A DNA stretch of 64,000 nt from Ianthella basta (taxonomy: Eukaryota > Porifera > Demospongiae > Verongiida > Ianthellidae). The stretch is taken from the NCBI GenBank assembly GCA_964019415.1, contig OZ025869.1, forward strand, positions 7,769,635 to 7,833,634. Reading direction: 5' to 3'. Within the stretch, counting starts at the first letter, position 1. Every line of letters starts with the position of its first letter. This document shows positions 1 through 64,000 of this stretch, piece after piece. The notes below the pieces were generated by a model. That model saw only the letters and a program-made list of their open reading frames with translations, was not told where the DNA came from and did no database searches. The translations under genes and the position numbers were made by a program.

Positions 1-73
1 TGGACAATAATACACAAGACTCTACCCTTCCCAGGCCCAGACTATTGACTACTGCATATGTATGTATACATAC

Positions 74-3000
74 ATCATATGGCAGAATGTCTCTGTATCT
101 GTTCCTGTAGATGTTCCTTGAAGAGGTTGCACTGGAGACCTTTGCATCCTGCAACAGTCCATGTGGTGGGAGGAGGGCATAAAGTGTACATCAAACTTTA
201 AACACAGCAAATACCAACGATTTGACTTTTAGAGTCGTACACAATACTGCAGAATACTGTGTGTTGCAACATTTCCACTATTACCAATGCATGTATATAC
301 TGTAGCACTACCAACAGTTCAACAGGTCCACACTCACCACTCGTGTCTTGGGGATCCTTGCATACTCTCTAATCAGCGAGCCACTCTGCAACTTGTCTTC
401 TAACATCTCCACCAACTGCAAAGAAGGACATTAGTACAACAGCTACAATGGATTTCCTGCATCCCAGGGGAGTGACGTAATGACAAGACTTATTCCCACT
501 GTCAGACATAGTTCTCTGTGCTCAATCCCCTAATGTCAGCACCCATACAATGCACACACCTTGTCTTTGTTGCCTGGGGCAACAAATTCCACCTCTTCCA
601 TGTCATTTGGATTGTCTATGATTAAGTGCGTGCCCAGTGGAGTGAAGCGGGGTTCGGGGTGCAGAGGTAGGCTTGATGGCGGTGGACGGTCAATTTCGTC
701 CTCTTTCTCTTCCTCTGAGTCATCATCTGTATCTTGCAGGTCAATATCAGTGTCACTGTCTTCCTGTGTATCCCTTTCAACTTCCTCTCTCGCGCTACTA
801 TTCTTCTCTTCTTCTCCATCAAAGCCTTCTTCACCTCTATCATCATCACTAAAGGACACCTCTGCAGACTCAGTGACCTCATCTGCAATGGGCACAGGCA
901 TTGGTGGACCAAACGTATCCACATCAAGCTTCAATTCATGGTCCTCTTCCACCATCTCCAAGGTCTGTGATTCAGCCCTTGAGGTAGCAAGTGTCACTGC
1001 TTGTTGCGCGTCTTTGTCTGAGTCATCCATGAGCAGAGCAGAAGACTCAGTAGCATGCACATGCTTGGTAAATTGAGGGCTTTCAAACTTGTTGGCATCG
1101 TGAAGCTGTGGCAAGGCTTGTTCCAGTTCCGCACCACCCTCCCGCACAGTCACAGGCACTGACATGGGTGAAACACTGCCGCTCTGTGAGGAGGTACTTC
1201 CAAGATCTATCTGCATCTCTGCTGCATGCTCCTCTCTCACTTCCAGAGGAGGTAACACAACAGCTGTAGCAGGCTCAGCGATGCTAGACAGATCAAGTTC
1301 CTTGTGATCTGACCACTGATCCCGAGACAGCCCAAAGAATGGAGGATGTAGACTGTGGACAACAATACATCATAAGCAGGTAACACTGGTAGTGGGGCTC
1401 ACAACACACATAGATACTATGTGTGTGCATAAATTATATACCAACGACACATGAATGTATACATATAGGCTATACCTAGATCCGAGGTGTCTACGGGATT
1501 TAGAACACTGTGGAAAACCGATTATTACAGAAACACGTGCGCGAAGCGCAAGGGCCTCTATAATAATTGGTTTTTGGTGACCCTGTGAAGCCGAGCTGTC
1601 GTGAAGTACCTCAAAACGATGCTAAAGTTAATTTCACTCCAAGCTTGTCACAGCTACGTTGTCAAAAGTTTGCCTTAAAATGCCAGAAGCTACCAGAGGT
1701 GGTATAAGTTGGATCAGAGGTGGTATAAGTGAATCAGAGGTGGTATAAGCGATTTAGAACACCTCCCTCAGACCAATCAGATTACAGCAATTTGTTGCTT
1801 CATGGTCTAGCCATAGATACTCGACCCTAAACCGGGATAGGAAACTGCGATGGGAGCAGTGTTCCATGCTCATTAACCGGATATAGACTACAATTTTTGT
1901 AACTTGGCCGCTAATCCTGGGGTGACGATGATGTCATAATTATATTCATGGCCATCATAATCATATTCATAGTCGTGTGGTCGCCGCTGTATAAAAGAAG
2001 TACCTACTCGGGAGCTCGGGAGCGCGATATCCTCTTCATCCGTGGATGGATCAGCAAGTGGCGCTTTACAGAAACTACATCTAGATCTATTGTTAGCATA
2101 GCTATTTTATATGCGAACATTACAACTGACCACATAATGATATTCATTATGTGCCATGTATATACGGCAATTACGTCATCAGAATTTAGGCAAGAAGGAA
2201 GGAGAGGGCACGCGAGTGCACTACAAGTATACGGAGTTGAAGGAGTAGCTGTTAGCTCTTTTGACTGGATACGCAGCCTACCGTATACGGAAAAGCCTAC
2301 TGTACACGTTTGTATACATTTCGTTCGGAATCAAGCAATATACGGAAAGTTTTTGAATGATTTCGCGAGTGCGGTTTCAGAGAAGAAGTCGACGATTTCG
2401 CCCGTCAGGTGTTCTTCAAATCGTTCGACGACGGTCCTACTCGGTGCAATATGGTCCTATTGAACTAGCGCAGGGCAAGGACAAGGATTGCTGTGAGCGA
2501 GGGAAAAGTTTTTGGATGATTTGTTGTGGTTTACCTACTTTTTGCGCTATACGTTCTTTCTGACGGTTCGTGTGTGCTACTTTGGCAATGTCAACGACAT
2601 GCTCTCGTACGTATACCTTCCGTCTGTAATGTGAAGTGAGCAAGAAGCTGTTTCTCCTTCCTATTTAGGCGGGAGGAGCGAAGAAGTAAGGCTCGCCGAC
2701 AGAAGTACGCCCACGCAAACGGTTAACGAGCATGGAACCCACAGAGTTACAATTATTATTGAAACGTTAGCATGTATAATCAATATAATTTCGGGAGTTT
2801 CCTATCCCGGTTTAGGGTCGAGTATCTATGGTCTAGCTAAATACTGTTAGTCCACATGTCCCCTGTGCATTATATCATATGCACAATGAATATGATTATC
2901 TATAATGAATACACTTAACACTGCACATACACACTACAGTACTGCATTCTATGCAGACCATATGCATACAAATTGTGCAGGATCACATTATGTTTCATGC

Positions 3001-6000
3001 ATGCCGCTTGCTGTTCATGTCAAAGTGACCTTTGATAATCTTCTGTATTAGGGAATGATCGTGCCTAGCCAGTGCATAGTACAGTGCTCCAGGCACTATA
3101 TGGGAATTTTGCATTTTCTATTTCCAGAATACCACTGTTGATTCATGAAATTCACAAAAATTAAGTTCTGGAAATGTTGTACGGAAATGGTAGAAAGCAT
3201 GCTAAAACTTCTGTTGGCATCATCCTATCATTTCTATGCCACCCAATATTGTGTTGTAAGCCCCAATTTGGATAAACACCCACTCTGCACATATGTATGT
3301 GATATAGCTCAATTTCAGCTGGTACCACTTATGGCTATGAATAAGCACATAGCTGTGTAAAGAACCAAACACAATAAATAGGCCCAAACACTGTATGAAG
3401 TTAGCACTGTTCACCTTATTGTGCATCCTTTATACGTGAGGCTATCTTAGAACCCCATACCCCCCCCCCCCCCCCAGAGTCTCTTCAGGGAGCTAACTGA
3501 AGTACACTTCTTCCATGCAGAGTTCTGACACACAGTCATGCAGATGAACACACACAAACACACACTACACTTTAGAGAGGACATGCATCACATGTTCACT
3601 TACTTAGTTCCTTTTTCACTGATTCCATTTACAGAAAGACTCTCCCTCAAATTCCTTGGTACATACTTGGAAATCATTGGCGACACCTTCACACCTTCTT
3701 GCGTCACTGGAATCTCCTCATCGTGAGATGGGATGTCAGCAAAGTTTGCATCTTCTATTTGATGAGCAGTAGCTCGTTTACTGGATTCCCTCCGCACCAC
3801 TGTTACAAGCTTTTGGATAGGTCCTTCTTTTTTGGGAGATTCTGGTCTCCTGCTGACTGGGAGTTGGTCATGAGCGTGCACTTCAACGTCCGCGGTGTGT
3901 GTGTGTGAGGGGTGGGCAGAAGCCTGGGGAGGAACTGCCACCCGTTCAACAGCTGTAAAGCTGCAGAAAGAACAGGGCAGAAAGTACAGAAACATTGCAT
4001 CAAGACTGCAGCCCCCAGGTGAGAGGTGCCTAAGAAGACTGTATGTTACACATTACTTGTGTGGGGTTTGTCATACACAGTACCTCAGGAGGCTAGCCAT
4101 AGTGCATTTACTTACATTGTGGAAACACACATGCCTACAGTACTACAATATAAATGCAGCAAAATGAATAGTGATAGTCACTAGTGTGTAGCAAATTCAG
4201 TTGTCCATTGTTCTGTGTATATCTTTAGCTTGAACATACACTATTAGGCCTGCCTCGATTAGGCTAATCTCATATTGTCTATCACAGCATGTTACGTATA
4301 TCGCAATGTAAATGCATACTGCAATATACTGTATAACATACTAGTGCAGTTTACGTGTACATGAATTACTTATCTTAAGACTTAATTAAAGTGGCTGACT
4401 TAAAACGATTGCATGGATGTTTGTGAGAGTTTCAAAGAAAATTGTAATCTTATCAGTACTGCCTGGCAATAAGCAGCTTCTCCTGGTGCTGCTCCTCATC
4501 CTAGCAGTGCTAAGCAATCTCTCTGAAGGGACATCGGTAGTTGCAAGACGGAACTTCCTCTGTTTCTGCTGTTCCCTGTTTGCCATCACCACCGCATATG
4601 GTGTTGTAACAACGTCATCAATATGGTGGTTACACACAAGGGTAAATGTAAACGGTACCTAATATTCTAACTGACGGGACGAATTGAAGTGATCTTTGGT
4701 TTTGACGCTTACTAGCGGACATTGTTAGGCGTCAGTGGCCATTCAAGCACTTGTTTCCCTCCAGTCACTCCATACAGTCTAGCATATTGATATACAGTAG
4801 ACTTTATAGAATGTCAAATCGTGGCCGCTTGTATCACAATATATCGATGTATCATGGCAGGTAACATTATGTTTGGGTACACCTCTTTGTATTCACAATG
4901 CAACATTTCGTGCAGGCTTATGTATATACCAGTAGAATGATGCAGAGTTGAGATGTGCATACACCACTGGCAGCAGTGGGACTTACACATTGGTGATCTC
5001 TGGAGTGAGCGGCCTCACATCTAGTCTGGGCTCAGCCACTTTGTGAGACTGGAATTTACCTTTCTTCTTCTGCGGTGAGCCTGTAGGGCATGGGGGTTGG
5101 GGGCAGCCCCACATACAATGTGAACAGATGGTACTAGTAATTTCCATGCTATCATATCTCCCAAAACTTTGCTGTGCTGAGGGCGACGTGATCATCAAAG
5201 AAAGTGGACAAAAATGCTCAACTGATGACACGTGGCCTTGGTTTGGCACGATAACCCCCATCCCCATACCTGTGGGAGTTTCACAGGGTCTGCTCTGAGT
5301 CACAACAGGCTCCCTATGCCTGTGCAGGGCTGGCTCAACAGACCTGTAAGGAGACATGAACAGAGCATGCTGGAGTTTGCAACACCACAGATGCACTCAC
5401 AACCACTTATAATGACAAGGACTGCAACTGCTGCTGTCTTTCAGCTATACAACGGAACATATAATGAACTGACAGTATGTCATTTCATTAAAGTCAGTGC
5501 CTTCATGTTAAAGAGATGAGTCAGTGGATGTCTTTCGTGATTTGGCTTGAGAGAGAAAATTTGTATATACTAGAAAGCTTAGTCTGTACTTCAAACATCT
5601 AACACATGAAACAAGTATGTGAGCACAGATAGCTTCTAATCTTGTACACCTCATTTGTGCTGACTGACATGCACAAGGTCATAACCCCAATTAGTTTCAG
5701 AGCCTACAGGCCTGCATCCAACATACACTCTGGTGTGCTACCCAGCCTCCTGCCATTTTCAACAGCTACACACAAACACAACCTCCATTAGCTTACCTTG
5801 AACGAACATTTCTCTGACCAGCTTTTCTGAGCTCTTGGCTGTAAAACTGGTGCTGGGTGCTCATTTGCCTCAGAGCATATTTGGCCAGCTCCTTGTCTTC
5901 CTATAGGAAACATACAAAACAATAGAATTCAACAAAGTACTGAAAAAGCATATTGCTATTTACTGATGGATCAGAGCACGCACACATTACAAAGTTATGG

Positions 6001-6066
6001 TACATCGACCACACCATAGTGCAGTGTAGATGTATATACTGCTATTATACATACTGATAGTACATG

Positions 6067-6147
<81 letters not shown>

Positions 6148-7180
6148 AAACTGGCACTGGCAGTGAACGGATTGATTGATTGTTCATGACAATACCAGCA
6201 ATTACTCACATTCCATTAAACAATGCACAGCTCCACTACAAAAGGGCCATAGACAAAAAGGCTTGTGTAGTGGTACAAGCACAATGCATGAAGGTACACA
6301 ATAGATTAGCGGTTACATGTAAACACATACTCACGCACCATCTTAAAGAGTATCTCTTCACTGGCAGTTTCAATTGCCAAATTCTTGTCTTTTACCTTCA
6401 TCTGGAGTATGTCCGGCCATCTGTTGGCAACAAGAAAGATGACCACTCAAAAACAACCTTAAAGCACATACTGTCAAATGTAAGCACCTACATATATACA
6501 GTAGTGGTAGATATGCAGTTCTTGCAACAAGGACTTACCTGAAGTATATTGCTGGCCTGGCATTGTAGTGCTTGACAAACATGCCAACAAAACACGTTCC
6601 AATGCGTATTCTATTCCCGCGACCATCCTGCACAATGCACACATGTACAAATGCAATTACACTACACAGCATGTCACAGTGACAGTGTCCTTACTCAACA
6701 GCATACAAATTGTATAGAGTCATGCATCACACTACTGCCAACATGTAAATGAACGGGAGATAGGATACAGGTCACAAATACTTCTTGCAACTTACATACG
6801 AACAAGACGACACCTTATTAAATATTTGAAAATGGCCACACTTACTGTTACTATGTAGTCTATAAAGTGTGCTCTCTAAGGACATGTAAAACGTTTTGGA
6901 CCAAGGGTGTGGTTACTAACTAATTTACGATAGAGGTATTTAGTTGCCTCAGACTGACTGGTAGTTTGTTTGAATAGTGACTTACACTTGAAGCTCTACT
7001 AATTTAGTTAGTTACCACAATCTTGGTTCAAAGCATTTTAGAACTCCTTTGAGAGAACATTGCATAATCCCCTCAGGACACATTACCAAGTATACACTAA
7101 GGATTAGACTACACATACCAAACATGATAAGAACAGTAATACACACATGAACATATACACACCACACGCACACACACACA

Positions 7181-7216
<36 letters not shown>

Positions 7217-7932
7217 TGCACGCACGCACACACACACACACACCACACGCGCGCGCACACACACAGTACCAGTGCTTCAAATCCTTGATGTCCATATTCT
7301 GAAAGTTGCATTGCAGACTTGAGATACATGACAATTGCACCGTCAGACGATAACCCTTTGTTTCGCTGGTACAGCTTCTTCACCTGACACATGCCATAAC
7401 GAAAACAACTTTAAAACAGCCTGGAACCATTGCATTATTCACTACATACCACACCACATTACACAATTGGCAATCTTACTCATGTCCCATAAGATAACTA
7501 TAGAACTGTAACACTCAGATTGGTATCAGCCGGCTCAGCAAGGGGAACACTTAATGGGTTTAGTGTAAGATACATATATTAACAGTGGGGGGTTCATACT
7601 TCATAGACTGACTGGCTCAACAGACCAGCTGCTCTACCATTACTGAAATGAAGCTACTGGTTTAATGAAAAGGGATGGCATCTACGTACATATCCTCCTA
7701 GGGTGCAAATGTAATGTTCATTAGACCATCACAGTATGCTAATCAGACAACAAGTAAGAACTGAATGAATTCAAGCATGTTACTCCTTTGTACCTTCTCT
7801 CCCACTTCATGGATGTTCTGTGTCTGCAAGTTCTCTTCAGGGATTAGGTCAATGTCCTCAATGAACTCACGGGTGTGACGCTCGGGACTGAAGTCACCCA
7901 GATCAGCTGCACGGACAGGTAATTTCCATTCA

Positions 7933-8029
<97 letters not shown>

Positions 8030-11000
8030 CACACACCACATGCATGCTCCCTGCACACTGGCATACCGTGCTATTTCATCTGTCAGTGCTCCAATGTTGT
8101 TGGTGAAATACTGCACTCCGAACACGAGGTCTGCTTCTGATTTTACAGGTGCCACACGCCCATACTTGACAAAATGCTTCTTGAGCACAGCCTCTCTCTC
8201 CACCCATCGCATGATGTCGCCATTCCTGCTCTGGAACTGAAGACCAAAGTAGTCAGTCTAAGAGAAGAGGGAGAAGAGGTGAGCACTGCACCACAACAGC
8301 CTCCCACTTCCCTCCTCCTCACTCAGTGAAGTGGCTATCAGTTCATAACAACAGGGAATAACTAACAGCTATTGTTCCGCATTACCGTGACCACAAAAGC
8401 CACTACTAAAGATAGTCCACCCAGCCACACCAGTGGACTTGTGCTGTAACTGGTGTTCACATCTGCTGCTTCAGTCAAACTTTGGCATTGTGTTAAGACG
8501 ACCGAGGAGTAGTGTATACTTCTTTTTTTTTAGAAGACTGAAAAGGCCATGATAACAATAATAGGAACACATGCGCACACATGCGCACTGCCCATACATA
8601 ACACACATGTTATTGGGAAAAAAAAAGGAAAATGTTAATACCATTCGGCACGGTGACTCAACTGCCATAACAATGATACTATGACAATCAGCTGAATTAG
8701 GAATATACAAAGTATTGCTCTACCGCCACACCCTTCACACATCCAACGTAGCCTTATTAGTCAGATCGCCATTCTGTAGACTCTGCAAATGGCAGCCTGG
8801 TTACATGAAACCATGTCCAATGCACATTATTCCCCATTTAACCTATACTGTGGGGGTGTAGTTTAATCATTCAAGGCATAGCAACGGTAAGTGGAGTGCC
8901 AGTTGATGTCTATGATGTATACAACTCCCCAACCAGCAAGAAGAGAGATGTCACCTATACACGAGGACGGCACTAAACTGTTGACTCTTACTGTGTGAGT
9001 ACCATGTCGACACACACAGTACACAGTACCATACATAAGGACATTTAATGAGGTTCACTGTGCTAGCCACACTGTGTGTACACATGCTACAATTAAGGGC
9101 AGAGCTGGAGACACCTGTACATACATACAAGGAAACACCACCACCACACCTTGCACAAACTACATGGAGCTGAGCAGGAGGCGTGTGCATCACGTACACA
9201 CACATACACGGTCCCAAACTCATAACAGACAAAACATGTACAGTACACAGTACTACAGTGAAACTTGTTCTAACTGACCTTTATGGAAAGGTGGCTGCTC
9301 TACAGAGGTAGATTGCAGCGTTTTTGTGCTATTAGGGGGCCAGGGAGGCAGGCTGGTTTAGAGAGGTGGCTGCAGAACACAGTGACCATCTTAGACCCGG
9401 ATTCACTGTATAACATTATGGAACTCCACCAAATGGGAGTGATGTAATAATGGTTCTTACTGTAATTAGTTGCTTTGAATGCCTGTCATAGGTGTGGCAG
9501 GCTAGCTGCTGCTGGGACACATAGTTACACTGTACATTCCTGGGGGTGTGAGACAGTACAGTGTGGTAATTCCATATGGGGAACTCTCCAGGACTACCTC
9601 AGTCCACTACAGCCCCCTACACACTGTGGCATGCACTGAGGTATGTAACACCGCCTCTCATCAGGGAAGCTACTGCATGATGGAGGGGTTTAGCTCATGT
9701 CCGAGCTATTGACAGTGGACTCTCACACTCAAAGCATGCTAAGAATAGAAGCCAATATTCTTAGCACTTCCTTGCAGTCATCCGATACCTCACAAGTGTA
9801 GAGGAAGGACTGATGTAAGTAACGATGTGATAGAGCACAGTGTGTGCACCTTCCTACTCTCCACTACACTACACTCACCAACCCAGACTGCACAGGACCA
9901 GGACTAGGTAAAGGTCAATATGGACATTATGTCTTGATGATATAAGCAGCACCTTTAAGGGTACAGCCTCTCCTTGAATGTTGCCTTTAAGGCAGCAAGG
10001 CAGTAAGTGACTACATTTAGAAGAGCTCTTGTGGCACTTTGAAAACTTTGTGGGGACTTGGCTAAGGAAGTACACCACATAAGGAGAGGAAGATGACACA
10101 GCATGCTCTGCAGAGCGTATGGCACAGCAACAATGTCTGTGTATGGAGTGATGTGACTATCCCATACCCACTCATTGGCCCAAAGACCTAGAGTGGAAGC
10201 ACACGGTCACAGCTACACACATGCATTGCTGGGCTGCCTCAACAGCTATCAGTTATTCTACCATGGGAAACTAACACCATTTGAGGACTGTATGGACAAG
10301 GTGACATGTGTTCGGATGTCTTTCCTTGAGGAGCATATGCTACGTGCATTAAAGTTTAAGTGGACTTCTTAGGAATTCTTTGTGGTCATGGACAGCTGCA
10401 CACATACAAGTGCACAGCATGCCAGGGGTGCCTTCACGCTTGGACTCTTGCTAAAGTGTGCACAAGACTTTCTCGCACTATACCCAACTATCTGTGCAAC
10501 TACCCATGTTCGTTTACTTCTCCACATGACAGAAATAAGGTCCCTCTTTGAAAATTATGCAAATCATAATATGTTAACATAGTATCACCCCCACACCCTT
10601 TCTTCTGGTGTCTCCCCACCTTAATTCTTGGAACCTCAGTTTTGCCCCCCCCCCCCCCCCCCCCCCAGAGGAAATTTCTAGACATAGCATTGTTGTTTCA
10701 CAAACAGGCTACAGATAATACATTAGTTTAAGCCCAGAAAGGTCACACCTCACAGCCATGAACACATAGAGGCTAACTAACAACCAAGGAGAAGGCAGCA
10801 TGTACATACATCATGGCCCTCAGCATCAGAGTCCCATGACACAAGGAGCAGTCCTTCAACAAGATAATCCTATCACAGTTACAGTGAAACATGTGACAAT
10901 GAGGCAAATGGAAAACAAGCATCATCAAAAGTAACACTATAAAGTAACAGGGGAGGGGGAGGGAAGGACTTTGAATTGCAAAATGATGTGTGTATGCAAT

Positions 11001-11594
11001 AAGATCATTACCCACTCATATCAAAGAACAATACATTTACAAACTATTTTTAACTGCTCACGATCCATCACGTCATGCACATAGTCAGAGAGAGAAGGGG
11101 GCACAGAGCAGTGATGAGGCTGGAGAGGACCACAGCTAGTGCAGAATGGTGTGCTACAGTAGCTTCCAGCAGCACTCACAGTAAGAAGTGACTGCGGCAC
11201 AGGCGAGGTAGCCGCACTACTGTAGCATACGTAAAGAGCAAACAGTGCTTCACACGCTTCCTAGAGGTGCTGAGGCCTTAAGTGGTGCCTTTCGCATTCG
11301 CTCATTCCACTACCACGTACACAACAGTGGGGCGGGGGCGAACGGCGCCCCATGCCCTTAAGGGTCCTTCATCTAAGGTCTAATGCATACGGACAGTTGT
11401 GCGCTTGCCCCACCTACCTCTCGCAGGTTCAAGTAGGCGGCTACCCTGTCCAGGCACTCGCCGCCAGTGGTCTCCACGGGAAGCGAGAGGTCCACAACGG
11501 AGCCGTCCAGGAGCTTGACATGGACCAGGAAGGAGCTATCGCTGACGCTGTAGCTCTGATGGCTACTCTTCTTGAAGGGAAGCAATCTGAGCAT
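74..11594 (-). CDS. PTPN14-like: FERM-domain protein tyrosine phosphatase, PTPN14/PTPN21 (Pez)-like, 3' part beyond window
   Basis: Thirteen exons can be placed on the minus strand: 11418-11594, 8067-8257, 7794-7906, 7270-7383, 6539-6627, 6339-6420, 5797-5900, 5270-5343, 4987-5080, 3604-3960, 560-1352, 338-415 and 74-148. All have GT/AG borders, and phases agree except between exons 2 and 3. The product starts MLRLLPFKK, then the FERM F1 lobe (VETTGGECLDRVA; next exon DYFGLQF and RWVEREAVLKKHF), F2 (LGDFSPERHTREFIED) and F3 (GTCFVGMFVKHYNARPAIYF, then RWPDIL). A long middle follows, Ser/Glu/Asp-rich in the 793 bp exon. The last two exons give LVEMLEDKLQSGSLIREYARIP and RNRYRDILPYD, the run-in to a PTP catalytic domain that lies off the left edge. 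F1 and F3 match human PTPN14/21 best; the PTP run-in also resembles PTPN3/4. Known members are cytoplasmic/junctional phosphatases linked to Hippo signalling, which I infer here. About 780 codons are visible. Confidence 0.88.
1514..1574. repeat. Foldback stem-loop with GCGC inner hairpin
   Basis: The arms AAAACCGATTATTA (1514-1527) and TAATAATTGGTTTT (1561-1574) pair at 13 of 14 positions. The loop holds a second perfect hairpin, TGCGC-GAA-GCGCA, followed by CCTCTATAA. A similar design occurs at 41033-41145. Confidence 0.7.
1692..1755 (+). repeat. Three tandem copies of AGAGGTGGTATAAG
   Basis: Three copies of a 22-23 bp unit (core agaggtggtataag) lie in the phosphatase intron just left of the 1,021 bp TIR element. 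The words gatttagaacac flank both this and the foldback, so 1490-1800 is probably one short repetitive element. Confidence 0.7.
1811..2831. mobile_element. 1,021 bp TIR element inside a FERM-PTP intron
   Basis: Perfect 36 bp terminal inverted repeats (1811-1846 and 2796-2831; ends CCATAGATACTCGACCC) are flanked by a perfect 5 bp direct repeat, tctag (1806-1810 and 2832-2836). The element lies in the intron between the 560-1352 and 3604-3960 exons. The interior has an open frame of 171 codons (1948-2463, plus) with no domain I recognise, so I treat it as non-autonomous. The superfamily is not assigned; a 5 bp duplication fits several DNA-transposon groups. The perfect TIRs suggest a recent insertion. 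Confidence 0.85.
6068..6146. repeat. (CA)n microsatellite
   Basis: Pure CA repeat of about 38 units in the intron between the exons at 5797-5900 and 6339-6420 of the phosphatase gene. Confidence 0.98.
7140..7264. repeat. Compound CA/CACG microsatellite
   Basis: Alternating CACACA and CGCACGCA blocks lie immediately downstream (on the gene strand) of the donor of the 7270-7383 exon. This is the third CA-type microsatellite within 2 kb of this gene. Confidence 0.95.
7907..8066 (-). other. Intron with a missing FERM F2 exon at a CA microsatellite
   Basis: The upstream exon ends in phase 2 (EIAR, donor GTATGC) and the downstream exon begins in phase 1 (ADLGDF), so they cannot be joined. Human PTPN14 has about 30 extra residues here (the helix around QVKKDVLEGRL). 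The 160 bp between the exons is almost entirely (CA)n and holds no coding sequence. Either the exon was lost from the assembly when the microsatellite collapsed, or this allele is damaged. Confidence 0.7.
7934..8037. repeat. (CA)n microsatellite, ~100 bp, in FERM-PTP intron
   Basis: Nearly pure CA dinucleotide repeat of about 50 units with a CG interruption near 8022. It fills the intron between the F1/F2 and F2 exons of the phosphatase gene. Confidence 0.98.
8258..11417 (-). other. Large first intron of the FERM-PTP gene
   Basis: No exon fits between exon 1 (ending NLRE) and exon 2 (starting TDYFG), and both are phase 0. The intron holds a degenerate tandem repeat with the word aggtggctgc at about 9250-9420 and a run of 22 C at 10645-10666. 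I see no other gene. The first few hundred bases could hold enhancers, but nothing shows this directly. Confidence 0.6.
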
Positions 11595-12056
11595 CTCTCG
11601 CGGGCGCTTGGAGGAGTGTTTAATGGACTACACCATCCAACACTCCTGGTTTATCAAACAGCGGATGGGCGTCTCCAAGTATGTGCGATGTCACGTGACT
11701 TGAAATCGCCTCAGCGCGTCAATCAGCTCATCTATGATCAGCTGCAGTGCATCAGATAGGATACAACAGCTAATGACATCATCTGATCCAGAGACTGACG
11801 ATTAGATGCAAGTTGTGGCGCCCTTCACCTCCTCATGCTGTCTCCTGGTGCCCCTTAGGCTAGCAGCTCCTAATAGTCCTAGGCTAACCCCAACACACTG
11901 CAGCTTGCAAACATGCCATAGATGAAGACACAATGCAGCATATGCAAAGGATATACATTATATGTAATATGCTATAAAGGGGTAGTATATATGATGATAC
12001 AGTGTTTAGTTGTAAAAATGTGCCATATGACACATACACGCACACACAAATGCATT
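11595..12056. other. Intergenic spacer between FERM-PTP start and cadherin-like 3' end
   Basis: About 460 bp with no coding signal of its own. On the minus strand it must contain the 3' UTR of the cadherin-like gene and the promoter and 5' UTR of the phosphatase. A short TATA-like word (gctataaagg, 11971-11980, plus) is not placed to serve either gene convincingly. Confidence 0.5.
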
Positions 12057-15000
12057 CTACCTATATTTTGTGGCTTGCTTATTCTTTTCCATTTTAGAAC
12101 ATCGTCTCACGAGGCAAAATATCATACAGGGAATCAGTATGAGTAGCCATAGGAACAAGACGGCCAGTAATGCACCAACAGCAATAGGGATCAAGCCAGT
12201 GCCAGGTACACCAGGCCCTGTGAGGTAGAGATGTAAGAACAGCACAGCCTGTGCACATACCACTCTTGACTCAAAACACACAATGTGTTTATTTAGTAAA
12301 ATTGTAGAGGCTCATTGCTATGTCATAGAACTGGAAGAGTGGGGAGGGGGGGGGGGGGGGGGAGGGGGTTGAACAATTTCACATAGCTAGCTGAAGAAAG
12401 CCTCTACAGCCAAAACCTTCTGTTTCTTGACATTTACACTACGTTAAATTGCTTACCAATCCCTCCCCTCCTCCCCCCCCCCCCCCCCCCCCACACACAC
12501 ACTTTAAGTATTTAGGCCCCAAGGCATTCCTTCTTCAGACAAGTGGTTTACAGGGGATTCAGGAACTGCCCTCCGCCATAATAAAATGGCAACATAAAAC
12601 TGGAGAGAAGCACTGCAAGACTGTACCAGAGAATGTATTAATGCTGTTCATGGTCTACTTTCTGTTGCTAGTAAAACAAACAGTTTCTGTTTACTTTACA
12701 TTATTATTTATTTACATTATTATACATTATTACTATTACATTCACTTTACACTATTACATTATTTTCCATTCATTTTAACCTTCCAAAATGTTTTACCTC
12801 ACAGTAAGCAGCCATTTGGCGAGTAACAATATAGCAGCATTATGCCCCAGGTAAAGTGCAGCTTAACCTGGAACCCCCTGTTAATGTTCCTAGCCCTGCC
12901 TCTGGTGACTGCATGGTCATTCTTGGTACAGAGTACAGCTTGCTTGCACAAGGTTTGTATAGCAGTGGTGAGCAACATGGTACAGACCATGAGATGCGTT
13001 GAATGATTCAATGGAAATCCACATACATATTGCACAGGAACACAGCTGTTTTAAGCATGTTTGTGCTCGACAATATATAGTAGTGTGTGTCCCATGCACT
13101 CGTGCAGTATTTGGACTACCGTTGGAAGGTAAAGCAATGGGCATGGAATATGCAAACAACATACCTTGCAGTGCTATTGACACCTTTATTGTACTGCTCA
13201 AACGTTCTGGTTGGCCATTGTCCGCACATATGATGTAACCGTTAACAGTACTCTGCAATGCACGAAGCCTATTGAGATCACCACTGACAAACACTGTGCC
13301 ATTCTCAGCGATGGAAAAGTACGAGGAAGCAGATGCATTCAGATGCAGCCGCAGTGTTAAAATTCCATTTGAGGTGTCTTGGCTGTTCTGATCTGTGCAC
13401 GACACTGCTCCGATGCTGTCACCAACAGCAACATTAGACACAGTCACTGTTGTCCTAAAACTGGTAGTAGTAAAGACAGGCTTGAAGTTGATGGTCACTT
13501 CAATCACAGCTGAAGAAGTGGCATCTCCGTTGAATACAGTCACCACTACGAGGTACCTCTCGTCATTGAAAACACCAGACACCGATAAGTTACCCAGAGA
13601 GGGATGAATTCGAAATACAGCCATCTCATCACCCAGCACCTCAGTCACACTGTACTGGGGGGCTGTGTGTGAAGTGGTTCCAGACTGGAGAGAGAGAAAG
13701 GGAGAGAGTACAATCAACTGCTTAGACCACATAACAAACAAACAGGCATGAACTAGAAAAAAACTGAACATGTTACTGACTACATGGAACAAAACAAACA
13801 GAAGATCTAACCTGAATTGAAAAGGTGCCAATATCTGTGTTGTTTGCTGTGGTTTCCAAAAGGTAGACATCAGGGGTTGAGACAATCACTGGATCTTGGC
13901 CACTCGAAGGGATAAAGTCGAGCACCACATATGCCTCAGCGCTTTCAGTGCCATCACTACATGTGGCATTGAACTGCAGCCCTGTTTCCTCATGTTGCTC
14001 AAAGTCAACCATTTCATTAGTGATAATGTCATACCCATTAGCCTCAGTACTGCTCTTTACAACTCTGACAGAAAACGGAAGCAAGCCAGGCTGAACGGAC
14101 ACTGTGAGCAGGACTCCATTAGGGTCATCTTTATCCGTACAAAACAGGGTTGTCAGCAACCCGCCACTGCTTGTTGGGCCACTAGCAATAAGATCAATGT
14201 AGACGTCTTGTGAAAACAATGGAGGGTTGTTGAGATCTTCACCTGGACCAGCTGCCAATGCACAGATAGATAAATTCATCAATGCATTATAAACTGTACA
14301 CTATTGCATACACTGCACACACATTGGGTGCAACCAATCACTGTGCCACAGAGTATCAGCGACTATACAAGTACACACGATGCAACTCTACTGCTTAGCA
14401 AGCAGACACATGACAGCAAAGTAGTGAGTTGAACAATTTGACTGCGAACGTCTGCATCTGCTAAACGACTGTGCTTTGTACCCAACAAAGACTTCCCACT
14501 TGACTCTGTGGCCGCTCACTAAACACATGAGTTCAGCACTATAGCATGTGCCTCTATTGTGTATACACATTACATTGTGGACGGCATTGGAAAGCAATAT
14601 AATATAGATTTGTCTGCATACGCTAGCTGCTGGTTTGCATACATATGCAATTATACAATACCAGAATCATAAAACGCACATATATAGATATATATGTACA
14701 CAATCAATTTATATAGAAATTCACACACAATAATTATGGTCAGGAGTGTTTTTTTTGTACTCATTATGCCCTCCTGATATGATAAGGACCCCATTTGTAG
14801 GCATGCATACAGAAATAATGCATGTGAAGTTATCACAGTCTGTTACAGTTCACACCTAACATGGCCGTCTACCTACCTGGGACAAGTTGCAGTGAAACAA
14901 TCAGTTCATCACTAAGTGCTTGAGGCATGCCTGCATCCGAGCAATTGACTGTTAGCTGGTATGTCCCACCACTCAAAGACCTCAGCAGTGCTGCCACCTC

Positions 15001-16150
15001 GAGGGACCCCTCCTGTGTGATTTTAAAGTACGCTGATATACTGCCTTGTAGAACTAGGGACAGATTGCCATTTGCAGTACTCTCGAGATTTTGATCCGAA
15101 CAGAGTGAGAGACCTGAGATAGTGTCGCCAATCCTTGCCTCACCAGCATCCACTGTTGCACTAACCATACTCTGTTCAAACATTGGTTGGAAGTTGACCA
15201 GTACCACAACGCTGACCCTTGTTGTGTACATGTTCCCGACAGCAAGGACTATCAATTCATAGCGTTCTTGCAGGAGAGCACCAGACACAGTCAGCTCACC
15301 CGAGGTGTTGCCCATCATGAAGGGCACAGAGTCTTTCACTAGATCATCCAAGTCATATGTTATAGATCCTCCTACAGTAAACAGCTGTAAGAGAAGACAG
15401 AGCACTAACTGACTGACTGACTGGTTGTTTGTCTCCACCCTCCATTATTAGACAGAGCTGAAGCTACACACGCAAGCCAAGCTACACCATAATATGCATT
15501 GTGTAGTTTGCATGCAGTAAAGGCAACACCTTCCATAGTCTCTCTAGGCAACCAACAATCTGTTTGAGTTGTCATGTAATTCAAGCTAGTTTACAGTTGC
15601 AGATAGACTTACACTCGCTCTGAACTTTGCAACGAGTTCTCCCGGTTGGGCGGACGCCAAGATAGGCACTGTGTCCGGAGGCATCACGAACTGTGGAACG
15701 TCACCGCTTGCTGGTATAACATTCAGCGAAACCCTGGCCGTGTCATTTGCAACCCCGTCGCTACACGCGATCGTAAAGCGAACTCCATCGAAGGATGTGG
15801 AGAGGTCAATGCTGCTGCTGGCGACTATAATGTCGAATTCATCGGTAAAGGTGTCGGAAGCAGTCACTCGAGTTTCAAAGGACAAAGACGACGTCACACT
15901 CACGACCAGGTTGTCGCCGTCCGCATCTGAACACGCGACCGAAGTCAGCAGTCCATCATTCTGCACGTCTTCTGAAACACTATCCACGTAGTAAGCTTGG
16001 GAGAAAGAGGGCGGGGCATTGCTTAAAGCCCCGATAAAAGCTGTAGAGAAAGTAGGGAAGCAACAGTTCGGCTAGCACGCACCCATCGTGACCAATCGAC
16101 CTACCTAGCAGAACTGACAGCACGCCGAGCAGGCAGGCGGTCGGTGACAT
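12057..16150 (-). CDS. Cadherin-like single-pass membrane protein with four variant repeats
   Basis: Six exons: 16105-16150, 15613-16040, 14877-15384, 13812-14251, 13165-13684 and 12057-12217. All phases agree, giving about 700 residues. Exon 1 encodes a signal peptide (MSPTACLLGVLSVLL). Exons 2-5 carry cadherin-type beta-sandwich repeats (motifs such as CADNGQPERLSSTIKVSI, CSDAGMPQALSD, GELTVSG). Exon 6 holds a Pro/Gly linker, a transmembrane helix (IPIAVGALLAVLFLWLLI) and a tail of about 20 residues rich in Arg/Lys, with no catenin-binding motif. The usual calcium linker DxNDN is replaced by VNFQPMF or INFKPVF, and the AxDxD position reads CSDADG, CTDKDD or CSDQN, with Cys for Ala. Exons 2 and 4, and 3 and 5, are paralogous. 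An adhesion or recognition role at the cell surface is inferred. It may not bind calcium in the classical way. It ends about 460 bp upstream of the phosphatase start. Confidence 0.85.
12346..12492. repeat. G17 and C20 homopolymer runs in opposite orientation
   Basis: A run of 17 G (12346-12362) and a run of 20 C (12473-12492) lie 110 bp apart in the last intron of the cadherin-like gene. They could pair as a hairpin in the transcript or form a G-quadruplex/i-motif. Similar runs occur at 3460-3475 (C16), 10645-10666 (C22), 33468-33480 (G13), 44055-44068 (C14) and 49937-49951 (C15). Confidence 0.9.
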
Positions 16151-16414
16151 GGCAGATCCCCCCCTCCTGCGGCTACTCTGGGAGTACACGAAAAGAAGTG
16201 ATGGGGGCGTTGCTGCATTAGCACCACCTGTGGCGTCCTCATGAATATGCAAATCAGCACACCTGTATGGCAGAAGACACGCCCTCAAACGCTCAATGCA
16301 TGTAGCCAATTATACAGCGCGAATTGCATGCATAAAATACACAATGCCACCAAACCAAAAAGTGAAAACTGGAACAAAATGCATGAAATAGAGGGTTCAT
16401 CTGACAAACAATGG
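16151..16414. other. Short spacer between lipase stop and cadherin-like start
   Basis: Only 264 bp separate the lipase stop codon from the cadherin-like initiator on the same strand. It must hold the lipase 3' end and the promoter of the next gene. I see no TATA box. Confidence 0.6.
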
Positions 16415-18832
16415 TTAGCACAAGCAAGCACTGGGGCTGATTGGGTTGGTCCTTTGAAGAGCAGATTGATTGGAATTCCAAACGGACTCCATTGCATTCT
16501 TAATGGAGTGAGGGAAGTGGTCTCTGAGCATGTCTGGGCAAACGATGATGCGTTGGAAGCTCTCGTTACTAACCCAGTTGGCTTCATATTGTTTGTCAGC
16601 AAATGTACTCCTTCTTGATGGAATCTCACGAATGTGGATGATTCTTCCTGGAGGGTACAAAGGGATTCGGAAGGCCGGACTACTAGGAGTGTTGGCAAGG
16701 TTGGGTGAAGCCTGTCTGGAGTCAGACGGGACCCTGAGCAGGCCCTGCAGAGATAGGTCATCTCTGTTTTGATTGCTAGTTGGAGAAAATGAGCCTTCAC
16801 GACCCAAATGAGTCTCATTGCTGTCCTCAGTGTTGTCACTAATAAGTATCTGAACTTGCTCAAGTTGGGGCACTTCCACATCAATAGCATTCTGTGCATG
16901 TGGAAATGTAGGTGTGGATGCTGGGGGATGACAGCCAAGCTGTGTTGCATGAGGACCATCTTGTTCATCCTCCACCTCTCTCTCCTGCTGTTCCAGCTGT
17001 GCAAACTCTGAAGAAGCAGTTGATGGGGTTTCAAGTTTGACATTCACTTGCATTGTGTTAAAAATGTGTCTTCTACCGCAACAACTTGACAGTGTCTCCA
17101 AAGCACCTTCTAGTAGAATACGGTATTTTGGCTTGTTGTACGTTTGTAAGAGAGAGAGAAGATCCTGTTTGAGCATATAGCATGTGTATATGCTCAGCCG
17201 TGCAACCAGGTCCTTCCCCAAGGTGACAGAGGTGATAAATGATTTTGTGTGCATTGCCCCATTAATGTCTAGCAGGGCACCAGGCACTCCATACACAAAG
17301 CACTGTAGGTCTGGGTAGTGTTCCTTCAGCAGCACACTCAGAAGGGCACTGCAGCCACCGCCGAGGGAGTGTCCCGTAAGGATGAGCTTATACCCACGTC
17401 CCATCCTGAAGGCCCTGTCCAGGATACTTTCTCCATTGCCATCGCCACACAATGCCTCCTTCACCCACACAGCGCTGCGGAAAATCCCTTTGTGGGCATA
17501 GTGCTGGCAGTTCTCACTTCCACTGATCACAATGGGTTCAGTGTAGCTGATCAGATCAGTAGCCACATCATACAGGGAGAAGGTACCACGCGTCGTCACG
17601 ACAACAGCCTTCTTCTCATGATCCACCACAACATAAAAAGGCACCTGGTATAGATTGTTTTCAAATGAGCAGTACACAATCTCAGCATCAACCAGACGGG
17701 ACAAGTTACGAAGACCATAAAAACTGCAATGACACTTGTTGTCTGCAACCACAAAGTCACGGCGATCCTGCCAGCAGCACCCACCTCGTATCATCTGTGC
17801 ACAAAGCCGACAAGCTGCACATGACTCTCCCATGTAGAACTCTCCCCTCCACGCATAGCTAGCAACTGCATACTTGAAATAGTACATAGAACTGCTGAAG
17901 AGGCTCACTTCCTCATCGTTGGAAAAGTCAAGTGGGTGTCGAAAGTAGTCGGTTGCATCGGAAAACCTTGACCTGATGGGAGGTGGTGTGTCTTCGCCCA
18001 GGCCTCCTTCCTGCATCCTCTGTCGCTCTACTTCCTCAGACAGCTGGTGCCGCTGCAGCAACACCAGACCAGCTGCAATATCAGATGGTACTGCATTGAC
18101 GTCACAGAGTACACTGCTGAATACAGCAGCCAGTTCACTGTATGCTGCCTGATGATCACTACCAAGGTTTACAGAGCAAAATGCCACACGGAAGCGCTTC
18201 TTCCATAGTGAGCGGTTCTCCTGTTTCCGTCTCTGCCACAGTTCTGGTCCGTCTAATGTCATCTGCTGCTCAAAGATGAGTCGATCACTTTGCTGGGCGC
18301 TAAACTGAGTCCTCATGCGGTAGCAGTAACAGGGGTCAAGATAAATGATAGTCCCAATGACAATCACAAGAAGCAGGAGTATGGACAATACCACAAACAC
18401 TTGGATTGCGGTAACAGTTCCAGAGAGATTGGAGCAAGCTAGGACAGACTTGTCAGACGTTATCCTGTCTTTGAAGGCAAACACGATCGCAATGAACACG
18501 GTAATGGTCTCCAGTCCAAACAAACCCGTCCTCACGTACAAGAGGTATGGTACGGGCCGGCGCGGCCTTGAGTTGATGATGGTGCCCCTGGCACTAAAGG
18601 CTGTGATGGCGATCTCTAAGGTAATCACTACCAACGTCAGGATTATCAGTACATAGGAGAGATAAATGAGATCTGCAATGTCTGGGCAGGAAAGGTTGTC
18701 CTTGTAGGCCACCAGTGCAATGACGAGAGCTAATAACACTAAAGAGCGTAGTGTCACTGAAATAACGCCAGGAAATACTAAGTCGTCGCTGCCTACTTCC
18801 CATCTCCGTCCACAAAGCACCAGCGCTGGCAT
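16415..18832 (-). CDS. DAGLB-like: sn-1-specific diacylglycerol lipase (DAGL-beta-like), intronless
   Basis: One uninterrupted frame of 805 residues. The start MPALVLCGRRWEVGSDDLVF aligns with the start of human DAGLA/DAGLB and fixes the initiator. Four hydrophobic segments (about residues 25-42, 55-78, 102-121, 138-164) form the N-terminal membrane domain. The serine-hydrolase domain follows: oxyanion strand VVVTTRGTFSLYDVATDL (about 410-427), nucleophile elbow GHSLGGG with Ser489, Asp541 in TLGKDLVARLS, and His733 in YPPGRIIHIREI. Between Asp and His is a Ser/Gln/Glu-rich regulatory insert (about 575-720), longer than in human DAGLB. It lacks the long C-terminal tail of DAGLA; human DAGLB is about 670 residues. 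Members hydrolyse diacylglycerol to 2-arachidonoylglycerol at the plasma membrane. The complete triad suggests an active enzyme. It has no introns, although the next two genes do. Confidence 0.95.
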   Translation of the reverse strand: MPALVLCGRRWEVGSDDLVFPGVISVTLRSLVLLALVIALVAYKDNLSCPDIADLIYLSYVLIILTLVVITLEIAITAFSARGTIINSRPRRPVPYLLYVRTGLFGLETITVFIAIVFAFKDRITSDKSVLACSNLSGTVTAIQVFVVLSILLLLVIVIGTIIYLDPCYCYRMRTQFSAQQSDRLIFEQQMTLDGPELWQRRKQENRSLWKKRFRVAFCSVNLGSDHQAAYSELAAVFSSVLCDVNAVPSDIAAGLVLLQRHQLSEEVERQRMQEGGLGEDTPPPIRSRFSDATDYFRHPLDFSNDEEVSLFSSSMYYFKYAVASYAWRGEFYMGESCAACRLCAQMIRGGCCWQDRRDFVVADNKCHCSFYGLRNLSRLVDAEIVYCSFENNLYQVPFYVVVDHEKKAVVVTTRGTFSLYDVATDLISYTEPIVISGSENCQHYAHKGIFRSAVWVKEALCGDGNGESILDRAFRMGRGYKLILTGHSLGGGCSALLSVLLKEHYPDLQCFVYGVPGALLDINGAMHTKSFITSVTLGKDLVARLSIYTCYMLKQDLLSLLQTYNKPKYRILLEGALETLSSCCGRRHIFNTMQVNVKLETPSTASSEFAQLEQQEREVEDEQDGPHATQLGCHPPASTPTFPHAQNAIDVEVPQLEQVQILISDNTEDSNETHLGREGSFSPTSNQNRDDLSLQGLLRVPSDSRQASPNLANTPSSPAFRIPLYPPGRIIHIREIPSRRSTFADKQYEANWVSNESFQRIIVCPDMLRDHFPHSIKNAMESVWNSNQSALQRTNPISPSACLC

Positions 18833-18932
18833 CGCTGGTCGCGCGGTTCGCGTTTACAAGAAAAATGGACGACCTGCTGCATCAAAATCACGTGATTGCA
18901 GACGGGCACATTGTGACGTTTTTACCGACATT

Positions 18933-19003
18933 GTTGCCTGGTAACCGGTTACCCTGGTGCGTCGCTTAGTAACCTGATACGTCGCTTGGTAACCGTGACG
19001 TCA
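18933..19003. promoter_or_regulatory. Three X-box (RFX-type) sites and one CRE upstream of the lipase
   Basis: Three 13-mers match the X-box consensus RYYNYY-N-RRNRAC: GTTGCCTGGTAAC (18933-18945), GTCGCTTAGTAAC (18961-18973) and GTCGCTTGGTAAC (18981-18993). The first overlaps a perfect palindrome, GGTAACCGGTTACC. Two bases after the third X-box is a perfect cAMP response element, TGACGTCA (18996-19003). The cluster is about 100-170 bp upstream of the lipase initiator. It could also serve a divergent plus-strand transcript. The sites are seen; binding is inferred. Confidence 0.6.
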
Positions 19004-19004
19004 A

Positions 19005-19127
19005 GATGTGCAGCGATAAGAAGCTGTCGGCCAAGACGATGTGGCTGTGTTTGGTCTCGTCTGTGTCGAATGTTTATGTAGTCTTTAGCCAGGTTTTCTT
19101 TAACCATTCCGGCTTCTTCTCAATCTA
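19005..19127 (+). CDS. Possible short divergent ORF or first exon, hydrophobic
   Basis: An ATG with adenine at -3 lies directly after the CRE and opens 40 codons with a hydrophobic stretch (MWLCLVSSVSNVYVVFSQVF). It may be the first exon of a divergent gene sharing the X-box/CRE promoter; no downstream exon is evident. It could equally be chance. Confidence 0.2.
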
Positions 19128-20011
19128 ATCTAGTTTCTTGTGCTTTGACAGTATGGTTGCGAGAACAGTGGCTAGATTACTTGTATACCCCCTCTGTACT
19201 TAAAGATCATTTCTAAGCTGAGCCAACCTGTCTGGCACTTCCTTATGTGAGAACCCTTCAGGCGTCTTGCGCGCAACTCGATACTAGTCCCACCTTTAAT
19301 GTGGTGGTAGAGAATTGGCTAGCTAGCTACAGAACTTGTGCAGAGTGATATTCTGATTGACTGCTCTAATAGTTTGCTATGTAATGATGTAATAGTCACA
19401 GATTCTGAGACTTGGAATTGAGGCCATTCAGATATGACCTGTACTTAGCCTCCCCACAGAGGAGCACATAATTTCCAAATTATTATTCTTAAGTTACTCA
19501 CATGTAAGGTCGAGGCTTTCACTCAAAATTGTACGTATTGGAGAAAGATTAGAATGAAATAAGCTGAAGCAAAAGCAGCAATTTGCATGATATATGTCAT
19601 GCTGATTAACGAGAAAGCAAAAGTGGAAATGTAATTTGCTCTGAAAGTTTGCTTAAGAACAATGGCCTAGGGTAGGGTGATTGCATCATTTCTGCTGTCA
19701 GTTGGGTTGGCTCAATTCATTTCTAAACTGACCCACCTGGTGTATAACACCTGCGACTGTGCAGGAATATTGCCAAAGGAGGCTGAATGGTGAACTAATT
19801 CTGTCAGCATGGCTTGGCACTAGTCCCAAACTTGAAGGTGGTGTTAGACATAGGCATGTACAGAACCTGTTCACAGTAGTATTTGACACCCCTTAGGGTG
19901 TACCGACAGCACACCATGGGGTGTTTGCATAGCACCAGGTGCAGCTTGATACTCATGAGCAGGAGCTGACAGTTCTACCTGCAATAACAAGAATCTTGAT
20001 CTCTCGTTCAC
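19128..20011. other. Intergenic, no recognisable feature
   Basis: Only short open frames of no recognisable family. The word ctaagctgagccaacctg recurs in diverged form near 19700, which suggests an old internal duplication (about 19200-19330 against 19700-19830). Confidence 0.4.
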
Positions 20012-20655
20012 TCATATCATGGACCATAGAAGGATACCTAAAGACAACACGGTGGTATTTTAACGAAGCAAAAAGACTACACTCAAGTACAAAACAACGT
20101 GTAACTTCACCTTCAGATCCTCTGGAAACAAGCAGCCTGGTCAAAATGCCTCATACATTACTTCCTACCGGTAGAGTTCGAACAGCTCCCTGCAAGGCCT
20201 TCCTCCTATGCGCGTTGGGCACACTTCTGAAGAAAGCCACGTAGGACCGAAAGCTGCCATTTCTCACGTGACTGTATGTTAACTGTACATACAGGTCACG
20301 CAAACAGGAAGTTTATATTATAGTTTACATAGCAGTCCCTCCAATCTATACAATCATGCGGTTTTGGTATACCCACGATCATCCCTGCAGTTAAGACACT
20401 TTCATCAGGCCATCTGCCCCTGCATACCAGATATTAATGCATCTTTGGCAGCCAATAATATAATGGCTTTGCAACACTTGGCTATTTTGTCATGGCAGTA
20501 AATTTTTTTTTTATAGATAGTTGATTTCGGAATGTTTGTCCAAAATGGCAGATCCTGTTAATGAGAGTCTCGATCACCCATTCCCTCATATCATGGACCA
20601 TAGAAGGACACCTCAAGACAACACGGTATTTTAACGAAGCAAAAAGGCAACACTT
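20012..20655. repeat. Dispersed ~420 bp repeat bracketed by a ~75 bp direct repeat
   Basis: A 75 bp segment containing atatcatggaccatagaagg occurs at about 20012-20087 and again at about 20573-20655. Between them, 20088-20505 is a repeat with a second copy at 32912-33345, roughly 90% identical by eye. The layout looks like an element inserted into a sequence that was duplicated. No transposase is encoded. Confidence 0.75.
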
Positions 20656-22427
20656 GATGCAACGAAGCAGCATGTGTTGCTTGGCTAGAGTCTGTGGAGT
20701 GACTGCGCATGCAATCGATAGGTGAAATTAGTTGAGCTTACGACTTGATTGATATGCATGGTTATTTACATGTAGTCAGAACTGAGGGCACTTAGGGTAT
20801 AGGCACATAATGGCATTTCCATGCTTGTTCAGGGAATGCGATCTGCAGAGTATGGACTGGATGACCCCATTGTGAAGTCAATCTTTTGGAAGGCTTCATG
20901 TGCTACTACTTTGATGACCTCAGCCTCAGCTTGGCAAAGTGTGCTGTCTACATAGATGCCTTCGAGTAGAATTGGAAGGAATGCAGGATGGATGACAAAG
21001 GGATACGTAAGGAGATGCACGTGGACATCTTCAAGTGCACATTGGAGAAGGGTAGCAAGTACTAGTTGATAACTATAAGCAGTAAAGTTAAGATCTTCAC
21101 TGAGGTATAGGGTACTTCATTTACTGTACATACCTAGTCCTAATGGAGTACAGGTGGAATATTCTGTACACACACACGTTCTGTAGCAGGTATGGACAGT
21201 ACGTTGTGACTTGGACTTCTGTCCTTTAATTTCCTGGGAGGATTATCCAGGCTATGCCGAGTGCATCAATCTTGTGCATGACTACTGTTGCATGTGTTGT
21301 GGAGATAATATACAGTAGCTTGCATCACATGCATGGACACTCATTTTTCCATGCATAGATAAATGACAAAGTGTAGTGAATCATATAGAACTAAATGCCC
21401 AACATACTCTCTCGACCGATGGTACTTCAAAGAGGTGAAATCCCCATTTTCTAATGGTTGGAGGTGGTGTAAGGTGGTAGGCAGAAGAGGAACACTTCTC
21501 TGCTGCCATTCTGAGAAGGCAGGGGCTGTAGTGTGAGGAATGCCCATTGAGCAGCAGGAGCAATGGTCAGACAGGGAGCATGGTGCAAGAAATAGTACTT
21601 GAACCATTGTTGGAATTAGTTATGCAGTTAAGGGCTGCGCTTGGGTCTTCATCTCGGTCAGCAGTATTTGTTCACAATGGGGAGACATACAAAGTCACTA
21701 GACAATGAGCCAGATCATTTACTTTTTGGCAAACATTTTGAACTCTTTCGTTCATTTCTGGATTGTTGGCCACAGCCCTTATGTAGAACGAGGGCTTTAG
21801 AGACTTGGAGTTTTACCTCAGGGTGCCTGCTTTTAAGGGAATCCCGCCACCCCTTGGTGAGTTCCACCTGCGGGTCCCTTTAGCATAGCCAATTGAGGCA
21901 CATCTAGCGATATCAACCAGTTTAGAATTAGCATCCTCTTACTTCACAAAATGGATGGTGGTTCTTTTGAACTTGAGCTTGAACTGACAATTCCAAGAAA
22001 AAATGGCTCTGACTAAGTGGTATAATGAGAACACCAATATTAGCATACATGGGTACCGAAGGCAGGGCTTTTAAGGAACATGAGAAAAGTGTTAGCATGA
22101 TCCTTGAGATTAGTTGTTTGCTGAATTTTCTGCATGTTCTAATTGATCGATCATTGCTGTATAGGTGCTCCTGTTTGATGTTATTGTCGTTTGTCAATAA
22201 TGCATGTATTATAATCTTTAGTCTCAGGATGCATGTCATCTTGTATACAATTGTTTCACCATCCTGTAGCTAACCAACCTAACTTTACTGTGGCCAAGTG
22301 GCAATTTTCTGTGTCCACGTATGGTGGCACACTGCCACTAGGCCGTTGTATGTGAAAGGCATCTGTAATTACATATTAAGGTTACACTACTATACTATTG
22401 TACAACATGCACAATGCAGTAACACAT

Positions 22428-22610
22428 TACCCTCTGCATCCATGCAACATGAACACTACACAAAACGACCGTAACATTTTCGTTTCAATGCCAACTGGTG
22501 CTGGCAAGTCCCTGTACTACTACCAACTGCTTGCCATGAGCCTCCACATGGGAAGAGTGCTGCCATGTTCAAAGCTAACTCCTTCAGACCAAACATGTTA
22601 TATGATGTAA
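22428..22610 (+). pseudogene. RecQ-like helicase fragment (Walker A region)
   Basis: An open stretch contains RNIFVSMPTGAGKSLYYYQL, which matches helicase motif I of RecQ-type ATP-dependent DNA helicases. Homology fades after about 15 further residues and no other helicase motif is nearby. It lies inside the sequence that interrupts the pogo-like transposase, so it was probably carried there by a transposon or retrocopy. Confidence 0.55.
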
Positions 22611-22892
22611 AGCACTGTGCTGATTAAAGAATTACCTTCCTTTCCTTACCACCCATACAACACACACACGCGTTATTCATCACTTGCAGCCTCACAGTTT
22701 GTCTGTCTTGAGCACCATCTTCTGTAAGGTGTCATCCTACACACATGTTCACAGGATTTATACTTGCACCATCGTTACCTTCAATTGGTTGATTTGACAC
22801 ACTATTGCTCAATATGTATGTAGGTGCATAATATGTTTGAACCTAAGCATACAGAAACGCAGGCAACGACAACACACAGAGCGCTGAGCTGT

Positions 22893-22945
22893 AGACAGTA
22901 GGCTGGTAAGCCAGTTTCAGCCTCTTTTGGTCTCATCAGTACAAC
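22893..22945 (-). ncRNA. Decayed hammerhead ribozyme copy
   Basis: On the minus strand: stem I GTTGTA, core CTGATGA, weak stem II GACC/GGCT, core GAAA, an irregular stem III (GGCT-TACC-AGCC plus extra bases), then CTGTC and stem I return TACAGC. Both cores and stem I are intact. Stems II and III have mismatches, so activity is doubtful. Confidence 0.5.
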
Positions 22946-23097
22946 GTACCCTGAACTAGGGCTAGGATTATGCATTGTCAACACAGTTTGATAAGACTGG
23001 CATCACACTGACTACAGTGCTACATATACACACACATCCACGCAGTCAATGTGTGTGTGTGTACTACTTCACGTTTAGTAAACATCTTCACAGGTCA

Positions 23098-23175
23098 ACA
23101 CCTTATAGTATACAACAAATGTGAATGGCCAGTTACAACACCTTATAGTATACAACAAATGAATGGCCAGTTTAT
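23098..23175 (+). repeat. Two tandem copies of a ~38 bp unit
   Basis: The word caacaccttatagtatacaa is repeated about 40 bp apart, each copy followed by caaatg(tg)aatggccagtt. Confidence 0.85.
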
Positions 23176-24290
23176 GTATACAATGAGAATAGTGCATGAG
23201 AACACCACACCACTGGACTAGAGTGTGCAGTATGTGATTGCATGTGAATCAACAGTGGTCTGGCAGGAGCTTTAGACGGTGACTTTGGGCCATCAGTACA
23301 GCATACCCATTGCCTTGCTCGCTTTGACACACGTGGGAGCTAGAGCCACCAACCCAACCCAGCCCAGCCACGCATACACACTTGTTGATAGTGTCTGACT
23401 ATCATTAAATTGCACAATGGGAAAAATGGGAAGCAACAGACATGAGCAAATCATGACTTCATTGAAAGACAATTTTACAGTTGGCAACAGAATGCCCACT
23501 AATCACCATGAGATGGGTTCAACCCAATGGAGTAGCTATAGCTAATAGTGTGTCTCAGACTAACAGCTAGCTATAGCCATTTAAATAGTCAGTTCAGGCT
23601 ACTGAGGTTCAGTTTTACTGTGATCTTCAAGTGCAATCTTCCTGCTTTCATTGATTGTTGTGAAGATGGATCAAAGGCAACTGGGGTCGATTTTGTGGCC
23701 AGTGCTGGAAGATGCCCTGTATGTAATTTGTCCACATGGAGATGGGAAAGGGATTCCACCTTCCTGTGACAAACAGATTCACATTTTTTCCCTGCAGATT
23801 TGGTCTGTGTTGGTGAACATGAACGCCGAGGTGTTCCAGCAAAGGAGAATCTGATAGAAGTGGCAGGTAATCATCACCATGTGTACTTTGTGTTTTGTAG
23901 CTACTTAGTCAGGGATAGGTATGCCGCACTGCCATCTTCCAGAATGTGGAGGCAGTTGAGACGGTTAGGATCTCTGCAGCAAGTGCTTGCAGTCAAAGAT
24001 GACCATTGAATGCTATAGCCACTTGCGCTTGCACATGCCAGTATAGGGATCTGTGACCTATCACCTGCAGTAATGGTATACGGGTGCATTTGGCCCACAC
24101 ATGCAACCACCTTGGGTGGGTTGTGGCTTAGTGGCAATCCTGTCTCATCGCAATTACATATTTGCCCTGGATGGTGTACCAAACATTTTGCTGTAATGAT
24201 GCCGTGAAGCAAGTCAAAATACTCATCAAATTATTAGTGAAGAGGCTGTTATTAGGTGATATTTCCCAAGGCCGAAACCATGTGCAAGTA

Positions 24291-25154
24291 CGTGATATAA
24301 GCCTAAAAAAACATGGTTTCCTTGGTAACGGTATGTATACTCAGGCTGTTAATGTTTTGAGATGTTATTGTTAGTTTGTACTAATGTTTGCATTGGAAGC
24401 CCTACAAGTAAGCTGGTGAACGTCTTAGGAATGTAACCGAACCACAAATATGCGAATGCATAAGATACATGTGCTTGTGCGTACCTTGATGACACTGCTG
24501 GAGATTCGACAATTAATCTGCACTTGGCTTTAGGCATGTTTCAATGCAAAAGTTGGCTGTGGTGATGATAAATGGAGGGGAGTCATTGGCAGGCAAGGTC
24601 CTGATGAATTGGTTGAAGACCATCATTTGAATGACGTGGAGAAGTGATTTTACCCTCTTAAGTTTCACATGTGGCGTGGCAGATGAAAACTTTTTGTACT
24701 CTGTTCTGCAAATTTGAGTTGCATCCGGCATTTATTTTTTAACCAAGTTCGGTGCTTCTATGCTTGTCACCATACAGGAAACCACCATCACCATTGACAT
24801 AATCAATGGCTCTGATGGCGGACCTTGCTCTGACCTAAAAAGGCTGGCAGCCTTTGTCGCTTAGTTTCCAGCTTGTTGACATCTATACGCTTAACTGGCA
24901 GTGACTCATTTACCCAGGCTACTGAAGAAACATTCTGTGCAAAGAGCACCGGCTGGTGAGGAGGGACAGTGACAGCCATCTTCACAGTCACGAACTTGTG
25001 TTGGGTCAAATCCCTTGTGTCTTGTCCGCACTTTGTTCATGCCACTGTACCATTACAGGGCTTACAGCGTTCTTCCTGGCTGTGATTCTCTAGCCAGAGC
25101 TTGTCACACAGAGACAATCGGGGCACCCACAATTACTTAGGTACACTTGTTTTG
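24291..25154. other. Gene-free stretch upstream of the pogo fragment
   Basis: Minus-strand open frames of about 60-70 codons (24513-24731, 24803-25009) could be the eroded N-terminal part of the neighbouring transposase, but I cannot recognise a DNA-binding domain in them. Confidence 0.35.
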
Positions 25155-25164
25155 CCCACCCTCC

Positions 25165-25891
25165 TAGTCTGGTGCGCTAGCCCCAACTTCCTGCCCCCGA
25201 TTGTGCGTGGGCGGGAAAGTTGGGTCTAGCAGAAAATGTAAATGCCACACCTCTCCGATAAGCGCCCTGTCTAAGTGGTTTCGTTCTGGATCCGCCCGTC
25301 TGGAAGTGGTATGGTGATGGTTCCAGCAGAAGCATCTTGCGATTTGTGCCTCAAGGGACTTATCGAGCGCACGCATCAGTTACATGTGGATCTGATGCGG
25401 AACGAAGAGGTCCTTCGAAGCAGGCTGGCTGGAAGACGCACGGGATGGCGAACTCCGCAGAGCAATCGGCAGCCACAAACAAGGGTCGAAACGCTTGGCT
25501 TTCACCCTCGTTTAAAGGTACAGGCGTGTCTCCTGCTAGCAAGAAGCAGTAGCGCCCGTTGGTTTCCGCTCATTTCTAGGAGGACGTTGTACGCACTGAT
25601 TGGACCTGAAAAAGGACAAGTTTGCGCCCCCGTGATGGGCGCTCCCCCTGCGCCTACCAAGGCAAACGCTGCCCAGCTGCTGTGCTACGGCACGGCAACC
25701 GTAGACATGATTCGACGCACTCCTTGACTCGCAATCGCCCTCTGATAGTAGGCGCCCGTTTACTGGCGTGAAATCGGTAGCTGCAAGCTGATTGGTAGAG
25801 ACGAGGTGTGGCATTTACATTTTCTGCTAGACCCAACTTTCTCGCCCACGCGCAATCGGGGGCAGGAAGTTGGGGCTAGCGCGCCAGACTA
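25165..25891. mobile_element. 727 bp DNA transposon with 89 bp TIRs and a 10 bp target duplication (Mutator-like?)
   Basis: Terminal inverted repeats 25165-25253 and 25803-25891 match at 86 of 89 positions (ends TAGTCTGGYGCGCTAGCCCC). The element is flanked by a perfect 10 bp direct repeat, cccaccctcc (25155-25164 and 25892-25901). Long TIRs with a 9-10 bp duplication are typical of Mutator-like elements. The interior is more GC-rich than the surroundings and has open frames on both strands with no recognisable transposase, so it is probably non-autonomous. Near-identical TIRs and a perfect duplication point to a young insertion. Confidence 0.88.
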
Positions 25892-26050
25892 CCCACCCTC
25901 CCTCCTTGCTCGCTTTCTTTGGGGTTAGGCCATTTTGGAGGTTGGTACCACTGCTCCTCTGACCCTGCAGAGTTGTTCCTCTAAGGGGCAACGATGCTCT
26001 CGGCCAGCTCCCTGCCCACTTGAGGCAGCAACGTACAGAGTAGGTGAACT

Positions 26051-26212
26051 GCAGAGCGGCACTGCTCTGCAATGTCCGTAGCTACGTTCGTACAAGAATG
26101 CTGGCCAGCTGCAGCAAAGTGCCTCTTATTGGGAAAAAAAATCTGACCTATGCTATGATGGATTATCTCAATCAGTGCTGTCTGTAGTGGTGCTGATAGG
26201 GTGGCACTTGCC
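26051..26212 (+). repeat. Left copy of a 162 bp direct repeat flanking the satellite block
   Basis: Begins with the near-palindrome gcagagcggcactgctctgc and ends ggtggcacttgcc. It matches 28862-29024 with a few substitutions. The pair brackets about 2.65 kb that includes the 82 bp satellite array. Confidence 0.9.
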
Positions 26213-26734
26213 AGCCTCAGCCTGGAAAATCATGCGAAAATTGCAGTGCTGTCCAACGGGACAGTGAGACGGGCACAGTATGTATTTAATATTCGTCTGG
26301 CAAATCCAAGGATGGTTAAGTGTGTGTAAGCACACGGTCTGAACATTCCACATTCAAGTAAAAGTGAATGCACTTAATTAGCATACACAAACTAAATCGT
26401 AGGCGAAACAGCTTAAATCATAACTACAACAGAAACTATAGGCATCAGTTTTCCTTGTGTACTGGTGGATGAAAGTGTTTTCACTCCTTCCCAGGCACTG
26501 ATGACAAAGCCACCCAATATCCGTCTCCCTGCAGTTGCTGCATTTCCGGTGCTCATTGCACTTTGTCATTGGCTTTGCAAGAGAATTGGATGGTCTTGTC
26601 ATAACAGCCTCTGTGCCTGATGGCTGTGCAAGTATGTGGTGCCTTCTGTGGAATGCCATCAAGAAAGGCACGATTGCTGTCAGCAGGAAGGTGGTGGTTG
26701 CGTGGGGCAAGACTAAGAACTACCATGCTGAAGT
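26213..26734. other. Unique segment between direct repeat and satellite
   Basis: No gene recognised. The minus strand has a short Cys-rich stretch (KCSNCRETDIGWLCHQC) that looks like a degenerate zinc-binding motif such as those ending some transposases. I cannot assign it. Confidence 0.35.
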
Positions 26735-28863
26735 CGTACACACCGAACTCGTGCGAACTTGTGGCAAGATACTAGTTCATATGGTGCTCGGTTGCTCAAG
26801 CAAGTTCGGAAAGGTCGAATCACACCGAACTCATGCGAGCTTGTGGCAAGATACTAGTTCATATAGTGCTCTGTTGCTCAAGCAGGTTCGGTAGTGTCGA
26901 ACCACACCGAAGTCATGCCAACTTGTGGCAAGATACTAGTTCATATAGTGCTCTGTTGCTCAAGCAGGTTCGGTAGTGTCGAACCACACCGAACTCATGC
27001 GAGCTTGTGGCAAGATACTTGTTCATATAGTGCTCTGTTGCTCAAGCAGGTTTGGTAGGGTAGAACCACACCGAACTCAAGCCAGCTTGTGGCAAGATAC
27101 TTGTTCATATAGTGCTCTGTTGCTCAAGCAAGTTCGGAAAGGTCGAATCACACCGAACTCCTGCGAGCTTGTTGCAAGATACTAGTTCATATAGTGCTCT
27201 GTTGCTCAAGCAGGTTCGGTAGGGTCGAACCACACCAAACTCATGCCAGCTTGTGGCAAGATACTTGTTCATATAGTGCTCTGTTGCTCAAGCAGGTTCG
27301 GTAGGGTCGAACTACACCTAACTCAAGCCAGCTTGTGGCAAGATACTAGTTCATATAGTGCTCTGTTGCTCAAGCAGGTTCGGTAGGGTTGAACCACACC
27401 GAACTCATGCGAGCTTGTGGCAAGATACTAGTTCATATAGTGCTCTGTTGCTCAAGCAGGTTCAGTAGGGTCGAACCACACCTAACTCATGCCAGCTTGT
27501 GGCAAGATACTAGTTCATATAGTGCTCTGTTGCTCAAGCAGATTCGTTAGGGTCGAACCACACCGAACTCATGCGAGCTTGTGGCAAGATACTAGTTCAT
27601 ATAGTGCTCTGTTGCTCAAGCAAGTTCGGAAAGGTTGAATCACATTGAACTCATGCAAGCTTGTGGCAAGATACTTGTTCATATAGTGCTCTGTTACTCA
27701 AGCAGGTTCGGTAGGGTCAAACCACACCAAACTCATGCGAGCTTGTGGCAAGATACTTGTTCATATAGTGCTCTGTTGCTCAAGCAGGTTCAGTAGGGTC
27801 GAACCACATCGAACTCATGCCAGCTTGTGGCAAGATACTAGTTCATATAGTGCTCTGTTACTCAAGCAGGTTCAGTAGGGTCGAACCACATGGAACTCAT
27901 GCCAGCTTGTGGCAAGATACTAGTTCATATAGTGCTCTGTTGCTCAAGCAGGTTTGGTAGGGTCGAACCACACCAAACTCATGCCAGCTTGTGGCAAGAT
28001 ACTAGTTCATATAGTGCTCTGTTGCTCAAGGAGATTCGGTAGGGTCGAACCACACTGAACTCATGCGAGCTTGTGGCAAGATACTTGTTCATATAGTGCT
28101 CTGTTACTCAAGCAGGTTCAGTAGGGTCAAACCACACCTAACTCAAGCCAGCTTGTGGCAAGATACTAGTTCATATAGTGCTCTGTTGCTCAAGCAGGTT
28201 CTGTAGGGTTGAACCACACCAAACTCATGCGAGCTTGTGGCAAGATACTTGTTCATATAGTGCTCTGTTGCTCAAGCAGGTTCAGTAGGGTCGAACCACA
28301 CCTAACTCATGCCAGCTTGTGGCAAGATACTAGTTCATATAGTGCTCTGTTGCTCAAGCAGATTCGTTAGGGTCGAACCACACCGAACTCATACGAGCTT
28401 GTGGCAAGATACTTGTTCATATAGTGCTCTGTTGCTCAAGCAAGTTCGGAAAGGTTGAATCACATTGAACTCATGCCAGCTTGTGGCAAGATACTTGTTC
28501 ATATAGTGCTCTGTTACTCAAGCAGGTTCGGTAGGGTCAAACCACACCAAACTCATGCGAGCTTGTGGCAAGATACTTGTTCATATAGTGCTCTGTTGCT
28601 CAAGCAGATTCGTTAGGGTCGAACCACACCGAACTCATACGAGCTTGTGGCAAGATACTTGTTCATATAGTGCTCTGTTGCTCAAGCAAGTTCGGAAAGG
28701 TTGAATCACATTGAACTCATGCCAGCTTGTGGCAAGATACTTGTTCATATAGTGCTCTGTTACTCAAGCAGGTTCGGTAGGGTCAAACCACACCAAACTC
28801 ATGCGAGCTTGTGGCAAGATACTTGTTCATATAGTGCTCTGTTGCTCAAGCAGGTTCGGTAGC
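26735..28863 (+). repeat. 82 bp satellite array, about 26 units
   Basis: The word gtggcaagatact recurs at an exact 82 bp period (for example 26761, 26843, 26925, 27007, 27089) to about 28863. Units differ at a few positions each, and some variants recur in the same order, suggesting higher-order duplication. Each unit carries a dyad, GTTCGGT...ACCGAAC, across the unit junction with TCGA between the arms. Diverged relatives occur at 37415-37470, 42545-42580, 43195-43565 and 46020-46700. Confidence 0.98.
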
Positions 28864-29024
28864 AGAGCGGCACTGCTCTGCGATGTCCATAGCTACGTTC
28901 GTACAAGAATGCTGGCCAGCTGCAGCAAAGTGCCTCTTATTTGGAAAGTAAATCTGACCTATGCTATAATTGATTATCTCAATCAGTGCTGTCTGTAGTT
29001 GGTGCTGATAGGGTGGCACTTGCC
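28862..29024 (+). repeat. Right copy of the 162 bp direct repeat
   Basis: Colinear with 26051-26212. The last satellite unit runs directly into it at 28861, so the repeat marks the edge of the array. Confidence 0.9.
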
Positions 29025-32000
29025 CCCTAATTCACATTTTAGCTTTACAAGAACTGCAGGAAGAACACCCTTAGAACATGTTACCCTGTTGCATTTGCCC
29101 TGTGATACTAATCGTATCTTCCTATTGTTGCTTGTTAACTTGCAAGAGTTGCAGGATGCAGCCTTTGGACATTTCCTCCCTCTGTACCAAGGCAGTTTGG
29201 TATTGGGCATTTGCTGGCTCACGTGCTTGTAGATGGCAAACAGTTGAGCTAGCAGAAGCCCAATACAAACTTGAGAGTTGTACGTAGTTTGCTGTAGTCA
29301 TTGGACATTTCTTCTGTACCAAGGCAATTAACTGGCTGAATACCTTGTTAGTTGCATTCCTACCTAACAGCTGTTCTTGTGGTTCAACAGTGGCCAGGTC
29401 ATCACCTAGGAGATGACCTGGTTCAAAGTTTGATTGTAAGGCTTCAGCCTAAAGGTCACCAGCTGGATTTTCCCCTTGACATGCATGCAATTGACAGTGT
29501 GTGAGGGGGGGTGTTAAGCTGACAGGATCCGTAAAATATCTCTCCATCTTTTCCAGCTCCTTACGCAAGGCCAAGTGCTCAAGGGCATTCACATTCAAAT
29601 AGTTCCTTAGGCGGCCTCCCCTGTCTTGCTGGGTCTGTTTTTGCTGGCATCTCGTAGTGGTAGTCACTGTCATCACTGCTGCCACCACTCACTGTGTGTG
29701 AAGGAGAGATGATACTGTTGCATTTGTGTATGTGTGTGTAATATACATATCACACTTGAAGGGGATGTATAGTAGAACGACGACAGACACTTAAGATACA
29801 CTACAATATGAAATGCTAAGTTACAGTAAATTATGACAGTGAATATGTATATGCATGTATAATGTACTTGCACTGTATATATACATATATACATAGATGT
29901 ACGTATGGTATGTATCTTGCCTCTACCTTCCCCTCTTCCTTCCTTTTTTCCTCCTTCCTCTTCTTCCCGTTCCCCCTCTTCCGCCTTTGTCCCTGCCTCA
30001 CCCCCTTCACGCTACCATAGTAGTGTGTATGATGATGGCTGCCCCACATAAAGTAGACAGACCCCTCAGGGTTGACCGCCCTCGGAGGAGGTGGCTGCCC
30101 CAAGGATGGCGCCTGTCCCCCTTTTGAGTTGGGGATGGGGCCTTGGTTCTTTCTACAGTGAAAACGTAAGACACTGTGTGTGTGTGTAGGTGTTTGCCAT
30201 GGCCAGCTGTGATGATCCTGAACATCTAGCTGGACCGATACTGCCGGAGCCACCCAGCTCACCATTGTGACCTCTGCCGGCTTGGCTACTGTTGCAACCA
30301 CGTACTCTTGCGAGACGACCCAGATCATCTGGAGGGTCACGAAGGAGCTACTTAGTAGACAGGCACTTCATTCAAGGACACCACCATCCAGGTAGCATTT
30401 GCTGTCTGGAGTCGTTGCAAAAGAAAAAACCTCCATGACCTCGTTAAGCATACTGCAAGCACTGCCAGCGAGTTTGTGGAGGTGACCAGTCGAATGCTGC
30501 ACACTGAGGGTGGTCTACAAGACATCAAAGACCAAGCTGATGCAAGCCATTGGCAAGGTTGCTGTCAAAGCAGTTTACTGCCCAGACAACGATGCCAGTA
30601 GACCAGCTGGTACTAGAGGCGTAAATCTTGGATGCCTGGAGCTGCTCGGCAGCTCTTAAGCACATTCAGTTCCTGTTTCTCCTTTCTGGGGCAGAAGAGG
30701 GATGGCGAAGTAAAGAGCTGGCACTGTAACTGAGGGGTATAATATGTGCAAGACAACAAAGGGCATGAACAACACATAGGGGACACTTGACACCAACTAT
30801 TGCACAAATTCACTATTGGTCTATCTCATTTTCCTTTCCCTCTCCCCCACTGTATTTTAATGCCCCCCACCCCACCTGTTTTCCTATGCTTTCCCCTCAC
30901 ACACCGTTTTCCTACTCCGTCTCCCCCCTCACACACCGTTTTCTAGCTCCCTCTCCCTACTCGCACACCGTTTTCTTACTCTGTCTTCTGTACTCGTCCA
31001 ATGGTTGCTGTCTCAGGCTCCCCTTGACGGTCCTGTACTGCTTGCATGTTCGTAAGAGGGGAGAGCGCAGAGACATTCATTAATAGCTGAAATAACGACT
31101 AAATAACTGTAGTATAGTGCAAACAACACAGACTATTCGTGTTCTGACTAACCTCTGCGTCAAACAGCAACCACCAATGGCAGCAACACACAACACCAGC
31201 CTGGTGCCATTTTAACATTGGTTTGGAATTTGATCAATAAGATGGCCGTCTCGTCTCCCTCCCAGGCCAGGGTGAGCTCGTCATTTTGCTCGCTGAAGCC
31301 CACCCTGCGAGCAACTAGGGATGCTATCAAGCTTTCGAGTGAGTCATAGTGAGTCTTCGATCGGTGTGAGTGCGCGTTGGGAGATGCTAAGCTTCATTTG
31401 TGGTCTGTTTGCTGCTAGGACTCCACCCCTCGGAGGTCTTTAGCTCTTATTTGTTTGCTGTTACATGTTGCACATCGCGCTATACGATCAATGCGTTTCT
31501 AGTAGTCTGCAAGTCCTGCTCGACCAAATTGGACTGGATTGAAACTTTGCGTGTGGACCATGTTCGCAGGACTGTCGCACGCTGAGCCTAGCATTTTGAG
31601 CTGTTCCTTTGCAGTGATGACATCTCAGATGTCGGTAGATGTTATATTCGTCGTCGTCAAGCTGGAATCAAGTCACGCTGTGCTATAGTCACTCAAACTT
31701 TGCCTTTTTCTTAGCCACTCAATCTTTTTCTTAGCATTCTCAATACCCTAACTTGCATATGGTTACACCAAAGGTTACCTTGGTAACCAAACCCCTGCCA
31801 GTACAGTACATCAGAACATCACTGATGAGTATGCAGCTCGGTCGAATAGATTTTTGCAGCTCCCGGATTGTGCAATCGCATAAATGGCTGCAGCCCCATC
31901 TTCTTGCAAAATCGACATCGCCTGCCCGGTAAACGCAGGAAGGCTTCTGCACGAAATTGACTTCATTGGATAGTCATAGGATATCAGTATTGGTGTGTGA

Positions 32001-32160
32001 TGTTTTAGGCGCTTGGGATGCTTCATCGCCGTGCAACGCTAGGCTGTCTGCCTTGTCCCCTGTACATAAGGTATAGCGGGGTCAAGGGTCACATGGGTGC
32101 TGCTCCCATTCACTCTTGCCCACACCTACCCACCCACACATACATGTACACAATGCAGTA
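29025..32160. other. Gene-free region with pyrimidine-rich tracts
   Basis: No gene recognised. It holds a polypyrimidine tract (about 29925-29995) and a 3-copy repeat of about 31 bp around cacaccgttttc (30893-30990). An ATG with good context at 31242 (MAVSSPSQAR before GTGAGC) resembles a first exon, but no continuation is visible. A segment at about 31843-31925 recurs at about 35763-35845 (word gattgtgcaa...cataaatggctgcagcc). Confidence 0.4.
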
Positions 32161-32218
32161 ACTGCAGACGCCTTCAATAATGAAGCCGTTTCGCCCTTCT
32201 GGGGCTCATCAGTGCAGT
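32161..32218 (-). ncRNA. Hammerhead ribozyme, type I
   Basis: Reading the minus strand from 32218: stem I ACTGCA, core CTGATGA (32212-32206), stem II GCCC-CAGAA-GGGC, core GAAA (32192-32189), stem III CGGCTTC-ATTATT-GAAGGCG (6 of 7 pairs), then TC and stem I return TGCAGT. Cleavage is expected after position 32167 (GTC). Stem I is open, which makes it type I. All invariant bases are present. Confidence 0.85.
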
Positions 32219-32911
32219 GCTCAAGCAAATTCACAGCACACACATGCACAGTCACACGCACTCACCACTGGAGCACCTGCCCACACACCCACACTCCCTC
32301 AAGCTCTGGCAGACACAAACACCCAACCCACCTGAGCACCACTTCAAGCACCTGCACTCAACGACTGGAGCGCGTGCACAAACACACCAGTTCAAGTATG
32401 CAGCTCAAGTATGCAGCTGCTTACAACAGCTGTCCACAAAGCCCAGCAATTATGGGAAACATCAAACCAGGCACTTAATAGTAGCTTAGCTGTCACAGCA
32501 CACTGATTTGGGTGCATAAATACATAATAGTGAACACTGCAAAGGTGTATTAAGGACAGGTGCCGAGGTATTGTGCAATAATTTAGCATGCTCTGGAAAG
32601 TGCTCGTTTTTGCTTCTGCAGACTGGCTTTGCTTATCTTCTTTCTGACAGTAGATGAATGGTATATTGACGATTGTCTAGAAAATTGTGAAAGATGTGGA
32701 GAAGTCTTTACCCCAAAAGCTCCGCATTCTTGTACCTGTTTTTTGAACAAAAACAGAAAACGCACATAGGAAGGCTACTTCACCGGCATATCATTTTCGC
32801 ATTTGCCGCACTAACTCACTGCATTCTATCATCTGACCATAGTGCTTCTCTCTGCGATTCACCTACACCAAAGTATTGCCATTTTGGATCTAAATGGAAG
32901 TACTTTTCAAA

Positions 32912-33345
32912 TACAAAACATGTAACTTCACCTTCAGATTCTCTGGAAACAAGCCCCCTGGTCAAAATGCCTCATACATTACTTCCTACCGCTAGAGTTC
33001 GAACAGCTCCCTGCAAGGCCTTCCTCCTATGCGCACCAGGCACACTTCCGAAGAAAGCTACGTAGGACTAAAAGCCACCATTTCTACATACATTTTTCAT
33101 GTGACTGTGTATGTTAACTGTACATTACAGGTCACGCGAACAGGAAGTTTATTATATATTCGTTTACATAGCAGTCCGTCCAATTGTGCGGTTTTTGTAT
33201 ACCCACGATCATCCCGCAGTTAGGATACTGTTTCATCAGGCCATCTGCCCCTGCATACCAGATATTAATGCATCTTTGGCAGCCAATAATGGCTTTGCAA
33301 CACTTAGCTATTGTGTCATGGCAGTAATATTTTATAATTTCTGTC
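32912..33345. repeat. Second copy of the ~420 bp dispersed repeat
   Basis: Colinear with 20088-20505, including the words cctggtcaaaatgcctcat and gcccctgcataccagat. It differs by scattered substitutions and small indels. The bracketing 75 bp repeat is absent here. Confidence 0.8.
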
Positions 33346-34165
33346 ATGTAACAAGGGACATATAAATATAATGTACTAACAACATACATGACTGTGCATA
33401 CAAAGGTACATGTATATTCGGATGTGTATATGAAGCTCAGATTTCCACCACAAATTGCTGTGTGGGTGGGGGGGGGGGGGCATCCCCTCAACTTTCCTAG
33501 GCACCTCACTCTTAGACTTGCATTCTCTCTCTCAACGAAGTGTGCAGTTTTCTGAAGCCAGCATTCATAATAGCCACTTCCCTGAGCTATTTATAGTAGC
33601 ATACATCATTCCTCGTGACATCCCTACTAAATACCAGTGCAGACACCAGCAAGGCAGGTAACCATTCTGAAGAAATGTGAGTTGGCGTTCGATGTCACTG
33701 GCGTGTTGAGTGTGGTCATCTCCTTTGGCTGCACTGGTTCGAATGTGCAGTTGTGTGAGGTGTGTTCTGTAATGTCCATCACTGAAGTTTTTCCCCACCT
33801 CACTGTTGTGCTTCGTTGTGTTATCTGTCTTATGGAGCATGGTCTTCCCCATCCTCCTCAACCACCCAACACCACCGCACATCACACCAGAGGGAGTGGG
33901 AGGTAGTCTGCTGTACATAGTTCACATTTGGTGTGCCAATGGTAGTTGTGTACAGACTAGCTGGTCTAGGCCATCTCCCTGGTGTGTAGTGTCCTGTGAG
34001 GGGAGAGAGAGCATGTCCTCCAGGAAGACCCTCCTCTGTGCCCTTATTAGTTTGTGGGGGAGGAGGTGTTGTGTGTAGGGAGCTGTGTTAATGGGACTCG
34101 TAGCAAGAAGCACACACACCATTTCTCAATTACCCCTCCGAGGTGCGTAGTCGAGTAAGTGCTTC

Positions 34166-34204
34166 CCGCGAACTGTTCCACTGTAAAGGAGTGGTTCGCG
34201 GCAA
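34166..34204. repeat. Stem-loop hairpin
   Basis: CCGCGAA and CCACT pair with AGTGG and TTCGCGG around a short loop (gtaaagg). It resembles a structured repeat remnant; function unknown. Confidence 0.5.
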
Positions 34205-34309
34205 GCTTATCAACGCTTTATTCTGCCTTTGATTCGGCATGGCAAAAGTTAATTTATATGTGAAGATAAGTGCATACTACACATATAATAACAATAGTAA
34301 AATAACGAA

Positions 34310-34393
34310 TATTTCGACACTTAAAAATACGTTCGAATATCTGGTTAACATTTGAATATATACCGAATATTTGAACATTCGTCCCAGGCTTAC
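34310..34393. mobile_element. hAT-like terminal fragment
   Basis: AT-rich sequence with repeated cgaatatt words ends in cattcgtcccaggctta. The same end occurs at 38741-38757, downstream of a hAT dimerisation domain. TIRs of this form are common in hAT elements, so this is probably a solo end. Confidence 0.5.
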
Positions 34394-36620
34394 AAGATTT
34401 CAATGCCACTAGTGTACTCCGTACCAGAATGTGATATGTTCAGCACCAGCAGCATACTCCATCTTACTGAGATACTGTCAAGGAGTGGATAAGTCCATGC
34501 AGCTGACATCTGTAAGATACTGGATGCTTGCTTCGGGTGCATTCCATAATTATATTAAGTTTCAGGCAATATTTTCACTTCTATCACCTTCTGATAGTAC
34601 TGATCATCACAAGGAGATAACTGTGAAAGCTCATGCTCCAATCTTTATGCCAGCAAACTAGCTTGTGGAAGTGTCGTGCCAAGTCTTTATGCTTCTTCGC
34701 TGTTACTGGTGCTGCTTGTTTACCCTGCTATTTGCAGAGACACCTAATATGATCAAACTCTTCCAGCTCAGGAGTTACACCCAGAACCCTTGCAACAGCC
34801 TTACACACTGAAGACTGTAAAGCAATGTTGGCGGGGGGGTTCACTCGCCTCTTCAAGGACAGCCAACTCCACATATCTTTCTCTGGTCATTGACTGAACA
34901 CTTTTCTCTGGGTAACATCCATCTTCTTGCATGATTTCATGCTCTTTCTATGGCTGCACTGGCTGCACAGATACAGACTCTGCCTGTCTCACAGAAGTGG
35001 AGGTCTGCAGAGGAGGCAAGGTGGGAGTTGTGAAGGAACCTTCACAAGACACATTAGGTTTACTTAAGCCACTACTTGGTTCTTTAATTGCAGTCATATC
35101 TCCAATGCTGTCATAGTGCCGAACTATGTCAATTGGAAGGGGCACTTTATCAAGAGCCTCTTGCCAGCAGGCACTTGAACGCATTAGAACATCCTGTATG
35201 TCTGCATTTTGGAAATGCAAAAGCTGTGGCCCGCATCAGAGAAATCAAGATCTTCAACACCATCATGGAAATGTACACTGCCATCTGAGGTTCTGTGCCA
35301 CCAGACACCTTCACCTTGGACTAAGTAATGACTTTGAAATTTTAGAGTTTTTCACCTTCAAACTCGGAAGGGGATCGCTGGTCTTACTATTGCACTATTG
35401 CACTTTACACTGTAGCCATTTCAAAACCTCTTGCAGCAAATTCACTGGTTTGTGGTCAGTGCACTTAGCAGAAGCCTAGTATAGCCATGACCCCATTTAG
35501 TCTGGCTCCACACTCCCAAAATGGGGGCTGTGGCTGCTCAACACTAGCGAGTTGTGTGGTGTATTGACTAGAGGTTTGCGCGTAGCAATATTTAGCAGCT
35601 TGAGCAATTAAATGTAGCTTGCATAATATATTAAACTGAACATGGCACATTTGCTTGATCTCTAGTGCCAGCTAGCATTAAAAGCACATAATCCTGGTGG
35701 ACAGGAGAGTGTTCACCAGTAATGTGCACATACGGCTTGCATACCTTTGGAAAATCGCTGCTTGATCGAAAAGATTTTTGCAGCTCCTGGATTGTGCAAT
35801 TGCATAAATGGCTGCAGCCTTTTCTGCCTGCAAAATCGATGAAACTCTGCCCTTCTTATTCAGATACTACAGATATCAAACTAAACCTGGAAACGTTGAA
35901 TAGAAACCTCTGGACAAGGAAAGAACTCACCAGAATACGCTTACAGTGGAACGTGATTCCAGGCATACACAACGTTAAAATTTCACCGTTTAGGTTATCT
36001 GAGGAGAGGGTGTCATGATGATTTATGACATCCACGTTCACCGTAAACGTTGATCTTAACCTCTGTGTTAGCCAAAATGCTTAGGCCTAAATCAGCTGTG
36101 CATTGTTTAAATAGCCATGTCCCACATGCGTATGTATGTTTGTACTATTTGTACAATTGTATGTACAGAACCAGTTGTGCCAATATCAGTGCTGTTCCAA
36201 GCATCCCCGGTGAATCAGCCTGCAACGAGGTGATGAAATTATGGCAACAAGTGGACATGTTGCAGAAAAGTTTTGCAGAGGTTGAAAGATCAGCTGCATT
36301 CACAGCACCATGAATGAATCCTATGAGCTGGGCAGCACCAACTAGGCCCTGCTAAGTCATGACACTTAATGGACACAGCTAGACAATGGAGAACACAATG
36401 AATTACCACGAAAACAGATGCAACATAAAGTAATCCATCAAATTAAGGGGTATGCAAGTCATTGAATCAGTCTGTCAAAATGTCAGCTAGCTAAATGTGT
36501 ATATTATGTAGACTGAGCCAATTATTGCTCCTCTTCTTTCTTACTGCTTGGGTTATCTGCTTGTGCTGCATTTATATTGATGCAAACATGGTTATGAATA
36601 TACACTGCTAGTGCATTATA
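34394..36620. other. Gene-poor stretch with unrecognised, possibly coding remnants
   Basis: The minus strand at about 34780-34870 reads LKRRVNPPANIALQSSVC and continues in a conserved-looking way. Minus 34948-35220 is open for 90 codons. I recognise neither. They are probably eroded transposon exons. Confidence 0.3.
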
Positions 36621-36624
36621 TACC

Positions 36625-36813
36625 TGGTCAAGAGGAATTTCAAAAAAGGGCATCGTTAAAGTCTTGCATTCTTTAAGTTGGATGCAACCTGCTCAAATCT
36701 CTGAAAATTTGCATGCAGGGTGGCCAATGTCCTACAGGGCTTTGTCCCTCGAGTGTCCCGGGGAACTGCCAGTTCTTGCTTTGTGATGTGACACCACAAA
36801 CAACAGTAACGAC
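36625..36813 (-). pseudogene. Transposon-type coding exon remnant
   Basis: Minus strand: CCLWCHITKQELAVPRDTRG, then CRTLATLHANFQRF and, after a frame change, FFEIPLDQ before a GT donor. The Cys-containing CLWC...RTL..L...IPLDQ pattern recurs in repetitive invertebrate genes of unknown function. I infer a transposon-derived exon and cannot name the family. Confidence 0.4.
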
Positions 36814-37071
36814 CTGAATACAAGAACAAAGACGAAATTAGTGGTCTAGTGCATGATTGCACTTGTAATTTTAGTTTGTAAATAGCACAAAACAGTGCCC
36901 CTTGCTTTGCTTATTTCTTACCACTATGACTGGAGATGCCAAAGAAACGGCACAGGAACTCATAATCTCCAAATAGAAACACACGTATAACCTTTTGCCT
37001 GCTAAAGTTGTGATCTCCAAATTAGTAATGATGTATTATTTTAGCTATTTACATGTTTTTCTGCATTTCAT

Positions 37072-38040
37072 ATGCAGAGTGATACTTACTGCCACACTAC
37101 AGATGAAAGGGATTCCACTTGTGCCTTGTAGTGGTCCAGAGCTATGTGCATGTTTGTGCTAGTATCCCCTGCTCTGAAGTAGCAGAACATGCGTGTGCTT
37201 CTGGCAGAGTTGGGCTTCTTTGTATTGGCAATCTATTGTATTAGAGATATAGTAATCAGAGTGATTATATGATGAATAGGAGTAGTAGCAGCAAGTAGAA
37301 CTAGCAAGTATCACGCAAGTAAACATACCTTCCTCATGCACCTCCTCCACTTTCCTAACACAGCAAAAAACAAGTGGGTTGATGGCAGGCAAGTAGCAAT
37401 CTCTGCATGTAATCACGAACCTGCTTGAGCAACAGTGCACTAGAAAGAGCAAGTATCAGGCAACAACTTTTATGACATTGACTTTATATTCACATGAAGT
37501 AACGTACCTTTGCTATGTGGCACAAAGCAATGAGTTCCGCTGCCTTGCCCTTCCCGCTCCTTAGCTTAGGAGGAGTCTCTGAAAGGAGAGTGCATATAAA
37601 CAGAATAAATTCTCCTAACATCAGCTAGAGTTCCATGCCTATTCTATCTTAATACTACCAGATTAGGGCTTCTCTGTATTGGCAATCTATTGTATTAGAG
37701 ATGTAGTAAGCAGAGTGATTGTATGAATTGAGACTGTGAAAGTATACAAAACCGTGCATCTTGCTTTGCTTATTCTTACTAGTGTATGTACATATGTACG
37801 TGTATGTATTTTGTACTAGTGTATACACTAGTGTGCTAGTGTATATTTTGTACCTGAAAGGACATCTTGAATGAGCCTCCACCCTTGTCACCGCCAAGCT
37901 TGTGCCATGTTAACGTTTGGGTACTAATATAGGTAGTAGTAAGTAGATAGGTTGATGATAATATAGATAGTATTAGATAGCTAATGAATATATTCTGTAT
38001 AATGTCTTATCTGAGCTTGTCTTATCTCCTACATGTGAAG

Positions 38041-38079
<39 letters not shown>

Positions 38080-38170
38080 TATATTATACTTATTGTAGGG
38101 GTCCTATTTCTACCTGTGCAGCTCAGCCAAGGAGGACATCACACATGATGCAAGATCCGGAAGGCTTCAC
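37072..38170 (+). repeat. First copy of a large local duplication (partner 39715-41672)
   Basis: 37072-37260 and 37662-38080 match 39715-40296, and 38081-38160 matches 41588-41672. The first copy has about 400 bp (37260-37660) absent from the second; the second has about 1.29 kb (40297-41587) absent from the first. Both end in a (TA)n tract. Confidence 0.85.
37415..37564. repeat. Satellite fragment plus ~100 bp dispersed segment
   Basis: A diverged 82 bp satellite end (aacctgcttgagcaacagtg) is followed by about 125 bp that recurs at 46650-46797. On the minus strand the shared part reads KAAELIALCHIAK before a GTACGT donor, so both copies may derive from one transposon exon. Confidence 0.65.
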
Positions 38171-38757
38171 CACTGGCATGGTGGAAGGACAATGCAAGCA
38201 GGTTTCCGTATTTGTCTCAAGTAGCCCATTCAATACTTAACATACCTGCTACATCCACACCATCTGAGCGGGTATTTTCAGCTGCTGGGCTGATTGTGTC
38301 GCCCATGAGAGCTTGCCTGAAGCCGAAAAACGTTGATGCTTTGGTCTTTTTAAACAAGAACTTCAAGCACTTGTAGCTTGTAAGACTATAACTGTGGTTT
38401 TTGCTTCTTATTATAACCATTCTTGCTGTACACCTATTAATGTTGTTGCACAAACATATGCTACGTTTACAATGACCCCCGTTCGGTTAGTACCGAAGTA
38501 CGCTGGGATCCGGTAGCTTTAGCAGGTCCCAGCGTGCTTGGTTTGGGCCCGTTTACATAGGCTCTTTGGAAGCGAACCACAACGTTTACACAAGGTGACA
38601 TCAAAGGTATGAGCCAGACAAAGAGCTGACACAGCAACCGCAATGTTTGCATAAGACATGGCCAATACAGGAAGTCATCCATTTCCGAATATCCGAATAT
38701 TCGTTGCTGATTTGGAACAAATATTCGAAGCCACATTTTAGCATTCGTCCCAGGCTT
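38130..38757 (+). mobile_element. hAT transposon 3' part with C-terminal dimerisation domain
   Basis: From 38161 to the stop at 38371-38373 the plus strand encodes an uninterrupted hAT dimerisation domain: SPLAWWKDNASRFPYLS, then IPATSTPSERVFSAAG and NVDALVFLNKN. After the stop, AT-rich cgaatatt sequence leads to a terminus, cattcgtcccaggctta, at 38757. The rest of the transposase is absent upstream, where the local duplication begins. Confidence 0.85.
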
Positions 38758-39070
38758 AGTACTCACTGAATTGATCAACGTCAGCATCTGTCATTGGGCA
38801 TGCCCTGCTGTACATGTGGCACCTGGAAAAGAGTGTGAACAGCTTGTGGAATGTGTAGCACACTTGTCTGGCTTCCACCTGCAAATGCCCTTTTCTTTCT
38901 GCCAGACTCAGGACGGCAGATGTCACCCTTTCAATCTTGTTAGGCTGCGAACGTGCAGGCTGTCTCCAATGTTTGACATATCCTATTCCACTACAACAGC
39001 CAATCCCATTCCAAGCAAATCTAAGAAAAACATTGTAGGTTGACAGTACGTGCATGCTTGGTACAATCAA
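38756..39070 (-). pseudogene. Transposon-type open frame, family unknown
   Basis: A 104-codon open frame on the minus strand includes FHKLFTLFSRCHMYSRACPM and a Lys/Arg-rich stretch before it. It resembles the C-terminal part of repetitive invertebrate proteins that also carry the CLWC motif seen at 36625-36813. Function not assigned. Confidence 0.35.
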
Positions 39071-39660
39071 TACATGTTACACTCACTGCACATTTCCAAG
39101 TCTGCCCCTAGCCATCTAGACGTCCGATTCTTGTCATTATCGAATCATCAGGTTCCTAGTGAAGAGAGGAAAGACTCAGTGGTTAAATTCTCATGAGGGG
39201 TGGTTTCAACCCCACCAAACCTCCTGGCTGCTACTCTTCTCTAAAACATTTGAAGAAACCTACCACCTACCTTGTCTTCAAAGTTGACCTAGGTTGCTCC
39301 CGGACAATGCTGGGGAGTACCGCTCGGACGACCTGGAGAGAAGGTGCTCCCTCTCGGGCGACCTAGAGAGAAGGAAGGGGCATGGTGGAAGTGAATGCTC
39401 TTTCTCTCTCCCTCTCCCTCTCGCTGTGTGTGTATGTGTGTGTGTACGTGACGTCACCGTAACCCTACAGTGCGCACAACCCCACAGCAGCCGCATGCAA
39501 AGACTAGTGGGGTTTGCAAGAATGAAAAATACCTTCAGCTCCTCCATCTTCTCATCCACCTCCTCCTCCTCTTCCTCCCTCCTAACAGGGCGAAAGACAA
39601 GTGCACTTGATGGCAGGCTACTAACAAATGCAGATCAGGAGGCTACACTCTGTTATAGAC
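38957..39660 (+). repeat. ~700 bp duplication, copy 1 (partner 45158-45915)
   Basis: Shares long stretches with 45158-45915 (for example catgcttggtacaatcaata and gggtttgcaa). On the minus strand both copies encode DEKMEELK before a GT donor, with a Glu-rich run just upstream. This suggests a multi-copy transposon exon. Confidence 0.85.
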
Positions 39661-39714
39661 TGCTGCTAAGTTGAAGAAGAGTTGGATAGCATCACACTGT
39701 GAGGGAAATACATA

Positions 39715-40252
39715 GTATTTATATGCAGAGTGATACTGCCACACTACAGATAAAAGGGATTCCACTTGTAGTGGTCCAGAGCTATGTGCATGTTTGTGCT
39801 AGTATCCCCTGCTCTGAACTAGCAAAACACACGTGTGCTTCTGGCAGAGTTGGGCTACTCTGTATTGGCAATCTATTGTATTAGAGATATAGTAAGCAGA
39901 GTGATTATATGAATTGAGACTGTGGAAGTATACAAAACGGTGCATCTTGCTTTGCTTATTCTTACTAGTGTATGTACATATGTACGTGTATGTATTTTGT
40001 ACTAGTGTAGACACCAGTGTGCTAGTGTATATTTTGTATCTGAAAAGACATCTTGAATGAGCCTCCACCCTTGTCACCGCCAAGCTTCAGCCAAATTTCC
40101 TGAGCAGGAATTCTGTTGTGCCATGTTAACGCTTGGGTACTAATATAGGCAGTAGTAAGTAGATAGATAATAACAGATAGTATTAAGTAGCTAATGAACA
40201 TATTCTGTATAATGTGTTATCTTAGCTTGTCTTATCTCCTACATGTGAAGCG

Positions 40253-40296
<44 letters not shown>
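39715..40296 (+). repeat. Second copy of the 37-38 kb duplication, left part
   Basis: Matches 37072-37260 joined to 37662-38080, ending in (TA)n at about 40254-40296. The partner sequence resumes only at 41588. Confidence 0.85.
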
Positions 40297-40298
<2 letters not shown>

Positions 40299-41032
40299 TA
40301 TGGTGATTGCGCAACCATAGGAACTTAAGTATTGGCAGGAGGTCCCATATATGTGATATGGACCTCTTCACACGTCCAATATTCACGATATTGGACCTCT
40401 TCACTGATCATTAGCTACCAGGGTTGCAGTGAATTTGAGCATTAGTCCATTGATGACTATATCAAATTGTACTACAATCAGTGCTGCGGAGGATCTGGAT
40501 GCTCCATGAAAGAAGCCGTAACCTCAGAAAATTGCCGCACGAAGGATAGTCAGTTGGACAAGATAACAAATGTGTAAAGGGACATCTAGACACTGAGCAC
40601 TGTGTCCGGCTCTGTTGTGCGAAACAATGGCGTGGAATATGTGCAGATGCTGTCCGTTGAGTGACTTCTTCAGATGACGAGGAATAAAGTCCAGCTGGAC
40701 ATCGTCGAAAGCTCCCAATTTCCCTTCTACTTCTGTTTCCATATAGAGTAAGGTTTTCCTCCGAAAGGAAGCGTTTTCCAAACCCACCGTGCAGCACCCT
40801 GCCACAGCTCACAACCAAAACTGCTGACTGCATTATTTTGAATTCTGTTCCTTGTCATCTCATTGGTCAACGTGCTGTAAAGGGCGCACAGTATTCTCAT
40901 TGCTCAGCCCGTAGCCTGTTGTGACACGAAGGCATCTACTGAATGCAAATGGTGTCTCAGGAGAGGTCTTATCTCGATATTGTTGTGGAAGGTTCGTTTC
41001 TGTTGTGCACTCACCATACAATATAGTATATT

Positions 41033-41145
41033 TAGTACGGTAGGTCGGTCCATAGCCTCTATATACGACCTTGGCGCTGCGCGCCTCTGTAAATATGTAA
41101 GTGCCTCGGTCGTATATATTGGCTCTGGACCTCCCTACCGTACTA
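41033..41145. repeat. Foldback inverted repeat, 38 bp arms
   Basis: Arms 41033-41070 and 41108-41145 pair along most of their length (word TATATACGACC and its complement). The 37-base loop holds GGCGCTGCGCG followed by CCTCTGTAA, like the foldback at 1514-1574. It abuts the MITE at 41157. Confidence 0.8.
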
Positions 41146-41156
41146 TACATATTACA

Positions 41157-41582
41157 TGTGAGCGGATTTGAGAAAGGGGACCACTTCGCGCTATGTATAA
41201 AGTGTGAGTACGAGCAAAAACACGCAAACAAGTCGTGTTTCCAGTAATGTCAGATTACTGCATCATACGTACCCGTGGTATAGTCCCAACATCCTGGCAA
41301 AGTTTGAAAACTCTAGTCCTTTCCTGAGCTTCAAATCTGGAAAAATAGTTACACCGTCGCCATCTTTACAAATATAATTACAGAAAGGTTACGGGCCGTT
41401 TTCTCATAATTGCACCGTGCGTATTTTCCTACTTTGAGCGAGCATATCTTGGGAACAGGAGCAGCTATTGAAGCGCAACAAAGCGCAACAGAGAGCCCAT
41501 CAACTGTGCTGCTGTGAATTAGTACCACTAACTCAAAATCGACCTTTAGCGCAAAGTGGTCCCTTTCTCAGATCCGCTCACA
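41157..41582. mobile_element. 426 bp MITE with 35-36 bp TIRs
   Basis: The left end TGTGAGCGGATTTGAG (41157-41192) and right end (41548-41582) are inverted copies with three differences. There is no coding capacity. A diverged half-copy lies at 55448-55625. It sits inside the 1.29 kb that was added to the second copy of the 37-41 kb duplication. Confidence 0.8.
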
Positions 41583-41587
41583 TATAT

Positions 41588-43194
41588 GTAACTATATTAT
41601 ATTTATTGTAAGGGTCTTATTTCTACCTGTGCAGCTCAGTCAAGAAGGACATCACACGATGCAAGATCCGGTCACACACAAGGAGCAGCTTGGATTTCCT
41701 CTCCATCCTTCACCGGGAATGTGAAAGGCATCATCTCTCCTTCAATTTTCACTCGCCCACTGCCCAGCAGTCATCCTCATTGCCTTCTCACTTGCTAGTT
41801 TCAGTCCCCACTGTGACAGCCACCTAAGCAATTGGAAGGACCTTACTTCAGTTAAGGCATGTGTTTGTCTATGCCTTGCGTACTATTTGCTTACCGCTGA
41901 ATGTGACATAATTTGTGCCAGGGTATAGCCAGAGTGGCTTTCATGGCTATGCACCCCTCAGCTGAGACACTGCTACAGCCCAATAGGCCTGCTTGATTTA
42001 ATGCAAGCTCCCTCTTTTTCTTAGGACTTTGCCGCAGTTCTGTGGCAAGCTGGGTTGCTCTAGACTGGGCACTTGCACCTGCTGTGGCTGTCCTGATCCC
42101 ACTCAGTAAACGAGCCCGATCATGTACTGTGCGAGTGCAGACTTTCTCACTTAGCACTCTAGGCTGCACGATTCAAAGCACAGTGGCTGGATATGGTATA
42201 TAGTCGAAGACAGAATGTACTGTAATACTTTGGCTATAAGCTGACTAGGGTAATTCCGTCACTCGGGGAAGGAAAGGAGGGGAAGGAAGTAGGAGAGAGA
42301 GCAGGAAACCCAGCAGAATACGAAGGTAACAATGACAACTACCAACGACTAGAAAACAGATAGTCAACGTGTGATCAAGTGAGAATAGACCCAGCGTATG
42401 CAATGGTTGCTTGGATACGAGACTAGGCATTCGATTGGTTATTACATCAAGCATCGCCTAAGTACCTTCGGCTCCTCGCCCTAGCAATGGGTATGCACTG
42501 GAGGCCTTTTGGGTAGAACTGGTGGCCTGATAATTGTTTTTGTGCTCTGTTGTGCAAGCAGGTTCAGTTACACCCTGAATAACCCCTTAACGATGTGCAG
42601 ATCATAGTGGTGCGATCTGATAGCGCAGAGAATCAAGATTAGAAAGAAAGTGGAAGCTTTAAGTGAAATGCAATACACAACTAGGCAAAGTTTGACTATT
42701 TTATGTCTTTTTGAAGATTCCGTCATGGCTGGTGTGTCCTCCTGGATTCTTATCACAAAGGTAGGACAGTTAAAAACTTTTCACTTTTTTGACAGCTGCA
42801 ATATTGGCTTTAAGCGAGAGTATAAAGCTCTCATCTTAACGAGCGGAACTAGCAAGGTGTCAATAACCCTCTTCAGATCATTTCCTAAGTTTGTGAACAA
42901 TTCCATACAATTAGCTTTAGGCTTAGTTGTTTATACAATTGCTTCACTAGAGAACCGCAAAGCACTTGCTCCTTTTAATGAACTAGAAGATCTTTTCTAA
43001 CTATTGCTGTATTTTTCTTATTTCTTACTACTTGTATCATTTTTTTTGATGTGGCCTTGACGTAGCAACGTGTGATCACATGAGAATTGGCCCAGCATGT
43101 ATACATAGCGCAACAATTCCATTTATATTCGGTGGCCTATGCTCAAAGATGGCAGCATAGGGATCCATCCTATCATCATCTCTGGTTGTATCTA
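41588..43194. other. Gene-free stretch
   Basis: 41588-41672 is the tail of the local duplication. A plus-strand frame at 42650-43000 is open for 116 codons, but I recognise no family and its composition is ordinary. I see no other feature. Confidence 0.35.
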
Positions 43195-43565
43195 ACCACA
43201 CTGAACCTGCATGACCAACAGAGAACTACAATAGCAAGTCTCAGGCCACAAGCGCTCAAGAGTTGAGTAGGGTCGAACCACACTGAACTTAAGCAAGCGT
43301 GTAGCCTGATACACGCTCTTGTTGTGCTCTGTTACTCAAGCAGGTTTGGTAGGGCCAAATCATACCGAACTCATGTGAGCTTGTAGCCTGATACTTGCTC
43401 TTGGTGTGGTCTGTTGCTGAAGCAGGTTCAGTAGAGTCAACCACACCGAACATATGCTAGCTTGTGGCTTGATACTTGCTATTGTAGTTCTCTGCTGCTG
43501 AAGCAAGTTCAGTAGGGTAGTAGAACCACACCGAACTCATGCGAGCTTGTGGTCTGATACTTTCT
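43195..43565. repeat. Diverged 82 bp satellite relatives, 4-5 units
   Basis: The words ccacaccgaac, gcgagcttgtgg and ctctgttgctcaagcagg recur with an approximate 82 bp period and many substitutions. These are older than the main array. Confidence 0.8.
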
Positions 43566-45157
43566 CTTGCTGTGCTCTGCGACCATTGAACTGCTCACAC
43601 ATGGAGTGACACAGTAACAAGGATGGAGGACACACAGAGAGAGAACAGAACGGTTGGTCACCTGCCGAAAGATGGGACATCTCAACAGGTTGTTGAACAA
43701 AGATGAGACAATGACCATTGAAATGTTCACACACGCAGTGACAAAAAACAAAGATGGAATACTGACACAGAAAGTACAGTAAGCTTGAAGATAAGACATT
43801 GTGACAGGTTGAAACAGGAATCAAGCATGCGGTGGCACCACAAAGTATGTATAATGCGTTCTAGAGATATCATACCAGCACATTAAACAACCTGAAATGT
43901 GTATCAAACTAAATTTAGGCTCAACAGATAGCTAGCTAGCTACCTTTGACTAGCCTATTTGGCTGTAGCAAGATAAATACGCAATATAGCAAATGTCCTC
44001 TTGGAAACAAGTTACCTCCATATTATGCTGTGTCTTCCTGCTCCTCAGCCTCCTCCCCCCCCCCCCCCTCATTCTCTTCCTCTTAACACAGCAAAAAAAA
44101 CAAGTGGGTTGATGGCAGGCTAGTAGCAATCTCTGCATGTAATCATGTAGAGCATGTAATCTCCGAGTTGGTAGTGACTTTTGCATCATCTATGAAATGG
44201 ACATGGCATAGTCTCTTAGTGTCTGCTGATATCCGTCGGTTCAGGGGAGAAGTCTGCTTCGAGCTGAAGCGTCACTTACAATCCTCTATTTTCTTTTCAC
44301 ATGATTACACACAGTGACCTATCCTGAGGTATTCGAGCGAACTGTGAGAGCAAGTAACATACAATGATTTCTCATGAGTTTGGCTTGATTCAACTATAGC
44401 GAGCCTGCTTGAAACACCTAGCACTTAAGCAAGCAACATACAATGTATTCTCATGAGTTCGGAGTGGTATCATTAGAGAGAGCAAGTGACATACGATAAT
44501 TTCTCATGAGTTCTATGTGAATCAAGAACTCTGAACCTGCTTGGAACAACAGAACACTAGATAGAGCAAGTATCAGGCTACAACTTTGTATGAGCAGTAT
44601 GATCAAGGACCATAAGATGATCTCATGAAGATTATCTCATGAAGTTACTCCATATTCTGCTGTATCTCCTCCTGATCCTCAGCCTCCTTCTCTTCCTCCT
44701 AACACGGCAAAAAACAAGTGGGTTGATGGCAGGCAAGTAGCAATCTCTGCATGTAATGTAAAAGTATCAGGCCAAAAGCTCGCTTGAGTTCGGTGTAACC
44801 ATAAACACAAACTGACTATAAATTGCTTGACTGAAGGATATAAAGTTTGGTAACATAAATATGTAACAATAAAAGCTTAGTGTCGTTGGCAGTTTACTAT
44901 CTACCAGGCAGTGAACTTTGGTCACTAAAAAGATTAAGAAGAATACTGGAACCTATAGTAGCCTAAGTGCATGCAGTGGTAGCAACGAACAAGCAACAAC
45001 TGGACACACTCGTCTCTAATGACTAACGCTACACACACTACAAGCAGACTACAGACAATTCAGTCCATAAAATATGACAGTAAAAAGAATGCTTACTTGG
45101 TAGTGTCTGGTAGAGCTTCTGCAATAGGAAACTCCACTTCTTGGCTTGGATGTTGCT

Positions 45158-45915
45158 GTCTCCAATGTTTGACATACCCTATTCCACTAGAACAGCCAAT
45201 CCATTCCAAGCAAATCTAAGAAAAACATTGTAGGTTGACAGTACGTGCATGCTTGGTACAATCAATACATGTTACACTCACTGGACATTTCAAAGTCTGC
45301 CCCTTGCCATCTAGACGTCCGATTTTTGTCATTATCGAATCGTCAGGTTCCTAGTGAAACGAGGAAAGACTTGGTGGTTAAATTCTCATGAGGGTGGTTT
45401 CAACCCCACCAAACCTCCTGGCTGCTACTCTTTTACTAAAACATTTGAAGAAACCTACCACCTTCCTTGTCTTCAAAGTTGACCTAGGTTGCTCCCGGAC
45501 AATGCCGGGGAGTAACTCACGGACAATGCTGGGGAGTACCGCTCGGACGACCTCCTGGAGATAAGATGCTCCCTCTCAGGTGACCTGGAGAGAAGGAAGG
45601 GGCATGGTGGAAGTGGATGCTCTCTCTCTCCCTCTCCCTCTCTCTGAGTGTGCGCGTCTGTGTGTGTGTACGTGACGTCACCGTAACCCTACAGTGCGCA
45701 CAATCCCACAGCAGCCGCATGCAAAGACTAGTGGGGTTTGCAAAAATGAAAAATACCTTCAGCTCCTCCATCTTCTCATCCACCTCCTCCTGAATTACTT
45801 CCTCTACAATGTCCAACTCTACCTCCTCCTCCTCTTTCTCCTAACACGACGAAAAACAAGTGCACTTGATGGCAGGCTAGTAGCACTCTCTGCATGTAAT
45901 CATGTTTAGCATGTA
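45158..45915 (+). repeat. ~700 bp duplication, copy 2
   Basis: Partner of 38957-39660. It extends on the right with taacacgacgaaaaacaagtg, a word that also occurs in similar form at 37355, 44088 and 44700 (tggcaggcta/agtagcaatctctgcatgtaat), so the exon-like tail is present at least five times in the window. Confidence 0.85.
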
Positions 45916-46019
45916 ATCTCCGAGTAGGTAGTGACTTGCAACATCGTAAAGTACCTTTGCCTAAACAAGCCTCCATTTTCTTTTCACGTGATTACAGTGA
46001 TGTATCCTGAGGTATTCGA

Positions 46020-46700
46020 GTGAACTGTGAGAGCAAGTAACATACAATGATTTCTCATGAGTTCTACGTGCTTCAACCACTCTGAACCTGCTTGAACAAC
46101 AGAGCACTAGAATGAACAAGAATCAGGCGACAACATTGCATAAGTTGGGAGTGGTTCAACTATACTGAACCTGCTAGAAACACCTAGCACTTGAGAGAGC
46201 AAGTAACATATGATGCGTTCGGCATGGCTCAACCACTCCAAACTTGTTGAAACACCTAGCACTGATGACAGCAAATAACATACGATGATTTCTCATGAGT
46301 TTGGCGTGGTCCAACCACTTGCTCTTGTAGTGATCTGTTGCTCAAGCAGGTTCAGTAGGGTCGAACCACACCGAACCTGCTTGAGCAACAGAGCACAACA
46401 TGAGCAAGTATCAGGCCATACGCTCTCAAGTTTGGTAGGTTCATGCGAGCTTGTGGCCTAATACTTGTTCTTATTTTGCTCTGTTGCTCAAGCAGGTTCG
46501 GTAGCATCGAACCACAGTAAAGACCTGCAATAGAGCACAACAAGAACAAGTATCAGGCCATACGTTGTCATGGGTTCGACTTATAATAGCCTCCCATTTA
46601 TAGCAAGTATCAGGCCACAAGCTCGTATGAGTTCGGTGTGGTTCGACGATACCGAACCTGTTGAGCACCAGAGCACTACAAGAGCAAGTATCAGGCGCCA
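46020..46700. repeat. Scattered 82 bp satellite relatives in both orientations
   Basis: Repeated gaacctgcttgagcaacagag and its complement, with caagtatcaggcc words, in mixed orientation. At 46340-46400 two units meet head to head, giving an inverted repeat. Confidence 0.75.
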
Positions 46701-46799
46701 ACTTTTATGACATTGACTTTATATTCACATTAAGTTGCGTACCTTTGCCATGCGGCACAAAGCAATGAGTTCCGCTGCCTTGCCCTTCCTGCTTCTTAG

Positions 46800-47060
46800 A
46801 GGATGTGGAAGATGCTTCAGAGGTTCACTTTTCATTGGGTGACATCTTGGCCTTTGTCACAGGGTCATTGGCTATCCCACCAATGGGATTCTCACCCACA
46901 CCAGCGCTGGGATTTACATTGGAGGAGTGCCTTCCTTGTGCCTCAACCTGTGGAAATAGGCTCACGATTTTACATGATGTCTCAATGATGAACTATGCTA
47001 CCTTCAAGGATGCCTTCCTCTTATCTATCCAAGGATGTCGGGTTTGGCAAAGTCTAGACA
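46800..47060 (+). pseudogene. HECT ubiquitin-ligase C-lobe fragment
   Basis: Plus strand: GDILAFVTGSLAIPPMGFS, then LPCASTCGNRLTI and YATFKDAFLLSIQG. This is the end of a HECT domain, with the catalytic Cys in the ASTC motif. Near the end the frame slips (CRVWQSL in place of the usual GFG). An AG acceptor (tgcttcttag) lies just upstream at 46798. The larger N-lobe is absent, so this is a single exon or a relic of a duplicated or transposon-carried HECT gene. Confidence 0.6.
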
Positions 47061-47217
47061 ATAACATACAATATTTCTGCATGAATCTACTATTCTGCAT
47101 GAATCTACTATTCTACAAGTAAACTCTAATCGAGTCTGCTAAAATGACACATATTAGCTACTCCAGTCCCTCAATTTGTTAATTGTGTTTACTTTCTAGC
47201 TGTAAGGGTGCGTAAAA

Positions 47218-47290
47218 ATGTTTCCTTCAAAAACAAGGGCAGATGTAGGGATGGTGCAGTGTGTCTCTGAAGGGCATGGCAAACACAGGG
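47218..47290 (-). repeat. Inverted copy of 49596-49668
   Basis: About 73 bp shared in opposite orientation with 49596-49668 (word gtttccttcaaaaacaaggg). In both it could encode LPLFLKETF on the same element strand, so it may be an exon piece of a dispersed element. Confidence 0.7.
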
Positions 47291-47428
47291 TAGTTATAAC
47301 ATGAAACCTCCACTTTGGGTGAAAGGTGTGGATAAGCACTAAATTCTTGGCATTAACACATTTTAGGGCAGAGAGTCTGTGATGTGAGTATATGACATCA
47401 TGTCATGCACTTGCAAACCATAGGGTGT

Positions 47429-47495
47429 GCTGTACTGATGAGGGCAAATTAGCCCGAAACAGTGCTTGTACATTGAATACAGCACTGTCTGCAGC
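47429..47495 (+). ncRNA. Hammerhead ribozyme, type I
   Basis: Stem I GCTGTA (47429-47434), core CTGATGA (47435-47441), stem II GGGC-AAATTA-GCCC, core GAAA (47456-47459), stem III CAGTGCT / AGCACTG (7 of 7 pairs, 14-base loop), then TC and stem I return TGCAGC (47490-47495; one G-U pair). Cleavage is expected between 47489 and 47490. A CA-rich tract starts 16 bases downstream. Confidence 0.9.
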
Positions 47496-47875
47496 TCCCA
47501 CTCCAGATCCACACACACATACACACACACACACAAACATCTGAACAGCTCTACCGCTGGGTAAAATCACAAGTAGCCTGCTCTGGGACTTTTCGAAGAC
47601 ACTAGACTAGTTCCAACTATACTATACAAATAATAACAGAGGCTACTAATATGTATAACACCATGTGACAAGCCTAATGAGTAACAGTTACTGTTGCTAG
47701 ACTACTGCATGCATACACACTCACTCTTGTACAGCTTGTACTGCTGGTGTCACTTCTACTTGCAGCTGCGCATTCATTCTGCATGAGTAATGGAATATAC
47801 AATGAAGTATTTAAATGGAGGACTGAGATGAACACAGATGCATCACAGATTCATAATTATACGGAATATCTGTAT

Positions 47876-47877
<2 letters not shown>

Positions 47878-47917
<40 letters not shown>

Positions 47918-47920
47918 CAC
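47878..47920. repeat. (CA)n microsatellite
   Basis: About 20 CA units with one AAAC interruption. It lies 50 bp from the ribozyme at 47972-48034. Confidence 0.95.
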
Positions 47921-47971
47921 GTACATTAAGTTGACTGCCCAACATTCTCGATCGAGATCACAAGACAAAGG

Positions 47972-48034
47972 AACTGCAGACGACTACATAACCTGTAGTC
48001 GTTTCGGCCTTGTTTTGGCCTCATCAGTGCAGTT
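47972..48034 (-). ncRNA. Hammerhead ribozyme, type I, fully paired
   Basis: Reading the minus strand from 48034: stem I AACTGCA, core CTGATGA (48027-48021), stem II GGCC-AAAACAA-GGCC, core GAAA (48005-48002), stem III CGACTAC-AGGTTAT-GTAGTCG, then TC and stem I return TGCAGTT. All three stems are perfectly paired and every invariant base is present. Cleavage is expected between 47979 and 47978. Confidence 0.93.
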
Positions 48035-48235
48035 ATACCACAAACTAATTGCAAAAGACAATGGTTCAAATGTCTGTACTGCAAGGTTGAGTAACTTAAA
48101 TGACACACGGACACACATACACACAAATGGACGCATGCAAAATGTTACATGTCAGGGTCTCACAATGAACACAAATACATAATTTTACGAAATATCTGTA
48201 CACACACACAGAGTGTGCACAGATATGTAGTGGCA

Positions 48236-48655
48236 GTGCGTGGAGTGGGGCAGTGCCTTGAGTGGGGCAGTGCCTTGAGTGGGGCAGTACGTGGAGTGGG
48301 GCAGTGCGTGGAGTGGGGCAGTGCGTGCGTGGAGTGGGGCAGTGCCTTGAGTGGGGCAGTGCGTGGAGTGGGGCAGTGCGTGAAGTGGGGCAGTCCAGTA
48401 CGTGGAGTGGGGCAGTGCGTGCGTGGAATGGGGCAGTACGTGGAGTGGGGCAGTGCGTGGAGTGGGGCAGTGCGTGCGTGGAGTGGGGCAGTGCGTGGAG
48501 TGGAGCAGTGCGTGCGTGGAATGGGGCAGTACGGGGAGTGGGGCAGTGCGTGGAGTGGGGCAGTGCGTGGAGTGGGGCAGTGCGTGAAGTGGGGCAGTGC
48601 GTGAAGTGGGGCAGTGCGTGAAGTGGAGTGGGGCAGTACGTGGAGTGGGGCAGCG
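48236..48655 (+). repeat. 17 bp G-rich minisatellite, ~24 units
   Basis: Unit gcgtggagtggggcagt with variants (gccttgagtggggcagt, gcgtgaagtggggcagt). The period is 17 with a few 21 bp units. The G-rich strand has a GGGG block in nearly every unit. Every frame is open on both strands, so the long frames here are artefacts. Confidence 0.97.
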
Positions 48656-48685
48656 TGAAGTGACGCAATTTTAAACTCACAATAC

Positions 48686-48831
48686 CTTGCTTCTTGCTCT
48701 TCTGCTGCTTCATTCCGCCACTCCACCGGCAATGATAGTCTCTTAGATGCAATGTTTGTTTGCAGCGCGCCTGGTCAAACAAGCTCCTAAACGTCCAAAC
48801 AAGAGTCTGTACAGTCCACACAGTGACGTCA
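48686..48831 (-). promoter_or_regulatory. Possible minus-strand promoter with CRE and short first exon
   Basis: A perfect CRE, TGACGTCA (48824-48831), lies about 110 bp upstream of a minus-strand ATG (48713) that opens MKQQKSKKQ before a GTATTG donor at 48686. The interval is less AT-rich than its surroundings. No downstream exon is seen, because the minisatellite follows at once. Confidence 0.25.
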
Positions 48832-49013
48832 GAGCTGGCGGACCGCAGTGTAGCTGAACAGGGATACCTAGCATTAGACACCAGCCAATGAAAAGATTCG
48901 AAAAGTAGCCAATGAAACCCATGCACTAATTAATGACATGTAATAAAATACACATTTCCTCGCACTATGGCATTATGAAAGAATCGTGCAATGTGCAGCT
49001 TACCTGCTAACTT

Positions 49014-49224
49014 TTGAAGTATTACAATGGAAGTGCTGAGGTGCACTTCCACCTTCACGGAGAAGTGCCAGTACAGCACGAGAAGAGAAGAGAACCTGAT
49101 CATGATGAGGCAAACTCACGCTACTGTAAGGCGTGGATGCACACCGGAGAATGCAGACGTGGTCAGGGTTGCAGAAGGCTGCACCCTGACCGAAGCACTA
49201 TACAGTGCAAATGGGAAGCACAGG
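49014..49224 (+). CDS. CCCH zinc-finger exon
   Basis: The open frame contains CKAWMHTGECRRGQGCRRLH, an exact C-x8-C-x5-C-x3-H zinc finger, followed by QCKWEAQ, which looks like the start of a second finger. A strong donor (GG|GTAAGT) ends the exon at 49224, splitting the second finger. The upstream border is uncertain (AG near 49017). CCCH fingers bind RNA in most families. I cannot find the next exon, so this may be a gene fragment or a transposon-borne domain. Confidence 0.5.
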
Positions 49225-49669
49225 GTAAGTGCAGATTTATAAACCCAAATAATATGGAGCCTGCAACTGATACTTACATGGAAACACATAATGCATTGGA
49301 AAAGTAGCTATAGGAGATTCTAGATTCTAGAGCACAGCAAAGTAGGTTGAGTAGCAAGCAATGGGCACAGCAAAGCAGAGAGATGGGCACATTGTAAGGG
49401 GGAAGCTGAATAGCTGGAATGGTTGTGCAGTAGTAGGAGGCGCGGCAAAATGTTGCCAGATGTAGGGATGGTGCAAATGTATTAAGTCAGTGAATGTTAA
49501 TGATCTGCATGGGTTTTGCGGGGACAGGCTGGTCCCCCTCTTTGCATGGACTGGCCCTCCTTGTTCCTACAGTTTTTCCGCCAGGTGGTTTGCCATGCCC
49601 TTCAGAGACACACTGCACCATCTCTACGTCTGCCCTTGTTTTTGAAGGAAACATTTTCACGCACCCTTG

Positions 49670-51090
49670 TTTCTCGACTTTTTATGGAATGCAAATTGCA
49701 CATGGGCAACGGCTGATCTATTAGAAAGGCTTCCAAACAACAGTGGCAACAAAGGAATGTACTCAATGCATGGCAGGGTGTGTAGCACATTGTGGGATGT
49801 GGCTGGGTGGGCAACCTAGGTTAGTCTGTGGTGGATGGGTGCAAGATGTGTTACTTCTGTTTGGCTAGCCTATCATTTTGCAGAGTTAGCTGTGCTATAG
49901 GCTAGGATAGTAGAACAAGAGGGCTAGGGGGCTGTACCCCCCCCCCCCCCCAAATTCTTATCCAGCAAGTCATGGTGGTAGGTAAGACTGGCTTGGTCAC
50001 AGAGTAACTCCCACAATCCCAATCATATTTTGCTGCCACTCTGACTCACTGTCTGGATGGATATTGGCTATAGCTACGTATCTACCCACACCACAGGCGG
50101 TCTAGAGGTACGGCCCCTACATGCACACAAAAGAGCTGCACCATACCTACACCATTGAATGCAGGATGATTGTGGAGAGGAACCAGAAGTGACAGCTCTC
50201 ATCGCCAAGCGAACGCGGAAAGTTCGGCCGGAAGCAACCGTGCAGTAAGGGAAAATGGCACGGCCGTGGATAACCTTCGAAACGGTGCGCAGGCGAATGT
50301 CAGTCGAAGCATCTCCTGTATGCGCCCTAGAACAGTCATCTCGCCACATTGTGGATCTATTGAATCGCAACTGAAAGAGGATTAGGCGATCAAGTGTGTC
50401 CGAACGAGTAGTTACGTCAGCGTAAAATGGTGTCTTTCTCCCAGGAACGTCTCCCCGAGGTCTAGTAACCTCCATTTGTGGACTTGCTCGCGGAGTCATC
50501 AAACCTACAAAAGGCACTTACCCGTCGAAAGCGCTGTAGAACTGTGGATAAATCAGTCCCTTACTAATTATCGTTCGTGAGTTACAGCTGACGGAGAAGA
50601 ATACGAAGAAGCAGAAGAAGCAGACGAAACACAGAAAAAGGTGTCGACACTTTCTACACAATGGCGCGCATGCATGTGGAAGTAAGGTTACCTTTGTATA
50701 CTGTACAGCCTCCCTTCCTTGTAGGCGGTTTCTTGTGTCAGTTCTCACTACTGTTCAGGAGTAGCGCGACTTTCCGTTTGTATTACAGCATACAAACAAC
50801 CACCACCATCCCTACATAGACAGCACTACCGTGCTGTCTGATAGAGCACAAATGTCACCACTGCCATTATATCTAGGTTGATTCTTTTGTTAGTTACTAT
50901 AGGCTAATATGGCTTTATACCCAAATGACTTGGTTCACAATGATTAGTGTAATAGTTACTGTAAAGTAATTGACATTATGGCAATTTCCAAACTGCGTGC
51001 AAATGCTGTATTGTTACATATCAAAACTGATACAGACTTTGCTTAATAAATAAAATGTCCAAGTTGATTGTCATAAATCAATGTGTCTTC
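49670..51090. other. Gene-free stretch
   Basis: Contains a C15 run at 49937-49951 and no recognisable gene. Minus 50074-50517 is open for 147 codons but has no domain I know, and its composition is unremarkable. Confidence 0.4.
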
Positions 51091-51092
51091 AA

Positions 51093-52220
51093 TTAATTAT
51101 GAACGATGCAGTCATCACAACCATTGTTCAAGTGGTCCCCAACAATTCGAACAGCCAGAGAGTAGTGAGAACGTCCATGTTGATCAGAAAGGCTGAGTGG
51201 ATTGACACCATCCAGCTCATGTGCAAGGACATCACATGGTGTGAAAGAACATCTTGGCACTGAGACAGGTTCGTGACAAGCTTGCTGCAATCTTTCTGAA
51301 TCTGACCCACTGTCGCTCTCACTCTCCACTTCATCAATTTCCTGCAGCTGGGGAATCAAGCCACTGACAAGCATTTGATAAGGAGTCTGGTCTCTCTCTG
51401 TTGACATAGCATGATTGTTCCATCCTTCCATGAAAATTTTCAAACTGTCATTGATTCTGGGAATGAACACAAAGTGAAGGCAATAAATGTCTACTTCATT
51501 GAGATGGTCCAAGACTCCTTCAGTCTCCATTTCTCGGAAACGATTACCATAAACTACTACAACAGACTGGTGAACATCTCGCCACAGACATTCAATTCTC
51601 ATTATGAGCTTGAACTACCAACAATTATACAATTATCACTTCCGTGTGCCTCCATCATCATGCTCCACACCTCCATGTTCTCACCTCCATGATCTGATCT
51701 AACTTTTTTTGGAAGCCCATATGTCTCCACAGCAGATGAAAGAGCAGCTAGGACAGTAGCTGCTGTATTATTGCTGCTGCATCGTAAAAAGGTAATCAGT
51801 CGAGAATATCCATCGATACCCCCATGTGTGACTAATCTCCATTTGATTAATTTATGGTGCCCGTCTATGTGCCACACTTCATTTGGACCTTTTGCATGGT
51901 ATACCCTTCTCACAGCCAAACTTCTTCTTTCTGCTACTCACTCCAGATCAACATGGTGAATGCTCTCGCGTAACTTAGCACGCTGCACTCGAATGCCTTG
52001 CCTGAGCAGATGGCCAGCAACCATAATCTCTCCATCATTAGGATGTCCTTTCTTTATTCTTTGAATGATCACATCTAATTGTGCTTCAGTGACATCTGAA
52101 TACTTCTTCAAATCACCTGAATTGGGAAACGTTGCAATCTTGTTATAGAGGGTCCTTTGACTTATTCCCAAGACTTCAGCTACTTCACATCATCCATATC
52201 AACTTCAATCAATGGTCTTC
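51093..52220 (-). mobile_element. Integrase-core fossil (rve-type, transposon/virus-like origin)
   Basis: The minus strand holds, in order, a helix-turn-helix region (about 52170-51940), a DDE-type integrase catalytic core (about 51920-51600) and a C-terminal region (about 51600-51093). The family is the integrase-core group that is multicopy in many invertebrates and fish. Its ties to retroelement, Ginger or Polinton integrases cannot be decided here. It appears broken in about two places and is treated as a fossil of moderate age. No terminal repeats were found. Confidence 0.7.
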
Positions 52221-54150
52221 TTGCACCACCGAGCCACCTGGCACTGCTTCAGCCATTTTAGGTTGCCAATCACACCTAGGTCACATGACCAATTGGCTGC
52301 TTTGGGGGGAACCATGTGCTCAGCTGGCTGTCGCTAGAACCTTGTGCTCATTTAGAATTATCACCCTGTAAATCACATGACCAACTGAACCATTAGTTCA
52401 ACTGTACATTCTAAGCACAGCACATGACTCCATGTGACCATCGTGTGTGATGATGGTAGCCTTAATAATAAGATATAGAATGAATATGAAATTTGTGCAT
52501 GCATGCAGATGCAATACCTGCTCAACGTGTTGACTAATGCCAGCAACATTAGCAAGCTACAGCTAGCTATCTGCATTAGTAAACTGCTATGAAAATAGCA
52601 CTTGTACAGCAGTGCAGCAATAAGTACCTCATTAAAAACACTGAAAGTGTAGTACAGAAAAAAGGCAGCAGGACAATAAATGCATTCCCATGTTCTACAA
52701 CTCTTGGGCTTTCTTTCAAACCATAGCACGCTAGTGGGAAATTTGGAGACATCAGCTAGATGCAGTTAAAACCAACGACTTGTAAACCCCAATAATTCAA
52801 TTACAAAGGTTTAAAGTACAAATTTGTGGCAAGCGCTAACTTATCCAATGTTATGTTCATCCCCACACAACGTCTAAGTGCCATTGCTGCTGTGCGAATA
52901 GAGAAAAAGTCTGCTGTGTCCATTCACAAAGAAACTCGCGAAAACCTGGTCAGTCTGTTCCAGGTTTCCAAATCAGAACTAAGTTTCCACATTTCGAATT
53001 GGCGAAAAAGCCGTGATATGTTGTGGAGCCTATGCTAAAAAGAAGTGCAATGTGCAGACATACATTTTATTATTTGCCGTTGCTAGGTGGTTGCTATGTT
53101 TATTGAGTGACTATAAAAGTGGTACTTGCAGTGAGAGGTGACAATTTGCTATCAGACAGCGATTATATCTTATTGGAGAGTGATTATATCTTATAGGAGA
53201 GCGATTATATCTTATTGGAGAGCAAGAATATCTAATCGGGTTCACTGTGATTCAATCAATAGCAACAACACTTCACATGCAAGTGCTTGCATTCAGATGA
53301 AACACAAGAACAGTTCGATGAAGCATACAGCAACTCGTACACTACCCAACTATTAATATGTTTGGGTTTTGAATATCTATGGTGCCACTGTAGTTTCAGT
53401 CACGGAAAAGGGCGCAAAAAGCTTCATCCTATTGGAAGAACTGCGCAAACTGATTACTGCCGTTCTACTGTACTGCAGCTGTTGAAATTTGTGCGTCGAT
53501 GGTGGCCGATTCTTCCGCACGAGAGGACCCGATCACGGCGGAAGGACATCTCAAGTAGCTAGCTAGCCCCCGAACGAACAGAGAATGGCCAATATATAAT
53601 ACACATACCAGTTAATACAGCTAGTGCAAGTAACACACTATCTAGCTTAAGATATTCATCAAGAAGGGAGGGTAGAGAGAGGGGAGGCAGGGAGGGAAAG
53701 AGCAGGATGGCAGTAAGGGAGAGGAAGAAGGGAGGACAGGGAGAGCCTTAGAGGAGCAAGGGAGCTAGAGTCACAAGTGAAGCCAAGACACGCAGCTCAT
53801 TACTCCACCCCAATAGCTCACACTTACCCAGATGCACTTGAGGTAGCTGCTGTTGCACTGGATTATATTCCGGTGATCTGCACTTGCGGAGGACCTTGAA
53901 TGATCTCTTCTACAATGTCCTGCCACACTGGCAGAAGTGTCTCTCTGATAGACCCGAATTGAAGTAAAACAGGAGGGTCAATAATTCCTATAGTTAAACA
54001 GGCATATCCCAAACTGTAGTGTAATCTGTGAACTGACATATCCCAAGGTCTTGCCCAGCACTCGATGTCTCCACTGCGAAGTGCATGAAGTGATGGCTCA
54101 ACTCATAATGGATGTACTATGTGTTTAACCATTCAACCAGTGCAGTCAGT
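52221..54150. other. Gene-poor stretch with a possible TATA box and tandem repeats
   Basis: A TATA-like ctataaaagtgg lies at about 53111. A 21 bp unit (gattatatcttattggagag) is repeated about four times at 53155-53235. A polypurine tract spans about 53665-53760. Short open frames here have no recognisable domains. Confidence 0.4.
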
Positions 54151-54213
54151 TCTAGTCCTTTATGGCATTTTGTCTAGTGTTAGTAAGTGTGACAGTAGAC
54201 ATACGACACACAC

Positions 54214-54357
54214 GGAGGGAACGCACTGAGGTACACACACGGCACACACAGAGGGAACGCACTGAGGTACACACATGGCACACACAGAGGGAACACACTG
54301 AGGTAGACACACGGCACACACAGAGGGAATGCACTGAGGTACACACATGGCACATAT
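54214..54357. repeat. 36 bp tandem repeat, four units
   Basis: Unit gagggaacgcactgaggtac plus acacacacggcacacaca. Because 36 is a multiple of three, frames stay open on both strands (for example the 12-residue minus-strand repeat VPQCVPSVCAVC). I see no evidence that it is translated. Confidence 0.93.
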
Positions 54358-54419
54358 AGGGCAGATTAGGGCGCTCAGAGGTGCGAACATGTACGTAGCT
54401 ACGCGCACGCACACACATG

Positions 54420-55447
54420 TATCAAACCGGGAAACAGCTTATAGGGCCGAACTGTCCTTAAGAAACAAACTAGTACGCATGGATACATATCACTGACCTT
54501 CAGGGTCCTTCTGCATGTGGTGCCCAGATTCTAACTTACAAACAACGAAGAAATGCTAAGCAAAGTAAGGAAATGGTCAATGATTCTGTTAGCCATTTTC
54601 ATGCTGTACCTCCTCACGGTTCCCGAAAGGTGCGCAGGAAATGTACAGTATGCACAGAATTTCCTGGAGTAACAGGAAATGTACCTGACTGCCCACATGT
54701 CCTGCTTCCCAAATTATCCAGGAAATGTCTAGGAAATCTCTGCAAAACATTTCCTGAAGCACACCCTGTCAGGAAATTTCGGATTATTCCTAGTGATATT
54801 AGCCATTTTTGCAGTGTCATCGTTGACTTTGCAAAGAAACTGCCTTCACGTATTGTTGTGCACTGAGGAGATTTGTAATTATTTACTAAGAGATAATATT
54901 GTGTACAGTACTTCTTATATTTGTGTATTTGCAGTAAACAAGATTTCATGTAATAATTGATCAATTCTGCATGCTATGTTTAAAATGGCCTAAGATTGTA
55001 GATTACCTGCAGCCATCACTCATGTTGGCTCTGCTGCTGAGCACTATGGCAGTAGTACTTGCTGAACATGTCCTGGAGGAAGCCAGAAGGTGGTTTCTCT
55101 GCATCCACTTAATGATCTGATTGACGGGTTGAAGGATCACAGGACCTAATCCAAAATTGACATTTCGGAAAAAAGCCAAGACAGCAAGTTAATTACCGTT
55201 TCTCACTTTTTGCACATGAGTTCTACAATAAGTACAAGATAGATAATACTTTATAGTAACAAAGATTGGGCACTGCTGTTCACATGCTATAATGTAGGTC
55301 TTTATCTGTTCTCTATTTGCGCTTGATCTGGATTGTGCATGCTCTGTAGAATAGAGAAATGCGTAGACAGTAAAATGAGAAAAATCGACAAATTAATAGC
55401 AAGCAAATCCAGAGAAATAAGCTTGAAACTGCCCCTGTTATGGCATA
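54420..55447. other. Gene-free stretch
   Basis: The word aggaaatg(t) recurs several times at 54620-54780, giving a weakly repetitive block. Nothing else supports a feature. Confidence 0.35.
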
Positions 55448-55625
55448 TGTGTAAGCGGATCTGAGAAAAGGGACCACTTTGCACTAAAGGTCGATTATGA
55501 GTTTGTGGTACTGAGTCACAGCACAGTCTCTGTTACACGTTGTGTTTCAGTAGCTGCTCCCATTCCCGAGATACGCTCACTCAAAGTACAAAAGCATGCT
55601 TGGTGCAATTATTCCTTTTGTTATT
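55448..55625. mobile_element. Half-copy of the 41157-41582 MITE
   Basis: Begins tgtgtaagcggatctgag and continues with sequence matching the reverse complement of the right half of the 41 kb MITE (cacagcac, cagtagctgctcccat). It stops before the other end. Confidence 0.65.
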
Positions 55626-55859
55626 ATATTCGCTAATGTGGCAACAGCGTAACTATTTTTCTTGGTTTGAAGTGATTACATACCATTCAGTACAGTTTTC
55701 CATACAGCCTCCGAGTTTTTATAATGTTAATGACTAAAACTAAAATTTATTAATGTTAATGCTTGAATAGTCTTGAAATATCTTGTGGTCGAGGCAGTTG
55801 GGCCAAAATATTGATTGCGCAGTTACACCAAGTGATACTAAGTGCTGACTGTAGTTATG

Positions 55860-56160
55860 CATGGGATAGCGAGGGCTTGTATTGCTGGCAGGAGCTGCTG
55901 CAGTGCTGGTTGTGGTTGCCATGGAATAACAAGGGGCTTACTGAAGTGCTGGTTGTAGTTGCTGCAGGGCAATGAGGGCTTGCTGAGGCTGCTGTGGGGT
56001 AGCACAGGCTTGCTGCAGTGCTGGCTGAGGCTGTTCTTGAAGCAAGAGCATGGTACAGTGCTGGTTGAGGTAGCTATGAGGCAAAGTTGACTGTTCAGTT
56101 GCAAGTGCTTGTTGTTTCTGCATTGGAGTTGTGCTATCTAAAGCATGGCAAACCTGCACA
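55860..56160 (-). repeat. Imperfect tandem repeat, Gln-rich on the minus strand
   Basis: Diverged copies of ttgctgcagtgctggttg with related words. On the minus strand they read QPALQQACATPQQPQQAL. It could be a Gln-rich exon, but no flanking coding sequence supports this. Confidence 0.55.
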
Positions 56161-57431
56161 ATCTGTTCCTCTCTGACTCATTCATATTTTCTTATGTGCT
56201 GTAAGCAGTCTTGTGTCTGTCTGTGCTGGAGGTGTGTGCTGAGGTCACTAAGGTGTATGACACAATGTCATGTTACCTATCATGAGCGATAGAGCAATGA
56301 CTGAAAGGAGCAAGTATTTCGAGTTGGGGCGGTAGCCCCATGAGTTTTTGGGATGCCAAAAGCGCCCCTGTATTGTTTTCAGATTTAGGTATTCGTATGG
56401 CTTCATGTTCATAATCATGTATGTACATTTCTGTCATTGCAAATGGCAGATCTCGCGTTGTTCTTTACTAAGCTTAAAATTATCTCTAATGGAGTTTCAT
56501 CGTCACTCAATTGACCAAAATGTGTTCAAGAACGTGTTAATAGGGTGATACTCATAAGCTTAACAAAAGACTCTTCTGCAAGATACAGCTTCAATTATTA
56601 CGGAAGAACATTGCAAAATGGCTGCATTCAATGCTCCCTAGTTTGCTAGGCTCAAAATCATCTTTCTTCCACAGTCATTTTTGATTGATGACATTTTTGT
56701 ATCTTCTAATGCACATATCTGGCAATGTTCCTATCACCAAGACTAATTCTCTATCTGCTGAAAACTATCTACTGTATAGCGAGGCACTACGTCCTGGTAC
56801 CCACCTGTAATACAAGGTTAGTCACAACATTCTCTTCTTTCTTCCTCTCATATCCAAAGAATGCAAATGCTTTGTAGAACACATTTATGTAATAGCACTG
56901 TAGTAGAAAGCTTACCTAACTATTCCCCTGCGAGGTACAGTTCCAAATACAACAGAGGTTGAATGACCCGTTGGCCTATGAGAGACAATCAAATCATGGT
57001 ATTAGCACTTAGGGTAGCCTTTTTAGCCAGTACACTCCTCCAGGCCCAAAGTAACATGTACATCCTCATTCATAATGTTTTGTAGATCAGAAAGCACCAG
57101 CAAAGCATTTTGACAGTTTGGTAGGGGTGCCTTCACTGGATGACTTGCTAATCTGGGAACTTTAAACTCTTGCAACCCTATGGCATCCCTAATTCCCCAT
57201 CATATACATGTCTATGGCAGCATGATGTCTCCTTCAGGCCACCAGCAATGCCGCATCCCCAACTATCTGCACTATTTAACATATACAGGGGCTAGTAAGT
57301 GGTTTGAGTTCAGGGGCACCTCGGTGCTCCACACGTTTTTTAACTCGAAACTTGTTTCCACTCAGGAAAAGACAGTTCAGTAATCCCTGTGGTGTGTTAA
57401 GAGTTCTGAACTATATACTGGGTACTAAAAC

Positions 57432-58166
57432 TAAAGTTGCACCGATAATCGGATCAGCAATCGGTATCGGCCGATATTGGGTCTCTGTTACCTTATCGGT
57501 AATCGTTTTTTTCCTTCGTCCCCTACCGATTATCTCACCTCGAGCACGTGACGTTTGCAAGTAAAGTGTTATGTCGAGTGGTTACGTTGTTGCAGCGTTT
57601 GCCGTTGGTTTGTTCTGGGTCTGCGGCGCGCATGGAATGGCCAGAAAGAAAGATGCACCAGCATGGGACTACTTCGCTGTCGACGAGGAGCTCAACTTCA
57701 TAGTGTGCCAGGCCTGCAACAAGAAGGAATCCGAGCAGCGATAGGAATTGCGTGCACGAGTAATATTATGGGCCGATTATACGAATTTGGTGCAGCATCT
57801 GAAGGACAAGAACGCTCAACTACACAGAGAGTTTCAACATAATGGTTGAGGTGCAGAATGCAGCGACTTTATCAAGTAGTCCAGCGCCTTTCTGGCAAAT
57901 ATCGCTTCAAGCCTGAAAGCAGAGATCGCATCTGTAAGCTAAGCTGTATTAGTGATGTGCGCACACAGCGTATTCACGGGAGAACTGGTGAGATGATTGC
58001 ACTCGATTGTCAGCCGTTCTCTGTGGCTGAGGACCAGGGCTTCAGGCAATAGATCAATGAAACCAAGGTACACATTTTGATGCAAAAATCGGAATATCGG
58101 ATCGGTATTGGCACTTAAAAATCGGAAATCGGATAATCGGTAAAAAACTATATCAGTGCAACTCTA
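57432..58166 (+). mobile_element. Internally deleted hAT element with BED finger and 8 bp target duplication
   Basis: Ends TAAAGTTGCACCGATA (57432) and TAGAGTTGCACTGATA (right end, inverted) are flanked by a perfect 8 bp duplication, actaaaac (57424-57431 and 58167-58174). Inside, the plus strand encodes a BED zinc finger (WDYFAVDEELNFIVCQAC, then NLVQHLKDKNAQLH) and the start of a ZBED/hAT transposase (IALDCQPFSVAEDQGFRQ), with stops and a large missing centre and C-terminus. Subterminal atcgg repeats are present at both ends. It is a non-autonomous derivative of a ZBED-type hAT. Confidence 0.9.
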
Positions 58167-58574
58167 ACTAAAACTATTATCTATGCTCTGACAAGCAGGA
58201 TCGCAGATGCATTTCAAAATGCAAACACGTATGGGTTGTGACATACACAAATATACAATCTGTGTAACTCTATTATAAATACGTAGCTAGCTGAGAAGAG
58301 TCACAAGCACGTTTAACACCATTCACATTGTAACAAAATAACTGAGATACTTCATCATTCTTGCCATTTTCCAGTGCCATCAAGTATGACTGTTGCGAAC
58401 CCAACAGTCATAGAGCCATCACTAGAGCTTAAATTGGAGATCCAGCCCCAGCTGTCCCCATTCTCAAAGGTGCAATTGAGAAGGCTGGCATCCACTAGGA
58501 TCTTGTGTCTCATGTTATCCGCCATTTTGTATTGTGCACGTAGTCCTATTTTTAGCTATACGTAGCTGAGTAGC

Positions 58575-60348
58575 TGAGTAGCTGGCAGTGTACACCACCG
58601 CTTGATCAGGTACTCCTTCGAACACTACCATGCTCCACCAGAGACGGTAGACATGATCACCAGCCTGTACAGAGACCTCGTAGGAGTCATCACCACCAAG
58701 ACTTGGCAATCAGCCCCCATCCACCTCTAGCTCAGTGTCTTTCAGGGCGACCCACTGTCAGTGCTGGTGTTCAACACAGTGATAACCACCATGGTGGACA
58801 CCATCACCAAGGAGCACTCAGCACTGGGGTACAGGTCGGACGCATCCTGGAGTCGCACCAACTTGTTGCAGTACACGGATGACACCTCATTGCCGGCTGA
58901 CGGGGGCCGTCTTCTGTCAGACCCTCCTCACTGTCACCGAGGCCTGGCTGAGCTGGTCAGGAATGAAGGCCAACGTGCTTAAGTGTGTGTGCCTGGCCAT
59001 CCAGGCCTCCACTGCCAAGCCCTACGACCCCAAGCTGACGCTGGATGGACAGCAGATCCCCTTCATTGGAGACACCACGTTTAACTTCCTTGGTGTTCCA
59101 GTGAACATCTCTGGAACGAACACACCAAGGGAGGACCTCTGTGAGAAACTGACAACCCTCCTACAGAAGGTGGATGTTACACTGCTCTCCAGACAGCAGA
59201 AGCTACTCCTGTACAAGATGGCCATCATCCCAAGGTTGACCTGGGACCTCTCCATCTCCGACCTCCCCGTCTCCTGGCTGCAGAACACCCTGCAGCCAAT
59301 TGCCACCAGGTTCCTCAAGAGGTCGAGTGGTCTAGCCAGGTCAGCTGACCCCAACCGCTTGTTTCTCCCCAAGTCCAACGGGGGGCTGCAGCTGTCTCAC
59401 ATTGTCACCACGTACAAGAAGATCCATGCCGCCAAAGCTGGAACCTTCATGTGCTCAAGGGACTCTGTAGTGCGTGCCACAGCAACCCAGGACACACTCC
59501 AGGAGGCAAGCCGCAAGCGCAGTGTGTTTCGACCACACCAGGAGGTGGTGGAGGTCATGAGCGAGGATCCTGGAGCCACTAAGAAGAGAGTCGTCGACCG
59601 GGTCAAGGCCAAGATCCAGGCTGAAGACACCAGCTCCAGATTAGCCCACACCACCAGTCTGCAAGTCCAGGGGCTGACTGTGCGGGAGTTTGAGGGCAGG
59701 GCACCCCAGAACTAGTCCACAGCCATCCACAGCCTCCCAGAGTGGCACTTCAAGTTCGCCCCCAACGTGGTGACACAACGCCAACCTGTACAAGTGGAAG
59801 AAGCTGTCCTCTCTCAAGTGTCAACTCTGTGGAGAGTACCAGTCTCTGGCCCACATCCTCAACTCCTGCCAGAAGGCCCTTGAGCTGAGGCACTACAACA
59901 CCATGCACGATGACGTTCTCGGTGTCATCTTCAAGTTGCCAAGAACCACATGCTACCTGAGTTCCAGATCACTGCTGACCTCCCGGTGACCTACAGCTTC
60001 CCCCAGGACATAGCTGCAACCGACCAGAGGCCGGACATCGTCCTCTGAAGCAGTAAGGCCGTGTACCTGATGGAGCTCATGGTACCCTTTGAGACCAACA
60101 TGGCTGCAGCCGCAGCCAGGAAGGCACTGCGGTATGAGGACCTCCGGGTGGCCTGCTCCAGGACCCACCACACCACTGTCATCACCCTGGAGGTCGGGTC
60201 TCGAGGGTACCTGGGCATGGAAGGTCTCCAGGAGCTCTATCAGCTGCTCCACCCCAAGGCCAAGGACAGGAGGGCCTTCGAGGTTGACATCACCCGGCAT
60301 GTAATTGCCGCATCATATGACATCTGGTGCAAGCGGAACTGGCTTTAG
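58575..60348 (+). mobile_element. 5'-truncated LINE with restriction-like endonuclease (R2/NeSL-type)
   Basis: Plus strand: the reverse-transcriptase palm starts in one frame (YHAPPETVDMITSLYRDLVG, VFQGDPLSVLVF, and LLQYTDDTSL at the catalytic YxDD). It slips near 58900 to a second frame that stays open to 59713 (KCVCLAIQASTAKPYD, QQIPFIGDTTFNFLGVPV, KLLLYKMAIIPRLTWDLS). Next come a C-x2-C-x7-H-x4-C knuckle (CQLCGEYQSLAHILNSC, about 59819) and a restriction-like endonuclease with RPDIV and ELMVPFE, ending TYSFPQD...WCKRNWL at the stop at 60346-60348. A premature stop lies before the FQGDP motif. The order RT, knuckle, endonuclease is that of early-branching LINEs. The 5' half is missing. Confidence 0.88.
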
Positions 60349-63250
60349 CACCAAACACCAATCTTTCTCCCATGTATGTTTGTGCCTGCATACGTACATA
60401 CATGTGCATGGCCAACTTGAACTCTTATGATTTACCTATTTTCTGTCGCATGTGCATGATTTTTTTGTTGTTTTTTTTGTTTTTTTTTGTTTTTGTTTCC
60501 TTCTACTTCAGACGTCATAGCTATACTGTGCATGCTCGTCTTCAGAACATTTAGGCAGTGCTATGTACGCCTGCATGTCACCACTCTTCATATTTTTTGT
60601 TACTTTGAAATGTATGCATGTTTTCTTCACCAGTCTTTGGTGCTGGTTTTTTGCTCAATAATGATTGGTGACATTTGAAACAGAAATGCCCAAAATAGAT
60701 ATCTGATGTTACTAAGTATCCTTATAAGGAAGCCACGTGATACAAAAGAGCGCACTGGTTCAAACTCAGCGACTTGCATCCGATGACTGCTGTCACTAGC
60801 AGCCGCGAACAAAGATCGAGGAGGAAACAATCTTTGCTGCGAGTCGTTTGGATAATGGGCTTGCAATAGCAACAACGAACATTTTCCTGATGTGGACAGT
60901 GGAACAGATGATGAACCTCTGAGATCTGAGAGAACCTTGATGCTCCGGGCCAAGAAGTAAAATGCATTCCCTATGGCAACTTTCAGGACAAATGGTATAC
61001 TGGAATCTGGCTTCAAAGTGACCAGGTCTTGCATCTTGGCTTTTATTTCTGAAAGGGTTTCTCCTATATCTTTCAATTTCTCAAGCACTGGTTCCATTGG
61101 CCACATGCTTTTTTTTTTTTACACATCCTCGCTTATGCTTCAACAGTGGGTTGACGTGTTTGCTGAGGGCACCTTCAGAAACAGCAAATACCTCTTGGCT
61201 TGGAACTTTTGGAACTTCAAACCTTGGGTTGCAAGGGTGTCAGGAATTTGTAATTCATCAGCTGTGATGAGTGAAGAATCTTCACCACACTCGCGCTGCA
61301 CAATTGACAGAATATAATGTACTAAGTCTGCACGGGTCACAGGTATAGGTACAATGTGGACCTACTACTTGTAGGAGAATGCAGTGCTGACATTCTGCAG
61401 TCCATGCACACACCATAACAACTTCAAACAATAGTATAATATACATGCATGACTGTATATTCCATTATCCCTCTAGTGACGGAATGTCTCACAGTGGTGT
61501 ATTCATTACTTGCATGTCTGAAATTGAAAGAGTCAAAGTTGAAGGAGGAGTGGACTTCTTCCAGACAGTCAAGGCAGCAAGAGCACAAGGAGCACAAATG
61601 GTCAATACCAGTGTGAGTTAGACTGTAAAAGTGGCAATATTTCAAGCACAGAAGTAGTATAGTATACTGTGTGAATCAACAAGCATATAAAGCCTTGCTT
61701 TGTATATAGAATGGGATCACAGCCATGCATACAATTTGTTGGGTATATGCGTTTTGAAGCTAAAAGATCGAACACACAAAATTGGAACTGGTCAAGATGC
61801 CTGCTGCATATGTCATGCTTCCACTGCATTATTGTTCTTATGTGTTCACTTGCTTCTGTTCAGAATTAGTACAAAATGTGCTTTGAGATCCTCCAGTCCT
61901 ATTTGGACTTATTTGATACTTGCGCTAACTTCAAGGCTGTTTGAGTGTGTGACTACCAATTTCATGAACTGTTTCATTTGAGTGCTAAAATAATATATGA
62001 AATATAATCATTTCAATAAATTATGGTAGTGCTTGGATTATTTAACCTTATCCTTCAAAATGGCAATCACTGTCACTCTTTAGACCTGTCCTTGTTGGTG
62101 ACTACAGATGAAGAAGAAACAGTCTCATATTGGGTTGCATACAAAGCAGTTGTAGGAACAAGGGTAACTGGAGTTGTCAATGGCACTTATACTATGTAAA
62201 AAGGTGGTAAACAAGAATAACAATCCCAAGAATTCGTGAAATCTCTGGAAACTTCATTACTGACCCATCCAAGACAATCACCATCAACCCTTTAGCGCCA
62301 AATGACACATTTGTGTCATAAAGCGCAATGTCATTAACACCAAATGACACATTTAGGTGACAGGTGTCGAAAAAGCCTTAAAAACCGTTGCATTCACTCT
62401 GGCCACAAGTCCAGGACACAGACAACTGTTTTGCAAGACGTGTACCTATAACGGAGCCTTCTCTCAGCGAGCCAACCTTGTCTCCTGGTCGTGCAAGCTG
62501 CATACAAAGAGCTGCTTTAGTCTGAGCAGAATTACACCTTGTCTTTCTCATCCGTAGTTGAAGCCCAAGAACGCACGCTGCATAACAAATCGGTGAATGA
62601 CAGTAACTGCATCTTTCTGTGGTACTGTGCCAGCAGTACATCTACATTGTCACGTTTCAGGGTCGAGTACAAGCTTGGAGAGTAGCAACGTGCGATGTCT
62701 TGCCGAGTGGCATCACACACTAACGCGCACTATAAAATGTACAGAATCAGTAAAAGTTTTCTACAAAAATGAAAAGGACAGAAACAAGTAAAGGTTGTTA
62801 CACAGTGGAACATTAACCATTGTCTCTATATTCAAGGGTGTAGGACTACAAGGTTCAGCATTCTTGCATATAGGGACCATGTTTAATGCTCCACTGTATA
62901 ACAACAGCCTTTACATGTCTCTGTCCTTTTAATGCCATTCCTACATCTTTAATAATTTTGTAGAAAATTATTGTCATGCATCCGTGCCTGCAAAGGACCG
63001 TACAGCAATAGTAGCTACGTATCATTGGATTAATTGATGTTGTCATTTTTCAATATCATAAAGTTGATGTCGAAGTTTTCATAGCTCAAGTTTTTCTATT
63101 TTATCCTTCCTCAGCTTGAATCTTGTCATGACGCTTCTGGGCACCCAACTCCATTCAGAACCAGACAAGTATCTGGCAGGGATATCTTCTGGCTGTGTCT
63201 CAATGCTAAGACTCCATATTTCCTAATATATATATATATATATATAGGTA
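60349..63250. other. Gene-poor stretch with an unassigned minus-strand frame
   Basis: A T-rich tract (about 60455-60500) follows the LINE. Minus 61340-61140 and 61106-60627 hold coding-like sequence (MTRADLVHYILSIVQREC, EPVLEKLKDIGETLSEIKAK) in two frames, of no family I recognise. At 62285-62360 the word ccaaatgacacattt occurs twice with a near-palindrome, aaatgacacatttgtgtcat. A (TA)n tract is at about 63224-63246. Confidence 0.35.
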
Positions 63251-63296
63251 CTTTTCTTCATCATATGACTCAGCACTATTGCATTCTTGCCACAGT

Positions 63297-63615
63297 GCTT
63301 CTTCATTTTACTTCTCCTGCACCTCCTCTACCTCCTCCATCCTCGTCATCTCTAGCTCTTCCTTCTGTTCACTATCTGTCACTTCCCTCTCCTGCTCTTT
63401 CTCTTCTTTCTCACCTGTCTCCTCCCTGTCTTCCTCCTTTTCCATCTCCTCTTTCCCTTACTTCTCTTCTGCTGCTCCCACTTCTTAACCTCATCTTTCC
63501 ACCCTCTCCTCGTTTTTCTCTATTGTGTCACTCTCCTCTTCCTTCTCTCCCTCCTCCTTTGCCATCTTTTTGTCTGTCCTCACCTACTTTTCCTCTGCTT
63601 TTTACCCTCTTTGCA
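63297..63615 (+). repeat. ~320 bp polypyrimidine tract
   Basis: Almost entirely C and T on the plus strand (ctcct, cttcc and ctctt words), with few purines. It could form triplex DNA. It lies immediately upstream of an open frame at 63642 and might act as an extended splice-acceptor tract. Confidence 0.85.
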
Positions 63616-63641
63616 AGATGTCATAACTATAGATGCATATG

Positions 63642-64000
63642 TCGTGTGCAAAGTATCGATCGGGAACAATTCAAGGATTGGCCTGCGCAAACCGTGGATC
63701 AACGCTTTGCACAACAATCCTTGGATTGCCACGTGCCCTATGCAGCTGCAACCGCTGTAGTGAGGAAACTGAAGCTCGGTCAGCGGGCGTCATGGACACA
63801 GAGGTTTGTTCAGAGCAAGTTCCTTGATAAGAAGAAGGTGGGCAGCAAGGTGATAACCAAGGCTAAGGGTGCTCTAATCACAGCCTTCCTGAGTGGGTGG
63901 AGATACAGCAGGAAAAGATGCGCACTTCAAGTTCTGGGTGAAATCTCGCTTGGAGAAAGTACTGTTCTTTCCAGCCAAGAAGAAGGTATAATTATATCAA
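63642..64000 (+). CDS. Partial coding-like frame at the window edge, NOL4/KIAA1958-like?
   Basis: Open without stops for about 120 codons to the edge (DREQFKDWPAQTVDQRFAQQ, then FVQSKFLDKKKVGSKVITKA). Near 63893 homology appears to move by one base to another frame reading DAHFKFWVKSR. The pair FxDW...FKFWVKS resembles the N-terminal domain of NOL4-type nucleolar proteins, which is also found in repetitive invertebrate genes. The frame change suggests a broken copy or a sequencing error. Confidence 0.35.

Follow-up and report, generated by a model that had tools for sequence, protein, structure and literature searches.

A type I hammerhead ribozyme motif lies on the minus strand at positions 47972-48034 of the window, by which we mean the whole stretch of 64,000 nucleotides of Ianthella basta DNA analysed here. 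Judged by its motif it is a genuine hammerhead that is predicted to cleave, and it probably belongs, as an old component, to a non-autonomous DNA transposon of the CACAGGG family, which has short terminal inverted repeats (TIRs), and not to a retrozyme or a Penelope element. Genomic hammerheads have been tied to retrotransposons and circular RNAs in the portions available of two earlier papers (PMC6155905, PMC7229834), and no description of hammerheads in DNA transposons was found among the titles and abstract openings that searches of open-licence literature listed. The features discussed below are collected in Table 1.

Table 1. Hammerheads, carrier element and repeats in the window.
Feature	Position	Strand	Basis
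Type I hammerhead ribozyme (main finding)	47972..48034	-	motif reading, fold, strict descriptor, covariance model
Stem I 5' side, AACTGCA	48034-48028	-	
Core CTGATGA	48027-48021	-	
Stem II and loop, GGCC-AAAACAA-GGCC	48020-48006	-	
Core GAA	48005-48003	-	
Stem III, ACGACTACA-GGTTA-TGTAGTCGT	48002-47980	-	
C17	47979	-	
Stem I 3' side, TGCAGTT	47978-47972	-	
Partner type I hammerhead in facing orientation; cleavage predicted at 47489/47490	47429..47495	+	64.0 bits, E 1.5e-17
Third hammerhead, stem III with a single G.G mismatch	32161..32218	-	strict descriptor; 62.5 bits with own model, which includes L038
Decayed fourth hammerhead	22888..22945	-	37.4 bits, E 3.5e-9 (own model)
Left terminal inverted repeat of carrier, CACAGGGTAGTTATAAC...	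47284..47308	+	identical 17-mer at ends of family copies
Left subterminal region with plus-strand hammerhead	47285..47505	+	homologous to L020, L043, partly L046
Array of ~17-bp repeats, resembling array inside ribozyme-free L046	48232..48662	+	self-repeats; 61-67% to L046 450-732, repetitive, weak
52-nt direct repeat	left 47833..47884, right 48161-48210	+	82.7%, E 1.3e-9, spacing 328 bp

The ribozyme has an intact core, a GUC site and stems of 7, 4 and 9 bp. Both conserved cores, the GTC triplet and a cleavage site between 47979 and 47978 had been named in the initial annotation, and all of them are found as claimed when the minus strand is read, with cleavage predicted at that position. Its lengths for the first two stems also stand, but the third stem, given there as 7 bp, is 9 bp when A15.1-U16.1 and the adjoining C-G pair are included. 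Folded on their own, the 63 nt have a minimum free energy (MFE) structure identical to the hammerhead (-25.4 kcal/mol, z -4.8), and none of 200 shuffles equalled it. When 20 nt were added on each side, the MFE structure was a competing fold in which stem I is broken, and 20 of 200 shuffles folded equally well; the flanked MFE fold breaks stem I also in the minus-strand hammerhead of L020, a related element discussed below. As regards a loop 1-loop 2 tertiary contact, an outer stem I helix is clear in L019 and not clear in the 47972-48034 copy.

A strict type I descriptor detected three motifs in the window, compared with a mean of 0.03 and a maximum of 1 in 60 dinucleotide shuffles, while the loose hammerhead core alone was present on average 3.1 times per shuffled window. 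Rfam models searched over the whole window gave no match at the gathering threshold. In a 201-base stretch RAGATH-1-hammerhead, the best of them, scored 32.1 bits in the correct register (cut-off 56.3, E 6e-4), and Hammerhead_3 scored 27.2 bits (cut-off 48.5) at 47996-48050 in another arrangement that gives no support for the hammerhead. Because the Rfam matches stayed under their cut-offs, we built a covariance model from eight hammerheads that lie elsewhere in this genome, outside the window, though some are related to those within it. With this model 47973-48033 on the minus strand scored 63.7 bits (E 1.8e-17). The Rfam covariance search proposed in the initial annotation thus stayed below every cut-off, but the type I assignment itself was borne out by the core, the stems and the model of our own.

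These results also bear on chance resemblance, which had been called very unlikely from the outset. A loose core does arise by chance and the Rfam scores do fall short of their cut-offs; against this stand the count of complete motifs, the E value of our model and a genome-wide search with the strict pattern for the class of this ribozyme (looped stem III, TGCA-type stem I), which returned 154 + 171 = 325 copies and 0 + 0 in the control. On these three grounds we count chance as already refuted and give it a negligible probability.

The third hammerhead of the window has a different origin. Its surroundings match the subtelomeric locus L038 at 93% over 160 columns, and the pieces 31206-31738 and 31833-32109 match as well, so that by homology it is a relic of a different, subtelomeric element of the L038 type, spanning 31206-32292. 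Hammerheads spaced by 150 bp (three plus one) recur close to contig ends, in L038 (C4:252000-261900), at 4-40 kb and 15.75 Mb of contig C2 and at 13.11-13.14 Mb of C3. The L038 unit measures 8.8 kb, its two ends are identical over 1,076 bp, and its minus-strand ORFs are without family match. An rDNA spacer was considered as the home of the subtelomeric cluster and rejected, since every Rfam family stayed under its cut-off when L038 was searched; the tyrosine-recombinase look of one L038 ORF, noted by eye, was likewise dropped when Pfam returned nothing.

When the genome was searched with the 231-bp flank of the 47972-48034 hammerhead, the flank matched itself alone, and the family was therefore traced through the partner hammerhead on the plus strand and the element end. 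The 17-mer of this end is found at both ends of L020 (4161-6494), of a copy on contig C3 (L045 and L043) and of L046. It occurs exactly 65 + 68 times in the genome (209 Mb, 96 contigs), making 133 ends, compared with 0 in the reversed control. The left end in the window is identical to the right end of L046 over 26 bp, and the subterminal region of about 220 bp matches L020 at 66.5% (278 columns), L043 at 67% (275 columns) and, in its first 117 columns, L046 at 82%. L020, on contig C1, and the C3 copy are 91-95% alike and sharply bounded, with CACAGGGTAGTTATAACTGGAA in opposite orientation at the two ends, which lie 2.2-2.3 kb from each other. The complete listing for C1-C3 contains 57 CACAGGG ends, with 19 inward-facing neighbour pairs closer than 10 kb and no outward-facing ones; 14 of the 19 span 1.36-1.46 kb, and CACAGGG copies of 3.5-7.9 kb also occur. 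The flanking dinucleotides are AT, TG and TG at L020, the C3 copy and L046, respectively, which by eye is an apparent 2-bp duplication in all three copies. With inverted ends that pair inward and many dispersed copies, the CACAGGG family is DNA-transposon-like as far as its sequence tells.

The copy in the window was seen by its left end alone, and a search for its right end found none. The array at 48232-48662 is taken as still lying inside the element. As transposase of this family, DDE_Tnp_4 was the candidate compared by position, and it was rejected, since the scored positions (150 of 335 candidates) all lay outside the longer listed CACAGGG copies. Within 400 bp of an end, a strict hammerhead was present at 3 of the 57 ends on C1-C3, and L046, a 1.4-kb copy and the sole one of that size read, carries none. 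We also noticed an 81-bp inverted repeat (47204-47284/49588-49668, 96% complementary) whose left arm stops within one base of the CACAGGG start; long inverted repeats were considered as the home of the window pair, this one probably being another repeat.

A homologous counterpart of the ribozyme pair is in L020. The two elements are collinear through both hammerheads, which follow in the same order, so that the 47972-48034 ribozyme occupies the place of the second, inverted hammerhead of L020; both L020 hammerheads are in the left third of the element. The plus-strand ribozymes agree at 59 of 64 positions and the DNA from the element end to this ribozyme at 87 of 123, whereas the DNA between the ribozymes agrees at 200 of 397, and just 42 of 55 positions match between the two minus-strand hammerheads. 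Among six hammerheads (three of them from the window) 95.6% of the stem cells pair, a value that none of 500 shuffles reached, and 10 of 20 pairs have changed on both sides, as high as in one of 500 shuffles. Eight hammerheads from outside the window gave 7 of 16 pairs changed on both sides (0 of 500 shuffles as high). The measure of further pair types did not rise above shuffles in either set (170 of 500 for the six, 68 of 500 for the eight). The sequence comparison thus shows a hammerhead structure that has been retained while its sequence changed. For the carrier, the observations in hand are the motif, the pair, the left element end and a collinear homologous copy.

A second feature of the locus points in another direction. 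A 52-nt direct repeat brackets the minus-strand hammerhead. Such a trace could remain from a retrozyme-like insertion whose second unit was incomplete, and the ribozyme may therefore descend from an insertion of this kind. Around the minus-strand hammerhead of L020 there is no comparable bracket, and between 45000 and 52000 neither a second hammerhead on the minus strand nor a repeat containing the ribozyme was found. Because of the direct repeat we lowered our confidence in the ribozyme as a transposon part from fairly high to moderate, and raised that in the alternative, in which hammerheads are insertions of retrozymes (repeats derived from circular RNA) and the transposons are passive carriers. 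We consider this alternative possible but rather unlikely. The 328-bp spacing is inside the retrozyme size range, a retrozyme-like family is present in the genome, direct hammerheads are found 461 bp apart in each inverted repeat of the transposon L039 and at 150-bp spacing in L038, and few CACAGGG ends have hammerheads. However, the L020 pair has the same order without the bracket, the structure has been held by paired changes, and 18 of 24 integrase loci (see below) share the position and orientation of their hammerhead. Retrozyme insertion may thus be the origin of these ribozymes rather than the whole story.

The genome contains further classes of hammerheads. The loose core pattern gave 3369 + 3594 matches genome-wide, compared with 1066 + 1027 for the reversed control. 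A form with palindromic stem III is present in 165 + 155 exact copies, and where close neighbours on C1-C3 share a strand, the spacing is 368-374 bp in all eight cases typed; from these sequences it is a candidate retrozyme-like class. A minimal form, GAAACGTC, is present in 172 + 167 exact copies and is a candidate Penelope-like class by the same kind of evidence. One pair of this form flanks a GIY-YIG ORF (24.8 bits) in L015, and its neighbours closer than 5 kb on C1-C3 are oriented outward in 16 cases, inward in one and on the same strand in four.

That the ribozyme itself belongs to a Penelope-like element or its non-autonomous retrozyme appears very improbable. Type I hammerheads are known from such elements in the parts consulted of PMC7229834 and PMC11167929, and the L015 pair places the minimal form beside an ORF of the expected kind. 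Yet the ribozyme is a single motif on its strand with a looped stem III, and the left end is a paired TIR; moreover, the minimal-form neighbours mostly face outward whereas the window pair faces inward. No reverse transcriptase or GIY-YIG domain was found in the 18 window ORFs scanned with Pfam (of 59 of at least 110 aa). The initial annotation had referred to animal retrozymes and Penelope-like elements as homes of such hammerheads. This is true in general, with candidates for both in this genome, but it fits this copy poorly, which by its 9-bp looped stem III, its single occurrence on the strand and its TIR element departs from both forms; that interpretation as a whole is therefore partly supported.

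Transposons with an integrase-like core give a broader basis for hammerheads as transposon parts. L039, L040 and L041 were found through like hammerheads several kb apart. They have inverted repeats of at least 1,952 bp (99.9%), 787 bp (84%) and 911 bp (93%), respectively, with inward-facing hammerheads, and their exons are homologous to one another. The residues D, D and E of an integrase core are present in all three by eye, and L040 matches the Pfam family rva_4 at 28.3 bits (cut-off 26), an integrase-like DDE core; a weak HTH_21 match was also obtained, and a RING-like gene was named by eye. At 1e-3 Pfam returned nothing for ten of ten element ORFs, the integrase and HTH matches being obtained at a laxer cut-off in exons other than those ten. 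One integrase exon used as a query gave 25 matches, corresponding to 24 loci. On their 3' side, eighteen of these have a hammerhead in antisense orientation within 3 kb and six have none; 11 are bracketed on both sides by inward-facing hammerheads, and conversely 32 of 42 hammerheads of the integrase-linked pattern have such an exon no more than 8 kb away. With the strict pattern on C1-C3, 7 of 13 integrase loci have a hammerhead within 2.5 kb, whereas random placement averaged 0.125 and none of 5000 draws reached the observed count. In five hammerhead pairs, on C2, C3, C6, C14 and C15, the start-to-start distance is 7,247 bp; this identical spacing suggests recent movement, so that transcripts may still exist. 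By their positions, the hammerheads clearly appear to travel with the element in these integrase transposons. Each inverted repeat of L039 contains two direct hammerheads, at 102-185 and 563-617 on the left and in mirror image at the right end, and in both the first stem II pair is mismatched by eye. By analogy with a retrozyme dimer, the two could release a small RNA.

The window itself contains broken integrase ORFs at 51093-51937 on the minus strand (rva_4, E 1.9e-39 and 1e-25), which by these matches are remains of a further transposon lying 3 kb past the hammerhead pair. At 33135-33590 and 61143-61361, both on the minus strand, there are short protein-level similarities to two genes of the integrase transposons, the RING-like one and the second; Pfam returned nothing for 33132-33590. 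A tandem array with units of about 82 bp at 26739-28862 is related to 43254-43579 and to the repeats at 46053-46696.

The neighbourhood also bears on whether the host has domesticated the ribozyme, an idea put forward for amniote intronic hammerheads in the available sections of PMC6155905. The flank is unique, the stems are perfect inside a decayed element, and an ORF on the plus strand at 46769-47122 that ends 160 bp left of the element resembles HECT ubiquitin ligases just under the cut-off (22.5 against 23.9 bits), so that a host gene may be near. Nevertheless, no transcript or intron is known at the locus, and we regard domestication as highly unlikely.

If the ribozyme is indeed part of the CACAGGG transposon, the pair suggests how it would act. 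Since one hammerhead lies on each strand and each would form in RNA of one direction only, RNA of either direction carries one ribozyme, and a single cut is predicted in each: about 200 nt inward from the left end in RNA running rightward, and in the last part of RNA running leftward. Cutting would leave a downstream piece that lacks a cap and starts with a 5'-OH. The most likely purpose, we infer, is breaking read-through transcripts that start at host promoters and run into the element. For L039-L041 a cut is predicted within whichever inverted repeat an incoming transcript reaches first, and in this long-repeat family the cut could in addition shorten or reduce hairpin RNA. In the case of one Penelope element tested in vitro, insertion did not need hammerhead activity, according to the portion seen of PMC11167929.

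Taken together, we find it reasonably likely that hammerheads are working parts of DNA transposons: an integrase family would carry inward-facing ribozymes in both inverted repeats and move along with them, some members of the apparently distinct window family would keep a folded facing pair, and read-through or hairpin RNA would be cut, with self-cleavage serving outside retroelements and circular RNAs. If true, position-fixed hammerheads in DDE integrase elements would separate self-cleavage from reverse transcription, and the use of ribozymes by DNA transposons against read-through and double-stranded RNA is offered as a testable idea.

Several known systems share some of these features. 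Schistosoma W-elements, as far as covered by the sections available of PMC8490949, resemble our case in having hammerheads in mobile satellite-like repeats, with three of the candidates tested there cleaving; they differ in their extremely short stem III and in that no complete transposase ORF was found there. Penelope-like elements and Terminons (parts of PMC6431247 and PMC11167929) likewise have type I ribozymes in or near the terminal repeats of a mobile element. These are, however, retroelements with minimal hammerheads, whereas here stem III is looped and the elements contain DDE integrase exons (L039-L041) or no gene that was found (CACAGGG family). The IS3EU and GingerRoot DNA transposons share with L039-L041 the integrase-like DDE core (Pfam rva_4), and in the main text of their description, as available (PMC10045372), the words hammerhead and ribozyme are absent. 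They have TA..TA ends and 6-bp duplications. The ends of the CACAGGG family are different, and its duplications are apparently 2 bp long. Finally, the animal non-LTR retrozymes, as described in the accessible part of PMC7229834, have the same type I topology, core and GUC, and similarly thousands of motifs in several sequence families per animal genome. Retrozyme hammerheads lie within direct tandem repeats, from which circular RNAs of about 170-400 nt arise, whereas the ribozyme described here occurs once on its strand, belongs to a facing pair and is carried by a TIR element, and its likeness to a retrozyme tandem is confined to the bracket at 328 bp.
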